In this document: positions 1 to 49,591 of the stretch, one piece after another | How the letters are laid out: every line of letters begins with the position of its first letter | Numbering within the stretch: the first letter of the stretch is position 1 | Assembly: GCA_910574935.1 (NCBI GenBank) | Contig: CAJTCU010000019.1 | Coordinates: 1-49,591, forward strand | Source of the DNA: Oscillospiraceae bacterium | Lineage (GTDB): Bacteria; Bacillota; Clostridia; Oscillospirales; Acutalibacteraceae | Direction of reading: 5' to 3' | Length of the DNA: 49,591 bases | The notes under the pieces: generated by a model | The model's input: the letters and a program-made list of their open reading frames with translations, nothing else | What the model was told of the DNA's origin: nothing | The model's database searches: none | Position numbers and translations under genes: made by a program

Positions 1-128
1 TGTCCGTTTTCAAGGGCGGCAAAGCGGATTCGTTTGCTGTAATGCCGTAAAACCTCGTCCACGGCTTCCGGCTCTCCGCTGGTCGCCCGGACAATGGTTT
101 CATACGGTATAAGATTAGGATTCCCCAC
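1..128 (-). CDS. HTH_16-type helix-turn-helix protein of conjugative elements (partial, C-terminus outside window)
   Basis: The minus strand from a GTG at 128 reads V-G-N-P-N-L-I-P-Y-E-T-I-V and then a helical stretch ending in R-I-R-F-A-A-L-E-N-G at the window edge. This is the start of the small helix-turn-helix proteins (HTH_16 type) that follow a sigma-like gene in Tn916/Tn1549-like conjugative elements. It overlaps the end of the upstream sigma-factor gene by 14 bases, which suggests translational coupling. Only 42 residues are visible. The family is recognised by its N-terminal motif; its role in regulating element transfer is inferred from where such genes usually sit. Confidence 0.75.
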   Translation of the reverse strand, partial: MGNPNLIPYETIVRATSGEPEAVDEVLRHYSKRIRFAALENG

Positions 129-558
129 GCAAAAGCACCTCCATTTCCTCCTGCAACATCTGCAAGGCACTGTGGATATAATGCCATGCCGTACTTTTAC
201 AATGCCCGTATAAATCCCCGATTTCCTGCTGTGTGTAATTCCCGAAAAAGTAAAGGTAAATGATTTCCCTCTTTTTCTCCGGCAGGGATAACAGGGCTGC
301 AGCAAGCTCACCATTGGTGAGTATAATTGTCTGACCGCAGATTGTAACGGGGTATTGTTCGTAGGGTGATTTGAGAGCTTCGTCTGATGTGCTTAGAGGA
401 TAGAATTTTTCTTCTGTGAGGTATTCAAAGGATATTTCTTTTTGCCGACTCCTGTTCCTGTCGCGCCATGCGTTGATAGCGGCATAGCGTATGACAACTT
501 TGCAAAAGGCGTTGAAAGAATACATGATGTGTTCCCTATATGTTTCTGTGCAAGCCAT
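115..558 (-). CDS. Sigma-70 family RNA polymerase sigma factor-like protein of a conjugative element
   Basis: A 147-residue protein starting M-A-C-T-E-T-Y. It has a region-2-like N-terminal half (R-Y-A-A-I-N-A-W-R-D-R-N) and a region-4 helix-turn-helix in the C-terminal half (L-P-E-K-K-R-E-I-I-Y-L-Y-F, then Y-T-Q-Q-E-I-G-D-L-Y). The ATG at 558 is preferred over upstream ATGs because an AAAGGGGG ribosome binding site lies about 8 bases before it. The length and the pairing with the HTH_16 gene match the sigma-like protein found in Tn916/Tn1549-type conjugative elements, where it is thought to help transcribe element genes. It probably belongs to the same outer element as the split recombinase at 2.7-23.4 kb. 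Confidence 0.8.
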   Translation of the reverse strand: MACTETYREHIMYSFNAFCKVVIRYAAINAWRDRNRSRQKEISFEYLTEEKFYPLSTSDEALKSPYEQYPVTICGQTIILTNGELAAALLSLPEKKREIIYLYFFGNYTQQEIGDLYGHCKSTAWHYIHSALQMLQEEMEVLLRGES

Positions 559-662
559 AGAAATTTCCCCCTTTCTCCCACATGGGGTGCTGCATGGTTT
601 ACAGTTGCATTTATAAATCAGAGGGCGGCAGCATTGAACTGTCGCCACTTCTGTTGCATTAT

Positions 663-1112
663 TTACTTTTTTCTTTTGTTGAATTTTTCTTTTGCAAAAT
701 CATAAGATTCTTGTATCATTGCCTTGAAATCCTCAAAGGTCTTATCAGAGGGATTTAAAACACATGCCCAGCTCATCCATGCGTAGACAGGGTGGGGAAT
801 AATGGTATCTAAAATGGTAAAATCATAATCCATTTTTACGATTTTTCCAGCAGGCGGACGCTCTGGAATATACCCAAATTTTTTAATAAAGGTCTGTTTC
901 CTTAAACCGACATTCACACGATATACATTATCACGGTTCAACATAGAGCCTTTATCATTATCACCGTCTTTTTCTTTAACAGTTAAAACATATACTCCCC
1001 GTTTCAAAACTCCGTTTGGATTATAAAAAATCCCTCGTTCTCCCCAACTTTCTACCAATACAACATCTTTCAAATTAGACTGGCAGTAGGAAAGAATATC
1101 GTTTGGTGTCAT
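663..1112 (-). CDS. DUF6194 family protein
   Basis: 149 residues from M-T-P-N-D-I-L-S-Y-C. The arrangement matches DUF6194: an E-S-W-G-E-R-G-I-F-Y-N-P-N-G strand pair, then Y-R-V-N-V-G, then D-Y-D-F-T-I-L-D-x4-P-H-P-V-Y-A-W-M-S-W and V-L-N-P-S near the end. No biochemical function is established for the family. The start codon overlaps the stop of the preceding gene as ATGA, so the two are translated as a pair. The cassette is divergent from a WYL regulator, which probably controls it. I recall the family assignment from pattern, not from a search. Confidence 0.65.
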   Translation of the reverse strand: MTPNDILSYCQSNLKDVVLVESWGERGIFYNPNGVLKRGVYVLTVKEKDGDNDKGSMLNRDNVYRVNVGLRKQTFIKKFGYIPERPPAGKIVKMDYDFTILDTIIPHPVYAWMSWACVLNPSDKTFEDFKAMIQESYDFAKEKFNKRKK

Positions 1113-1411
1113 GCCATTTCCTCCAAATGGAACATCATTGTTCCCTCGTCTGCTAAAGCAGAACAATACTCCTGAAATTCCGTAACCTGCGGCAACTTTT
1201 CCAAAGCACCCTGTGCTGCCTCCATTGATGCCCACCAAATCATTTCAACCCATTTATCCTGCTTTAAATCCTTTGTTAATGACCGTTTTACAAATCCGGC
1301 AATATCTTTTTCAAGCACCTCATTCAATTTGTGATACATTCGTAAAAAATGTTCCTCGGTCACTTCTTGGTTTGTCTGAAAAATAACCATTTCAATCACG
1401 TTTTTATTCAT
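1109..1411 (-). CDS. Small dimeric alpha/beta-barrel-like protein (antibiotic biosynthesis monooxygenase style)
   Basis: 100 residues from M-N-K-N-V-I-E-M-V-I-F-Q-T. The beta-alpha-beta pattern resembles stress-responsive or monooxygenase-like dimeric barrels: strand I-E-M-V-I-F, helix F-L-R-M-Y-H-K-L-N-E-V-L, strand W-V-E-M-I-W-W, helix M-E-A-A-Q-G-A-L-E-K-L, and M-M-F-H-L near the end. The start at 1411 is chosen because AAAGGACAAG precedes it; ATGs further upstream lie inside the divergent promoter region. It is the first gene of a two-gene unit with the DUF6194 gene (ATGA overlap). The substrate is unknown. Confidence 0.6.
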   Translation of the reverse strand: MNKNVIEMVIFQTNQEVTEEHFLRMYHKLNEVLEKDIAGFVKRSLTKDLKQDKWVEMIWWASMEAAQGALEKLPQVTEFQEYCSALADEGTMMFHLEEMA

Positions 1412-1476
1412 AACATCTTGTCCTTTCGTTTGAGTATCATATTGCATTTGGTACATAGATAGTCTATCATGGAATA

Positions 1477-1493
1477 GTGACAACGGCTGTCAC
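1477..1493. promoter_or_regulatory. Palindromic operator between the WYL regulator and the divergent gene pair
   Basis: GTGACA-N5-TGTCAC is a perfect 6-base inverted repeat with a 5-base spacer. It lies 23 bases before the WYL regulator ATG and in the promoter zone of the minus-strand pair. A second short palindrome, GATAG-T-CTATC, lies at 1458-1468. The position and symmetry fit a binding site for the adjacent WYL/HTH_11 regulator controlling itself and its neighbours. Confidence 0.6.
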
Positions 1494-1516
1494 CATTCGG
1501 AAAGGAGTTTTTAAAA

Positions 1517-2464
1517 ATGTCAAAAGCAGAACGGCTTATTGAAATGATGATAACGATAAATGCCAAAAAGGATTTTACAGTAGGCGAATTAGCAAAAGAA
1601 TTTTCTGTGTCAAAGCGAACAATACTCCGTGATTTGCAAGAATTAGAACAGGCTGGATTCCCCCTTTATTCCGAAGTCGGTGCTGCTGGCGGGTATCACA
1701 TCTTGAAAGAGCGCATTTTGCCGCCTATCACTTTTTCAGAGAATGAAGCCAAAGCTATATTCTTTGCCTGTCAAGCCTTGAAATTCTATCACGATTTACC
1801 TTTTGAACAGGAAACAATATCTGTTTTGAAAAAATTTTTGAACTATCTGCCCTTAGATATACAAAGCAGTATTACACAAATTCAAAATAGTGTAGTATTT
1901 TGGATTCCAGACAGGCATTGCGATTCACCACTACTTAAACCAATGTTTCATATTGTCGTTAATCACCATTCAGCAACAATACAGTATTCATCAACACATT
2001 CTGAAAGTATACGCACAATTATACCGATTGGGCTATATGCTATGAATGGGCTTTGGTATTGCCCTGCATATTGCACCGTTGCTAATCAAATCAGAGAGTT
2101 CCGTATTGACCGTATAAAGGAAATAATAGAGGAAAAACCATATCCTAAAGGGAAATTTCCTGTTCCTGCGTCCATTCAAGAATATCTCGAAAGGTTAGAA
2201 ATCGGAAATGATTACCACATAAAAATTAAGCTAACAGATATAGGTGTTAAACGCTGCGAAACTGAATTTTTACTGGCAAGGGGATTAAAAACATTCCCAA
2301 CAGGCGGTGGTATAATCGACATGAAAATACGTCATGCAACTTTGGATTGGGTTGCCAATTACTTCCTGTCATTTGGAAACAACGCAACTGTCTTAGAACC
2401 ACCAGAACTTGTGGCGCTAATAAAACAAAAGATATACGAATTACATCAGCATTATTGTAGGTAA
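1517..2464 (+). CDS. WYL-domain transcriptional regulator (HTH_11/YafY type)
   Basis: 315 residues. Residues 1-60 form a winged helix (F-T-V-G-E-L-A-K-E-F-S-V-S-K-R-T-I-L-R-D-L-Q). A WYL domain follows in the middle, with G-L-W-Y-C-P-A-Y-C and E-F-R-I-D-R-I-K-E-I around residues 175-200, and there is a WCX-like C-terminal domain with W-V-A-N-Y-F-L-S-F-G. GGAAAGGAG precedes the ATG. Regulators of this type usually bind a ligand through the WYL domain and repress a divergent gene, here the barrel/DUF6194 pair. The GTGACA/TGTCAC palindrome just upstream is the likely operator. Confidence 0.85.
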   Translation: MSKAERLIEMMITINAKKDFTVGELAKEFSVSKRTILRDLQELEQAGFPLYSEVGAAGGYHILKERILPPITFSENEAKAIFFACQALKFYHDLPFEQETISVLKKFLNYLPLDIQSSITQIQNSVVFWIPDRHCDSPLLKPMFHIVVNHHSATIQYSSTHSESIRTIIPIGLYAMNGLWYCPAYCTVANQIREFRIDRIKEIIEEKPYPKGKFPVPASIQEYLERLEIGNDYHIKIKLTDIGVKRCETEFLLARGLKTFPTGGGIIDMKIRHATLDWVANYFLSFGNNATVLEPPELVALIKQKIYELHQHYCR

Positions 2465-2533
2465 TATTGATGTATGAATGAGAGGGATTCCGTAGTAGTC
2501 GGCATTGCTGGTAATGTGTATAACTGGCTGTCT

Positions 2534-2625
2534 TATGGAATTGTGGGTAACTCTGTTTGCAGGACGTGGGAAAGCTGCTCTTTGCTTTTCCATGTGCTGT
2601 GAACAGAGTTATCCATGATTCCATA
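2534..2625. repeat. Long imperfect hairpin
   Basis: Arms 2534-2557 and 2602-2625 pair at 21 of 24 positions. An inner pair (about 2559-2574 with 2584-2599) continues the same stem, so roughly 40 base pairs form one nested 92-base hairpin. It lies just downstream of the recombinase C-terminal fragment and beyond the end of the WYL gene. It could be a transcript end, a replication or transfer signal, or a small palindromic element; the sequence alone does not decide. Confidence 0.6.
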
Positions 2626-2690
2626 GCCTGTTATGCACATTTCCACAATGCGCCCTTGCTTTTCCGGCTCTTGATGTTCAGACGGGGAGG

Positions 2691-3747
2691 CTATGCGGTT
2701 CTCTCTGCTTCCTGTTTTTTCCTGTGGTATGCTTCCCTCCTTGCGGCAAGGTAATTCTCATAGCGTTCCACCGCTTCCGGGTTTCCAGTAGCGGCTTCCT
2801 CATACATTTTCTGCCGGGATTTCTTGGTGGCTTCGGAAGCATACGCCCGCTTTTTCGCAAGCTCTGCCGCCGCTGCCGGGTCGGTTTCGGCTTGCCGTAC
2901 CAGCTTTTCCCTTGCTATCTTTTTCCGGCTCTTGTGGGCTTCCAGACGTTCCGATTCCTCCGGCGTTAAGGCTTCCCCCTCTTTTTGGGCGGCGGCAAGC
3001 TCTTTGAGCGTCCTTGTCTTTGGCTGTCCGGCTTTCTGCCTTTCGCGCCATGCCTTATGCTGTGCGGCTTTTTTCCGGCGGTATTCCGCAAGCCGTTCCG
3101 TTTCCTCCGGCGTAAGCTCTGCCCCGGTCTTTTCCAGTTCCATAAGCTCCTTTATGGATTTTTTCTTAGGCGGCTTGGGCGGCTCTGCGGCTTTTCGTTT
3201 CTCCCTCCATTCCTTTTGCCACTCCCGGTTATGTGCAAGCCGTTTTTCCTCCGCTTCCTGTTCCTCCGGCGTGAGAAGCCCCGCTTTTTTCCTTGCGGTA
3301 AATTCCCGTTTCTCTGCCTTGCGCTTCTCATACCGCGCCTTTTGAAGCTCCTTTGAACGGGCTTCCTTTGCCGCCTGTTCCTCCTGCTGGCGGCGTTGTT
3401 CCTCCACCTCTGCCGGGGTGACGATATGGGCGGGTACTTCAAATGCGCCGATAAAGTTTAAATAAATGTCTATCCGCTGGCGGCGGTCATTCCCCCGCCC
3501 CTCGCCCTCATGCACAATCACTTTCTCGATAAACTCATTGAGCATGGGCGTTGTCAATTCGGAGAAGTCGGTATAGCGTTTCACAAGCTGGATAAACTGG
3601 TCTGTTTTCAGCTTATCAGCGTTCCAGCTTTCAATCTGCCTTTGCCATTCCGCTATGGACGTTTCAAGCCCGGTCTGTTCCTCGTCATATTCATTCAATA
3701 GCCGGGTAAAATGCCTGTCGGGTATCTTGCCCGTGGCGTTGCCCTCA
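2691..3747 (-). pseudogene. C-terminal third of a split large serine recombinase
   Basis: Reading starts inside the gene at E-G-N-A-T-G-K-I-P-D-R-H-F and continues through Y-T-D-F-S-E-L-T-T-P-M-L-N-E-F-I-E-K-V-I-V-H, the DUF4368-like end of Tn4451/Tn1549-type recombinases. A roughly 200-residue tail very rich in Lys, Arg, Glu and Ala with repeated T-P-E-E units follows. There is no N-terminal resolvase domain. The piece begins exactly where element 1 ends. It joins in frame to the fragment at 13712-12530, whose last host codons are L-Y-E: rejoining at the shared CCTCA (TGAGG) restores L-Y-E-G-N-A. It is therefore the 3' part of the gene that starts at 23362. Confidence 0.85.
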
Positions 3748-3921
3748 GATAAACTTTGTCAAGGGTGTTTTAGAAAAAATAGAATTATCACCAAAGGGCG
3801 AATGGTTCTAAAGCTGTTGTCAAGGGGGAATGGAGATTTTGGCCTTGTCCTCTTGTTTCAAATTTCAGTTGTGCATGAGAGGCCCCCCTCGAACTTGAAT
3901 TCGACTTCAACCATAAAAATC

Positions 3922-4020
3922 TTGACGGTTTTTCCGGGATGGATTATACTTATCTTTAAGGAGTCCCTGAATTGGACGATTCCGAAATGAATGGATTTTG
4001 TACACATCAGAAACTGTGTA
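3922..4020 (+). promoter_or_regulatory. Promoter and candidate autoregulatory operator of the TetR gene
   Basis: TTGACG at 3922-3927 and TATACT at 3945-3950 are separated by 17 bases. Downstream, TACACA-N8-TGTGTA at 4001-4020 is a perfect inverted repeat ending 14 bases before the ATG. It is a plausible operator for the encoded TetR-family protein. Confidence 0.6.
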
Positions 4021-4034
4021 GAGGAGGTTTGCCT

Positions 4035-4619
4035 ATGTCTCAGATCACAAAACGAGCCTTGGCCTCGTCGCTAAAGCTTCTGTTGCTTCAGAAGCCGCTA
4101 AATAAGATTACTATCAACGACATTGCCGAGAAATGCGGCGTCAGCCGCATGACCTTCTACTACCATTTCAAAGACGTCTATGACTTGGTGGAATGGACCT
4201 GTGAGGAGGATGTCGCCCGAGCACTGGATGGAAAAAAGACCTACGATACCTGGCAGGCAGGTTTCCTCAATATTTTCCGTGCGGTAGAGGACAACAAGCC
4301 CTTCGTCCTGAGTGTCTATCGTTCTGTGGGCCGGGAGCGGGTTGAGCAATACCTGAATCCGCTGGTTCACAATCTGATTTTGGACGTGGTGGAGGAAAAG
4401 TCATCTGGGATGGCAATCAGTGAGTCGGACAAGAAATTTATAGCAAAATTTTATGAGTACGCCTTTATCGGGATTATGCTGGAATGGATTGACAACGGCA
4501 TGAAAGAGGATGCTGCGGCCATCGTGGAACGAACCAGTCAACTGGTTCACGGAAATGTGATTCGTGCGCTGAATACGTTCCGTGTTGACAAGCCCTTACA
4601 TTCTGGGGGAAATGTCTAA
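4035..4619 (+). CDS. TetR/AcrR family regulator, probable regulator of ohyA
   Basis: 194 residues starting M-S-Q-I-T-K. The N-terminal TetR DNA-binding domain is clear (K-I-T-I-N-D-I-A-E-K-C-G-V-S-R-M-T-F-Y-Y-H-F-K-D-V-Y-D-L). The C-terminal part resembles the DhaS-type TetR_C_8 domain (F-Y-E-Y-A-F-I-G-I-M-L-E-W-I). The start is set by GAGGAGG at 4020-4026; a longer in-frame start at 3972 has no ribosome binding site. The gene sits immediately upstream of the oleate hydratase gene on the same strand, separated by a strong terminator, so it likely senses fatty acids and controls ohyA. That role is inferred from position. Confidence 0.85.
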   Translation: MSQITKRALASSLKLLLLQKPLNKITINDIAEKCGVSRMTFYYHFKDVYDLVEWTCEEDVARALDGKKTYDTWQAGFLNIFRAVEDNKPFVLSVYRSVGRERVEQYLNPLVHNLILDVVEEKSSGMAISESDKKFIAKFYEYAFIGIMLEWIDNGMKEDAAAIVERTSQLVHGNVIRALNTFRVDKPLHSGGNV

Positions 4620-4636
4620 AATATTATCGATTGAGC

Positions 4637-4671
4637 CACCATGATAAAAATTTTATCATGGTGGTTTTTTT
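4637..4671 (+). terminator. Rho-independent terminator after the TetR gene
   Basis: A perfect 14-base inverted repeat (CCACCATGATAAAA at 4637-4650, its complement at 4651-4664) followed by a run of seven T. Confidence 0.9.
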
Positions 4672-4676
4672 GTGCA

Positions 4677-4741
4677 TTGTGAAATGGCGCGATGTGCCTT
4701 ATCATAAGCTCATCAAACAAATGAGCCGTAGAAAACGGCTC
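4677..4741 (+). promoter_or_regulatory. Promoter and leader hairpin of ohyA
   Basis: TTGTGA at 4677-4682 and TATCAT at 4700-4705 have a 17-base spacer. A 7-base-pair hairpin, GAGCCGT-N5-ACGGCTC, at 4723-4741 lies directly before the GGGAAAGGA ribosome binding site and could affect translation or bind the regulator. Confidence 0.5.
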
Positions 4742-4758
4742 GGGAAAGGATGTTATAT

Positions 4759-6534
4759 ATGTATTATTCCAGTGGTAACTATGAGGCTTTCGCTCGGCCT
4801 CGCAAGCCCGAGGGTGTCGATCACAAGTCGGCCTACATCATTGGTACCGGCTTAGCGGCTCTAACCGCCGCTTGCTATCTGGTGCGGGATGGTCAGATGA
4901 AGGGCGAGCACATCCACATCTTCGAGAAGGACCCCATCCCTGGCGGTGCCTGCGACGGCTGGAAGTTCGAGAACGTGGGCTACGTCATGCGGGGCGGTCG
5001 GGAGATGGACAACCATTTCGAGGTCATGTGGGACCTGTACCGCTCTATCCCCTCTATTGAAACCGAGGGTGTCAGCGTTCTGGATGAGTATTACTGGCTG
5101 AACAAGGAAGACCCCAACTACTCCCTCTGTCGGGCCACCGTGAACCGGGGCCAGGATGCCCACACGGACGGCAAGTTTGATGTTTCTGATAAAGCGGCCA
5201 TGCAGATTATGCGCCTGTTCTTTACCTCGGATGAGGAACTGTACGACAAACGCATCACCGACTACTTCGATGACGAAGTGCTGAACTCCAACTTCTGGCT
5301 CTACTGGCGCACCATGTTTGCCTTCGAGAATTGGCACAGTGCTCTGGAGATGAAGCGGTACATCAAGCGCTTCATCCACCATGTGGGCGGTCTGCCTGAT
5401 TTCAAAGCGTTGCGCTTCACCCGCTATAACCAGTACGAGTCCATGATCCTGCCCATGGTAAGGTATCTGGAGGTCCACGGCGTTCAGTTCCATTACAACA
5501 CCAAGGTTGTCAACGTAGAATTCGACATTCAGCCAAATAAAAAGCTGGCCAAACGTATTGAGTTGCTGCGAGAGGGCATCCAGGAGTTTGTAGACTTTAC
5601 CGAGGACGATCTGGTGTTCATCACCAATGGCGGCTGTGTGGAGAACTCCACTATGGGTTCCCAGAACGAGCCTGCGGCCTACAACACCGAGATTAAACCC
5701 GGCGGCGGCTGGGATATGTGGCGGAGGATTGCTGCCCAGGACCCCGCTTTCGGTAACCCGGACAAGTTCTGCTATGACCCGGAGCAGACCAATTGGATGA
5801 GCGCCACAGTGGAGACGCTGGATCAGAGGATCATCCCTTATATCAAGAATATCTGTAAGCGGGACCCCTTCACCGGCAAGGTGGTCACCGGCGGCATCGT
5901 CACTGTAAAGGACTCCTCCTGGCTGCTCAGTTGGACCATCAACCGCCAGCCACAGTTCCGGGAGCAGCCCAAGGATCACTGCTTGGTGTGGGTATACTCC
6001 CTGTTCTCCAACGTGCCCGGCGACTATGTAAAGAAGCCCATGCGAGACTGTACCGGCAAGGAGATCTGTATGGAGTGGCTCTATCATCTGGGCGTGCCCG
6101 AGGATCAGATCGAGGAGCTGGCCGAGCACAGTGCCAACACAGTCCCCGTGATGATGCCTTACATTGACGCTTTCTTCATGCCCCGCAACGATACCGACCG
6201 GCCCAAGGTAGTGCCTGATGGCGCAGTAAATTTCGCCTTCCTGGGCCAGTTCGCTGAGACAGCCCGCGACACCATTTTTACCACCGAGTATTCTATGCGT
6301 ACTGGCATGGAGGCGGTTTACACGCTGCTCAACGTGGACCGAGGTGTCCCCGAAGTGTGGGGCAGCACCTATGACATCCGTGACTTGCTGGACGCATCCG
6401 TCAAGCTCCGGGATGGAAAACCCCTGACAGATATGAGCCTGAACCTCATTGAAAAATTTGCCCTGCGCAAGGTCCTCGACAAGGCACAAGGTACGGACAT
6501 CGAAAAGCTGCTGAAGGCTTACAATGTCATTTGA
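4759..6534 (+). CDS. ohyA: Oleate hydratase (FAD-dependent fatty acid hydratase, MCRA family)
   Basis: 591 residues, the normal family length, starting M-Y-Y-S-S-G-N-Y-E-A-F. The dinucleotide-binding loop G-T-G-L-A-A-L is at 29-35. R-G-G-R-E-M places a glutamate at residue 82 and a tyrosine falls at 201, matching the catalytic E82/Y201 positions reported for the Staphylococcus aureus enzyme. The enzyme adds water to the cis-9 double bond of unsaturated fatty acids such as oleate, giving 10-hydroxy acids. It is cytosolic or membrane-associated and helps detoxify antimicrobial fatty acids in gut bacteria. The ATG at 4759 is chosen over 4750 because it is 9 bases from GGGAAAGGA. It is cargo of element 1 and its neighbours are mobility genes. 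Confidence 0.95.
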   Translation: MYYSSGNYEAFARPRKPEGVDHKSAYIIGTGLAALTAACYLVRDGQMKGEHIHIFEKDPIPGGACDGWKFENVGYVMRGGREMDNHFEVMWDLYRSIPSIETEGVSVLDEYYWLNKEDPNYSLCRATVNRGQDAHTDGKFDVSDKAAMQIMRLFFTSDEELYDKRITDYFDDEVLNSNFWLYWRTMFAFENWHSALEMKRYIKRFIHHVGGLPDFKALRFTRYNQYESMILPMVRYLEVHGVQFHYNTKVVNVEFDIQPNKKLAKRIELLREGIQEFVDFTEDDLVFITNGGCVENSTMGSQNEPAAYNTEIKPGGGWDMWRRIAAQDPAFGNPDKFCYDPEQTNWMSATVETLDQRIIPYIKNICKRDPFTGKVVTGGIVTVKDSSWLLSWTINRQPQFREQPKDHCLVWVYSLFSNVPGDYVKKPMRDCTGKEICMEWLYHLGVPEDQIEELAEHSANTVPVMMPYIDAFFMPRNDTDRPKVVPDGAVNFAFLGQFAETARDTIFTTEYSMRTGMEAVYTLLNVDRGVPEVWGSTYDIRDLLDASVKLRDGKPLTDMSLNLIEKFALRKVLDKAQGTDIEKLLKAYNVI

Positions 6535-6539
6535 TTTGC

Positions 6540-6571
6540 GAACCGGCGTCAGCAATGACTGGCGCCGGTTC
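6540..6571 (+). terminator. Stem-loop after ohyA (weak terminator or processing hairpin)
   Basis: GAACCGGCG at 6540-6548 pairs perfectly with CGCCGGTTC at 6563-6571. No T run follows, so readthrough into the next gene is likely. Confidence 0.5.
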
Positions 6572-6640
6572 CCATCTCAGCGTTCAGAAACAGAAAAATA
6601 TTGACGATTCGTTCATGTAAAAAGGGAGGGAGTAAGCGTC

Positions 6641-7147
6641 ATGAAACGATTTATTTGCGGCCTCTTCGCCACCATCGGACTGTTGTGTGTCCTGTTTTCC
6701 GGACCGATCACAACGGTTCTGCCCTACATCCTAGGTGGTACGATGACGGCGGTGGGAATTGCGTATGGGATTGTCTATTTCCGCAATAGCGAAAATCGGG
6801 CTGGGCGCGCTTCCGAACTATCCAGCGGACTGGTTTTGTTTGTGGTGGGTGCGCTCTGTATCGTCCATGGAGTGGATTCTATCGGCGCTATGGGTACTAC
6901 CTGGGCGATTTTTGGACTGCTGAAAGCATCCAGTTCCCTGACCAGAGCGATTCAAAATAGCGGCAGGGGTTTAGCATTTTACACGGCGGTTATTGAATTT
7001 CTGGTTCGTCTCACGTTTTCTGTCATGCTACTGTTTTATCCTGTGGAGAAATTCCAGACACATATCGTTCTTCTTGGACTGGAGTTGATTGCGATTAGTT
7101 TTCGGCTCACAAAGCGGATTACTCCTGCGCTGGATGTTGAATTGTAG
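6641..7147 (+). CDS. Small integral membrane protein, DUF308/HdeD-like
   Basis: 168 residues, mostly hydrophobic, with about five or six membrane segments. The first covers I-C-G-L-F-A-T-I-G-L-L-C-V-L-F; others lie at S-G-L-V-L-F-V-V-G-A-L-C-I-V and H-I-V-L-L-G-L-E-L-I-A-I. The helix spacing resembles DUF308 (HdeD-like) proteins. AAAGGGAGGGAG precedes the ATG. It follows ohyA by 106 bases on the same strand and is the last cargo gene before the terminator shared with the mobility genes. A role with fatty acid stress is possible from context only. Confidence 0.6.
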   Translation: MKRFICGLFATIGLLCVLFSGPITTVLPYILGGTMTAVGIAYGIVYFRNSENRAGRASELSSGLVLFVVGALCIVHGVDSIGAMGTTWAIFGLLKASSSLTRAIQNSGRGLAFYTAVIEFLVRLTFSVMLLFYPVEKFQTHIVLLGLELIAISFRLTKRITPALDVEL

Positions 7148-7216
7148 CCATCAAAGCGCATGTTTGCTCAGGCGAAACATATTTTTGATTATGGCTGTGT
7201 GCGGAGTAGCGGCAAG

Positions 7217-7276
7217 CAATGCCCCGGTATATACCCGGCGCGTGCTTGTTGGTGGCTGACCGCCCCCAAACCCCTG
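7217..7276 (-). other. OriT-like hairpin module C next to the relaxase gene
   Basis: Read on the minus strand, GGGTTTGGGG is followed by a hairpin whose outer arms are CAAGCA and TGCTTG and whose centre is GGTATATACC (7226-7235). The order resembles two other modules in the window (15535-15671 and 26215-26363), though less closely than those resemble each other. It lies between the relaxase stop and the terminator. A transfer origin or structured RNA role is inferred. Confidence 0.4.
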
Positions 7277-7277
7277 T

Positions 7278-7309
7278 AAAACCGGGCGCAAGTGCGCCCG
7301 GTTTTTTAA
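7278..7309. terminator. Bidirectional terminator between cargo and mobility genes
   Basis: AAAACCGGGCGC (7278-7289), loop AAGT, and its perfect complement (7294-7305), followed by T. The A run on the left also makes it usable for the converging minus-strand relaxase transcript. Confidence 0.85.
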
Positions 7310-7354
7310 GCCGCCTTCGGCGTCTGCTGTTACCCGCAGGGAAAGGAAAAATCA

Positions 7355-8758
7355 TCATCGCGCTCCCTGCTGGCGGTCACGATTTTTCTCTTTCTCCGTC
7401 ACGCCCAAAATCCGCTCCACGTTGTTTTTGGCGGTGAGCAACTCTATCATTTTTGCCTTGGCCTGCTTGTACTCTGGATACCGCTTTCTGTTCTCAGTCT
7501 TCAACATGGCATACTCCTGTTTCAGCGATTGCATGGATGGCAGTTTCTTCAAACCGAGAGAATCAAAGTACCGCTTCGCCGCTTGACAGGCCGTGATTTC
7601 GCTGCTATGCTGTTCATAAAATTTCTCCCGTTTCCTGCCCGTCAATTTCCGATACTGCGCGTAAATTTCCCTCGTCTTTCCATAAGCGCCGATGTGCTTT
7701 TGCAGTTCGGAGATGTCCTTCATTCTTGCGCTGGCGGCTTTCGACTGGTCGGATAAATCGTTGAATTTTTGCACCGCCGCATCACAGACTTTCTCCAATT
7801 CGCCAAGGTCTGTCAGCCCTTTTTCCTGCAAGTAGATAACCGTCTTTGCCATCTCTTTGAGATTGAAAATTTTCGCCCACCGCTCGAATCCGGGAGAGTT
7901 GGCCTGCTGCATTTTCGCTTGAATATCAATCAGCAAATTGGGCCTGGATTGTACCGCAGCTTTCGCTTTGGGAACGATAATCCGCTTGCCGGAAATGCGC
8001 TCCATAATCGCCGTTTCAGAGTAATCCGCGCCGAGGGAATTACAGCGGACGAACCTCTTGCCATTTTGAATCTTGAACGCAAGGTGCTTGCCCCGCTTCA
8101 CCTCCGCTCCTGCCGTTTTCATAGCGGCGAGGAAGCTGTCAAAATCTTTACAGCCTTGACCGAGGGCGGTGTCGATGATCTGCTCCAACTGGCCCCGGAC
8201 GGTAGGCGGTTTATCCTCTCCCAGCCAGGTGCCGTAGCTGCCCCGGCTGGGCTTCGGCTCCGCAATCACCGACAGGCCATTTTCCAGACACAGCATATCA
8301 GAGATTTTACGAATTGCGAACGAGGACCGCCAGAAGTTTCGGAATTTCCTGGTGCAGTCTATGGCGGTCGAGTTGAACACAATATGCGAGTGAATGTGAT
8401 GCTTGTCCACATGGGTGCAGACGATAAAAGCGTGTTTCCCCTTGGTCAGCGACATAGCCAGATCATAGCCGATCTTATTCGCCAGTTCCGGCGTGATTTC
8501 CCCAGGCTTGAACGATTGCCGCAGGTGGTAGGCAATCACATCATTGTCCTTCCGTTCCCTGCCGGTAGTGGCGGCATACTGCCGCTTGGAAAATAGAAAC
8601 TCCTGGTCAACGATAGACGGGTTACACTGGTAGGCCGTGACCAGATCGCCGCCATTGGTTTTCTCTGGATTCTCTACATAGTCCGTCACCCGGCCCAGGG
8701 CTTCGGCCACGGTCCGGCCCTTGCCGCTGTGCAGGGGCATCAAGCGCGTTGCTGCCAT
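7355..8758 (-). CDS. MobA/VirD2-family relaxase (mobilization nuclease)
   Basis: 467 residues from M-A-A-T-R-L-M-P-L-H-S-G-K-G-R-T. The metal-binding motif H-V-D-K-H-H-I-H-S-H-I-V-F-N lies at residues 116-129, and Y27 in D-Y-V-E-N-P-E-K-T is a good candidate for the strand-transfer tyrosine. The C-terminal half is a charged helical region. The protein would nick one strand at oriT and pilot it through a conjugation machine supplied by another element. The ATG at 8758 is preferred to the TTG at 8764 because AGGGGAGG is 8 bases upstream. It follows mobC on the same strand. The reading frame is full length with no breaks. Confidence 0.92.
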   Translation of the reverse strand: MAATRLMPLHSGKGRTVAEALGRVTDYVENPEKTNGGDLVTAYQCNPSIVDQEFLFSKRQYAATTGRERKDNDVIAYHLRQSFKPGEITPELANKIGYDLAMSLTKGKHAFIVCTHVDKHHIHSHIVFNSTAIDCTRKFRNFWRSSFAIRKISDMLCLENGLSVIAEPKPSRGSYGTWLGEDKPPTVRGQLEQIIDTALGQGCKDFDSFLAAMKTAGAEVKRGKHLAFKIQNGKRFVRCNSLGADYSETAIMERISGKRIIVPKAKAAVQSRPNLLIDIQAKMQQANSPGFERWAKIFNLKEMAKTVIYLQEKGLTDLGELEKVCDAAVQKFNDLSDQSKAASARMKDISELQKHIGAYGKTREIYAQYRKLTGRKREKFYEQHSSEITACQAAKRYFDSLGLKKLPSMQSLKQEYAMLKTENRKRYPEYKQAKAKMIELLTAKNNVERILGVTEKEKNRDRQQGAR

Positions 8759-8822
8759 TTTCAAAACCTCCCCTCAAAAGAAAATGGCGGTGAGCGAAAA
8801 ATCTTCGCCCACCACCAGACCG

Positions 8823-9158
8823 TTATTTGATTTTCGATAGCTGCTCCAAAATGCTGCCGAACAGACCGCTGGCCTCTGTCAGCTTGCCGCAGATTTCGTC
8901 CACTTCGTCGGGATAGACCCCGCCGCCAGAATTGACCCGGTGGGCAATCTGATTCACATTGTTGGAGGTATACCGCAGGAGTTTTGCGCACTCGTCCAGT
9001 TCCTTGATTTGCAGTTGGACAATGTAGCCGTCAATGCACATCTTCCGAATGTAGGCACTCATGTTGTGAACGCCCATCAGCGCCATTCTCTGTTCGATTA
9101 GGCCCCGTTCCTCGTCTGTAACTTTGAAATAGATACCGCGGCTCTTTTCTTTTGCCAT
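8823..9158 (-). CDS. mobC: MobC-like relaxosome accessory protein
   Basis: 111 residues from M-A-K-E-K-S-R-G-I-Y-F-K-V. The ribbon-helix-helix-like start (T-D-E-E-R-G-L-I-E-Q-R-M) and the family motif M-S-A-Y-I-R-K-M-C-I-D-G-Y are present, followed by L-L-R-Y-T-S-N-N-V-N-Q-I-A-H-R-V-N. MobC proteins bind oriT and help the relaxase open the DNA. AAGGGGGAG precedes the start. The gene is placed between the small HTH gene and the relaxase gene, the usual order in Tn4451-like mobilizable elements. A second, diverged copy is at 15087-15419. Confidence 0.88.
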   Translation of the reverse strand: MAKEKSRGIYFKVTDEERGLIEQRMALMGVHNMSAYIRKMCIDGYIVQLQIKELDECAKLLRYTSNNVNQIAHRVNSGGGVYPDEVDEICGKLTEASGLFGSILEQLSKIK

Positions 9159-9166
9159 ACTCCCCC

Positions 9167-9376
9167 TTATCTCCGCTTCTGCCATACGAGGTCATAGCCG
9201 AGAGCGTCAGCCAATTCCACCGCCTCTTTATATCGCAGGGATTCACGGCGCAGCTTGTCGGAGAGATTGGGGACGCTGGGACTCCATCCGTACTGCTCCG
9301 CCAGCTTCTCCACAAGTTCGCTCATGGTAAATCCCTCTCGGACAATATAGGCTTTGATTTCGTTCCTGATATTCAT
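9167..9376 (-). CDS. Small helix-turn-helix protein upstream of mobC
   Basis: 69 residues from M-N-I-R-N-E-I-K-A-Y-I-V-R-E-G, with a Cro/C1-like helix-turn-helix (T-M-S-E-L-V-E-K-L-A-E-Q-Y-G-W-S-P-S-V-P) and L-R-Y-K-E-A-V-E-L-A-D-A-L-G-Y. GAGAAGGAG precedes the ATG at 9376. It ends 8 bases before mobC, so the three genes 9376-7355 form one unit. It probably regulates the mobilization genes. Confidence 0.75.
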   Translation of the reverse strand: MNIRNEIKAYIVREGFTMSELVEKLAEQYGWSPSVPNLSDKLRRESLRYKEAVELADALGYDLVWQKRR

Positions 9377-9649
9377 AAAAATTGTACTCCTTCTCACAAT
9401 TTTGTTCGCCCTCCGGCGTAGAATTTGAAAACGCTCCCAGCAAACCGGGCAGACTGTTCACCATGCCCAGGTCACAGGAGCGCACATCGAATTTCAGCGT
9501 TTAGCGTGAAGTCATGCGAAATGATGAATACCAGCAGGGAAAAACGTATTGCGTTCGCCGCCCAGCATTGTATGTTTCCGCGAAAAAGCGCCATACTGAT
9601 GCCGTTCTATTCGCTGATTTCACATAGATTAAAATTTAGTGTGCAAAAC
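9377..9649. other. Intergenic stretch between the mob operon and the recombinase gene
   Basis: No convincing gene is visible on either strand. It must hold the promoter of the minus-strand HTH-mobC-relaxase unit. I see no repeat or tRNA. Confidence 0.5.
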
Positions 9650-9675
9650 GGGCGGCTTACCGAAGCAAGCCGCCC
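9650..9675 (-). terminator. Terminator of the element 1 recombinase gene
   Basis: GGGCGGCTT at 9650-9658 pairs perfectly with AAGCCGCCC at 9667-9675. On the minus strand a GTTTTG tract follows. It lies directly after the recombinase stop. Confidence 0.75.
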
Positions 9676-9680
9676 ATATC

Positions 9681-11495
9681 TCAGGTGCTTTCCGTATTCT
9701 GCTGGGCCTCCAAAGCCTTCTGCCGCCGTTTCGCCATGTACCGCCTGTTGTACTCGGCTTTCTTTGCCCGCTTCTTCCGAAGCTGCTCCTGTTCCTCCAA
9801 TTCTTCCGCAGTCGGTTCCGGGATAGGCACATCAAATTTGCCGATAAACTTCAGGTAAATGTCAACTTCCTGCGTCCGTTCGCCGGTAGACCTGTCCGCT
9901 TCATGGACAACGATCTTGTCCACAAACTCGTTAATCATCGGCGTGGTCAACTCGGAAAAATCGGTGTACTTCCTGGCAAGGGCCATAAACTGATCGACCT
10001 TTGCCGTATCCGCTTCAAAACTCTCCAAGTCCGCCTGTGCTTTCTGGATGGACGCTTCCAGCGTTTCCTGTTCCTGCTCGTATTCGGCAGACAGCACATC
10101 AAACCGCTTTTCGCTGATTTTGCCAATCGCATAGGATTCGTAAAGTTTCTTGACGATACCACCCAACTCTGCCGCCCGCTTCTGCTCCCGCCGCACACGT
10201 TGTTTCAGCGCCTTAACGGTTTCAGCCTGCCGGACCTCTGACGCGCTGCGAACCTTCTGAATAAACTCGGCCTCGTTCTTGATGGCGTAAGTGCTGGCGG
10301 AACGGATTGCCTCCAAGACCAACTCGCGTACAGCGGCAGTCCGAATGTAATGCTGCGAACAAGCGGTCTGAAAGCGGTCTCTGGCATGGTCATAGGTCGA
10401 GCAATAGTATTCATCTCGGTTTGATCTGCGTTTTCCGTTGGGTCTGCCCTGCCAGTCCCGCGCCCAGCCGCCAGCCCCCCGGTGGTTATACATCTTTGCG
10501 CCGCAGTCAGCGCAGAACATCAAGCCCGTCAGCGGATTAGCCTCTCCCAGCGTATCCGTCCGGCGCACGATCTTCCGCAGCTCCTGCGCCAGCTGCCATG
10601 TTCTTTCGTCTACGATGGCATCATGTGTGTTCTCGAAAATCACCCAATCCTCTTTTGCCGCCTTTTTAGCCCGCTTATCTTTATAGGATTCTTTGTAAGT
10701 GCGGAAGTTGACAGTGTGCCCCATATACTCCGGTTTTGTGAGCATATCAGAAATTGTGGTTCCCCGCCAGGTATAGCGTTCATCCGAATAGTCCCGGCTC
10801 TGGCAAGTCCCTTGGTTTCGCTGTCCCAGGTAGTAGGCGGGCCGTTCTACCTTTTCCGCTGTCAAAATGCGGGCGATCTGGTGAGGGCCGTTTCCCTCAA
10901 TCGTAAGCTGGAAAATCCGGCGCACAACCGCCGCTTCCTCGTCAATCAGCCAGTGTCCAGGGTCGTCCGGGTCCTTGCGGTAGCCGTAAATGACGTTGTT
11001 CGTGGTGTGCTTGCCGCTCATGCCCTTGGCCCGGAGTACGGCGGTCACTTTCCGGCTGCAATCCCGAATATACCATTCGTTTATGACATTCAAAAAGGGG
11101 GCGAACTCCCCGCTGCTTTGTACGCTGCTGTCTATACCGTTGGAGATGGCGATAAACCGGACGCCCTTTTCCCGAAACATAACCTCGGTATAGAAGCCAG
11201 TTTGGAGATAATCACGCCCAATCCGGCTCATATCCTTGGCAATCACACAGCCGACCTTTCCGGCCTCAATGTCCGCAATCAGGCGTTTCCAGTCCGGGCG
11301 GTCGAAGCTGCCGCCCGACCAGCCGTCGTCTGTGTAATGGGCACAGTTACTGAACCCATGCTGGGCAGCATACGTTTCGAGCATCAGTTTTTGATGAACG
11401 ATCGAGTTACTATCGCCCGCCGACATTTCATCGTCACGCGATAACCTCTCATAGAGGGCCGTGATCTTCTCTGTGTCCAACCGCTTTGTGTTCAT
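9681..11495 (-). CDS. Large serine recombinase of TnpX/TndX type (element 1 integrase)
   Basis: 604 residues, full length. The resolvase catalytic domain is at about 10-160, with the nucleophile S19 in Y-E-R-L-S-R-D-D-E and D-M-S-R-I-G-R-D-Y-L near 100. The Recombinase domain follows, then a zinc ribbon (C-A-D-C-G-A-K-M and later C-S-T-Y-D), a long coiled coil and a DUF4368-like end with Y-T-D-F-S-E-L-T-T-P-M-I-N-E-F. Such enzymes excise and integrate Tn4451-like elements through short core sites. AAGGGAG precedes the ATG, which overlaps the stop of the upstream tnpW gene as ATGA. It is the likely enzyme that put element 1 into the recombinase gene of the outer element. Confidence 0.95.
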   Translation of the reverse strand: MNTKRLDTEKITALYERLSRDDEMSAGDSNSIVHQKLMLETYAAQHGFSNCAHYTDDGWSGGSFDRPDWKRLIADIEAGKVGCVIAKDMSRIGRDYLQTGFYTEVMFREKGVRFIAISNGIDSSVQSSGEFAPFLNVINEWYIRDCSRKVTAVLRAKGMSGKHTTNNVIYGYRKDPDDPGHWLIDEEAAVVRRIFQLTIEGNGPHQIARILTAEKVERPAYYLGQRNQGTCQSRDYSDERYTWRGTTISDMLTKPEYMGHTVNFRTYKESYKDKRAKKAAKEDWVIFENTHDAIVDERTWQLAQELRKIVRRTDTLGEANPLTGLMFCADCGAKMYNHRGAGGWARDWQGRPNGKRRSNRDEYYCSTYDHARDRFQTACSQHYIRTAAVRELVLEAIRSASTYAIKNEAEFIQKVRSASEVRQAETVKALKQRVRREQKRAAELGGIVKKLYESYAIGKISEKRFDVLSAEYEQEQETLEASIQKAQADLESFEADTAKVDQFMALARKYTDFSELTTPMINEFVDKIVVHEADRSTGERTQEVDIYLKFIGKFDVPIPEPTAEELEEQEQLRKKRAKKAEYNRRYMAKRRQKALEAQQNTEST

Positions 11496-11713
11496 AGCGA
11501 ACTCCCTTCAAGCGGCTGGGTCATTTGTGGTATGTTCATTGTACCACAGTCCGCCGCATTTGTCACGGCCTCATGCTGAATTAAATGCAGAATTTTGTCG
11601 TTCATGGTTTCCTGGGCAGTATCGCTGAAATGTACCCGGAGTTTGTAGGTAGTGGAACCGATACGCCGGTAGATAGTGGCAGTTTTCGCCTCTGCTGGTT
11701 GAATTGTAGCTAT
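11492..11713 (-). CDS. tnpW: TnpW-like transposon-encoded small protein (start uncertain)
   Basis: The minus-strand frame ending at 11492 reads A-T-I-Q-P-A-E-A-K-T-A-T-I-Y-R-R-I-G and then T-T-Y-K-L-R-V-H-F-S, which matches the roughly 60-70 residue TnpW proteins encoded just before TnpX-type recombinases. Its stop overlaps the recombinase ATG as ATGA, so translation is coupled. No ATG lies near the expected beginning. GAAAGGAAGG at about 11717-11726 is a good ribosome binding site and would serve an ATA or ATT codon at 11713 or 11704; the nearest in-frame ATG, at 11884, would give an odd N-terminal extension. The function of TnpW is not established. Confidence 0.65.
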   Translation of the reverse strand: MATIQPAEAKTATIYRRIGSTTYKLRVHFSDTAQETMNDKILHLIQHEAVTNAADCGTMNIPQMTQPLEGSSL

Positions 11714-11783
11714 ATTTGCCTTCCTTTCTTGCGGTAGGCCGCAACCCGTGGTATGATGTTGGTGGGCGTTCCAGGCAAACGGA

Positions 11784-11831
11784 AAGCCAGCCCTCAGTTG
11801 CGTAATGTCGTTTGCAACCGAAAGCTGGCTT
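11784..11831 (-). promoter_or_regulatory. Leader hairpin upstream of tnpW
   Basis: AAGCCAGC (11784-11791) pairs with GCTGGCTT (11824-11831), and an inner TTGC pairs with GCAA. It lies in the probable 5' untranslated region of tnpW-recombinase and may control their expression. Confidence 0.45.
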
Positions 11832-12061
11832 GATGTGCCTATGTAGTTTTGTCGTGAAAGGACGATGGTTTTCACAGCGTCCAAAGCATCCTCTCACTAA
11901 TAGGAGAAAAACCGTGGGTAAAGCGGAACCATTTTCAAAAGATTTTTGAAATTTCCTTGGAGCGCCCCGGTTTGTTCGCCTATTTCTATTATACGGTGAA
12001 AATCGCCTGGACCACAAAAATATGGCGATAATGCAAGATTTGTCCATGCCGCTCAGAAAAA

Positions 12062-12407
12062 TTGCAAAAATGCAAGATGGAATCAAACTGCGCCAAGCAT
12101 GGTCTGGTCAGTAGTAAAATGCTGTTGACCAGAACCAAGAGTGCAAAATGCACACTTGGTCCTGGGTACAACGCGGCCGACAATTTGTCGGTGACGTTAC
12201 GGACAAATTGTCCGTTTGGTTTTGGCCTGCGTCATTTTGCTGCTGACCACAAAATCAGAACGCCATTTGTTGTTCTGATTGGTGGCGGTCAAAATGTCCG
12301 GCACCAGCAGAGAGAGGTGATGGCATATTTCGCTGCCACCTCAACGGCAACGTGACGGAAATTTTGACCACAACGTTGGCAAAAATCAGAATTACATTTC
12401 TGATTTT
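12062..12407. repeat. Dense array of inverted repeats near the right end of element 1
   Basis: At least seven separate hairpins lie in about 350 bases: 12062-12075; 12104-12132 (7 bp); 12134-12160 (11 bp with one mismatch); 12177-12191 (7 bp, 1-base loop); 12199-12215 (8 bp, 1-base loop); 12253-12280 (9 bp); and 12382-12407 (10 bp). In addition 12287-12300 pairs with 12356-12369 at 13 of 14 positions. No gene is visible here. The stems differ in sequence but share loops or flanks rich in AAAATG or AATTTG. Confidence 0.8.
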
Positions 12408-12529
12408 CAGCGGAATTATTGTATTGGGCGAGGCATTACCACCTTTCTGGCTATATTCATTCACCACAAATGACCAGCCGCTATGTTATATTTGGGTAGC
12501 TTTTCTAAACTACCCTTTATAACATACAT

Positions 12530-13712
12530 CCTCATACAGCTTTTTCACAAGCCCGTCAAGCTCTTTGTGCCGCTTCTGTGCCTTATTGATTTTCTGCTTA
12601 CATTCCTTGACGGTCTTTTCTTGGTTCTGGTCGGACGCTTCCCGGACACGCTCTGTAAACTCTTTTTCATTGTGCCGTACATACCAGCTTACCCGCTGGA
12701 TAACGGCAAGGATAGCGGCTTCAATCTTTGCCGTAGGGATATGGTGCATGGTGCAGTCATGGATTAAATGGCGGTAGCCGGAGCAGATAAAAGCGTCCTC
12801 AATCCATTTCCCTTGTACAAGGTTGTAGCGGTGTGTGAGTTTTGAACCGCAGTCGGCACAGTAGAGAAGCCCGGTCAAGCGGTTAGGGACGTTCTGCCGT
12901 TTAGGTGCGCGGCGTACCGTTTCCCGTATCTTCTGTACGGTCTGCCACGTTTCCACGTCCACAATGGCGGGGATTGCGCCCTCAAAAATATATTGTTCCT
13001 CCGGCGCGGTCTTGCGGCTGCTCTTGGTCTTGTAGTTCTCGCATACAGTTTTCCCTAATACCTTGCGCCCTGTGTATTCCGGGCGTTTCAGTATGTAGCC
13101 GATAGTGGTCGCTGACCATGCGTAGGGGTCTGTGTATTTTGCCGCCCGGACTGGCTCGCCTGTCCGTTTCCAATGCTCGGACGGGATAGGGATTTTCTCG
13201 GCGCGGAGTGCCTTTGCTATGCTGGCTATGGTTTCCCCGGTAAGGACACTCTGGAAGATACGACGCACAACGGCGGCGGCTTCCTCGTCAATCACCCACT
13301 CGCATTTTTCCTCTTTGGAAGCGCGGTAGCCATAGCAGACACTCCCGGAACAGCGCAAGCCCTTTTCCATTCTGGACTTGAAAACAGCCTTGATTTTGCG
13401 GCTGGTGTCGGCAACGTACCACTCGTTTATCACGTCACGGAAGATAGACATAATATCAAAGCCGTTGGCGGTGTCAAGGTTGTCATTTGCGGCGATAAAA
13501 CGCACATGGTACTCGTCAAAGGTGCGCTTTAATAGCCCCACTTCAACCACGTCACGCCCGATTCGGCTCTGGTCTTTGATGATAACCGTTGCCACGTTCC
13601 CCGCCCGGATTTCCTCTAACATAGCGTCCAGCCCCGGACGCTTGAACGTAGTTCCCCGGATTCCGTCATCGGTAAAGTGCCGGATATTGGAAAAGCCGTT
13701 TTTTCTTGCATA
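12530..13712 (-). pseudogene. Middle third of the split large serine recombinase
   Basis: The frame runs from Y-A-R-K-N-G-F-S-N-I-R-H-F-T-D-D-G through D-Q-S-R-I-G-R-D-V-V-E-V (catalytic domain), the Recombinase domain, a zinc ribbon (L-L-Y-C-A-D-C-G-S-K-L, later F-I-C-S-G-Y) and coiled coil, to K-K-L-Y-E at the element 1 boundary. A few non-host codons and a stop at 12510 follow. It lacks the catalytic serine, which is on the fragment at 23362-23264. At the other end it abuts, head to head, a plus-strand recombinase fragment at 13713. It is the middle part of the gene that element 1 and element 2 interrupted. Confidence 0.88.
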
Positions 13713-14458
13713 AGCGGCGCTGTGAGGAACTGGACACCATCATCAGGAAGTTGTACGAATCCTACGCGGTGGGGCGCATCGGCGAGGAACGCTTCGACAC
13801 CCTTCTTACCGGGTATGAGCAGGAGCAGACTGCACTCCGACAGTCTGTCACGGAGGCGGAAGCGGCTCTAGACAGCTTCGAGCAAGACACCGCCAATGTG
13901 GAACGCTTCCTTGCCCTGGCAAAGAAGTACACGGATTTCTCGGAGCTGACTACGCCGATGATTAACGAATTTATTGAGAAGATTATCGTCCACGCCCCGG
14001 AAAAGATAGACGGTGACCGGACGCAGGAAGTGGACATCTATCTGAAATTCATCGGACGGTTTGACCTCCCCGCCCCAGAACTGACGCCGGAGGAAGAAAA
14101 GCGGCAGGCTTCTCTGCACCGGCATCGGGTCAAGAGCCGGGAACGCTATCAGAAGATCAAGGCCGGAGAACACGCGGTCGGCCAGCCGTTCAAGCTGATC
14201 TGCAAATGCTGTGGGGAAGAATTTGAATCCACGCGGTCGAACACTCTGTTCTGCGGCCCGAGCTGCCGAGCGAAATTCTACCGGCAGGAGGCGGCGGAAA
14301 GCAGAAAGCGGGAATGTGTCTGCGAGAACTGCGGGAAAGTGTTCACCACAACCAGAAGCGATGTGAAATACTGCTGTGAGGCTTGCCAAAGGAAAGCGCA
14401 CAGCAAAATGCGGTATCGGCAGAAGCGGGCGGAGGACCAGAGCGCAGAAATCGTATAA
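13713..14458 (+). pseudogene. C-terminal fragment of a second serine recombinase with two added zinc-finger motifs
   Basis: Reading begins within the coiled coil (R-R-C-E-E-L-D-T-I-I-R-K-L-Y-E-S-Y-A-V-G-R-I-G) and passes through Y-T-D-F-S-E-L-T-T-P-M-I-N-E-F, the conserved DUF4368-like end. It then continues into two Cys modules, C-K-C-C-G-E-E-F with F-C-G-P-S-C and C-E-N-C-G-K-V-F with Y-C-C-E-A-C. The catalytic and recombinase domains are absent. The ATG at 13706 falls across the junction and is accidental. The fragment is the remnant integrase of element 2, cut by a deletion that also joined it head to head with the host recombinase. The tandem zinc fingers are unusual for the family. Confidence 0.8.
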
Positions 14459-14522
14459 ATATGGTATGGGGCGGGTAGATATTTTTGGCCCGCCCCGTTC
14501 CGTGAAAGGAGGGACAAATCCC

Positions 14523-14897
14523 ATGTGGAACTGTGACTGGGAATATGAAAATCAGGACACGCTGAAACAATGGTATGAAGAAAAACTCGCCGGGATAAGG
14601 CCGTACTCGTCTGTGCGGAAAATCATCTGTAAGGGTTGCGGACGGGATTTCTACACGTTGATCGAAAGCAAGAAATATTGCTATTATGGGCTGTGCGGCA
14701 ACCGGGGATATCAGAAGGATTTGAAGCAGCGGAGATTGGAAAAGCGTCAAAACCGTATCTGCAAGGGCTGTGGAAAAACCTTCACCCCCAAACGGTCGGA
14801 TGCGGTCTACTGCTGTAATGCCTGCCGCCAGCGGGCGTATCGCCAAAGCGTTACGGATAAGGTATGTGGTCAAATTGACCCTTTACCTCAACTGTAA
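14523..14897 (+). CDS. Small zinc-finger protein of element 2
   Basis: 124 residues from M-W-N-C-D-W-E-Y. Two Cys modules are visible: I-C-K-G-C-G-R-D-F with Y-C-Y-Y-G-L-C, and I-C-K-G-C-G-K-T-F with Y-C-C-N-A-C-R-Q-R. The second resembles the modules on the tail of the preceding recombinase fragment (F-T-P-K-R-S-D-A-V-Y-C-C against F-T-T-T-R-S-D-V-K-Y-C-C), so the two probably arose by duplication. GAAAGGAGGG precedes the ATG. It is likely a DNA-binding accessory protein; no specific function is known to me. Confidence 0.7.
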   Translation: MWNCDWEYENQDTLKQWYEEKLAGIRPYSSVRKIICKGCGRDFYTLIESKKYCYYGLCGNRGYQKDLKQRRLEKRQNRICKGCGKTFTPKRSDAVYCCNACRQRAYRQSVTDKVCGQIDPLPQL

Positions 14898-14970
14898 CGC
14901 AAATCAGTGGATTAGCGGTGCGGACAGAATATGACACCACCACTATCTGTAACGGGAATACGGAATATGC

Positions 14971-15011
14971 GCCGGACATGGGTATTCGCCTCCCGTGTCC
15001 GGCCATTTTTT
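14971..15011 (+). terminator. Terminator after the zinc-finger gene
   Basis: GCCGGACA (14971-14978) pairs with TGTCCGGC (14996-15003), with extra GGG/CCC pairing inside, followed by CATTTTTTG. Confidence 0.85.
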
Positions 15012-15086
15012 GAAAATCTGATTTGTGGTACAATGCCGAAAATCAAAAACGGTTGATTTATTTGCGATAGGAGGAAGCAAAAAGCA

Positions 15087-15419
15087 ATGAGTAAACGGAC
15101 CGAGGAATTGAAAATCCGCATCTCGCCGGAGGACAAGGAGCGGATAAAACTCAAAATGGAGGACGCCGGAATTCTGACTATGAGCGCCTATGTCCGCAAG
15201 ATGGCGTTGGACGGAATTTGTATCCGGCTGGACCTGAAGGATGTGCGCCAGCTTACTGTCATGCTCCGGCGATGCTCCGATAATCTGAACCAGTACGCTA
15301 AACGGGCGAACGAAACCGGGAGCATCTATGCGGCGGACATTGAAGATTTACAGAACCGCCTGGACGAGATTTGGGAATTGTCCAGACAGTTGCTTGCGAG
15401 CCTTGCCGCAATCCGGTAG
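15087..15419 (+). CDS. mobC: MobC-like relaxosome accessory protein of element 2
   Basis: 110 residues from M-S-K-R-T-E-E-L-K-I-R-I-S-P-E-D-K-E-R-I. It carries the family motif M-S-A-Y-V-R-K-M-A-L-D-G and then M-L-R-R-C-S-D-N-L-N-Q-Y-A-K-R-A-N. ATAGGAGGAAG precedes the ATG. It is related to the protein at 9158-8823 but clearly diverged, consistent with a separate element of the same broad class. A relaxase gene would be expected next; instead the oriT-like module begins at once and then the end of the defence operon converges from the other strand. The relaxase appears to have been lost or replaced. Confidence 0.85.
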   Translation: MSKRTEELKIRISPEDKERIKLKMEDAGILTMSAYVRKMALDGICIRLDLKDVRQLTVMLRRCSDNLNQYAKRANETGSIYAADIEDLQNRLDEIWELSRQLLASLAAIR

Positions 15420-15534
15420 CGGCAAGAGGTACAGACCAGCCCCGTTTTTCTTTTTCCAGCAAGGCCGTGTCTGCCGCTTCTCCGGCTCTCCAAGGGGCGC
15501 AAGCCCCGCCTGTTCCTGCACCGCAGGGACAACA

Positions 15535-15671
15535 GCGTTCGTGAAACGAACGCGCAGCCAGCCCCGGCTACGGGGCTGATCAAAGGGTTTGGGGTACGGC
15601 CCCAACGAGCAGAAACTGCGATTTCCGGCATCGCCGGGAACCGCAGTTTCGAGCCTTTGTGGGAACAAAGG
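15535..15671 (+). other. OriT-like multi-hairpin module A
   Basis: Four hairpins occur in order: GCGTTCGT-N3-ACGAACGC (15535-15553); CAGCCCCG-N4-CGGGGCTG (15559-15578); AAACTGCG with CGCAGTTT (15613-15649) enclosing CCGGC-N3-GCCGG; and CCTTTGT-N4-ACAAAGG (15654-15671). TCAAAGGGTTTGGG lies between the second and third. The same order, with different but still paired stems, is present on the minus strand at 26215-26363. The position next to mobC suggests a transfer origin; a structured RNA is the alternative. No gene is seen in 15420-15717. Confidence 0.6.
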
Positions 15672-15717
15672 CACTGCTTGCCAAGTAGCAAACCCCCATC
15701 AAACGTGCCAACTCATA

Positions 15718-17178
15718 TCAAAATGGCAAAAGTCGGCCTTGCAATTCAATTATATTTTTGTCAGCGAAGTCATAACTATTGTAAATAGACGCAATTATAA
15801 TTTGGTGTTCAGTATAATCCTCCGCCAGGATAGCCATCATCTCATTCACATTTACCTCACTTACCTCACGCCCACTTGGTGAATCCAGAATAATTGGTAG
15901 GCATACCCCCGTGTGATTTCGAATTAAAGCTACATACGATATTTTGAAAGCAAATACAACCTTATGAAATATTGCCCCAGACAACGACTTGAGGTCGTTT
16001 GTAAAAATATAATCATTTCGCGCACTTACATACTTTTCATCCAAGCCAAGGCGGGTAGCATATCGTGAAATAAGGCTATGCAACTCGGCGACAAGAGGAT
16101 TATTTTGTTTTACGCTTGTAATTACCTGTTCCTCTAAGGTTTTCCGTTCTTTTTCCAGCTTAGCAATGATCCTCTGTGTAGCCAAAGCATCAATGTCCAT
16201 CTTTGAGATTTCACTATCAAATTGCTCTAAGCTACTTTTTACATTAAACAGCATCGAATCCCTGTCTTGCTTGGCTCTTAGCTGATGTATTTTCCGATCA
16301 ATAACCGCAAGTTGCTCACAAATAATCTTCTGCTTTGCAACAAGAAGGAGGGTCGTATCAGCATAGCCAACTAAAGTATCTTTATTGACAGGGATTTCAG
16401 TGCCATCCGGCGTCTTTACCCGAAGCCTAAAAGAAGTAATGTATTTTTCAAAACTATTGTTTTTTCTAACTACGCTCTTTATGCGGCAGAGTTCTTCTTC
16501 AAGCGGTTTTCTCTCGCAGTAAAGCACTTCTAAGGCCGTGTCGATTTCATCAGCCGGAGAATCAGAATAGACCGCCTCTCCCAGTTTATTTATCTCAGCT
16601 TTATATTTGGCAACATCGAGCATATGTCTATATTTCCGAAGTTCTCGTTTGACTGTGGCAAGTCTTTGAGATAATTCATCATTTGATTTTTCGGACAATC
16701 CCCTAAGCAACGACTCAAGTGAAAAACAGATATTGCCAATAGCTTTTCCGCGATTTAACAGAGTCCATCCTTTTTCCTGGTCAACATAAAAAGCGCCAAG
16801 TAAATTTTCAACCACCTCAGAATTTTCAATACCAAAAATCAAGGTGTGTATTTCATTCTGCTCAGTAGGGAGGGAATATCCCTTTTCTGTTCCATCACAA
16901 GTGATTTCGATGTAGTCACGATTTCTGGTTAAGACAAACTCACTTTCAGCCACACCTATAACTGTAAGAATCGTCTCATAGTCGGAAAATCGAATGCCGC
17001 GGGTATTGGATATCGGGTAGCCCAGGGCATACATAAGCATTCTCAGCAGAGTAGTCTTGCCAACGCTGCTTTCTTTGCTGAAAACAATATTTACTCCTGG
17101 GGTGAAGGTAAATATCTTTTGATTATCGCCTAAAAATGTCTGCTGCATGGAATTGACCTGCAATGAAACTATTCTCAT
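15718..17178 (-). CDS. SMC/ABC-like ATPase of the defence operon
   Basis: 486 residues from M-R-I-V-S-L-Q-V-N-S. The Walker A region is F-S-K-E-S-S-V-G-K-T-T-L-L-R at 33-46, with K in place of the first Gly of the usual G-x4-G-K-T. A Walker B/D-loop-like L-P-I-I-L-D-S-P-S-G-R-E-V lies at about 427-439, and a final I-I-I-A-S sits in the H-loop position. Coiled-coil-like helices occupy about 190-360. This is the layout of RecF/SMC-type ATPases in defence systems such as Lamassu LmuB and ABC-3C ATPases. The start overlaps the stop of the upstream nuclease gene as ATGA; upstream ATGs lie inside that gene. It is probably the sensor or motor that licenses the nuclease. Confidence 0.8.
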   Translation of the reverse strand: MRIVSLQVNSMQQTFLGDNQKIFTFTPGVNIVFSKESSVGKTTLLRMLMYALGYPISNTRGIRFSDYETILTVIGVAESEFVLTRNRDYIEITCDGTEKGYSLPTEQNEIHTLIFGIENSEVVENLLGAFYVDQEKGWTLLNRGKAIGNICFSLESLLRGLSEKSNDELSQRLATVKRELRKYRHMLDVAKYKAEINKLGEAVYSDSPADEIDTALEVLYCERKPLEEELCRIKSVVRKNNSFEKYITSFRLRVKTPDGTEIPVNKDTLVGYADTTLLLVAKQKIICEQLAVIDRKIHQLRAKQDRDSMLFNVKSSLEQFDSEISKMDIDALATQRIIAKLEKERKTLEEQVITSVKQNNPLVAELHSLISRYATRLGLDEKYVSARNDYIFTNDLKSLSGAIFHKVVFAFKISYVALIRNHTGVCLPIILDSPSGREVSEVNVNEMMAILAEDYTEHQIIIASIYNSYDFADKNIIELQGRLLPF

Positions 17179-18215
17179 AATTTCACCTTGCCTTTTATCC
17201 CGGCAATTACCCTGCGATTTTTGAGAACGTTTGAAATCGTAATTTGGATTACCATTTCTTCTGTGATAGCGTCTGCACCTTTCAAATCGAAATCGCTTTT
17301 GTACTGTTCCCACCTTTCGGATACAAAACGGCTCATCCGCTCTTTTGATTTCAGAGCAGGGAGGAAATCATTAAAATCACTGAGAACTTTTGAAACAAAT
17401 TCAAATCGTTCGCTGTTGTTATTTATTACTGCCCTATACTTTTGAAGGATTTCCCTAACATCAGAAGGATCATAATCCTCTAATTCGGCATCTGTTTCAC
17501 GGACTTCACACAGAATGGCAATAATAGGCCATATCATACTTTCCTTTGTTATTGTGGAAGTCCTCTGGGATGCATTTACCCTAAAAGAGTTTTGCCGCAA
17601 TGACAACATTTGACCTGTGGATACTTTACTGGCATCAAGGTCATTGAGAAATTCCATAGTCAACGATTGCAGCACCTTATATCGCTCGTCCTCGGATTCA
17701 CCATGAAATTGCATCACACAAACTGTCAACATAGATGTATCAATACTATATCCATTTTTTGAGCAAATATCAGTTATCGACTTCTGGCAGCTTGTTGGTA
17801 ACTCAGAAAATGGAGCCATATTAAGGGGACTGCTAAATTTATGCATCGTCCGTATGTTGTTAAAGGGATTGGGTGAATTCGTCACAAAGACAAGTTGCTC
17901 AACATCGGTTATCTTAGATGCCGCATTCAATGTCCGTAGACTGGCCTCCAAGTTTCTTTTCACATGACTAAAATCATCAGGCTTCTCGACCGATTTCGCT
18001 TGTGCCATCAGAATCTTTCCATTTGAAAATGTAATTTCAACATCCTCTGTTTCGCCTTCAACTTTGACTTTGGAAGCACTTTCAATATTTTTAAGCATCA
18101 GCATAATTGCCGCATTACTCTGAAATTCCCAGCCAAAGGCGGAAGCAGTTGCATTTGATGATTTTGGCATTGGCACATCCATCTCCCTTGTCCCCAACTT
18201 CTCCTCTTGTTTCAC
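17175..18215 (-). CDS. Cap4/DUF4297-like nuclease, probable effector
   Basis: 346 residues. The N-terminal part (about 22-130) reads A-F-G-W-E-F-Q-S-N-A-A-I-M-L-M-L-K-N, then V-E-G-E-T-E-D-V-E-I and I-L-M-A-Q-A-K-S. This is a PD-(D/E)xK pattern with an acidic pair near 53-58 and Q72-x-K74, and V-F-V-T-N-S-P follows. It fits the DUF4297/Cap4 double-strand DNA nuclease fold used as an effector in CBASS and Lamassu systems. The C-terminal 200 residues are helical and unassigned, perhaps contacting the ATPase. It starts 50 bases after the Ymh gene and overlaps the ATPase gene by 4 bases. The family call is from pattern, not from a search. Confidence 0.65.
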   Translation of the reverse strand: MKQEEKLGTREMDVPMPKSSNATASAFGWEFQSNAAIMLMLKNIESASKVKVEGETEDVEITFSNGKILMAQAKSVEKPDDFSHVKRNLEASLRTLNAASKITDVEQLVFVTNSPNPFNNIRTMHKFSSPLNMAPFSELPTSCQKSITDICSKNGYSIDTSMLTVCVMQFHGESEDERYKVLQSLTMEFLNDLDASKVSTGQMLSLRQNSFRVNASQRTSTITKESMIWPIIAILCEVRETDAELEDYDPSDVREILQKYRAVINNNSERFEFVSKVLSDFNDFLPALKSKERMSRFVSERWEQYKSDFDLKGADAITEEMVIQITISNVLKNRRVIAGIKGKVKL

Positions 18216-18265
18216 CAGCTTAGTCGATGCCAGTATCGGCTTTTACATATATACCTTATTTCTTC

Positions 18266-18988
18266 TCAACCGTTACCATTAGACGCCGCAATTATTTCGT
18301 CAATCTTGAACATTAACATACTGGCGAAAATCATTCGCCGCATAGAATCATCTTTCTCAAGCTCAATATTCTCGTGAGATTTGGGATTTCGCAACGCTGC
18401 CATAGCCCCGGCGAACAGGAAACGAGTACCCAAGTGGATGTCTTTTCCTGTTTGAGTAGTCCGATCTCCCGCCTCAAGTACTGGGTCATTATCGGCAAAA
18501 ACCTTGTTCATAAGCGCCTGCCCATCAGGAACATTTTCGGAATCTGGATACGCTGTGCGATACAGTTCCTTAAGGCGAGAATTTATTTCAATGAATGCAT
18601 TGCAGGCGGCTTCGGCGTAACTTCCATCTCTATACAATTTTTCAGAAACTCGCTGAATATTAGGGTGTAGTAAACGGCGCAGCCCCATACTATTTGCTTG
18701 GTTTGTAGCGAGTATTTGTCCTTTAACAAAGTCCACAGCTTCAATTGTCTGCCCGTATACAATCAGATTGATATAAAAGCGCTGATATGGCAGTTCAGTA
18801 AAAAGAGCATTTTTCAAATCGACGAGATGGTTACTGATGAGAGGATTTATCCCTGAAATCTGTTGAGCCACACTTGCAATTCCCTCTCGGACATCAAGGA
18901 CAGTCTTGAAGGGAATAGGTTGGTTAGCATTGTAGCAAGACAGTGACTGCAATTGAATAGATAGCTCGTTCACTTTTGTACTGTTCAT
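18266..18988 (-). CDS. Hypoth_Ymh (TIGR02391-like) protein with HEPN-like R-x4-H motif
   Basis: 240 residues. The C-terminal half has the Hypoth_Ymh signature: L-H-P-N-I-Q-R-V-S-E-K-L-Y-R-D-G-S-Y-A-E-A at about 107-127, L-M-N-K-V-F near 160, and F-L-F-A-G-A-M-A-A-L-R-N-P-K-S-H ending at H205. R200 and H205 form R-x4-H, the spacing used by HEPN RNases. The family is common beside restriction and abortive-infection genes, but its activity is not established to my knowledge. GGAGAAAAA precedes the start. It lies between the HNH nuclease gene (65-base gap) and the Cap4-like nuclease gene (50-base gap). It could be a toxin, a regulator or a structural partner of the ATPase. Confidence 0.75.
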   Translation of the reverse strand: MNSTKVNELSIQLQSLSCYNANQPIPFKTVLDVREGIASVAQQISGINPLISNHLVDLKNALFTELPYQRFYINLIVYGQTIEAVDFVKGQILATNQANSMGLRRLLHPNIQRVSEKLYRDGSYAEAACNAFIEINSRLKELYRTAYPDSENVPDGQALMNKVFADNDPVLEAGDRTTQTGKDIHLGTRFLFAGAMAALRNPKSHENIELEKDDSMRRMIFASMLMFKIDEIIAASNGNG

Positions 18989-19053
18989 TTTTTCTCCATC
19001 GGCTTGATCATCATTTTGGGTATCAGCCAGTTTTTATTTTTTGCGAAGTTCAA

Positions 19054-20265
19054 CTAATAATTGAATTCAATCCCAGTCACTACGGAATTAAAGTCACAGA
19101 AAGGTAGCGCCTCAAAGTAATCCGTCCGAAGTCCAATGTCAAGCACATACATGAAAGCTGCAAAATCGTAGATGACTGCCTCGCCTTTGTTTGCCATAAT
19201 ATTCTTTCGTATACTCTCCGTCTTGGCAATAAGACAGGTATACTGATACTGCTTATCAATGATTTGAGTATTTCCGTTCGGATGCGCTTTCTGCAAATGT
19301 TGTCCGCTGGTCAAAGCGATAAGATTCTCAATGTAATCAGCGATTTCTTCAAACTCATTCTGGGGAAAAATGTGATGCATATGAGTGGCCAGTTCCCCAA
19401 CAGAAAAACGATCTAAAACTTCCGACATACCTTCACGATGGGCATCGTTAAACTTTCGGAGATATTTCATTGCTCTACTAATGCGGTACTGATACATCTG
19501 CTCTGTCTTTGGTTGCGGGTTGAAATCACCACGAGCGACATTCTTGTCCTTACCTACGGCATCATCTCTCCAATTGGTCTGGTTATACATGATTTTGTCG
19601 TAAGTAATCATTGACCGGGAAAGACGTCCTTTTTCCACGCCCTTCTTGTGCAATTTACAGGCAAGAGGATTCAACACCTTGATAAAAATTCGGTTTGCCT
19701 CTATCGCTGTGTTGATTGGTGTGTATTTAATGCAAAAATCAGAAAACATGGTCTTAAGTTCCTGCAAGGATGCTTTTGTTTGCAATTCAAAAAAGGTTTC
19801 GAAGCCATCCCACAAGCCGCTATTCTTAAGCGTCCTTTCAATATAAAGGCAGAGGAACTCAAAAGAATTACGCTCACGGAGAGCAATGTACTCCAATACA
19901 TCCATGTTCTCTACGCTGAACTGAATAGTATTACGTACCACACCATCCTCGCGCAAAACCCCAGCCGCTGCAAGCATCTTCATCGGCTGACGGAAGAATT
20001 TGTTGTACTCATCAAGTGTTGTCCTTATGGTCGGATCAGGTTTACCAAACAGGTGCTGTACATTTTCTATTGCGTATTTGGAATGCCAGATGTCCGGCGA
20101 CTGGAACGGCTGCTTACCTCCGTTCTGAATGTAGTCCACGATGCAGTCTGCCACAAAGCAAACTGCATCCAAGGCGCACTTTTGGTCGATCCAGCGGCCG
20201 TTTCCAGTTTTACGGATGTCATAATCATGCTCATCCAGAAATTTCTGTAAAATATTACTTGTCAT
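19054..20265 (-). CDS. HNH nuclease, probable type IIS restriction endonuclease
   Basis: 403 residues. An HNH core lies at about 295-330: H295, H297 and H298 in H-M-H-H-I-F-P-Q-N, N314 in I-E-N-L-I-A-L, then Q-H-L-Q-K-A-H-P. The first 290 residues are mixed helix and strand, suitable for target recognition. The gene overlaps the end of the fused methyltransferase gene by 11 bases, as expected for a cognate restriction enzyme. Eco31I, the best studied enzyme of the Alw26I/Eco31I/Esp3I group, also uses an HNH active site and is paired with C5 and N6A methyltransferases, which makes type IIS restriction the leading hypothesis. I cannot tell the recognition site from the sequence. Confidence 0.75.
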   Translation of the reverse strand: MTSNILQKFLDEHDYDIRKTGNGRWIDQKCALDAVCFVADCIVDYIQNGGKQPFQSPDIWHSKYAIENVQHLFGKPDPTIRTTLDEYNKFFRQPMKMLAAAGVLREDGVVRNTIQFSVENMDVLEYIALRERNSFEFLCLYIERTLKNSGLWDGFETFFELQTKASLQELKTMFSDFCIKYTPINTAIEANRIFIKVLNPLACKLHKKGVEKGRLSRSMITYDKIMYNQTNWRDDAVGKDKNVARGDFNPQPKTEQMYQYRISRAMKYLRKFNDAHREGMSEVLDRFSVGELATHMHHIFPQNEFEEIADYIENLIALTSGQHLQKAHPNGNTQIIDKQYQYTCLIAKTESIRKNIMANKGEAVIYDFAAFMYVLDIGLRTDYFEALPFCDFNSVVTGIEFNY

Positions 20266-22780
20266 TCTCTTTTAACACCCCGTAAAAAAACACACTCGTC
20301 TTATCTACATTGATTGACTGTGTTGACAGGTTTCTCGCAATGCCGTAGAACCTTCTATATTCCTCTGTGGAGAAATACGCTCTCTGCCTCTTAGTGAGCC
20401 GCAACGGTTTCTTTGGAATTAGAACCGCAACCGATCCATCCGGGATAATTCCAGGAAGATTCTCAATAACCCGTGGATTATAGGTCATGTTCGGTGTAAG
20501 ATAAACGCTGCTATCATCCACATACTGATATGCAGAAAGAGTAACGGCTATTTCTTCTGGTAAATAAACATCATAGCCAGGAATATGGGTAATACCTTGT
20601 CCGTCATCATCAATATTTTTTGCTTTAATTACCCATAGGGAAGGGCCTACTCGCTCCGAACTTGTAATTGACTTCGTAATCTGCCTGTCCCGGAACACGG
20701 AGAACACATTAAAAATTAACTTGTCCGCTACTGCATCGAAATCCTCATCTCGATAAATTATAAAGTATGGAAATCTCTTATCTGTCAAGTAAGACTGCTC
20801 CCGAACAGATTTGCGATTGAACTTCATGCTGTAGACTGATGTTTCTCTTGGCTTCATCTTTGGGTATACGATAAGGCACATGGTTTCAATAGATACTCCT
20901 GTGAAACCGTAACGGCCGAAGTCAATGATGGTCTCAATTCGCATCTGCCGTAAAAGGTTCCTCGTATCCTCAAATTCTTCTGTACTGAGTAGGGTCTTAT
21001 TCAGCACCAATGCAACGCAGTCACTGCAGCGGATACATTTTTCCAGAAACATCTCTGAGAGATTATTTGTAACATGATTTGCATTTGATGCAAGACTTAA
21101 CTCGATTTCTGGCGTTCTTTCTTTCAGTTTGGAGAAGGGAGGATTCCCGACCGCCAGGTCATATCGGTGTATTGTACGGTAAGTGAGAAAATCCTGACAT
21201 ATCCGATTAATTGTAAAGTTCTGCGGTATGTCAAGTTTCTCCAGCATGATGTCAAAGGTTTCGATGCTATCTGGGTCAATATCGACCACATCTAAAATGA
21301 CATGGGGGACATTTTCATATCGCCTAAAGAGGAAAGGAATGAAACTACCCGCACCCACAGACGGTTCCAATATCCGTATCTCATCCTTGCTAAATGTTGG
21401 TAAACTACCCATGATTTCATTCACGATGAATTTGTTGGTGTAAAATGCGGCATTCTTCTCCCTGCGGGCGTTACAAAGTTCTGTAATCCGCATGAGTGAT
21501 GCCACATCTAACTCCATAGGATTATCTCTTAAAAAAGCACGCAGATTTTCCCGGTTGTCCAAGTGATAATCCGCAATGATCCTGTTGATTTCGATAGACT
21601 CACACCTTTTCTGCGCCAACTTGTTGCGAATAGCCGCAGCGAGTTGGCGCATGATTTCAGTTGGAACAGCCTCACCCAAGCATTGGCGAATGTTCATTTC
21701 ATGGCTTTTATAGACATCCAGTTTTTCCTCATTTGAAAGCGCATTCAATTCTTCGAGGCTCATGTCCACCCATCGAAAATCGTCTGGAATTGTCATCATT
21801 GCCATGAGTTCCCGGATACTATAAACTCTGTCCTGCTCGGGGTGAATCGTATTCTGTGCCGCCAATTGGTCGTTGCGGGTATGTACACACTGAATGAAAC
21901 GATCCCAAGGTTGTCTTGTGTATTTATCTCGGTTTTTCCTGATGTTTTCGACAATCTGGCCGTTGACTACTCTGTGTGGCCGCTTTTCAGGAGAATCGTT
22001 GTCAAATGCGGATTCACCCTCTTTTAAGTCGTGAATCCACTCCCGCATCTCAGACTTATATGTGCGGAACGCATGGTAAAAATCGTCAACGTAAATCTCT
22101 CCCCACTCAAGTCTTGGAAAATCATAAATTACTTCCCGTAACGTCTTTTCTGGCCTGAACTCTGGATAAAGATCATATGGAGTGATGTTATTCCGATACG
22201 CCTTATCGACACCAATCATCAGTGTCCTCGTTCGAGAGGAATTTGAGCCATAATTCATAAAGTTCAAAATACGCCCAGAAATAACATAGTCTTTTCCAAG
22301 AACCTCTCTGACATACTCTCCGATTGGAACAGTCCGTCCATCTGGAGTAATGCAAAGTGTCTTTTGGAAAGCCATGACATTCTCAAAAATGAAAAATCTC
22401 GGATTAATCTGACGGATAATCTCAACAGACTCAACTACGAGGCTATTTCTATTTATTTCCTTGTCATTCTTTTTGTGGTTAATGACGCTGATACCCTGGC
22501 AGGGCGGCGTAGCAATAATGACATCTACACGATCATTTCCTTTATGCTTCCATTTACGAATTTCAGAGTAAATTCGTTGTTTAATCACATCTGATGTAAT
22601 ATCACCAACAATATAGCCAGAATCGTACTCGCATTTATGGTTGCAACGTTGTACTTGCATCCGCCGTTCAATGATTTCATTAGTAGCAATACAACGGTAT
22701 CCTTCCATTTGAAAACCGTGACAGCCAACACCAGCCGAACTAAACAGCGTCACATACGTCATACTCTTATCTTTTAACAT
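20255..22780 (-). CDS. Fused C5-cytosine and N6-adenine DNA methyltransferase
   Basis: 841 residues with two complete catalytic domains. Residues 7-390 form a C5-cytosine methyltransferase: F-S-S-A-G-V-G at 13-19, T-P-P-C-Q-G with catalytic C94, F-E-N-V at 132-135, S-R-T-R-T-L-M-I-G near 182-190, and C-L-G-E-A-V-P near 367. Residues 395-841 form an N6-adenine methyltransferase: A-A-F-Y-T at 444-448, E-P-S-V-G-A-G at 472-478, and N-P-P-F at 546-549. Fused or paired C5 plus N6A enzymes protect the two strands of asymmetric sites in type IIS systems of the Alw26I/Eco31I/Esp3I group. GGAGGAACC precedes the ATG. The gene begins 18 bases after the XRE controller and overlaps the HNH nuclease gene. 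Confidence 0.9.
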   Translation of the reverse strand: MLKDKSMTYVTLFSSAGVGCHGFQMEGYRCIATNEIIERRMQVQRCNHKCEYDSGYIVGDITSDVIKQRIYSEIRKWKHKGNDRVDVIIATPPCQGISVINHKKNDKEINRNSLVVESVEIIRQINPRFFIFENVMAFQKTLCITPDGRTVPIGEYVREVLGKDYVISGRILNFMNYGSNSSRTRTLMIGVDKAYRNNITPYDLYPEFRPEKTLREVIYDFPRLEWGEIYVDDFYHAFRTYKSEMREWIHDLKEGESAFDNDSPEKRPHRVVNGQIVENIRKNRDKYTRQPWDRFIQCVHTRNDQLAAQNTIHPEQDRVYSIRELMAMMTIPDDFRWVDMSLEELNALSNEEKLDVYKSHEMNIRQCLGEAVPTEIMRQLAAAIRNKLAQKRCESIEINRIIADYHLDNRENLRAFLRDNPMELDVASLMRITELCNARREKNAAFYTNKFIVNEIMGSLPTFSKDEIRILEPSVGAGSFIPFLFRRYENVPHVILDVVDIDPDSIETFDIMLEKLDIPQNFTINRICQDFLTYRTIHRYDLAVGNPPFSKLKERTPEIELSLASNANHVTNNLSEMFLEKCIRCSDCVALVLNKTLLSTEEFEDTRNLLRQMRIETIIDFGRYGFTGVSIETMCLIVYPKMKPRETSVYSMKFNRKSVREQSYLTDKRFPYFIIYRDEDFDAVADKLIFNVFSVFRDRQITKSITSSERVGPSLWVIKAKNIDDDGQGITHIPGYDVYLPEEIAVTLSAYQYVDDSSVYLTPNMTYNPRVIENLPGIIPDGSVAVLIPKKPLRLTKRQRAYFSTEEYRRFYGIARNLSTQSINVDKTSVFFYGVLKENDK

Positions 22781-22798
22781 GAGGTTCCTCCGTAAATG

Positions 22799-22999
22799 CT
22801 ATTTTTTATATTCTACAATATCTCCGAAATCCGCATCCAGGACCTCACATATTTTTTCAAGTACCATCATAGTTACTTCTTGATCTTTTCTCATCCGGGT
22901 AACCGTGTTCGGCGCGATGTCAGCAGCTCTACGCATTTCGGCAACGCTCATATTCTTATCTATCAACAACTTCCATAATCTGTTATATGAAATCGACAT
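22799..22999 (-). CDS. XRE-family controller of the defence operon
   Basis: 66 residues: M-S-I-S-Y-N-R-L-W-K-L-L-I-D-K-N-M, then a helix-turn-helix (M-S-V-A-E-M-R-R-A-A-D-I-A-P-N-T-V-T-R-M-R-K) and V-L-E-K-I-C-E-V-L-D-A-D-F-G-D-I-V-E-Y. This is the YozG/HTH_26-like size and order. It is the first gene of the operon, 18 bases before the methyltransferase gene, the position of a restriction-modification controller (C) protein. It probably times expression so that methylation precedes restriction after transfer. Confidence 0.85.
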   Translation of the reverse strand: MSISYNRLWKLLIDKNMSVAEMRRAADIAPNTVTRMRKDQEVTMMVLEKICEVLDADFGDIVEYKK

Positions 23000-23070
23000 G
23001 ACCGTCCTCCAACGTTAAAACTGCAACGGGTATTACTCGGTACATTATGAACTATAAATAGCCAATAAAG

Positions 23071-23123
23071 ATTATACCACGATTTTATGCTCATTACAAC
23101 AGTTTTTCGCAATTTGTTGCGAA
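23071..23123 (-). promoter_or_regulatory. Promoter of the defence operon with upstream palindrome
   Basis: On the minus strand TTGTAA (23099-23094) and TATAAT (23076-23071) are 17 bases apart, about 72 bases before the XRE start. TTCGCAA-N4-TTGCGAA at 23106-23123 is a perfect palindrome just upstream of the -35 box and could be an operator. Confidence 0.65.
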
Positions 23124-23263
23124 TTTGCATTCGAGCAAACACAAGAAAGGTCACCCTGCTAATTTTGCATGGCGACCTTATGTTCAGTCCTCAGATGAAA
23201 GACAGGACTATAAAAATTGAAGTCTTGCTTTTTTCGGCGAAAATATCCTTGACAAATGCCGTC

Positions 23264-23362
23264 TTGGTTCTTTATGCTGACGGATTCCCCGGCTCGCTCA
23301 TCGTCATGGGAGAGTCTTTCGTATAGGGCGGTGAGTTTGTATTTCTCTGTCTGCCTCTTCAT
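23264..23362 (-). pseudogene. N-terminal piece of the split large serine recombinase
   Basis: Starts M-K-R-Q-T-E-K-Y-K-L-T-A-L-Y-E-R-L-S-H-D-D-E, with the catalytic serine at residue 18, and keeps recombinase sequence to S-V-S-I-K-N-Q. It then runs into unrelated codons of element 2. The recombinase in element 1 has six residues between the equivalent H-Q and Y-A-A-Q-H-G-F, so about six codons are missing between this piece and the middle fragment at 13712. It is the start of the gene that continues at 13712-12530 and 3747-2691. Confidence 0.88.
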
Positions 23363-23429
23363 GGTGTGTAACCTCCCTTCTTTGAGGGTGCGCGCTTCCC
23401 TATAACCTTATTATACTTATCTGTTTGGC

Positions 23430-24746
23430 ATGGTATTAAACGATGAAATCCATGTCGTGGAGCTTGTGTATGCGGGGCAGGAAATCGAAGTGACGGAAAC
23501 AGGCACGGAGTTTTACAATGAGCGTCAGCGTATGGAAATCGACCTCAACAAAACCCTTGAGGTGGATGAAGCATACGGCGTAGGGAACAACGGCGAAATC
23601 AAGGACGTTACGTTCGGTCTGTATGCCGCCGAGGAGATTACCGCAGCCGACGGCTCTGTTATCCCTGCGGACGGATTGATTGAAGTCATCTTCCTTGATG
23701 AGAACGGTCACGGAAAAGCTATCAGCGATTTACCGATGGGCAGCTACTATGTGCAGGAAATATCAACAAATGCCGCCTACCTTGTCAGCGATGAGAAATA
23801 CCCTGTTGACTTTGAGTACGCAGGGCAGGAAACAGCCGTTGTGAATATCACGGCAAATGAGGGCGAAGCCATTGAAAACGAACTGATTTACGGCTCTGTC
23901 AGCGGCAGGAAATCCAACGAGGACGGCGAAGATTTAGGCGGTGCGTTAATCGGCATCTTTCAGACGGGGACAACGGAATATACAAAGGAAAATGCGATTG
24001 CAACTGCCACATCCGAGGATGACGGCAGTTTTTCTTTTGGGGAAGTTCCGTATGGCACATGGGTAATCCGTGAAATCGAAAGCCCGAAAGGATATGTACT
24101 ATCCGAGGAAGAAATCAGCGTAACAATCAGCGAGGTTGACGAAGTTGTGGAGATTGAGCTTGTAAACTACTTCATCAAAGGCAATATCGCTCTGACTAAG
24201 GTAGACAAGGACTATCCCGACAACAAGCTCACAGGTGCGATATTTGAAATTTACTCTGATACAAACGAAGATGGAAAACTGGACAAGAAAGATGAGCTTC
24301 TCGGCGAGATGGGCGAGGTGGAGAAAGGCGTGTACCAGATGAACGACCTCAGATACGGTAAGTACCTTGTCCGTGAGAAAACAGCCCCGACAGGATTTGT
24401 TCTGGATGAGAACGTCTATCCCGTATCCATCGAGGAAAACGGCAAGACCTACAACGTGGAGAATGAAGCGGGCAAGGGCTTCTTGAATGAAGCGCAGAAA
24501 GGCTCATTAAAAATCTTCAAGACATCCTCTGGCTATATCCTGCCCGCCAACCAGAAAGTGACGGTCAAAGTGGATGAAACGGCAACCGTAACCATGCACA
24601 ACGAGCTGCGTGACACACCGAAAACAGGCGACGACTTTAACCTCGGCTTGTGGGTCAGCCTTGCGGCGGCATTTACAGCCGGTGCGGGAATCTTTGGATT
24701 TGCAGGCTACCAGTGCGGAAGAAAGAAAAAGGAGCATTCCTGTTAA
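23430..24746 (+). pseudogene. 5'-truncated SpaA-repeat surface protein with LPXTG-like anchor
   Basis: 438 residues of repeated SpaA/prealbumin-like beta domains, each ending in patterns such as G-S-Y-Y-V-Q-E-I, G-T-W-V-I-R-E-I-E-S-P-K-G-Y and G-K-Y-L-V-R-E-K-T-A-P-T-G-F. A T-P-K-T-G sortase-like motif, a membrane helix and the basic tail R-K-K-K-E-H follow. There is no signal peptide and no ribosome binding site before 23430, so the 5' part is missing. Within the last repeat K-T-S-S runs straight into G-Y-I-L-P, suggesting an internal domain deletion. Intact relatives are long cell-wall adhesins carried by conjugative elements. Confidence 0.8.
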
Positions 24747-24847
24747 GTAACAAATAGCGGGTTTGCAAAAAATGAGTGTCGCCCATAGAATAATGATTGT
24801 TAACTTGGCGGTTAATAAAAATCATTTTTCAAAGGAGACACCCACAT
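24747..24847 (+). ncRNA. Left-end noncoding region of the IS110-family remnant (possible bridge RNA remnant)
   Basis: About 100 bases lie between the surface-protein stop and the transposase ATG, with AATGATT and AATCATT arms able to form a hairpin. In IS110-group elements the bridge RNA comes from the noncoding DNA at the element end upstream of the gene. The right end is lost here and the left boundary is not defined, so function is unlikely. Confidence 0.3.
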
Positions 24848-25795
24848 ATGAATTGTAAACAAAATGAGAAAATCAATCAAGTAAAAGAATCAACTTTGGT
24901 AGTTGGAATCGATATTGGAAGTACTACACATTATGCCAGAGTTTTTGACTGGCGGGGCATTGAACTTGGGAAGGTTTTTAAATTCAGCAACAGCAGAGAA
25001 GGCTTTGAAAACTTCAAAGACTGGATGCGGTGGTTACAAGACAGGTACAAAAAGTCAGATGTCATTGTAGGAATCGAACCAACCGGCCATTACTGGTTTG
25101 ACCTTGGTGCTTATCTTGAGGATGAAAGCATCCTGCTGGTTATGGTTAACCCTTATGCGGTAAAGCAGACCAAGGAACTGGATGATAACAGCCAAAGTAA
25201 GAATGACAGAAAAGATCCCAAGGTGATAGCAAAGCTTGTCATTGAAGGAAGATATTCAATACCATATACACCAGATGGTGTGTATGCTGATTTAAGAATT
25301 ATGGTGGCCAATCGTAAGAGACTTGTCAGGGAACTTACCCAGATCAAAAACAGATTTGCCAGATGGTTCGCCATATATTTCCCTGAATACAAAGAAGTGT
25401 TTAGGGATTATGAAACACAAAGCAGTATGCTGCTTTTAAAAGCAGCTTGTACTCCGAGAGCAATAGTGGAACTTGGAGCTGAGAAAATCAATCAAATCTG
25501 GCGTGATGCAAAGTTAAGAGCTGTTGGGATAAAAAGGGCAGCGATCCTGTGTGAAACAGCCAAACGAAGCATAGGCTTAAAGAAAGGCTCTTCGGCAGCC
25601 AGGTATGAAATGAAACTTTTGCTTGCGGATTACGAATATAAAATGGCACAGCTTGATTCCATTATGGAAGAGATAGAAAGTTTGTGCAAAAAGATACCCG
25701 AAAGCGAGCAGATGCTTGCCATCAAAGGTATAGGAATGATCACTGTAAGGTTATTCCTTTGTGCAAATCGGCACGATAGAATATATTCGAGGTGA
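24848..25795 (+). pseudogene. IS110-family transposase, 3'-truncated
   Basis: Starts M-N-C-K-Q-N-E-K-I-N with an AAAGGAGAC ribosome binding site. The DEDD catalytic domain is present (V-V-G-I-D-I-G-S-T-T-H-Y, V-G-I-E-P-T-G-H-Y-W, N-D-R-K-D-P-K-V-I-A-K-L). The Transposase_20 domain begins at A-I-K-G-I-G-M-I-T-V and then breaks into unrelated codons R-L-F-L-C-A-N, so the serine-containing C-terminal part is gone. The break is followed directly by an XRE gene. The remnant cannot move by itself. Confidence 0.88.
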
Positions 25796-25801
25796 ATGAT
25801 T

Positions 25802-26158
25802 ATGCCGATTGATGATTTAACCGCTTTAGGGCAAAAAATGCGGGAAGCCCGAAAAAGAAAAGACCTGACACAGCAGGAGCTTTCTGATATGAGCCATGTA
25901 TCTGTCAAGCAGATTGCCAAGATTGAAAAAGGGCAGATGAATCCGTCCTTTTTGATTTTGAAGGCACTGGCAAAGGTACTGCCGATTTCTCTGGATTCTT
26001 TAATCAATCCAGATGTTTCCCCGGAAGATGAGGGAGCCGGTCAGATGAAGATGTTGTATTGCAGCTGCCCGTCAGAAATGCGTGAAACACTCTTGCACCA
26101 TACGCAGGAAACCATGAAAGAACGAACCGAACGATCCGGGAAATTTGAAACGAATTGA
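25802..26158 (+). CDS. XRE-family regulator of conjugative-element type
   Basis: 118 residues from M-P-I-D-D-L-T-A-L-G-Q-K-M-R-E-A-R-K-R-K-D-L-T. The helix-turn-helix is L-T-Q-Q-E-L-S-D-M-S-H-V-S-V-K-Q-I-A-K-I-E-K. GAGGTGA sits 6 bases before the ATG at 25802, which makes that start better than 25796. The tail M-K-M-L-Y-C-S-C-P-S-E-M-R-E-T-L resembles regulators found on Tn916-like elements. It follows the broken IS110 copy and precedes oriT-like module B, so it is part of the mobile region. Confidence 0.75.
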   Translation: MPIDDLTALGQKMREARKRKDLTQQELSDMSHVSVKQIAKIEKGQMNPSFLILKALAKVLPISLDSLINPDVSPEDEGAGQMKMLYCSCPSEMRETLLHHTQETMKERTERSGKFETN

Positions 26159-26214
26159 GCTGGTGAGTGAATTTAACAAATTTCTCACCGGCTTTGTTCT
26201 TTTTCGAGAAAAAG

Positions 26215-26363
26215 AAGGTTATCCCGTTCCGGGATAACCTTGGCAAGCAAAAACGGACTTCCAGCGTTACCGCCGGAAATCCGTTTTTGCTTGCTGGGAC
26301 AGCGTCCCAAACCCTTTGAACAGCCCCTTGCCGGGACTGGCTGCGCATTCCGTTTCCGAATGC
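26215..26363 (-). other. OriT-like multi-hairpin module B
   Basis: Read on the minus strand: GCATTC with GAATGC (26363-26345), the line GCGCAGCCAG, then CAG-T-CCC with GGGGCTG, then TCAAAGGGTTTGGG (26319-26306), then a 15-base perfect stem (26294-26280 with 26257-26243), then a 12-base perfect stem (26241-26230 with 26226-26215). The order matches module A at 15535-15671. The unpaired line is conserved and the stems differ in sequence but stay paired, which points to selection on structure. The module occupies the gap between the XRE gene and the hydrolase gene. Confidence 0.6.
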
Positions 26364-26410
26364 TGATAGCTTGTTTCTTTTGCCGTTGTACGGCAGTTAT
26401 ATTGCTTGTT

Positions 26411-27388
26411 TTAATTATTCTTCTCTACATCCTGCCAGTTGGCATTACTCAGGATTTCGGCGTTTTCCCCCAAAAACACCTTCCCGGCTTCCTGGTCGTC
26501 CTTAAGGAGGTAGAGCATCCATGCGGTCATGTACCCATCCGTCCGTACCTGCATCTGCTCATGTTCGGCTCCGGCAACACGAGCGCGAATTTTCAATACA
26601 TCGTCTGTCATGCTGTCATAAATTTCTATTAACGAGGCCAAGGGTGCCACACCGCCAAATTCAGCATGGATGTCTGCCACACCCAAGTCATCAGAAGTGC
26701 CAGTGGCCGCCGTCATAAAATAAGGAATGGTAATTTGGGAGCTGTCATACTCCCATCCCATGCTGGTGGCCAGTAATGGATACGCCGCGCTGCCAGTGAA
26801 GATTGCTTTGTAGAGGTGGCTGTTTCCATATTTGGTGGCTGCGCCCAGCGCCCCCGCGCCACCCTGGGAATACCCGGTAATTCCGATATTTTCCCGGTCG
26901 ATTTGACTGGCAATCTCACTCTCGGTTAGCACAAAGTCTAAAGCAATGGAAGCTGTCTCGCCGGTGCCGGCCTGGGGGTCATCCGTACCTACGACGCCCC
27001 CCCCCCAAGAGGCCAGCCGCTGGAAGAAGGGCAGATAGATTTTAGCGGGTGTGTTGCTTCCGTTCACCACCATCACCATAGGGTATTGTTTGCCGCTAGT
27101 CCTCATCTCTGCGGGATAATATATGCGGATGGTACCGGTGGATTTGTTGTCCGATTTGTACTCCAGATGCTCCACCTCATAGCTGCCCTGGCCTGCATAG
27201 TATTCCTCCAGCTTACCGCCTGCGGGAAATACCTCGGCAAACGATTTATAGTAGTCATCCGGCAGAATGGGGGTGTTCAGCGTTTTCCAATTCTTATACT
27301 GGGCATAAGCAAAAAATGCCGCCAATACTACCACCAGCGCCAACACCACGGTTCCTAAAATCTTCAACGGTTTTTTCACCACGGCCAT
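26411..27388 (-). CDS. Membrane-anchored alpha/beta hydrolase
   Basis: 325 residues. An N-terminal membrane helix (I-L-G-T-V-V-L-A-L-V-V-V-L-A-A-F-F) leads to an extracytoplasmic hydrolase domain. The nucleophile elbow is G-I-T-G-Y-S-Q-G-G (G-x-S-x-G), and the likely catalytic histidine is in G-A-E-H-E-Q-M. The substrate is unknown; it may be an esterase or lipase. AGGAG directly abuts the ATG at 27388, so the GTG codons at 27382 or 27379, at better spacing, may be the true start. It follows mfd on the same strand and seems to be the first ordinary chromosomal gene to the right of the mobile region. Confidence 0.75.
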   Translation of the reverse strand: MAVVKKPLKILGTVVLALVVVLAAFFAYAQYKNWKTLNTPILPDDYYKSFAEVFPAGGKLEEYYAGQGSYEVEHLEYKSDNKSTGTIRIYYPAEMRTSGKQYPMVMVVNGSNTPAKIYLPFFQRLASWGGGVVGTDDPQAGTGETASIALDFVLTESEIASQIDRENIGITGYSQGGAGALGAATKYGNSHLYKAIFTGSAAYPLLATSMGWEYDSSQITIPYFMTAATGTSDDLGVADIHAEFGGVAPLASLIEIYDSMTDDVLKIRARVAGAEHEQMQVRTDGYMTAWMLYLLKDDQEAGKVFLGENAEILSNANWQDVEKNN

Positions 27389-27497
27389 CTCCTGCTTTCT
27401 CTTGACTTCGCCAAAGAAACGTTTTATGATAATCGCATTCGGAACAAACGTCCCCAAAGGAGCTGGAGAAATAGGGCGGAGCTGCTCCTCTGTCCCC

Positions 27498-30400
27498 TTA
27501 TTCCTCCATAACATCCAGCGCTTGAGAGAGCGCCTCCATTGGCGGCTGGTTTTGCAGCTTTACGCTTAGGTAGGGGCGGCTTCCCGCGCTAAGCAGCACC
27601 CGGCCCGGCAGTTTCTTCACCAAACGGCCCACCTGCTCCATGTCCATGCCGTTCTTATACAGCAGCAGGGCCCCGCTCTGCTGTTTGATCTCCGAAATGC
27701 CCAGCAGCCCCGCCCGGTTGCGCAGCAGTGCCACGTCAATCAGCCCCTTCACGGCCTCCGGCGGCTCGCCGAACCGGTCGATGAGCTCGTCGGTGACGTC
27801 CAGGGCGTCCTCTTGGGTGCGCACCTCGGCAATGCGCCTGTACACGTCCAGCCGCAGGTTAATACTATCGATATAATCCTCGGGGATATGGGCCTGTATC
27901 TGCATATCCACCAGACAGCCCTCGTCCACCGGCTGGGCAGGGGTCTCGCCCTTCATTAAACTGACCGCCTCGTTGAGCAGCTTCACATACATATCATAGC
28001 CCACAGCCTCCATGTGGCCGTGCTGCTCGCCCCCTAAGATATTCCCCGCGCCGCGGATTTCCAGGTCTCGCATGGCAATTTTGAAGCCCGAGCCGAACTC
28101 GGTAAACTCCCGGATGGCGGAAAGGCGCTTTTGGGCAATCTCTGTCAGCGCCTTATTGGGGGTATAGGTCAGGTAGGCATAGGCCCGGCGGTTGCTTCTG
28201 CCCACCCGGCCCCGCAGCTGGTGCAGCTGGCTAAGGCCCATGCGGTCCGCGTTTTCAATGATCAAGGTATTGGCCGTGGGTACATCCACGCCGGTCTCAA
28301 TAATGGTGGTGCACACCAAAACATCTATCTCATGGTCCAGCAGCTGCCGCCACACCTCGCTAAGCTCCTCCTCGTCCATCTTGCCGTGGCCCATGCCAAT
28401 GCGGGCCTCGGGGATGTCCTGCTGGATCTGGGCGGCAATGCGGGGAATAGCGGCCACGTCGTTGCGCAAATAGTAAACCTGCCCGCCCCGCCGCAGCTCC
28501 CGGCGGATGGCGTCGCAGATCACCCCCCGGTCATGCTCCATCACATAGGTCTGCACTGGGTGCCGGTCCTGGGGGGCCTCCTCAATGACGGACATATCTC
28601 GGATGCCGGAGAGGGCCATGTTCAGGGTGCGGGGAATGGGGGTGGCGGACAGGGTGAGCACGTCGGCGGACTGACACAGGGCCTTTAGTTTTTCCTTTTG
28701 GGCCACGCCAAAGCGCTGCTCCTCGTCAATAATCACCAGCCCCAGGTCCTTAAAGCCCACGTCCTTGGAGACCAGCCGGTGGGTGCCCACCACAATATCC
28801 ACGCCGCCCCGCTTTACCTTGCGGATAATCTGGTCCTGCTGCTTGGGGTTGCGAAACCGCGAGAGCAGCTCCACGTCCACGGGAAATCCCTCCATCCGCT
28901 TTAGAATGGTCTGGTAGTGCTGCCAGGCCAAAATGGTGGTGGGCACCAGAATGGCGCACTGCTTGCCGCTGGTCACGCACTTAAAGGCGGCCCGCAGGGC
29001 CACCTCGGTTTTGCCAAAGCCCACGTCGCCGCACAGCAGCCGGTCCATAGGGGGCTCCCGCTCCATATCGTCTTTAATTTCGCTCACGCAGCGCAGCTGG
29101 TCCTCAGTCTCGTCAAACTCAAACCTGGCCTCAAAATCCCGCTGCCACTCTCCATCAGGAGGAAAGGCAAAGCCCTTCTGCCGCATCCGGGCCGCGTATA
29201 GCTGAATCAGCTCTTTGGCAATGTCTTTCACAGCGGCCCGCACTTTGGCTTTCTGCCGCTGCCAGTCTGCCCCGCCCAGGCGGCTTAGGCGTACGGCGGC
29301 GTCCTCTTTGGGGCCGATGTATTTGGAAACCATGTCCAGCTGAGTGACGGGAATATACAGGGTGTCGTTTTTCTGGTAGCGCACCTTGATATAGTCCTTG
29401 GCCACGCCGTTCATCTCCAGCTTGTGGATGCCCTCAAACACCCCGATGCCGTGGGAGGCATGGACCACAAAGTCTCCTGGATTCAGCTCTGAAAGGCTGG
29501 AAATCTCCTTGGCGTGCTTGTTTTTCTTGGCCTTACGGCTCTTTTGCATGGCAATGCGGCCCCGGGCAATTAGGGCAAAGCCCGCGTCCGGCCAGTCGAA
29601 GCCAGCGGAAAGTACCCCGCTGGTAACCGTTACAGTACCCCGGGCGGCGGTGGAGGGGTTTTCAATATAGGAGGCGGGCAGACCAGACTGTTTCAGGTCG
29701 GCGGCCAGGGCCTCTCCCGCCCGCTGGGTACCGGAGAGCACCACACAGGCCCTGCCTTGGTTCAAAAGGGCAGTCAGGTCCTCCTGCAAAAGCTGTACCC
29801 CGCCCCCCCAGGCGGGAAACTGCCGCACGTTAAAATTGGCCAAAGTCTTGGTGGGCACTTCATAGCTGCCCCGGGCGAACACGTCCATAAACACCGTGGG
29901 GACCCGCTGGGCCTGGCCCAGGGCGTACTCCCAGGTCTCGCTGTAAGCGTCCAGGCCCTTGCACAACAGGCCCTCGTCCAAGTAGGCGGCCAGGTCCTGG
30001 CCCCACTGGACCAGCCCCGTGCGAATGCGCTCTTTCAGCTTGTTCCCCTCAGAGAAAAACAGCAGGCATTCCTCGGCTGGGAAGTAGTCAAACAGGGTTG
30101 AAACCCCGCCGTACATCAAGGGCAGGAATTTGTCCGTCGAGCCGGGCCGCAGGCCGTTTTTCAGCTTTTCCACCTCGGCTTCCAGCACCTGACGGGCCTT
30201 TGGGGCCCGCTTGCCCCGTAGGCTCTTGGAAAGGGCCTCTATTTTTTTAATTAGGTCCGGCCCGTCGGGGATCACCTCCACGCAGGGAGCCAGGTCCACC
30301 TGGTCCACTGGGTCGGTGCGGCGCTGGGTGGCTGGGTCGAAAAAGCTCACCGAGTCTACCTCATCCCCCCAAAACTCCACCCGCACAGGCTGGGGTGCGC

Positions 30401-30953
30401 TGGGGGAAAAGAAGTCCACAATGCCTCCCCGGCGGCTGAACTGCCCCGGCCCCTCAATCTGGTCCTCCCGGGTGTAGCCACAGTTTACCAGAGCGGAGAG
30501 CAGCCCATCTATGGGCAGCTCCCGCCCGGGGGCAATCGTGAACAAACGGCTCTTTAGCTGCTGGGGGCCCATGGTGTATTGCAGCGCGGCGTCAATACAG
30601 GCCACCACACAGTTGCAAGAGCCGTTTTGCATTTTAGAGAGTGCCTCCAGCCGCAGGCGCTCATACTCTCGGGAAGAGACAGCCGTATCCCGAAAGTTAA
30701 AGTCCCGCATAGGGTACTGCGTAGGAGCCAGCCCTAAAGCGGAGAGGTCCTCAAAAAAGCGCTGGCTTTCCGCCTCGTCGGCGGCAATGACCAGGCCCCG
30801 GCGGCCGGTCTGGTGGCACAGGGCGGCAATGACCACACACTTATGCACGCCAGAAAGCCCCGCGGCCACGGCAGGGGCGGCGCCAGTATCAATGGCCCGG
30901 GCTAGAGCAGAATATTCGGGTGAGCGGGAAAGAGCGGAAAATATGGATTTCAT
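27498..30953 (-). CDS. mfd: Transcription-repair coupling factor Mfd
   Basis: 1151 residues, normal length. The UvrB-like N-terminal module includes G-G-I-V-D-F-F-S-P. The RNA polymerase interaction domain includes G-D-F-V-V-H-A-S-H-G-I-G-V-F-E-G. The RecG-like helicase has Walker A G-D-V-G-F-G-K-T-E-V-A-L and the D-E-E-Q box (I-I-D-E-E-Q-R-F-G-V), then T-A-T-P-I-P-R-T-L-N and R-G-R-V-G-R-S. A C-terminal TRCF domain follows. Mfd removes stalled RNA polymerase at lesions and recruits UvrA. GAGG lies just upstream of the ATG. The gene reads without interruption. Confidence 0.97.
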   Translation of the reverse strand: MKSIFSALSRSPEYSALARAIDTGAAPAVAAGLSGVHKCVVIAALCHQTGRRGLVIAADEAESQRFFEDLSALGLAPTQYPMRDFNFRDTAVSSREYERLRLEALSKMQNGSCNCVVACIDAALQYTMGPQQLKSRLFTIAPGRELPIDGLLSALVNCGYTREDQIEGPGQFSRRGGIVDFFSPSAPQPVRVEFWGDEVDSVSFFDPATQRRTDPVDQVDLAPCVEVIPDGPDLIKKIEALSKSLRGKRAPKARQVLEAEVEKLKNGLRPGSTDKFLPLMYGGVSTLFDYFPAEECLLFFSEGNKLKERIRTGLVQWGQDLAAYLDEGLLCKGLDAYSETWEYALGQAQRVPTVFMDVFARGSYEVPTKTLANFNVRQFPAWGGGVQLLQEDLTALLNQGRACVVLSGTQRAGEALAADLKQSGLPASYIENPSTAARGTVTVTSGVLSAGFDWPDAGFALIARGRIAMQKSRKAKKNKHAKEISSLSELNPGDFVVHASHGIGVFEGIHKLEMNGVAKDYIKVRYQKNDTLYIPVTQLDMVSKYIGPKEDAAVRLSRLGGADWQRQKAKVRAAVKDIAKELIQLYAARMRQKGFAFPPDGEWQRDFEARFEFDETEDQLRCVSEIKDDMEREPPMDRLLCGDVGFGKTEVALRAAFKCVTSGKQCAILVPTTILAWQHYQTILKRMEGFPVDVELLSRFRNPKQQDQIIRKVKRGGVDIVVGTHRLVSKDVGFKDLGLVIIDEEQRFGVAQKEKLKALCQSADVLTLSATPIPRTLNMALSGIRDMSVIEEAPQDRHPVQTYVMEHDRGVICDAIRRELRRGGQVYYLRNDVAAIPRIAAQIQQDIPEARIGMGHGKMDEEELSEVWRQLLDHEIDVLVCTTIIETGVDVPTANTLIIENADRMGLSQLHQLRGRVGRSNRRAYAYLTYTPNKALTEIAQKRLSAIREFTEFGSGFKIAMRDLEIRGAGNILGGEQHGHMEAVGYDMYVKLLNEAVSLMKGETPAQPVDEGCLVDMQIQAHIPEDYIDSINLRLDVYRRIAEVRTQEDALDVTDELIDRFGEPPEAVKGLIDVALLRNRAGLLGISEIKQQSGALLLYKNGMDMEQVGRLVKKLPGRVLLSAGSRPYLSVKLQNQPPMEALSQALDVMEE

Positions 30954-31248
30954 AGCATGGACCTCAAAGTATTTATAATAATGGCTTTTGGGTAATGGCT
31001 TTTGGGCGGCCTAAGAACTTCTACGCGGGAGCATGAGAAGTGAGAACCCCTGGCCGGGTAACAAGGCAGGCGTCTTTACAGCTTTCTTACAGATATTTTC
31101 GCCCACCGGCCACGGCAAGGAGCTTTGTATAATAACTAAAAGTAAAAAAGGAAGCGGGAGGCGCCGCCGAAAAGCATCCACATCCTTGGCCCTGCTGGGG
31201 GCGGGGCGCGGTGTGCTGGAAAGTTTTGGGCCTAGGCGCTGTTTGCGG
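30954..31248. other. Gap between mfd and the acetyltransferase gene
   Basis: Contains the mfd leader with a tandem repeat of AATGGCTTTTGGG just before it (about 30981-31008). No gene, terminator with a T tract, or RNA gene is evident. Confidence 0.5.
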
Positions 31249-31767
31249 TTAAGGCCCTTCCAGGCAGAACAGCAGCGTATCGATGACGCCCCGCTGGGGA
31301 TGCAGAAGGGCTTTACGGCGCACGCCCTCTTGGGCAAATCCCAAAGACTCCAGCAGCCGCCGGGAGGCCAGGTTGTAGGCATAGCACTCTGCCGTAACCA
31401 TCTGGGCTTCTGTGGCAAACAGATGGGCGATCACGCCGGAGAGGGCTTCCCGGGCATATCCCTGCCGCCGGAATTTTTTGCTGATGATATACCCCAGCTC
31501 CACCGCCGGCACCCCCCGGTGGGCGTCCATCAGGTGGATAAGGCCCGCCCCCTGCCCAGCGCCCTTTTCCACCACCAGGTAGTGCTGGTCATGCTTAGCC
31601 AGCCACTTTAAGTTTTGCAAAAAGCCCGGGTCTTCCATAGAGGCACAGGCGTGATAGCCCCCGTCGTCCAAACAGGTCTGCTCGTCCCCCAGCATGGTGA
31701 ACAGGGCGGGGCCATCCTGAAGGGTTACATTGCGCAGCAAAAGGCGCTGGGTTTCAATGGTCTGCAT
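31249..31767 (-). CDS. GNAT acetyltransferase, RimJ/RimL type
   Basis: 172 residues from M-Q-T-I-E-T-Q-R-L-L-L-R-N-V. The acetyl-CoA binding loop is R-R-Q-G-Y-A-R-E-A-L, preceded by V-E-L-G-Y-I-I-S-K-K-F and followed by N-L-A-S-R-R-L-L-E-S-L-G-F. This is the standard order of N-terminal protein or small-molecule acetyltransferases. AGGAG lies 10 bases before the ATG at 31767. The substrate cannot be read from sequence. A near-consensus promoter lies directly upstream. Confidence 0.88.
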   Translation of the reverse strand: MQTIETQRLLLRNVTLQDGPALFTMLGDEQTCLDDGGYHACASMEDPGFLQNLKWLAKHDQHYLVVEKGAGQGAGLIHLMDAHRGVPAVELGYIISKKFRRQGYAREALSGVIAHLFATEAQMVTAECYAYNLASRRLLESLGFAQEGVRRKALLHPQRGVIDTLLFCLEGP

Positions 31768-31803
31768 TCCATGATCTCCTATAGGCTTTAAGACGTATTT
31801 TTT

Positions 31804-31832
31804 ATTATATCCCTTTGGAAAGAGGATGTCAA
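31804..31832 (-). promoter_or_regulatory. Sigma-A promoter of the acetyltransferase gene
   Basis: On the minus strand TTGACA (31832-31827), 17 bases, then TATAAT (31809-31804): both boxes are perfect consensus. Confidence 0.9.
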
Positions 31833-31916
31833 TGAGCCCTGCTGGCATAAAAAGCTATTTAGAATCAGCGGAAAAAAACGCGCTGGCTGGAACAGCGCGC
31901 ATTGCAGCGTTTTCTC

Positions 31917-31945
31917 TTGACACCGCCGTGCGGTTATGATATATT
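31917..31945 (+). promoter_or_regulatory. Promoter of the rsgA leader
   Basis: TTGACA (31917-31922), 17-base spacer, TATATT (31940-31945). The transcript would run through a MITE copy, a small ORF and a terminator before rsgA. Confidence 0.7.
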
Positions 31946-31963
31946 AAAACTGGTTCTTACAGT

Positions 31964-32127
31964 TAGGGATTGTTTGAAACATCAAAAACGTCGTCTTTTT
32001 GCCCATAAACGGCCCTTTCCGCATCAAAAATCCTCGCCAATCGGAAGATTGACCTGCGGTTTTTCTTTGCAATGGCCCCCTTCTGGGCAAAAGTCTGTCG
32101 TTCCCTCTATGCTCAAACAAGTCCTAA
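31964..32127 (+). repeat. MITE-A copy 1
   Basis: About 164 bases with TA at each end and inverted ends (TAGGGATTGTTTGAA and CAAACAAGTCCTA). Its interior, CGTCTTTTTGCCCATAA and onward, recurs at 33444-33631 (inverted) and 41025-41191, and the ends recur at 34729-34779. It has no coding capacity and is inserted in the rsgA leader. Confidence 0.8.
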
Positions 32128-32187
32128 TCCCAGTTTTTTTCGACTGCTTGCGAGAACAAATCCCAAACAATAAAGGAGGTGGGCCCC

Positions 32188-32262
32188 ATGCTTCAATTGC
32201 ATACGATAAACAGTGAGAACCGCTGCCGGCCCACTGCCAGGGCTGTTTCGGCCCGCCGCTAA
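32188..32262 (+). CDS. 24-residue small ORF in the rsgA leader
   Basis: AAAGGAGG sits at a good distance before an ATG opening a 24-codon frame (M-L-Q-L-H-T-I-N-S-E-N-R-C-R-P, then five more residues to R-A-V-S-A-R-R). It has five arginines. A strong terminator follows 14 bases after its stop. It may be a leader peptide that affects readthrough into rsgA, or a small protein; the ribosome binding site is the main evidence. Confidence 0.45.
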   Translation: MLQLHTINSENRCRPTARAVSARR

Positions 32263-32275
32263 GGCCCGCTTTGTA

Positions 32276-32316
32276 AAGAGCGCTCCCTGTTTTTTGGGGG
32301 GAGCGCTCTTTTTGCG
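32276..32316 (+). terminator. Terminator or attenuator before rsgA
   Basis: AAGAGCGCTCCC (32276-32287) pairs with its complement (32299-32310), followed by a T tract. It lies between the 24-codon ORF and rsgA, inside the likely rsgA transcript. Confidence 0.85.
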
Positions 32317-32353
32317 TTGTATGGGCCGCGGAAGAGAAAAGGAGGTATGTTTT

Positions 32354-32509
32354 ATGGACAATCATATGAAGCACATTCACCATTGCGGCATAACAGAAAT
32401 TCAGGAGGGAATCTATGACAAATATCGACTTGCGGAAGTACGGCTTTCCTGCCGCCCTTCTGCCACAAAGCGGCTCCCTGGCCCCGGCCCGGGTCACCGC
32501 GGTTTTTAA
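32354..32509 (+). CDS. 51-codon ORF overlapping the start of rsgA
   Basis: AAAAGGAGG is 8 bases before the ATG, a stronger site than that of rsgA itself. The peptide begins M-D-N-H-M-K-H-I-H-H-C-G-I, with four His in the first ten codons. It overlaps the first 95 bases of rsgA in another frame. It may be a translated leader whose ribosomes influence rsgA initiation; it may also be chance. Confidence 0.35.
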   Translation: MDNHMKHIHHCGITEIQEGIYDKYRLAEVRLSCRPSATKRLPGPGPGHRGF

Positions 32510-33446
32510 AGACCGCTGGCAGTTAATCACCCCTCAGGGGGAACGGTTCGGCCAGCTGAAAACCAAGGAATATTTTTATGAGAAAGGGGCTGTGTTTCCC
32601 ACCACCGGCGACTTTGTGCTGGCGGCCCCTGCCTGTGGAGACTGGCAGATCGTAAAGACGCTGCCCAGGAAGAGCTTTTTCTCCCGCATGGACAGTTGGC
32701 ACGGCGTCCAGCAGGCCGTGGCCGCCAACATGGACCTGGTGTTTATGGTCCAGTCTCTCAACCAGGACTTTAGCGTAAAACGCCTAGAGCGCTATTTGTC
32801 CCAGGCCCTAAACAGCGGGGCAAAGCCCGTGATTTTATTGACAAAAGCAGACCTACCCGGGGACCACCAGGAAAAGCTGGCTTTGGCCCAGGCCGTGGGT
32901 GGTGAGACGCCGGTGCTGGCTGTCAGCGCCAAGACGGGCTATGGGTTTGCGGAGCTGGAAGCAATGCTGCCCCCTGGCAGCACCGCGGCGTTTTTAGGCT
33001 CTTCTGGAGTGGGCAAGTCCAGTGTTATCAACCGGCTGGCTGGAGAAGAGGTGATGTCCACCGGCGGCATCCGCCAGCGGGACGGTAAAGGCCGCCACAC
33101 CACCAGCCACCGGCAGTTGTTGCTCCTGGCCGGGGGCGCTCTTGTAATCGACACCCCAGGCATGCGAGAGCTAGGCATGTGGGACGCCGCCCAGGGCGTA
33201 TCCACCGCCTTTCCAGATGTAGAGGCCTTTCTGGGGCAGTGCCGCTTTTCTGACTGCAAACACGAGAAAGAACCTGGCTGCGCCATCCGCATGGCCCTGG
33301 AGCGGGGAGAACTCTCCTGGGAACGCTGGAAGAGCTACCAGCGGCTGATGTCCGAGTCCGGCCTAGGCAGGCGGAAAAAGCGGGGGCAGCCTAGCAAGGC
33401 CCTGGCAAAACAGCGGCGGAAGATTAAAGATTCGTTGGATTTTTAG
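32415..33446 (+). CDS. rsgA: Ribosome small subunit-dependent GTPase RsgA
   Basis: 343 residues. An OB-fold N-terminus is followed by a circularly permuted GTPase: T-K-A-D at 143-146 (G4), S-A-K at 171-173 (G5), G-S-S-G-V-G-K-S-S at 195-203 (G1), D-T-P-G at 246-249 (G3). A C-terminal zinc finger has C276, C281, H283 and C289. RsgA checks late 30S subunit maturation. CAGGAGGG precedes the ATG. The stop codon TAG is the first triplet of MITE-A copy 2, so that insertion set the present C-terminus. Confidence 0.95.
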   Translation: MTNIDLRKYGFPAALLPQSGSLAPARVTAVFKDRWQLITPQGERFGQLKTKEYFYEKGAVFPTTGDFVLAAPACGDWQIVKTLPRKSFFSRMDSWHGVQQAVAANMDLVFMVQSLNQDFSVKRLERYLSQALNSGAKPVILLTKADLPGDHQEKLALAQAVGGETPVLAVSAKTGYGFAELEAMLPPGSTAAFLGSSGVGKSSVINRLAGEEVMSTGGIRQRDGKGRHTTSHRQLLLLAGGALVIDTPGMRELGMWDAAQGVSTAFPDVEAFLGQCRFSDCKHEKEPGCAIRMALERGELSWERWKSYQRLMSESGLGRRKKRGQPSKALAKQRRKIKDSLDF

Positions 33447-33631
33447 AACTTGTATTGTAATAATAGTTAAGAGAGGAAATGATGAATTTATGGGCAGAAG
33501 AGGTGGATTGCAAGGAGAAAAAGCGCTGTGGTTAGCCGCGCCAATCTTGCGGATTTCCGAAAATTTTCCAGGCGGAAAGGGGCCGCTTATGTCCAAAAAG
33601 ACGGTCGTTTCCGATTGTTCAAACAGGCCCC
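33444..33631 (-). repeat. MITE-A copy 2 (inverted)
   Basis: Reverse-complement similarity to copies 1 and 4: GGCCTGTTTGAAC at the 33631 end, GTCTTTTTG-N3-CATAAGCGGCC inside, and TAGAACTTGTATTG at the 33444 end. It is more diverged than the others, and its first bases include the rsgA stop codon. Confidence 0.7.
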
Positions 33632-33898
33632 AATATTTCTCTAGACCGTTTTCACATACGGATATGAGCATGTGAATTGGGGAAAATACAGATTCAAGCC
33701 TCCCCTACGGCCGCTTGGCGCCCTTTTATACTCGCGTACTTCAAGAATTTTCCCACCAAAAGGCGCGCGGACACACTGACAGGGACACGATCTGGCGTTG
33801 CAATTCGACTTGTTAATTTTTTTCGGAAACAAGTTTCTTCTTGACAACCGCAAAGTCACGGTGTATAATAAGATAAAATCTAGTTTATAAAACTAGAT
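33632..33898 (+). promoter_or_regulatory. Promoter and palindromic operator of the hemolysin III-like gene
   Basis: TTGACA (33841-33846), 17 bases, TATAAT (33864-33869): perfect consensus. ATCTAGTTT-N3-AAACTAGAT at 33878-33898 is a perfect 9-base inverted repeat at the expected transcription start, a typical repressor site. The rest of 33632-33840 shows no gene. Confidence 0.8.
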
Positions 33899-33942
33899 AA
33901 CACGAATCAAAAAGCGATATTTCACACAGAAAGGAACGGTGA

Positions 33943-34644
33943 ATGATGGACACTACCATGAACCTCTCCCGCCCCCGGCTCTCTGCCTCTCGCCGGAACA
34001 AATGTCAAGCCCTGGGCCTGCCCCTTTACTCTTTGGGCGAGGAGGTCTTTTCCTCTGTGTCCCATGGGGTCTCCGCCCTAATTTCCGTAGCCTCTCTAGT
34101 ATTGTTGCTGATATTTTGTGAAAAGATCCCCGTGAAAGTTGTTTCCACCGCTGTGTATGGGGCCATGATGGTGGTGCTTTTTGCAGCTTCGGCCATCTAC
34201 CATGGTCTGGGCCTAAATCAGGCCAAAGTGGTGTTTCGCTCCATTGACCACTGCACCATCTTCTTGCTCATTGCCGGCACCTATACCCCCATTACCCTGG
34301 TTTGCCTGGGAGGCGCCCAGGGGTGGGCTATGTTTGGGGTGGTGTGGGCTGCGGCCCTGGCGGGCATCATTCTTAATGCCATAAGTGTCGAACGCTTTAA
34401 GGTCTTTTCCATGATCTGTTACCTAGCCATGGGTTGGGTGGTGGTTTTTGCCATGGGCACCTTATGGACCAACCTAAGCGGCACAGGCTTTTGGTGCCTG
34501 CTGGCTGGGGGTGTGCTGTACACAGTAGGAGCGGTGCTGTATGGCTTTGGCAAGCGGGTGCCGTATATGCACTCGGTATTCCATCTGTTTGTGTTGGCGG
34601 GCAGTGTGCTGCACACGATAAGTGTGTATCAGGTGGTAAAATAA
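33943..34644 (+). CDS. Hemolysin III (TrhA/YqfA) family membrane protein
   Basis: 233 residues with seven predicted membrane helices. The family motifs are S-V-S-H-G-V-S-A near the first helix, S-A-I-Y-H-G-L, S-I-D-H-C-T-I-F-L-L-I-A-G-T-Y-T-P in the middle, and Y-M-H-S-V-F-H-L-F-V-L-A-G-S at the end. The conserved His residues probably bind zinc, as in the PAQR superfamily. AAAGGAACG precedes the ATG; 33946 is an equally possible start. It is a single-gene unit with its own promoter, operator and terminator. Confidence 0.92.
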   Translation: MMDTTMNLSRPRLSASRRNKCQALGLPLYSLGEEVFSSVSHGVSALISVASLVLLLIFCEKIPVKVVSTAVYGAMMVVLFAASAIYHGLGLNQAKVVFRSIDHCTIFLLIAGTYTPITLVCLGGAQGWAMFGVVWAAALAGIILNAISVERFKVFSMICYLAMGWVVVFAMGTLWTNLSGTGFWCLLAGGVLYTVGAVLYGFGKRVPYMHSVFHLFVLAGSVLHTISVYQVVK

Positions 34645-34686
34645 GGTTTTTTTCTCGCTGTTCACGTTTCCTCTAAATTATTCCCC

Positions 34687-34718
34687 GCGTGCTTGCTCTG
34701 GCAAGCACGCAATTTTTC
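34687..34718 (+). terminator. Terminator of the hemolysin III-like gene
   Basis: GCGTGCTTGC (34687-34696), loop TCTG, perfect complement (34701-34710), then AATTTTTCTT. Confidence 0.9.
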
Positions 34719-34728
34719 TTGCTGCGCT

Positions 34729-34779
34729 TAGGGCTTATTTGAAACATCGAAAACGCCGCCTTTGTTCAAACAAGCCCTA
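34729..34779 (+). repeat. MITE-A copy 3 (only the two ends)
   Basis: 51 bases: TAGGGCTTATTTGAAAC, a short centre, then TTCAAACAAGCCCTA. It is the two ends of the MITE-A family with the interior deleted. Confidence 0.75.
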
Positions 34780-34890
34780 GAGTCTGTGTGAAAACTCCGA
34801 AACAGGGTCAGTTTTGCCCAGAAATGGTGGCTTCGGCCTCAAAAAACCTGGAAAGGCGCCAGCATTTCTCCGATTTTAAAACAGACTCTA
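34778..34890 (+). repeat. MITE-B, a second TA-flanked small repeat
   Basis: 113 bases between TAGAGTCTGTGTGAAAA and TTTTAAAACAGACTCTA. The ends are inverted repeats with two mismatches and carry TA. It shares its first TA with the last TA of MITE-A copy 3. The sequence from 34891 to the tRNA promoter holds no gene. Confidence 0.65.
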
Positions 34891-35057
34891 GCTATACTAC
34901 CAAGAATATCCTCTTTTTGATTCTTTTGTCCCCGCCCGGAAATTTCTGTGCGGAGTCCAAGTTTGCCAGAATGTCCGCATCATAAGACTCTATAGGTTTT
35001 AACAAAACAAACGTGTGCAGAGGGGCGCACAAACTTTTTATTCCTGTCAAAAAAGGC

Positions 35058-35086
35058 TTGACGAATAGATTAAAATGTGGTATAGT
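35058..35086 (+). promoter_or_regulatory. Promoter of the tRNA operon
   Basis: TTGACG (35058-35063), 17 bases, TATAGT (35081-35086), about 49 bases before the first tRNA. Confidence 0.8.
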
Positions 35087-35134
35087 GTTATAGCGTTGGG
35101 AATATTTGTCCCGCCGGTATTGCAGCGGGTTTTT

Positions 35135-35208
35135 GCGGGTGTAGTTCAGTGGTAGAACACCAGCCTTCCAAGCTGGTTGTGTGGGTTCGATTCCCATCAC
35201 CCGCTCCA
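35135..35208 (+). tRNA. tRNA-Gly (anticodon TCC)
   Basis: Full cloverleaf. Acceptor GCGGGTG pairs with CACCCGC, the anticodon loop is CTTCCAA, the T loop is GGTTCGATTCC, and an encoded CCA ends at 35208. Confidence 0.95.
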
Positions 35209-35289
35209 GGCAATTTATCTCTGGGTAATTTTATTGCCCAGGCCCTTTTGCAATTTTATAAGCGGGTCCAAAGGTTCTTCCCCGTTCGT

Positions 35290-35366
35290 GCGCCAATAGC
35301 TCAGCTGGATAGAGCAACTGCCTTCTAAGCAGTAGGCCAGGGGTTCAAGTCCCTTTTGGCGCGCCA
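35290..35366 (+). tRNA. tRNA-Arg (anticodon TCT)
   Basis: Acceptor GCGCCAA pairs with TTGGCGC, the anticodon loop is CTTCTAA, the T loop is GGTTCAAGTCC, and CCA is encoded. Confidence 0.95.
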
Positions 35367-35370
35367 TTGT

Positions 35371-35448
35371 GGTGGATGTAGCTTAGTTGGTTAAAGCGCC
35401 AGATTGTGGCTCTGGAGACCGTGGGTTCGAGTCCCATCACCCACCCCA
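35371..35448 (+). tRNA. tRNA-His (anticodon GTG)
   Basis: An extra 5' G pairs with the discriminator C as in tRNA-His. Acceptor GTGGATG pairs with CACCCAC except for one A-C mismatch at position 5. The anticodon loop is TTGTGGC, and CCA is encoded. Confidence 0.93.
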
Positions 35449-35501
35449 CACAAATGGGCACGGAGTTTAATTCTTGTGATTAGGCTCCGTGTTCTCCATA
35501 T

Positions 35502-35576
35502 TGGGCTGTCGCCAAGCGGTAAGGCAACGGACTTTGACTCCGTCACCCGTGAGTTCGAATCTCGCCAGCCCAGCCA
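35502..35576 (+). tRNA. tRNA-Gln (anticodon TTG)
   Basis: Acceptor TGGGCTG pairs with CAGCCCA, the anticodon loop is CTTTGAC, the T loop is GTTCGAATC, and CCA is encoded. Confidence 0.95.
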
Positions 35577-35607
35577 TCCTAGGAAAACCAAAAAGATATT
35601 TGGGCAA

Positions 35608-35636
35608 AAAACCGCGCGGTTGGGCGCGGTTTTTTG
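35608..35636 (+). terminator. Terminator of the tRNA operon
   Basis: AAAACCGCGC pairs with GCGCGGTTTT around a 7-base loop, followed by T. Confidence 0.88.
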
Positions 35637-35749
35637 CTGTTTATTCCTACACCCCGCGAAAACACTGGGTTTATGCGGGGGCATAGCCATGTTTTCTCCC
35701 TTTTGCCCCTCATTTTGTCCCTTACCAGCTTCCCATAAGGGACACTTTC

Positions 35750-35905
35750 TTACTCCCCACTCGCCAGCTTGTCCAGCAGCCTGGCTGTCGCCCTTTTGGA
35801 GTCTCTTTCAGCGTGGGCATAGACATTCATGGTTGTACGAATGTCAGCGTGCCCCAGCAGCTCTTGTACATCCTTGGAGGTTGCCGCCCCCACCTCTCTA
35901 TCTGA
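35750..35905 (-). pseudogene. C-terminal remnant of a tyrosine recombinase (integrase)
   Basis: The minus-strand frame reads V-Q-E-L-L-G-H-A-D-I-R-T-T-M-N-V-Y-A-H-A-E-R-D-S-K-R-A, the last conserved box of phage-type integrases with the L-L-G-H histidine and the tyrosine nucleophile, then a stop. Everything upstream is unrelated, so only the last 50 or so residues remain. It sits 170 bases downstream of the tRNA-Gln gene, the usual place for an integrase of an element inserted at a tRNA 3' end. It is evidence for a lost integrated element. Confidence 0.8.
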
Positions 35906-36230
35906 TTTTCCAAACAATTCAGATGGGAGGAAACGCCCATGGTCATACAATCAGGGCACAGAAGAACGCAAATGGCAGCGTTGAAAGCTGGCTGAAAAAA
36001 AGTGCTGCGGGCCTGCGGCATGGATGAAATTACGATTAAACGGCTTCGCCTTTGGGACAGGGCTAGCAGATTTAGCCGCCAATATTATAGTATAGAATGT
36101 GCTCAATTCCCCTATCGATATTGACTCCTGTGATCCTGAACAAGCCCTATGCAAAGCCTATAGTTCGCAAAAGAAAAAGCATGGGGCGCTATACCCTCAT
36201 GCCTTATCTTTATTTGCAAAAGTCTGCCCC
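35906..36230. other. Gene-free stretch between the integrase remnant and metY
   Basis: No gene with a ribosome binding site or recognisable motif is visible on either strand. It is probably debris of the lost element at the tRNA operon. Confidence 0.5.
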
Positions 36231-37514
36231 TCACTTCACCGCCGCAAACCCCTTCTCAAGGTCTGCAAGAATATCGTCAATATGCTCGGTGCCAATGGAC
36301 AGCCGGATAGTGTTGGGCTTTATGCCCTGGTCGATGAGCTCCTCTGGGGAGAGCTGGGAGTGGGTGGTGGTAGCCGGGTGTATCACCAGGCTCTTCACGT
36401 CTGCCACGTTCGCCAGCAGGGAGAATATCTCCAGATTATCGATAAACTTATGCGCCTCTGCCTGCCCGCCCTTTATCTCGAAGGTGAAGATGGACGCGCC
36501 GCCGCTGGGGAAGTATTTTTCATACAGGGCGTGGTCCGGGTGGTCCGGCAGGCTGGGGTGATTGACCTTCTCCACCTGGGGGTGCTTGGAGAGGAACTCC
36601 ACCACCTTCTTGGTGTTCCCGGCGTGGCGCTCCAGGCGCAAGGAGAGGGTTTCAACACCCTGCAAAAGCAGGAAAGCATTAAAGGGAGAGAGCGTGGCAC
36701 CGGTGTCTCGCAGAAGGATGGCGCGTATGTAGGTCACAAAGGCGGCAGGCCCCACAGCGTCCACAAAGCTGACCCCATGGTAGCTGGGGTTGGGCGCGGC
36801 AATGGGGGCGTACTTGCCGCTCTTTTTCCAGTCAAACTTGCCGCTGTCCACAATAACGCCGCCAAGGGTGGTGCCGTGGCCGCCGATAAACTTAGTGGCC
36901 GAGTGCACCACAATGTCCGCGCCGTGCTCGATGGGCCGAATCAGGTAGGGCGTACCGAAAGTGTTGTCTATCACCAGGGGCAGACCGTGGGCATGGGCGA
37001 TTCCGGCAATCGCGTCAATATCGGGGATGTCAGCGTTGGGGTTGCCCAGGGTCTCAAGGTAGACGGCCTTGGTGTTGGACCGGATGGCCCCCTCAAGTTC
37101 CTTGAGATCGTGTGCGTCCACAAAGGTCGTCTCCACGCCGAACTGGGGCAGGGTGTGGGCCAAGAGGTTGTAGCTGCCGCCATAGATGGTTTTCTGGGCC
37201 ACGATATGGTCGCCGTTTTGGGCCAGGGCCTGGATGGTGTAGGAGATAGCCGCTGCGCCCGAGGCCGTGGCCAGGGCGGCTACGCCCCCTTCCAGCGCGG
37301 CTAGGCGCTTTTCCAGCACGTCCTGGGTGGAGTTTGTGAGCCGGCCGTAGATATTGCCAGGGTCGGCAAGGCCGAAACGCGCCGCCGCGTGGGCAGAGTT
37401 CCGAAAGACGTAGCTGGTGGTCTGGTAGATGGGCACGGCCCGGGCGTCGGTGGCGGGGTCAGGCTGCTCCTGGCCCACGTGAAGCTGTAAAGTCTCAAAT
37501 TTATAGTTGTTCAT
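36231..37514 (-). CDS. metY: O-acetylhomoserine sulfhydrylase (MetY type)
   Basis: 427 residues of a Cys/Met-metabolism PLP enzyme. It has [10 protein letters not shown] at the start, Y-G-R-L-T-N-S-T at about 56-63, V-I-D-N-T-F near 181, the PLP lysine K208 in [11 protein letters not shown], and [11 protein letters not shown] at the end. The length and the G-G-H-G motif favour O-acetylhomoserine sulfhydrylase over gamma-synthase or lyase relatives. It makes homocysteine from O-acetylhomoserine and sulfide. It lies beside cysK, the other sulfide-fixing enzyme, on the same strand. The 251 bases between them contain no SAM riboswitch that I can recognise. Confidence 0.92.
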
Positions 37515-37765
37515 TGGTAATTCCCTCTCTCTCTCAATTTAAGGAGATGATGCCAAATAATCTATCTATAGGCAATACCGCACAATTCTAAGTACCGTAT
37601 TTGCGCAGTCAGATTTTTCTTCAGAGTGTACAGATTGAGCGCCGTCCATCTCACCATTGACCAGCGAAAGCTGTGCCCTATCACGGAAAATCTGCAAGCA
37701 AGACGGTGCTTAAGGCGCCACCCGCGAATGGTGCGGGGTTGCCTATACAATCAACTATCAAGATC

Positions 37766-38698
37766 TCACTCCGCAAACAGCGGTGTGGAAAGATACCGGT
37801 CGCCTGTATCTGGCAGAAGGGCTACAATGGTCTTTCCCTGATTCTCCGGGCGCTTTGCAAGCTGGATTGCCGCCCACACCGCCGCGCCGGAGGAGATGCC
37901 TACCAGCACGCCCTCGGCACGGCCCACCAGCTTTCCAGCAGCGAACGCGTCCTCGTTCTCTACCGCGATGACCTCATCGTAGACCTGGGTGTTCAGCACC
38001 TCCGGCACAAAGCCCGCGCCGATGCCCTGTATCTTGTGGGCTCCGGCGGTACCCTTGCTCAAAACTGGAGAGGCGGCAGGCTCCACCGCCACGATCTTCA
38101 CATTAGGGTTTTGGTTCTTCAAATACTCCCCCACGCCGGTGATCGTGCCGCCGGTGCCCACGCCCGCCACGAAGATATCCACATTCCCGTCCGTGTCCTC
38201 CCAGATCTCCGGGCCGGTGGCGGCTCTATGGGCGGCGGGGTTGGCGGGGTTTACGAACTGCCCCGGGATAAAGCTGTTCGGGATCTCCTTGGCCAGCTCC
38301 TCGGCCTTGGCAATGGCCCCCTTCATACCCTTTGCCCCCTCGGTGAGAACCAGTTCCGCGCCATATGCCTGCATGATCTGCCGGCGCTCCACGCTCATGG
38401 TCTCTGGCATGGTGATGATGATGCGGTAGCCCTTGGCCGCCGCCACAGAGGCCAGGCCAATGCCGGTGTTGCCGGATGTAGGCTCGATGATTACCGACTC
38501 AGGCTTCAAGATCCCCTTTGCCTCCGCGTCATCGATCATGGCCTTTGCAACGCGGTCTTTTACAGAACCGGCGGGGTTAAAATACTCCAGCTTTGCAAGG
38601 ATCCGGGCCTCCAGCCCCTCCCGCCGGCCGATATGCCCCAGTTCCAGAAGCGGGGTTTTTCCAATCAACTGGTCGGCGGACGTGTAGATTTTACTCAT
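37766..38698 (-). CDS. cysK: Cysteine synthase (O-acetylserine sulfhydrylase)
   Basis: 310 residues from [23 protein letters not shown] lysine K47 is in P-A-G-S-V-K-D-R, the phosphate loop is P-T-S-G-N-T-G, and G-T-G-G-T-I-T-G-V and the end D-T-G-D-R-Y-L-S-T are typical. It makes cysteine from O-acetylserine and sulfide. GGAGGAAG precedes the ATG at 38698; upstream in-frame ATGs fall in the promoter. The divergent Rrf2 gene and repeated TAATAGG sites indicate shared regulation by sulfur or Fe-S status. Confidence 0.95.
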
Positions 38699-38740
38699 AA
38701 GAGATGCTTCCTCCTCATTTCGATTTATTACCAACCCCCA

Positions 38741-38840
38741 TAATAGGTTTGTGCGTATTATATACCCGCCAGATATGTTTGTCAAGGACTATTTGGAAAA
38801 TGATTCTCTTGATTTCCTATTAACCATTTTGTATAATAGG
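38741..38840. promoter_or_regulatory. Divergent cysK / Rrf2 promoters with repeated TAATAGG sites
   Basis: Minus strand: TTGACA (38785-38780), 17 bases, TATAAT (38762-38757), perfect consensus for cysK. Plus strand: TTGATT (38809-38814), 17 bases, TATAAT (38832-38837) for the Rrf2 gene. TAATAGG occurs at 38741-38747 and 38834-38840, and CCTATTA at 38816-38822, the last two forming an inverted repeat around the Rrf2 promoter. They are likely operator half-sites. Confidence 0.8.
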
Positions 38841-38865
38841 TTTATTATTGAAACGGAGGTGCGCC

Positions 38866-39297
38866 ATGCTCATTTCGACAAAAGGAAGATACGCCCTGCG
38901 GGTCATGGCCGACCTGGCGGAGCACCCCACGGATGGCTACGTCCCGCTAAAGGAGATCGCCCGGCGGCAGGACATCTCGGGAAAATATCTGGAGGCGATT
39001 ATTAAAGTCTTGGTGAAAGCTGGGCTTATTACCGGCGTTCGGGGAAAGGGCGGCGGGTACAAGCTTACTAAGGCCCCCGACCAGTACACGGTGGGCTCCA
39101 TCCTCCGCCTGACGGAGGAGTCTCTGGCTCCGGTTGCCTGCTTGAAAGCGGGTGCCACCCCCTGTGCAAGGGCCGCTTCCTGCCGCACGTTGCCCCTCTG
39201 GCAAGAGTTGGACCGGGTTGTCAACCAGTGCCTGGACAGCGTCACCATTGCGGATCTTCTGGAGCAGGGCGCGCAGTGGAATGATTATGTAATTTGA
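38866..39297 (+). CDS. Rrf2-family regulator (IscR/CymR-like)
   Basis: 143 residues from M-L-I-S-T-K-G-R-Y-A-L-R-V-M-A-D-L-A, with the Rrf2 winged helix (V-P-L-K-E-I-A-R-R-Q-D-I-S-G-K-Y-L-E) and wing V-R-G-K-G-G-G-Y. C92, C100 and C106 lie where IscR has its three [2Fe-2S] cysteines, though the first spacing is x7 instead of x5. CymR, the cysteine-metabolism member, lacks such a set, so this protein may sense Fe-S or redox state while controlling cysK. GGAGGTG precedes the ATG at 38866. Confidence 0.88.
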   Translation: MLISTKGRYALRVMADLAEHPTDGYVPLKEIARRQDISGKYLEAIIKVLVKAGLITGVRGKGGGYKLTKAPDQYTVGSILRLTEESLAPVACLKAGATPCARAASCRTLPLWQELDRVVNQCLDSVTIADLLEQGAQWNDYVI

Positions 39298-39409
39298 CTC
39301 TGTTGGCAAATTACACTTGAAAGGGGGCGGTGTTCTATAACGTTGCGGCAGACACGCTGCATCATTTACCATAGCCGAAGCAGGCTCCCGCAATCAAGCG
39401 GCGGAGGTC

Positions 39410-39840
39410 TTGTATGTGGTCCCGCCATCCCTAGCCAGCGCTTCGCAGAAGGTGGAAAAGGAACTGGGCCCCACCTTGGTGGCCTTTACGCCCTTGCCAA
39501 GGGCTTCCGCTCCGGGCGCTATACAGAGCAGCCCACCTTCCCTCCCCCCGGAGGATAACCGAAGCGGGCGGTTCCAGTTTTCGGAGGAAGGCTTCCGGTA
39601 TTACCAGCAGGCGCTGGATCTGATCCGCTTCGCCGCAGAGGAAAAGTTCGCTACAATGGCCCAGGTATGCTTGGGCTGGATGATCCGCAAAAAGCCCTAG
39701 GTCGTGCCTATCCCCGGCATCCGCAATGTAGAGCGCATGAAGGAAAATCTTGCGTCTGCCAACGTGGCGCTGACGGCGGAGGGTATCGCCAAAATTGACG
39801 AAGCCTTGGAGAAAATGAATCTGGACAACGCCGCGGGCAG
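39410..39840 (+). pseudogene. Decayed aldo/keto reductase, C-terminal part
   Basis: The frame gives L-V-A-F-T-P-L-P-R-A (from an F-S-P-L-G-R-G motif), F-A-T-M-A-Q-V-C-L-G-W-M-I, an in-frame TAG at 39698-39700, then V-P-I-P-G-I-R-N-V-E-R-M-K-E-N-L-A and L-T-A-E-G-I-A-K-I-D. These are the last third of an aldo/keto reductase. The catalytic barrel front is missing. The sequence from 39298 to 39409 holds nothing recognisable. An intact paralogue follows at 39952. Confidence 0.8.
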
Positions 39841-39874
39841 AAGAAAAACCTGCCGAAGATTTCCCAATAAAAGG

Positions 39875-39905
39875 CTTGACTTGGAGTGCGGTCTATTTTG
39901 TAAAA
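39875..39905 (+). promoter_or_regulatory. Probable promoter of the aldo/keto reductase at 39952
   Basis: TTGACT (39875-39880) with a TGTAAA/TAAAAT region 17-19 bases downstream. Confidence 0.5.
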
Positions 39906-39951
39906 TAAAGCCGGGGAAGTGTCCCCCAATAAAAAAGTGGAGGAATCAGCA

Positions 39952-40923
39952 ATGAAATACGCAAAATTAGGCAATACAGATATAGCGGTGTCCAGGCTGT
40001 GTGTGGGCTGCATGAGCTTTGGGGAACACATTGAGGGCGGCCACCAGTGGACGCTGGATCAGGACGCCACCCAGGAGATGGTCCGGCACGCTTTGGAGGT
40101 GGGCGTCAACTTTTTTGACACGGCTAACACCTACGCCCGGGGCACCAGCGAGGAATTTCTGGGCCGCGCCCTAAAAAATGTGGCAAAGCGTGAGGAGGTA
40201 CGCATCGCGACAAAGGTGTTTTTTAACCTGACCACGCCGGAACATCTTACCAAAAAGGCCATAGAAGCGGAAATCGACGGCTCTCTCAAGCGCTTGGGCA
40301 CCGACTATGTGGATTTATATCAGATCCATCGTTTCGATAAAGACACCCCCATCGAAGAAACCATGGAAGCCCTGCATGGGCTGGTAAAGGCAGGTAAGGT
40401 GCGGGCGATTGGCGCCTCGGCTATGTATGGGTATCAATTCCACAATATGCAGATTGCTGCGGAGAAACATGGCTGGACGCCCTTTAGCACCATGCAGAAC
40501 CACTATAACCTTCTGTACCGGGAAGATGAGCGGGAGCTCATTCCCATCTGCCAACAGATGAATGTCAGCCTGATCCCTTACAGCCCCTTGGCGGCTGGCA
40601 GGCTCTCCCGGCTGGAGTGGAAAACTGACACCGCCCGCAGCCAGACAGATAAGGTCGCTATTGGGAAATATGACAGCACCCAGGAGCAGGACTATAAAAT
40701 TGTAAAGCGCGTACATGAGGTTGCCGAAAAGCACAACGCTACCATGAGCCAAATCGCCATCGCTTGGCACTTTGCCAAAGGCGTGACCGCGCCCATCATC
40801 GGCGCCACAAAGCCCAAGTATTTTGATGATGCCGCAGCCGCGCTGGACATTACCCTCGCCCCGGAGGACCTGGCGGCATTGGAGGAATTCTATGTGCCGC
40901 ACAAAATAGTGGGAGCGCTGTAA
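39952..40923 (+). CDS. Aldo/keto reductase
   Basis: 323 residues from M-K-Y-A-K-L-G-N-T-D-I-A-V-S-R-L. The catalytic tetrad is visible as D56, Y61, K88 and H126 (F-D-T-A-N-T-Y, A-T-K-V-F, Y-Q-I-H-R-F-D). NADPH-binding elements P-Y-S-P-L-A-A-G-R-L and G-A-T-K-P-K-Y near the end match the YajO/YakC-like group. It reduces aldehydes or ketones with NADPH; the substrate is unknown. GTGGAGGAA precedes the ATG. It is one of three intact aldo/keto reductase genes within 7 kb. Confidence 0.93.
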   Translation: MKYAKLGNTDIAVSRLCVGCMSFGEHIEGGHQWTLDQDATQEMVRHALEVGVNFFDTANTYARGTSEEFLGRALKNVAKREEVRIATKVFFNLTTPEHLTKKAIEAEIDGSLKRLGTDYVDLYQIHRFDKDTPIEETMEALHGLVKAGKVRAIGASAMYGYQFHNMQIAAEKHGWTPFSTMQNHYNLLYREDERELIPICQQMNVSLIPYSPLAAGRLSRLEWKTDTARSQTDKVAIGKYDSTQEQDYKIVKRVHEVAEKHNATMSQIAIAWHFAKGVTAPIIGATKPKYFDDAAAALDITLAPEDLAALEEFYVPHKIVGAL

Positions 40924-40980
40924 AAGATTCATATAAGTCATTCTTAATCAATTATCCCTGGAATCCACATTGCCCCCAGC

Positions 40981-41012
40981 GGTTTTCTGCTTCCATAAAG
41001 GCAGAAAAAACC
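40981..41012 (+). terminator. Stem-loop after the aldo/keto reductase gene
   Basis: GGTTTTCTGC pairs with GCAGAAAAAACC around TTCCATAAAG. The stem is T/A-rich and may work in both directions, although no T tract follows. Confidence 0.5.
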
Positions 41013-41024
41013 AGTGAAATTCTT

Positions 41025-41191
41025 TAGAGCTTGTTTGAACTATCAAGAACGACGTCTTTTTGCCCATAAGCGGCCATCTTCCGCGTCAAAAATCCTCGTT
41101 AACCGGCCCCGGTTGACTTGCAGTTTTTTCCTGGAATCTGACCACTTCTGACCCCAAATTCGTCATTCCCACTATTTTCAAACAAGCCCTA
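41025..41191 (+). repeat. MITE-A copy 4
   Basis: About 167 bases, TAGAGCTTGTTTGAAC at the left and TTCAAACAAGCCCTA at the right. The interior matches copy 1 (GACGTCTTTTTGCCCATAAG, then CGTCAAAAATCCTCG). Its last bases lie directly against the AGGAGGGAG ribosome binding site of the MATE gene. Confidence 0.85.
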
Positions 41192-41203
41192 GGAGGGAGA
41201 AAA

Positions 41204-42526
41204 ATGTTCTCAAACCAAGACCTGAAAAAGATGATCATCCCCCTGTTCTTCGAGCAGCTTCTGGTGCTGCTGGTGGGCATCATCGATACCTTCATGATCA
41301 GCTCGGCGGGGGAGGCGGCGGTGTCCGGGGTGTCCCTGGTCAATAATTTCAGCGCCATATTCCTATACTTATTTACGGCCCTGGCCTCGGGCGGGGCCGT
41401 GGTGGTCAGCCAGTATATCGGCAGCGGGCAGAAAGAAAATGCCCGGGAGTCCGCCGGGCAGCTTCTGATGATATCCACAGTGGTTTCTATTGGCATCATG
41501 GGGTTGGTTCTCTTGGGCGGGCGCGGGATGCTGACAGCCCTGTTTGGCCGGGTGGAGGAAGATGTGATGCAGGCTTGCGTCACCTATTTATGGATATCGG
41601 CCCTCAGCTACCCGGCTCTGGCTGTGTACAACGCGGGCGCGGCCCTTTACCGCAGTTTGGGCGACACCAAAACCACCATGGTCGTTTCCATCCTCTCCAA
41701 CATTATCAACGTGGCAGGCAACTATATTGGCGTGTTTGTGCTGAAAGCCGGGGTAGCGGGTGTGGCATGGCCTACCTTCGCGGCCCGTATGTTCTCGGCC
41801 ATTGTGATTACCTGGCTGGCCTACCGGAAGAAAAACGAAATTCACTACGACAATCAATACATTTTCCGCTGGAACGGCAGCTTATTAAAGCGCATCCTGC
41901 GGGTGGCGGTGCCCAACGGCCTGGAGGGCGCGGTATTCCAGTTCGTGAAGGTGGCGCTGTCCAGCATTGTGGCCCTGTTCGGCACCTATCAGATTGCCGC
42001 AAACGGCGTGGCTCAGAGCATCTGGTCTCTGGCGGCGCTGACCGGCATTGCCATGGGGCCGGTGTTCGTGACGGTGATTGGCCAGTGCATGGGGGCCGGG
42101 GACAGCGCCCAGGCCGAGATGTACTTTAAGAAGCTGATAAAAATTTCCATCGTGTTCGCCGTGGCCTGGAATGCGCTTATCCTGGCGGCTACGCCCCTCC
42201 TGCTGCGGTACTACAACCTGGGGGAGGAGACCAAGGCCCTCATCTTCCAGCTTGTGGTCATCCACAATGTGTTCTGCGCTTTCGTGTCGCCCTTTACCCA
42301 GCTGGGCAATGGCCTGCGGGCGGCGGGGGACATCCAGTTTACCATGATCGCGTCCATTGTTGCCACCCTGGCGGTGCGGCTGGTGTTCAGCTACATTTTG
42401 GGCCAGTGGCTGGCGTGGGGCGTTATCGGCATCGCGGTGGCCATGTGCATGAACTGGATCGCTTCGGCGATTGCCTATACGGTACGGCTGAAATCTGGGA
42501 AGTGGAAGCAGTTTAAAATTATATGA
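41204..42526 (+). CDS. MATE-family efflux transporter
   Basis: 440 residues with twelve predicted membrane helices in two similar halves. The family signatures include I-P-L-F-F-E-Q-L-L-V-L-L-V-G-I-I-D-T-F-M-I near the start and G-L-E-G-A-V-F-Q-F-V-K at the start of the second half. Such pumps export cationic drugs or metabolites in exchange for Na+ or H+. AGGAGGGAG precedes the ATG by five bases. A MITE copy ends immediately upstream, so the insertion may have replaced or altered its native promoter. The gene is uninterrupted. Confidence 0.93.
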   Translation: MFSNQDLKKMIIPLFFEQLLVLLVGIIDTFMISSAGEAAVSGVSLVNNFSAIFLYLFTALASGGAVVVSQYIGSGQKENARESAGQLLMISTVVSIGIMGLVLLGGRGMLTALFGRVEEDVMQACVTYLWISALSYPALAVYNAGAALYRSLGDTKTTMVVSILSNIINVAGNYIGVFVLKAGVAGVAWPTFAARMFSAIVITWLAYRKKNEIHYDNQYIFRWNGSLLKRILRVAVPNGLEGAVFQFVKVALSSIVALFGTYQIAANGVAQSIWSLAALTGIAMGPVFVTVIGQCMGAGDSAQAEMYFKKLIKISIVFAVAWNALILAATPLLLRYYNLGEETKALIFQLVVIHNVFCAFVSPFTQLGNGLRAAGDIQFTMIASIVATLAVRLVFSYILGQWLAWGVIGIAVAMCMNWIASAIAYTVRLKSGKWKQFKII

Positions 42527-42666
42527 TAGATTCAGTTTGGAACAGAGCCTTGCGCCCTATAGAAAGCAAGGAGTGAAGGGCAGCCCATCCAGTCTCTACG
42601 TTCCGTAGGTTGCGCCCTTCTCCTAAAAGTGCTATCCTATTGCCACAGCAAAGGAGGCGAACCCCC

Positions 42667-43320
42667 ATGAACCACTATATCACCGGCCCCACCATCAAAA
42701 GCCTGCGGGAAAAGCAGGGCCTGACGCAAGCACAGCTTGCAGAGATACTGTGCATAAGCGACAAGACGGTCTCAAAATGGGAGACAGGCAAGGGCCTGCC
42801 GGATATCACCCTGCTGGAACCCTTGGCAAAGGCGCTGAAGGTGTCCCTGCCGGAGCTGCTGTCCGGGGAACAGATCATCAATCGGAACCGTTCAGCCAAC
42901 TTATTGCGGTCCCAGCTATATGTCTGCCCCATCTGCGGAAACATCCTCCAGGCCACGGGACTGGCTGTGATTTCCTGCTGTGGCGTGGCCCTTCCCGCGC
43001 TGGAGGCAGAGCCGGAGGATGAGGAGCATCAGATCCAGTGCCAGGGGATAGACGATGAATATTTTATCTCCCTTTCCCACCCTATGACAAAGGAACACTA
43101 CGTTTCTTTCGTTGCCTACTGCACCGGCGGGCGCTTTGAATGGGTGAAACTGTACCCCGAGGGGAACGCGGAGGCCCGGTTCTTTATCCGAGGGCGCGGG
43201 GTGCTGTATTGGTACTGCAACCGGCATGGGCTGTTTGCAAAAAAGATTGAACCGGCGCTTCCTTGCCCAAAAGAAAGAATGCTCTATGCCCCCAAAAATT
43301 CCACCCCGCCTGTGGCATAA
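42667..43320 (+). CDS. XRE regulator fused to a desulfoferrodoxin-like domain
   Basis: 217 residues. Residues 8-62 are an XRE helix-turn-helix (L-T-Q-A-Q-L-A-E-I-L-C-I-S-D-K-T-V-S-K-W-E). Residues 83-190 resemble desulfoferrodoxin. C87-P-I-C90 and C104-C105 match the four-cysteine iron centre I; H121, H138 (S-H-P-M), H144 (K-E-H-Y), C184 and H187 (Y-C-N-R-H-G-L) match the His4Cys superoxide-reducing centre II. All nine ligands are present, so the domain may bind iron and sense or remove superoxide. AAAGGAGGCG precedes the ATG at 42667. The gene stands alone upstream of an aldo/keto reductase with Fe-S motifs. Confidence 0.85.
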   Translation: MNHYITGPTIKSLREKQGLTQAQLAEILCISDKTVSKWETGKGLPDITLLEPLAKALKVSLPELLSGEQIINRNRSANLLRSQLYVCPICGNILQATGLAVISCCGVALPALEAEPEDEEHQIQCQGIDDEYFISLSHPMTKEHYVSFVAYCTGGRFEWVKLYPEGNAEARFFIRGRGVLYWYCNRHGLFAKKIEPALPCPKERMLYAPKNSTPPVA

Positions 43321-43330
43321 ACCCCTCCGC

Positions 43331-43373
43331 CCGCTGAAATGTGGTGTACTTTCCCGGCTTTGCCTGCTATAAT
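43331..43373 (+). promoter_or_regulatory. Promoter of the Fe-S aldo/keto reductase, shared motif
   Basis: CCGCTGA followed by GGTGTACTTTCCC, with -35 TGTACT (43345-43350), 17 bases, then TATAAT (43368-43373). Nearly the same block, with the same spacing to TATACT, recurs at 45459-45500. Confidence 0.7.
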
Positions 43374-43415
43374 TTTCCCATAGAAATTCCGGAAAAGAAA
43401 ACAGGAGGGACCCCC

Positions 43416-44534
43416 ATGCAAAAATTTGGTTTCGGCCTCATGCGCCTGCCCACCGTGGGCGGCCAGTACACACAGATCGACATCCCCGCTTTCCGGGAGA
43501 TGGCGGACGCTTTCATCAAAGCGGGCGGCGCCTACTTCGACACCGCCTGGCCCTATCACGGCGGCAATTCCGAGCGGGCGTTCAAGGAGGTGGTAGCCTC
43601 CCGCTACCCCCGGGACAGCTTCACCATCACTGACAAAATGCCCATGTACGCGGTCAACACCGCCGACGACCTGCCCAAAATCTTCAACGAGCAGTTGGAG
43701 CGCTGTGGGGTGGAGTATTTCGACTACTACTGGCTCCACGCCCTGGGCGGCGGCAACTACGAAAAAGCTCAGCAGACCAATGCCTTCGACTTTATCGCCA
43801 GGATGAAGTCCGAGGGCAAGATCAAGCACATCGGCTTCTCCTTCCACGATGACGCCGACCTGTTAGAGCGCATCCTCACCGACCACCCGGAGGTGGAGTA
43901 CGTGCAGATCCAGCTCAACTACCTGGACTGGGACGACCCCACTGTCCAGTCCGGCAGGTGCTATGAGGTCTGCGAAAAGCATGGCAAGCCGGTGATGGTC
44001 ATGGAGCCCATCAAGGGCGGGAGCCTTGCCAGCATCCCCGAGGAAGCCGATAAGATTTTGAAGGAACAGCGTCCGGAGCTGTCCACCGCCAGCTGGGCCA
44101 TCCGGTTTGCCGCCAGCCAGGAGAACGTGAAAATCGTCCTCTCCGGCATGAGCAACATGGAGCAGATGGAGGACAATCTCAGCTACATGAAGGATTTCCA
44201 GCCGCTGAACGACGCGGAGAGTGACGCGCTCAAAAAAGCCACGGAAATCATCCGGGCCAGCATCGCCGTGCCCTGTACTGCCTGCCGGTACTGCGTCAGC
44301 GAGGCCAAATGCCCCAGGAACATTGCCATCCCGGACGTGTTCGCCATCTATAACAACCTCAAGCGGTTCAGCGGCCCACAGGGTATGGTTGCCGCCACTT
44401 ACTACGCCAACCTCACCGAGAGCCACGGCAAGGCCGGGGACTGCATTGGGTGCGGACAGTGCGAGAAGCACTGCCCCCAGCACCTGCCCATTCGGGACTA
44501 CCTCAAGCAGGTTTCGGCAGAGCTGGACAAATAA
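43416..44534 (+). CDS. Aldo/keto reductase with C-terminal 4Fe-4S domain
   Basis: 372 residues from M-Q-K-F-G-F-G-L-M-R-L-P. The N-terminal barrel has D42, Y47, K74 and H108 as tetrad candidates. The C-terminal part has C-T-A-C-R-Y-C-V-S-E-A-K-C-P and C-I-G-C-G-Q-C-E-K-H-C-P, two ferredoxin-like clusters. This is the common anaerobe oxidoreductase layout in which electrons may come from ferredoxin as well as NADPH. ACAGGAGGG precedes the ATG. It lies between the redox regulator fusion and a TetR gene on the opposite strand, and shares a promoter motif with the next Fe-S/aldo-keto reductase unit. Confidence 0.92.
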   Translation: MQKFGFGLMRLPTVGGQYTQIDIPAFREMADAFIKAGGAYFDTAWPYHGGNSERAFKEVVASRYPRDSFTITDKMPMYAVNTADDLPKIFNEQLERCGVEYFDYYWLHALGGGNYEKAQQTNAFDFIARMKSEGKIKHIGFSFHDDADLLERILTDHPEVEYVQIQLNYLDWDDPTVQSGRCYEVCEKHGKPVMVMEPIKGGSLASIPEEADKILKEQRPELSTASWAIRFAASQENVKIVLSGMSNMEQMEDNLSYMKDFQPLNDAESDALKKATEIIRASIAVPCTACRYCVSEAKCPRNIAIPDVFAIYNNLKRFSGPQGMVAATYYANLTESHGKAGDCIGCGQCEKHCPQHLPIRDYLKQVSAELDK

Positions 44535-44538
44535 GCAC

Positions 44539-44658
44539 ATAGTTAACGCAGTTCAAAAGAGGTACCCCTCTTTTGAACCAAGCGGAAAAGCCGATTTTTA
44601 AGTGCGTTAACTATATGCGTTAACTATAAAAGCGAGGCATGAAAGCCCGCGCTTTTCT
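44539..44658. terminator. Nested palindromes and bidirectional terminator between converging genes
   Basis: ATAGTTAACGCA (44539-44550) is complementary to two tandem copies of TGCGTTAACTAT (44603-44614 and 44616-44627). Inside lies a perfect 12-base hairpin, GTTCAAAAGAGG-N4-CCTCTTTTGAAC (44551-44578). AAAAGCG and CGCTTTT arms at about 44627-44658 complete a terminator usable from both sides. Confidence 0.7.
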
Positions 44659-44659
44659 T

Positions 44660-45214
44660 TTATATCTTTATCCCATCCACCCCATGGCACACCAGCCGGA
44701 TTGCCAAATCTATGATCTCCTCCAGCGGAATCCGCTTGCCGTCGGCCACCCACTGCTTGTAGATTGCCAGGGTGCTCTGGGAGATAAAGGTCATGATGAT
44801 GTCCTGCCGGAAGGGGTCGCCGGGGCCTTTCGTCCAGGTCTGGCTCATAATGTCGCCGGTGATGCGGCGGCTCACATAGTGGTAGCTGCCCGCGCAGGTG
44901 ATGCGTTCCCCCAGCCTGCCCAGGCTCTCCTGGGACAGGAAAAACTCCCGGGTGATCTTGTCCATGTCCCGGGGCGGCGCCATGCCCTCGGTGCGCCTGA
45001 TAAAGTCCTGGGCCAGGTCGTTCTGAATCTCTCTAAGCAGGTCGTCCAGGGAGTCGTAGTGCAGATAAAAAGTTTTACGGTTGATTTTGGCCCGCTGGGT
45101 CAGCTCCTTGATGGACATTTCCTCATAGTCCATCTCGCAGATCATCTCCTCAAACACCCGGCGGATGTTCTCCTTGGTGCGCTGGACGCGCAAGTCCACC
45201 TTCTTTTCCGGCAT
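44660..45214 (-). CDS. TetR-family regulator
   Basis: 184 residues. The N-terminal domain reads I-R-R-V-F-E-E-M, M-S-I-K-E-L-T-Q-R-A-K-I-N-R-K-T-F-Y-L-H-Y-D-S-L-D-D-L-L, a clear TetR helix-turn-helix. The ligand domain is unassigned. AAAGGAGGG precedes the ATG at 45214. It converges with the Fe-S aldo/keto reductase gene and faces away from the Fe-S/aldo-keto reductase unit at 45.5 kb. The paired promoters at 43331 and 45459 are the obvious candidates for its targets. Confidence 0.88.
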   Translation of the reverse strand: MPEKKVDLRVQRTKENIRRVFEEMICEMDYEEMSIKELTQRAKINRKTFYLHYDSLDDLLREIQNDLAQDFIRRTEGMAPPRDMDKITREFFLSQESLGRLGERITCAGSYHYVSRRITGDIMSQTWTKGPGDPFRQDIIMTFISQSTLAIYKQWVADGKRIPLEEIIDLAIRLVCHGVDGIKI

Positions 45215-45500
45215 GGTCAGCCCTCCTTTTCTTTATTTTACTATACTCGTGATGGATATGCAACACCTGACCCATATTTTCTTTTGCAGAGTTACGCCAC
45301 ATTTTTGCGTGAAGTGTGGAGCAGACAGCAGAAAGAGTGATGAGAGGGACAGCTTACCGGCTGTCTGCCCGAATTTGCCGCTTGCAGCGTCAAATTCCAA
45401 AGCAGCACAAGGAGTTATGCCACACTTTCAGAGAAAGTGTGGCATACACACCATTTCCCGCTGAGATGGTGTGTACTTTCCCATCCAAAGCCGGTATACT
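45215..45500 (+). promoter_or_regulatory. Hairpins and promoter upstream of the Fe-S remnant and aldo/keto reductase
   Basis: TGCCACACTTTC-N3-GAAAGTGTGGCA (45418-45444) is a perfect 12-base hairpin. ACACACCAT and ATGGTGTGT (45446-45454, 45466-45474) form a second one overlapping the promoter. TGTACT (45472-45477), 17 bases, TATACT (45495-45500) is the promoter, within the block shared with 43331-43373. No gene is seen in the rest. Confidence 0.7.
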
Positions 45501-45527
45501 GAACCCAGAAAGGCAGGGTGGACTGCT

Positions 45528-45817
45528 ATGAGATGCAAAACGGTTGAGCCTATCACGGCGGAAAGGCTGGCAGGCTGTGGGAGGTGCCGGAAATGCTCCC
45601 AGGGCTGTCCTGGGCACATTGATATCCCGGCTATGCTGGAAATTTACTGCAAATTCCAGACCGGGAGAAAGCGGCCCTCCGGCCCATCAAGGACTTCCAG
45701 AAATGCGGCCTGCCCATTGACTGTATCGAATGCGGGGCCTGCACGGATCACTGCCCCAAGCGTTTTGATGTGCGGGCGGCGGTGAGGGCGTTGGCAATAC
45801 AATCTATGCTGAGATAA
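45528..45817 (+). pseudogene. Small 4Fe-4S protein with a one-base frameshift
   Basis: The first frame reads C-G-R-C-R-K-C-S-Q-G-C-P-G-H-I-D-I-P-A-M-L-E-I-Y-C-K-F-Q. After about 45661 the natural continuation is in another frame: R-E-K-A-A-L, then C-I-E-C-G-A-C-T-D-H-C-P-K-R-F-D-V-R-A-A, ending at a TAA at 45815. Adding one base at C-A-G-A-C would join the frames. The protein resembles the C-terminal Fe-S domain of the reductase at 43416. The next reductase begins 20 bases later, so it was probably its Fe-S partner. Confidence 0.7.
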
Positions 45818-45836
45818 TCGGAAAGGGGTTTTCTTT

Positions 45837-46826
45837 GTGAATTTCAGAAAGCTGGGCCGGACTGGCTTGCATGTCGGTGAGATCGGCCTGGGCTGCATGG
45901 GGTTCTCCCACGGCTATGGGCAGATCCCCAGCGAGGAATACAGCATGGAGGCCATCCGAAAGGCCCTGGACTATGGGTGCGACTTCCTCGATACCTCCGA
46001 GGCCTACGGTCCCTATATGTCCGAGACCGGGCACAATGAGAAGATCGTGGGCAAGGCTGTCAAGGGCCGCCGGAAGGACGCGGTGCTGGCCACCAAGCTC
46101 TTTATCGGCACGGGCGAGGCCAGGCGCTCCGCCTATGACGCCATCCGAAAGCACCTGGAAGCGTCTCTCAAGCGTTTGCAGACCGACTATGTGGACCTGT
46201 ACTATCTGCACCGCATCAACCCCGATGTGCCGGTTGAGCGAGTGGCCGAGGGCATGGGCAGGCTCATTGGTGAGGGGCTGATTCGTGGGTGGGGGCTGTC
46301 TATGGTAACGGTAAATTTCATCGACCGGGTCCACAAGGTCACGCCGGTGAGCGCCGTACAGAACATCTACTCCATGATGGAGCGGGACTATGAGAAGAAG
46401 GTCATCCCCTACTGCCAGGAAAACAACATTGGATTTGTGGCGTTTTCGCCCATCGCCAGCGGGTTTCTTTCCGGCAAGGTGACGGCTGACACCAAGTTTG
46501 TGGGAGATGATGTGCGGCGCTGGGTGCCCCAGCTGAGCGAGAAAAATCTGGCGGCGAACCAGCCGTTTGTCGATTTGGTGTCCGGCATGGCCAAGCGGAA
46601 GGGCTGCACAAACGCCCAAATTTCCCTTGCGTGGATGCTACATAAGTATTCCTGCGTGGTGCCCATCCCCGGCTCGAAGAATCAGGAGCGGATTTTAGAA
46701 AATCTTCGGGCCAGTGAGGTGGATTTGACCGATGCAGAGTTCCATGAGTTAGAAAACGGGCTGGCAGATTTGACGGTTTACGGTAGGCGAAAGGACGTCA
46801 ACATGGGTTCGGAGTATATAGACTAA
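45837..46826 (+). CDS. Aldo/keto reductase
   Basis: 329 residues from a GTG start with GAAAGGGG upstream. D52, Y57, K87 and H125 form the tetrad (F-L-D-T-S-E-A-Y, A-T-K-L-F, Y-L-H-R-I). F-S-P-I-A-S-G-F-L-S-G and V-P-I-P-G-S-K-N-Q-E-R are the cofactor-binding parts. It follows the frameshifted Fe-S gene and probably shares its transcript. It is more like the decayed copy at 39410 in its C-terminal motifs than like the copy at 39952. Confidence 0.92.
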   Translation: MNFRKLGRTGLHVGEIGLGCMGFSHGYGQIPSEEYSMEAIRKALDYGCDFLDTSEAYGPYMSETGHNEKIVGKAVKGRRKDAVLATKLFIGTGEARRSAYDAIRKHLEASLKRLQTDYVDLYYLHRINPDVPVERVAEGMGRLIGEGLIRGWGLSMVTVNFIDRVHKVTPVSAVQNIYSMMERDYEKKVIPYCQENNIGFVAFSPIASGFLSGKVTADTKFVGDDVRRWVPQLSEKNLAANQPFVDLVSGMAKRKGCTNAQISLAWMLHKYSCVVPIPGSKNQERILENLRASEVDLTDAEFHELENGLADLTVYGRRKDVNMGSEYID

Positions 46827-46976
46827 CAAAAGACCGGCGCGAAGCGAGTAAAAGTTTCGTCCACCTTTTCAAAGGTGGTGGGGGTGGAGGGGAGCGACAA
46901 TCGCCAGCGGCGATTTCCCGTCGCCGACCGAGCCGGCAGGTGAGACCCAAAGCCCCTCCCCGCCGGAGGCCATTAC
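46827..46976. other. Hairpin-rich gap left of the IS630 element
   Basis: CCACCTTT with AAAGGTGG and AATCGCC with GGCGATT form two short hairpins. There is no gene and no sign of the missing kinase end here. Confidence 0.5.
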
Positions 46977-48078
46977 TATTACTCCTCCGCCGAAAGATAG
47001 GAAAGAAGCGGATGGAGGAAAAAACGAATAACCCGAGAGGGATTATGCTGGAGCCGACGCATAAATGAATGAATGTTATGAGAGATATCCTGCGCCGTAT
47101 AAGGAAGATTCCCAGTATGCACAGAGAGCTTCAGCGCGTGGTTCAGGTATTCATCCGGATTGTATTCCGGTGCATAAGGCGGAAGGAAAAACACCTCAAT
47201 TTGCGCCTTTTTCTTCTCCAGCCAAGCCTTAACAAGTTTGCCATGATGAACCTTCAGGTTATCCAAAACCAGGAACACTTTCCGCTCAGACGTGCGGATC
47301 AAACGCTGCATAAATTGGATCAGCCGCCCCTGGTTCATGGCGTCCTGATAGACCATGAACCTCACATGGCCCTCGCGGCTGATTGCCGAAAGCATATTGA
47401 CCCGTTCCCGCTTTGTTTCCACCGGCAGAACCGGTGGCCGGCCCTTGGGGGCGAATCCCCGTTCCACCGTCTCACAATTGCTCACCCCGGTTTCGTCCCC
47501 CCAATAAACCACGGCGTCTTCCCTTGACGCGCGCTCCAAAATGGCGGGGGCTTCCTCAGTTTTCCACCCTTAGATACGCGTGGGATCCTGTTTCCGGGCG
47601 CGCTTCGCCGGACGCTGGCAGCTCAGCCCCCAGCGCTTCATATATTCCGACAGCCTCCGTTCGCTCACGTCCTTATGGTATTGTTTCATGATGTATTGCC
47701 TCGTTCGGCCCAGCGTCCAGAGTTTCCCTGGTATCCCGAAATCCTCCGGCGTTTTCTCCACCACAACCTCGCGAATTTCCCCCTGCTCCCAGGCCTCCAG
47801 CAGCATATGGGTCCCTGGTTTCCTTCCGTATTTCTTCCGCTCCAATGACGCTTCTCCCTCTCGCTGATACGCGGTCCATATTTCGCTGATCCGATTCTGG
47901 CGTACTCCTACGAGCTCCTCTATCTCCTTTCCGCTCTTGCCCATTTTCTTGAGCCGTACCACCTGACTGCGTATCTGCTTGAGCCCTTCTTTTCCCACTT
48001 TCCGCAAATCGATATATTCCATATCCCTATTATATCACTCTTCCTCTCTTTTTCCTAGCTTTTTGAGCGGGAGTAATA
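46977..48078 (-). mobile_element. IS630-family insertion sequence
   Basis: Ends TATTACTCC at 46977 and GGAGTAATA ending at 48078 are inverted repeats that include TA, the IS630 target dinucleotide. The length is about 1.1 kb with one transposase gene. Its right end lies inside the histidine kinase gene; the left flank is not the rest of that gene, so a deletion or rearrangement followed insertion. Confidence 0.8.
46979..48022 (-). pseudogene. IS630-family transposase with an in-frame stop
   Basis: The N-terminal part (48022 to 47573) has helix-turn-helix segments and ends K-Q-D-P-T-R-I. A TAA at 47572-47570 interrupts, and the same frame continues G-W-K-T-E-E-A-P-A-I-L-E-R-A. The catalytic part follows: Y-W-G-D-E-T-G-V-S, F-L-V-L-D-N-L-K-V-H-H-G and P-P-Y-A-P-E-Y-N-P-D-E, giving the DDE triad. 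No base is missing, so one substitution explains the break. The element would need stop readthrough or outside transposase to move. Confidence 0.88.
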
Positions 48079-49103
48079 AATCCGGCGCCATCATCGGAAA
48101 CAGTCAGATACAGGTATCCATCCTGCGACTCTGCCGACACCTTAATCTTTTCCTTTGTAAACCGCACTGCGTTGGCAAGGAGATTTTCATATACCCGCAT
48201 TACAATAGCGGCGTCTATATTCAAATAAGAATCCCTGTCTCCGATAACTTCATGGGAAAACCCTTTCCCATTGCGTACAGCCTCCCCCGTTTCCTCTAAT
48301 TGCTTACAAAGAGCCTCCAACGTTATGGATTGACGGACGATTTCAATATCCTCCAGCCGCTGCAGTTCTCCCATGGTCTGCACATACTCTTCCAACCTTA
48401 CGATATGCCGGTGCATCATCTCTGAGGTATCACTCACTTTTTCTGCGGTCATTTTGGGCGCATATTGCCTCAAAAGCTCACTCTGTCCCTTGAGAACCGT
48501 CAGCGGCGTCCGTAAATCATGAGAGAATGCTGCATTCAGCCTTTTGCGTTCCTCCATCTGCCGCCACATCTCCTCATTGCTTTCCTGCAATGCCTGCCGC
48601 ATCTTCTCAAAGGAAGAGCACAGCTTTCCCATTTCGTCCTCTTTATCGTAAACAATTTTGAAATCTAAGTTGTTATCGGCAATCTGGCCGGCGGCATGAT
48701 CCAGTATGGCGAGAGGTTTCTGCATATGCCGTTTGTAGAATAAAATGCTGGTGGCGACAATACAGAAAATGAAGCAAATGGGATATACGCCAATACTCAA
48801 AAAACCAAGAATATTATATATAGTCCGGTCTGCCGGCGTAAAATGATCCATTAAATTCAGTGGCGTCTGATAAGATATGCTTCCTTTCTGTTCATCGGCT
48901 GTTCTATCAAATCCAATCACCATTTCAGGATCGGATACGCCAAACTCAAATTGATATTGCTTATAAATTTGGGACTGCCCCCATTGACAACAGCTTGATA
49001 GAGCCAAGGATAACAGCAATGCAGAAACAATACAGACGAGCATAGACGTAGTAAAAGCCGTCTTTATCGACTTTCTTTTGAAAAACTCTGTTATTTTGCC
49101 CAT
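48030..49103 (-). pseudogene. Sensor histidine kinase, truncated by the IS630 insertion
   Basis: Two membrane helices (about 14-36 and 98-122) flank an extracellular loop, then come HAMP-like and HisKA regions. The phospho-acceptor is H195 in A-F-S-H-D-L-R-T-P-L, the N box is E-N-L-L-A-N-A-V-R-F, and the G1 box D-D-G-A-G-F is present. Immediately after it the frame enters the insertion sequence at 48078 and stops at 48030. The G2 part of the ATPase domain is lost, so kinase activity is unlikely. The start at 49103 has GGAGTGGG upstream and overlaps the response regulator by 13 bases. Confidence 0.88.
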
Positions 49104-49591
49104 TTGTATCCCACTCCCCAAACCGTTTCCACATATGGTTTTATACCCGCTGCCGCAAGTTTCGCACGAATTCTGCGAACATGTTCGGCCACCACGGAAG
49201 ACTCTCCTTCACTGTCATAGCTCCAGACAAGTTCATAGATCCGCTCTTTGCTAAAAATCTGCCCCGGATGGCCGGACAGAAGCTCCATAATATCAAACTC
49301 CTTCTTTGCAAAAGGAATTTCCTCCCCGTCATAGAACACCCGTCTTTCTGTATAGTCAATCGCCAGCTTATCGGCAAGCTTCACCTTGGGGGTGTCCCCT
49401 CTGCGGCGTTCCCGTCTGATGTGTGCGGCAACCCTAGCGCCAAGCTCATCCAATGAAAAGGGCTTTACAATATAATCATCCCCGCCCATACCAAAGCCTT
49501 TGACCTTATCGCTGTCCTCCACTCTGGCCGTCAAAAACAGAATCGGGCAACTGACAAACCCCCGTATCCGGGCACAAACCTCCAGCCCATC
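49091..49591 (-). CDS. OmpR-family response regulator (partial, N-terminus outside window)
   Basis: 166 residues are visible. The receiver end has L-F-L-T-A-R and D-D-Y-I-V-K-P-F-S-L-D-E-L. The winged-helix DNA-binding domain has F-A-K-K-E-F-D-I-M-E-L-L, then V-W-S-Y-D-S-E-G and V-E-T-V-W-G-V-G-Y-K-W. It lies upstream of and overlaps the kinase gene, as one operon. The phosphorylated aspartate lies beyond the window edge. With the kinase broken, the regulator may act without its partner or be silent. Confidence 0.92.
   Translation of the reverse strand, partial: DGLEVCARIRGFVSCPILFLTARVEDSDKVKGFGMGGDDYIVKPFSLDELGARVAAHIRRERRRGDTPKVKLADKLAIDYTERRVFYDGEEIPFAKKEFDIMELLSGHPGQIFSKERIYELVWSYDSEGESSVVAEHVRRIRAKLAAAGIKPYVETVWGVGYKWAK

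Follow-up and report, generated by a model that had tools for sequence, protein, structure and literature searches.

Six genes follow one another on a single strand in the genome of an Oscillospiraceae bacterium, and the question raised by this locus is whether they form one defence system or are neighbours that have been assembled on a mobile element. A preliminary description had proposed, as plausible, a single system with no known counterpart, in which restriction is backed by an abortive nuclease-ATPase module. We analysed the 49,591-nucleotide stretch of DNA that carries them (contig CAJTCU010000019.1, hereafter the window). It is very probable (roughly 85%) that the locus is carried as cargo by a mobile element and consists of three separate defence modules, placed one behind another in the same direction: a restriction-modification (R-M) unit, a gene for a probable RNase (Ymh) and a two-gene Lamassu-like pair, each of a known kind.

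Layout of the cluster and its mobile segment

All six genes are real open reading frames, located on the minus strand between 22999 and 15718 as the preliminary description had it (Table 1), and the XRE assignment of the first was confirmed by Pfam. From the XRE gene to the ATPase gene, the spacings in the ORF list are 18, -11, 65, 50 and -4 bases, the nuclease being counted from 18215. The two overlaps reported earlier are present; a maximal gap of 65 bases is true only with the first GTG of the nuclease (18215). For the nuclease, the ATG at 18182 is the probable start, not the ORF opening, because the protein encoded at a related locus (L019) begins there and the DNA similarity to that locus begins at 18186; the Ymh-nuclease gap would therefore be 83 bases. 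The ATPase ORF (531 aa) opens too early, at 17313, and homologues start at the ATG at 17178. The single promoter proposed for the six genes is plausible only: a candidate is found some 70 bases before the XRE gene, but across the interval 15500-23400 the number of promoter-like sites is that expected by chance (19 observed against 17.3 ± 4.9 in shuffled sequences). The modules may be co-transcribed from this XRE promoter.

Table 1. Coordinates of the cluster and of the features associated with it in the window.
Feature	Position	Strand	Evidence or remark
XRE/Cro-type controller, 66 aa	22799..22999	-	HTH_26 1.7e-19; inside DNA block common to L013 with MTase and HNH
Fused C5-cytosine and N6-adenine DNA methyltransferase, 841 aa	20255..22780	-	PADLOC MTase_II over residues 1-837
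HNH-type Type II restriction endonuclease, 403 aa	19054..20265	-	PADLOC REase_II; HHIFP..N..H motif
Ymh (PF09509) HEPN-like protein, 240 aa, R-x4-H at residue 200	18266..18988	-	Hypoth_Ymh 1.1e-22
LmuA/Cap4-like PD-(D/E)xK nuclease (PDC-M46A)	17175..18182; ORF opens 18215	-	
LmuB-like SMC/Rad50-type ATPase (PDC-M46B), 486 aa	15718..17178	-	
Promoter-like site TTGTAA-17-TATAAT, TG before -10	23071..23099	-	such sites at chance level regionally
Segment 97% identical in Anaerotruncus sp. G3 (L018), recently moved unit	13714..23275	.	blastn
NikA/MobC-type mobilisation gene, inside shared segment	15087..15419	+	NikA-like 3.2e-15, MobC 1.6e-6

The mobility suggested earlier was corroborated by a second genome, that of Anaerotruncus sp. 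G3, in which the cluster is found within a nearly identical segment, with a NikA/MobC-type gene inside and flanks over which the match breaks off. Outside this segment, the match to the second genome consists only of related recombinase sequence and short repeats. Because 9.6 kb are common to the two at 97%, the L018 locus represents the same segment, recently copied, and does not count as independent evidence.

Both ends of the 9.6-kb segment fall inside serine-recombinase gene pieces, which flank it at 12510-14458 and 23159-23362. Two minus-strand pieces match residues 72-453 and, for the short one, residues 10-42 of the intact recombinase encoded at 9681-11495, and a plus-strand DUF4368 piece matches residues 438-581 of the same protein. 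Around the cluster lies a 45-base inverted repeat (15572-15616 and 26283-26327, about 10.7 kb apart, 80% complementary); short repeats related to it also match L018. A SpaA/prealbumin-like surface-protein gene (23430-24746; 3.9e-42) adjoins an IS110-type transposase gene (24797-25795; 1.3e-31).

The restriction-modification unit and the Lamassu-related pair

Domains were called from Pfam, PADLOC and NCBIfam scans. The fused methyltransferase (MTase) carries a C5 domain (DNA_methylase, 9.3e-32) followed by an N6A domain (Eco57I, 2.8e-9) in one protein, with the motifs PPCQG at residue 92, ENV at 133, EPSVGAGSF at 472 and NPPF at 546, and matches the PADLOC model MTase_II at 2.2e-261 across residues 1-837. 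The HNH nuclease, whose Pfam match is weak (0.069), matches REase_II at 4.2e-130 across residues 1-403, and its HHIFP..N..H motif is conserved in 9/9 aligned HNH proteins, window included. The PADLOC matches are decisive for both assignments, and the XRE, MTase and HNH genes are a Type II R-M unit with adjoining MTase and endonuclease genes and intact motifs, which bears out the earlier reading of the first three genes.

Relatives of the HNH nuclease were found in 3 of 72,556 plasmid records, in 6/291 genomes of the class and in 1/398 of the phylum (own genome counted in both genome sets). Of the eight HNH loci (L007, L008, L013-L017, L123), seven carry an N6A or fused MTase gene within the retrieved stretch. 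The unit thus resembles Type II systems with an HNH nuclease and two MTases, matching their models end to end and having adjoining genes in its relatives; the MTase halves are fused in the window, L013 and L008, whereas each has an ORF of its own in L015, L016 and L123. A PDB sequence search with the single HNH protein returned nothing relevant, and of the stretches picked up by pattern in viral-contig scans (3 with HNH, 2 with MTase) none was confirmed. In MnlI/HphI-type enzymes, two different methylations go with an asymmetric site; we presume the window unit to be comparable, and since C5 and N6A are two different methylations, its composition suggests an asymmetric recognition site. The fused enzyme would label the host's sites by both C5 and N6A methylation; DNA without these marks would be cleaved by the HNH nuclease, and the XRE protein would set the timing of expression. 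Upstream of the R-M relative in L013 (L013:1064-5494) lie a second C5-methyltransferase ORF, a 764-aa ORF resembling, by eye, a GHKL/histidine-kinase-type ATPase, and a receiver-like ORF; this is possibly a further defence module.

The last two genes proved to be related to Lamassu. The nuclease matches the PADLOC model PDC-M46A (2.1e-117), and the ATPase matches PDC-M46B (1.3e-174) and LmuB (2.9e-18); the Pfam matches, Cap4_nuclease (9.8e-5) and AAA_23 (7.6e-5), are both under Pfam's curated cut-offs. The ATPase profile aligned with LmuB of 9ux7 at 1.5e-15, and the predicted structures of nuclease and ATPase, taken as single proteins, matched the fold of that complex over most of their length. 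When the two proteins were searched singly against PDB sequences, nothing relevant emerged, and the nuclease alignment gave a chance hit only. By profile and structure comparison, the pair is nearest to Lamassu LmuA/LmuB, above all to the LmuAB complex 9ux7: an SMC/Rad50-like LmuB with a conserved P-loop is encoded beside the effector LmuA, and, as in the two-component LmuAB and PDC-M46, the LmuA-type Cap4 gene overlaps that of the LmuB-type Rad50-like ATPase.

The pair also departs from the usual Lamassu form. Many Lamassu ATPases, not all, carry a Zn-hook CxxC in the coiled coil; it is lacking here, 67 of the 68 aligned ATPase rows having no CxxC and one row having it. At the Walker B position, D-S-P is found in 68/68 rows, and 9ux7 LmuB aligns there with D-S; the Walker B change in Lamassu is generally from Glu to Gln, as a passage of PMC10586767 gives it. 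The same source puts the usual LmuB at about 650 aa, as against 486 aa here. No LmuC gene lies between the nuclease and ATPase genes, which is not disqualifying since some Lamassu systems are also devoid of LmuC (PMC10586767). The pair already bears a PADLOC candidate name of its own, PDC-M46, and in PMC11811056 a single locus receives the name PDC-M46 from PADLOC and Lamassu from DefenseFinder.

We collected 82 ATPase loci, 74 from a genome-contig scan with the ATPase alignment and 8 from a viral scan; the search relies on short conserved patterns, and these loci are therefore a sample. The nuclease adjoins the ATPase in 77 of them, whereas in the other five the nuclease is absent or the ATPase is not complete (L060 and L083 begin at the edge of a contig, the ATPase of L084 is split, L090 and L091 are distant). 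The two genes are estimated to overlap in 73/76 pairs and in 3/3 further ones in whole genomes. Complete two-gene copies are carried by three of the four small plasmids viewed, the nuclease of the fourth being annotated as two pieces. A hidden third gene was rejected, as neighbour clustering over 81 loci gave no cluster larger than 12 loci; the largest clusters resemble, as named by eye from sequence, site-specific recombinases, helicases and phage integrases.

The preliminary description had compared the nuclease-ATPase part to Lamassu or ABC-3C. The likeness to Lamassu stood (PDC-M46, LmuB, 9ux7). ABC-3C, placed within the Lamassu superfamily by PMC10586767, has in common an effector plus an ABC/SMC-like ATPase, but fits poorly and was rejected: in the window, the end of the nuclease gene runs 4 bases into the ATPase gene, with no gene for a middle component between them. 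The pair would act as a two-component Lamassu-family module without LmuC. Its Rad50-like ATPase would clamp aberrant DNA (ends or hairpins), and the Ser replacing the catalytic Glu would block hydrolysis, so that the engaged state is kept; the Cap4-type nuclease, then freed, would cut DNA and end the infection. The data themselves comprise gene content, motifs and fold matches, together with the module borders and the shared mobile segment; the trigger, the enzymatic activities and the self-killing are inferred.

Restriction and BREX genes beside related pairs

We asked which genes lie next to related pairs. Upstream DNA extended over at least 2 kb in 65 of the 77 pairs and over at least 5 kb in 54. 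With L018 set aside, 28 of the remaining 76 pairs have a tight upstream neighbour, defined as an ORF of 150 aa or more on the same strand whose end is no more than 100 bases away. Half of these neighbours, 14 of 28, are R-M or BREX genes: Type IIG in L020, L068 and L073, Type I in L033 and L055, BrxL in L098 and L099, and Type II in L025, L042, L053, L057, L077, L100 and L105 (the last two assigned via their sequence cluster with L025 and the DpnII tally). Twenty-three of the 28 genes were scanned singly, and L026, L028, L029, L100 and L105 were assessed via pooled tallies, cluster or near-duplicates. Downstream, 3 of the 17 genes scanned were R-M or BREX genes (L022, L070, L086), L032 and L035 being left out of the 19 eligible. 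The comparison between upstream and downstream gave a Fisher p of 0.056, or 0.057 without L105, a duplicate of L100. The layout of restriction followed by a Lamassu-type pair thus recurs with varied partners, its excess being not established.

On the viral contig L099 (857-11461), a BREX-like operon directly precedes an LmuA/LmuB-like pair; BrxL was identified by PADLOC, a large methyltransferase and a PglZ-like gene by eye. The same BrxL-pair junction is found in L098.

The recurrence raises a doubtful yet not negligible alternative, that PDC-M46-type pairs, devoid of LmuC, serve as a general and portable second line, repeatedly added to modification-based systems as their final two genes, the window being one case. 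The pair would be set off by restriction-made DNA ends, by phage escaping restriction, or by leftovers such as broken phage DNA ends. This agrees with the several types found directly upstream in half of the tight loci (Type I, II, IIG and BREX), and PMC12904381 presents LmuB as a presumed sensor of DNA ends. However, only 14/76 pairs overall are so placed, the downstream comparison gives the p value above, R-M genes are common in defence islands, and none lies directly upstream in the four plasmid copies viewed (L011 has one about 1 kb off). Restriction backed by an abortive module is thus kept as a lead only.

Distribution of the six genes and the place of Ymh

If the six genes formed one integrated system, restriction would come first and the Ymh-nuclease-ATPase part would be licensed by failed restriction. 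Their single strand, tight spacing and two overlaps are in keeping with this reading, as is the presence of the complete set in two genomes, but their distribution makes it very unlikely. The ATPase occurs in 4/291 genomes (own included) and 8 plasmid records. The HNH gene and the full fused MTase gene are present in 1/82 ATPase loci, L018, which is the same segment at 97%; in eight other ATPase loci, the matches to C5 methyltransferases are no more than weak and generic (21-27% identity). Reciprocally, Cap4, ATPase and Ymh genes are all absent from the 8/8 HNH loci. The Ymh gene is found in 2/82 ATPase loci, L018 and L101, and upstream of the nuclease in none of the 76 pairs other than L018.

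The borders of DNA similarity lead to the same answer. The match to L013 covers 19051-23012, that is, the XRE-MTase-HNH block, and ends at the HNH stop codon; R-M stands alone there (85-91% protein identity to the window), and no Ymh gene follows within the 285 bases remaining on the contig. In L019, L020 and L021, the match runs from 15717-15728 to 18186, 18179 and 18164, respectively: it covers the nuclease-ATPase pair, alone there at 69-81% protein identity, and ends at the nuclease start, Ymh sitting between the two matching blocks. DNA similarity that ends at module borders is the appearance of module stacking, and one six-gene system was rejected on distribution and DNA borders. According to the preliminary description, rare co-occurrence of the last three genes with the methyltransferase and nuclease genes would make the cluster two neighbours, and a match to a named system would remove its novelty; the neighbourhood survey and the profile searches found both, the parts matching REase_II, MTase_II, PDC-M46 and LmuB. 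The locus is thus not a new system but a new composite of known modules, each of which would act by itself, although expression may be shared.

Ymh is a small HEPN-like protein that probably acts as a stand-alone RNase effector, a reading drawn from the R-x4-H motif and the weakest we make on activity. This motif (RNPKSH), present as in HEPN RNases, is conserved in 14/15 aligned Ymh proteins (L127, L134, L135 and L136 being outside the alignment), and the PADLOC matches comprise PD-Lambda-3_B (6.8e-7) and, over the motif region, a weak Aga_HEPN (0.001). Among HEPN-domain proteins it goes with the Ymh family (PF09509/TIGR02391); its N-terminal half has no family match, and a PDB sequence search found no solved relative. 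A viral-contig scan matched 3 stretches by pattern, none confirmed, and a literature search with Ymh names returned unrelated papers only, and with TIGR02391 none. Ymh-domain genes occur in 17/398 genomes by family and 2/291 by protein (own genome counted in both), and HNH, MTase, nuclease and ATPase genes are all absent from 17/17 other Ymh loci (L124-L140).

In L140:2-1419, a 37%-identical Ymh protein is encoded directly behind an HTH-regulator-like gene (by eye), on a 4.6-kb contig with neither R-M nor Lamassu genes; the two may be a two-gene unit. A divergent Ymh-domain gene (PF09509 4.5e-40) lies at L101:4801-5646, 152 bases downstream of the nuclease-ATPase pair.

That Ymh is the missing third component of the pair, standing in for LmuC, is the least probable alternative and was rejected: Ymh directly precedes the nuclease in the window and L018, and the divergent gene of L101 comes after the ATPase, but a Ymh gene accompanies only 2/77 pairs, is absent from the other 75, L019-L021 included, and the pair is missing from all 17 other Ymh loci, among them L140 with its 37%-identical protein. 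Of the nuclease-ATPase module previously assigned to the last three genes, the last two thus remain as a Lamassu-related pair, and Ymh does not belong to it.

Taken together, these data resolve the proposed six-gene system into three parts of known kinds, the borders of which are visible. Profile and fold tie PDC-M46, an unpublished PADLOC candidate, to the Lamassu family, of which it is a compact form with neither Zn hook nor LmuC and with an invariant D-S-P replacing the usual Walker B glutamate. The data also provide a lead that can be counted: whether Lamassu-type pairs are preferentially located behind restriction or BREX operons.
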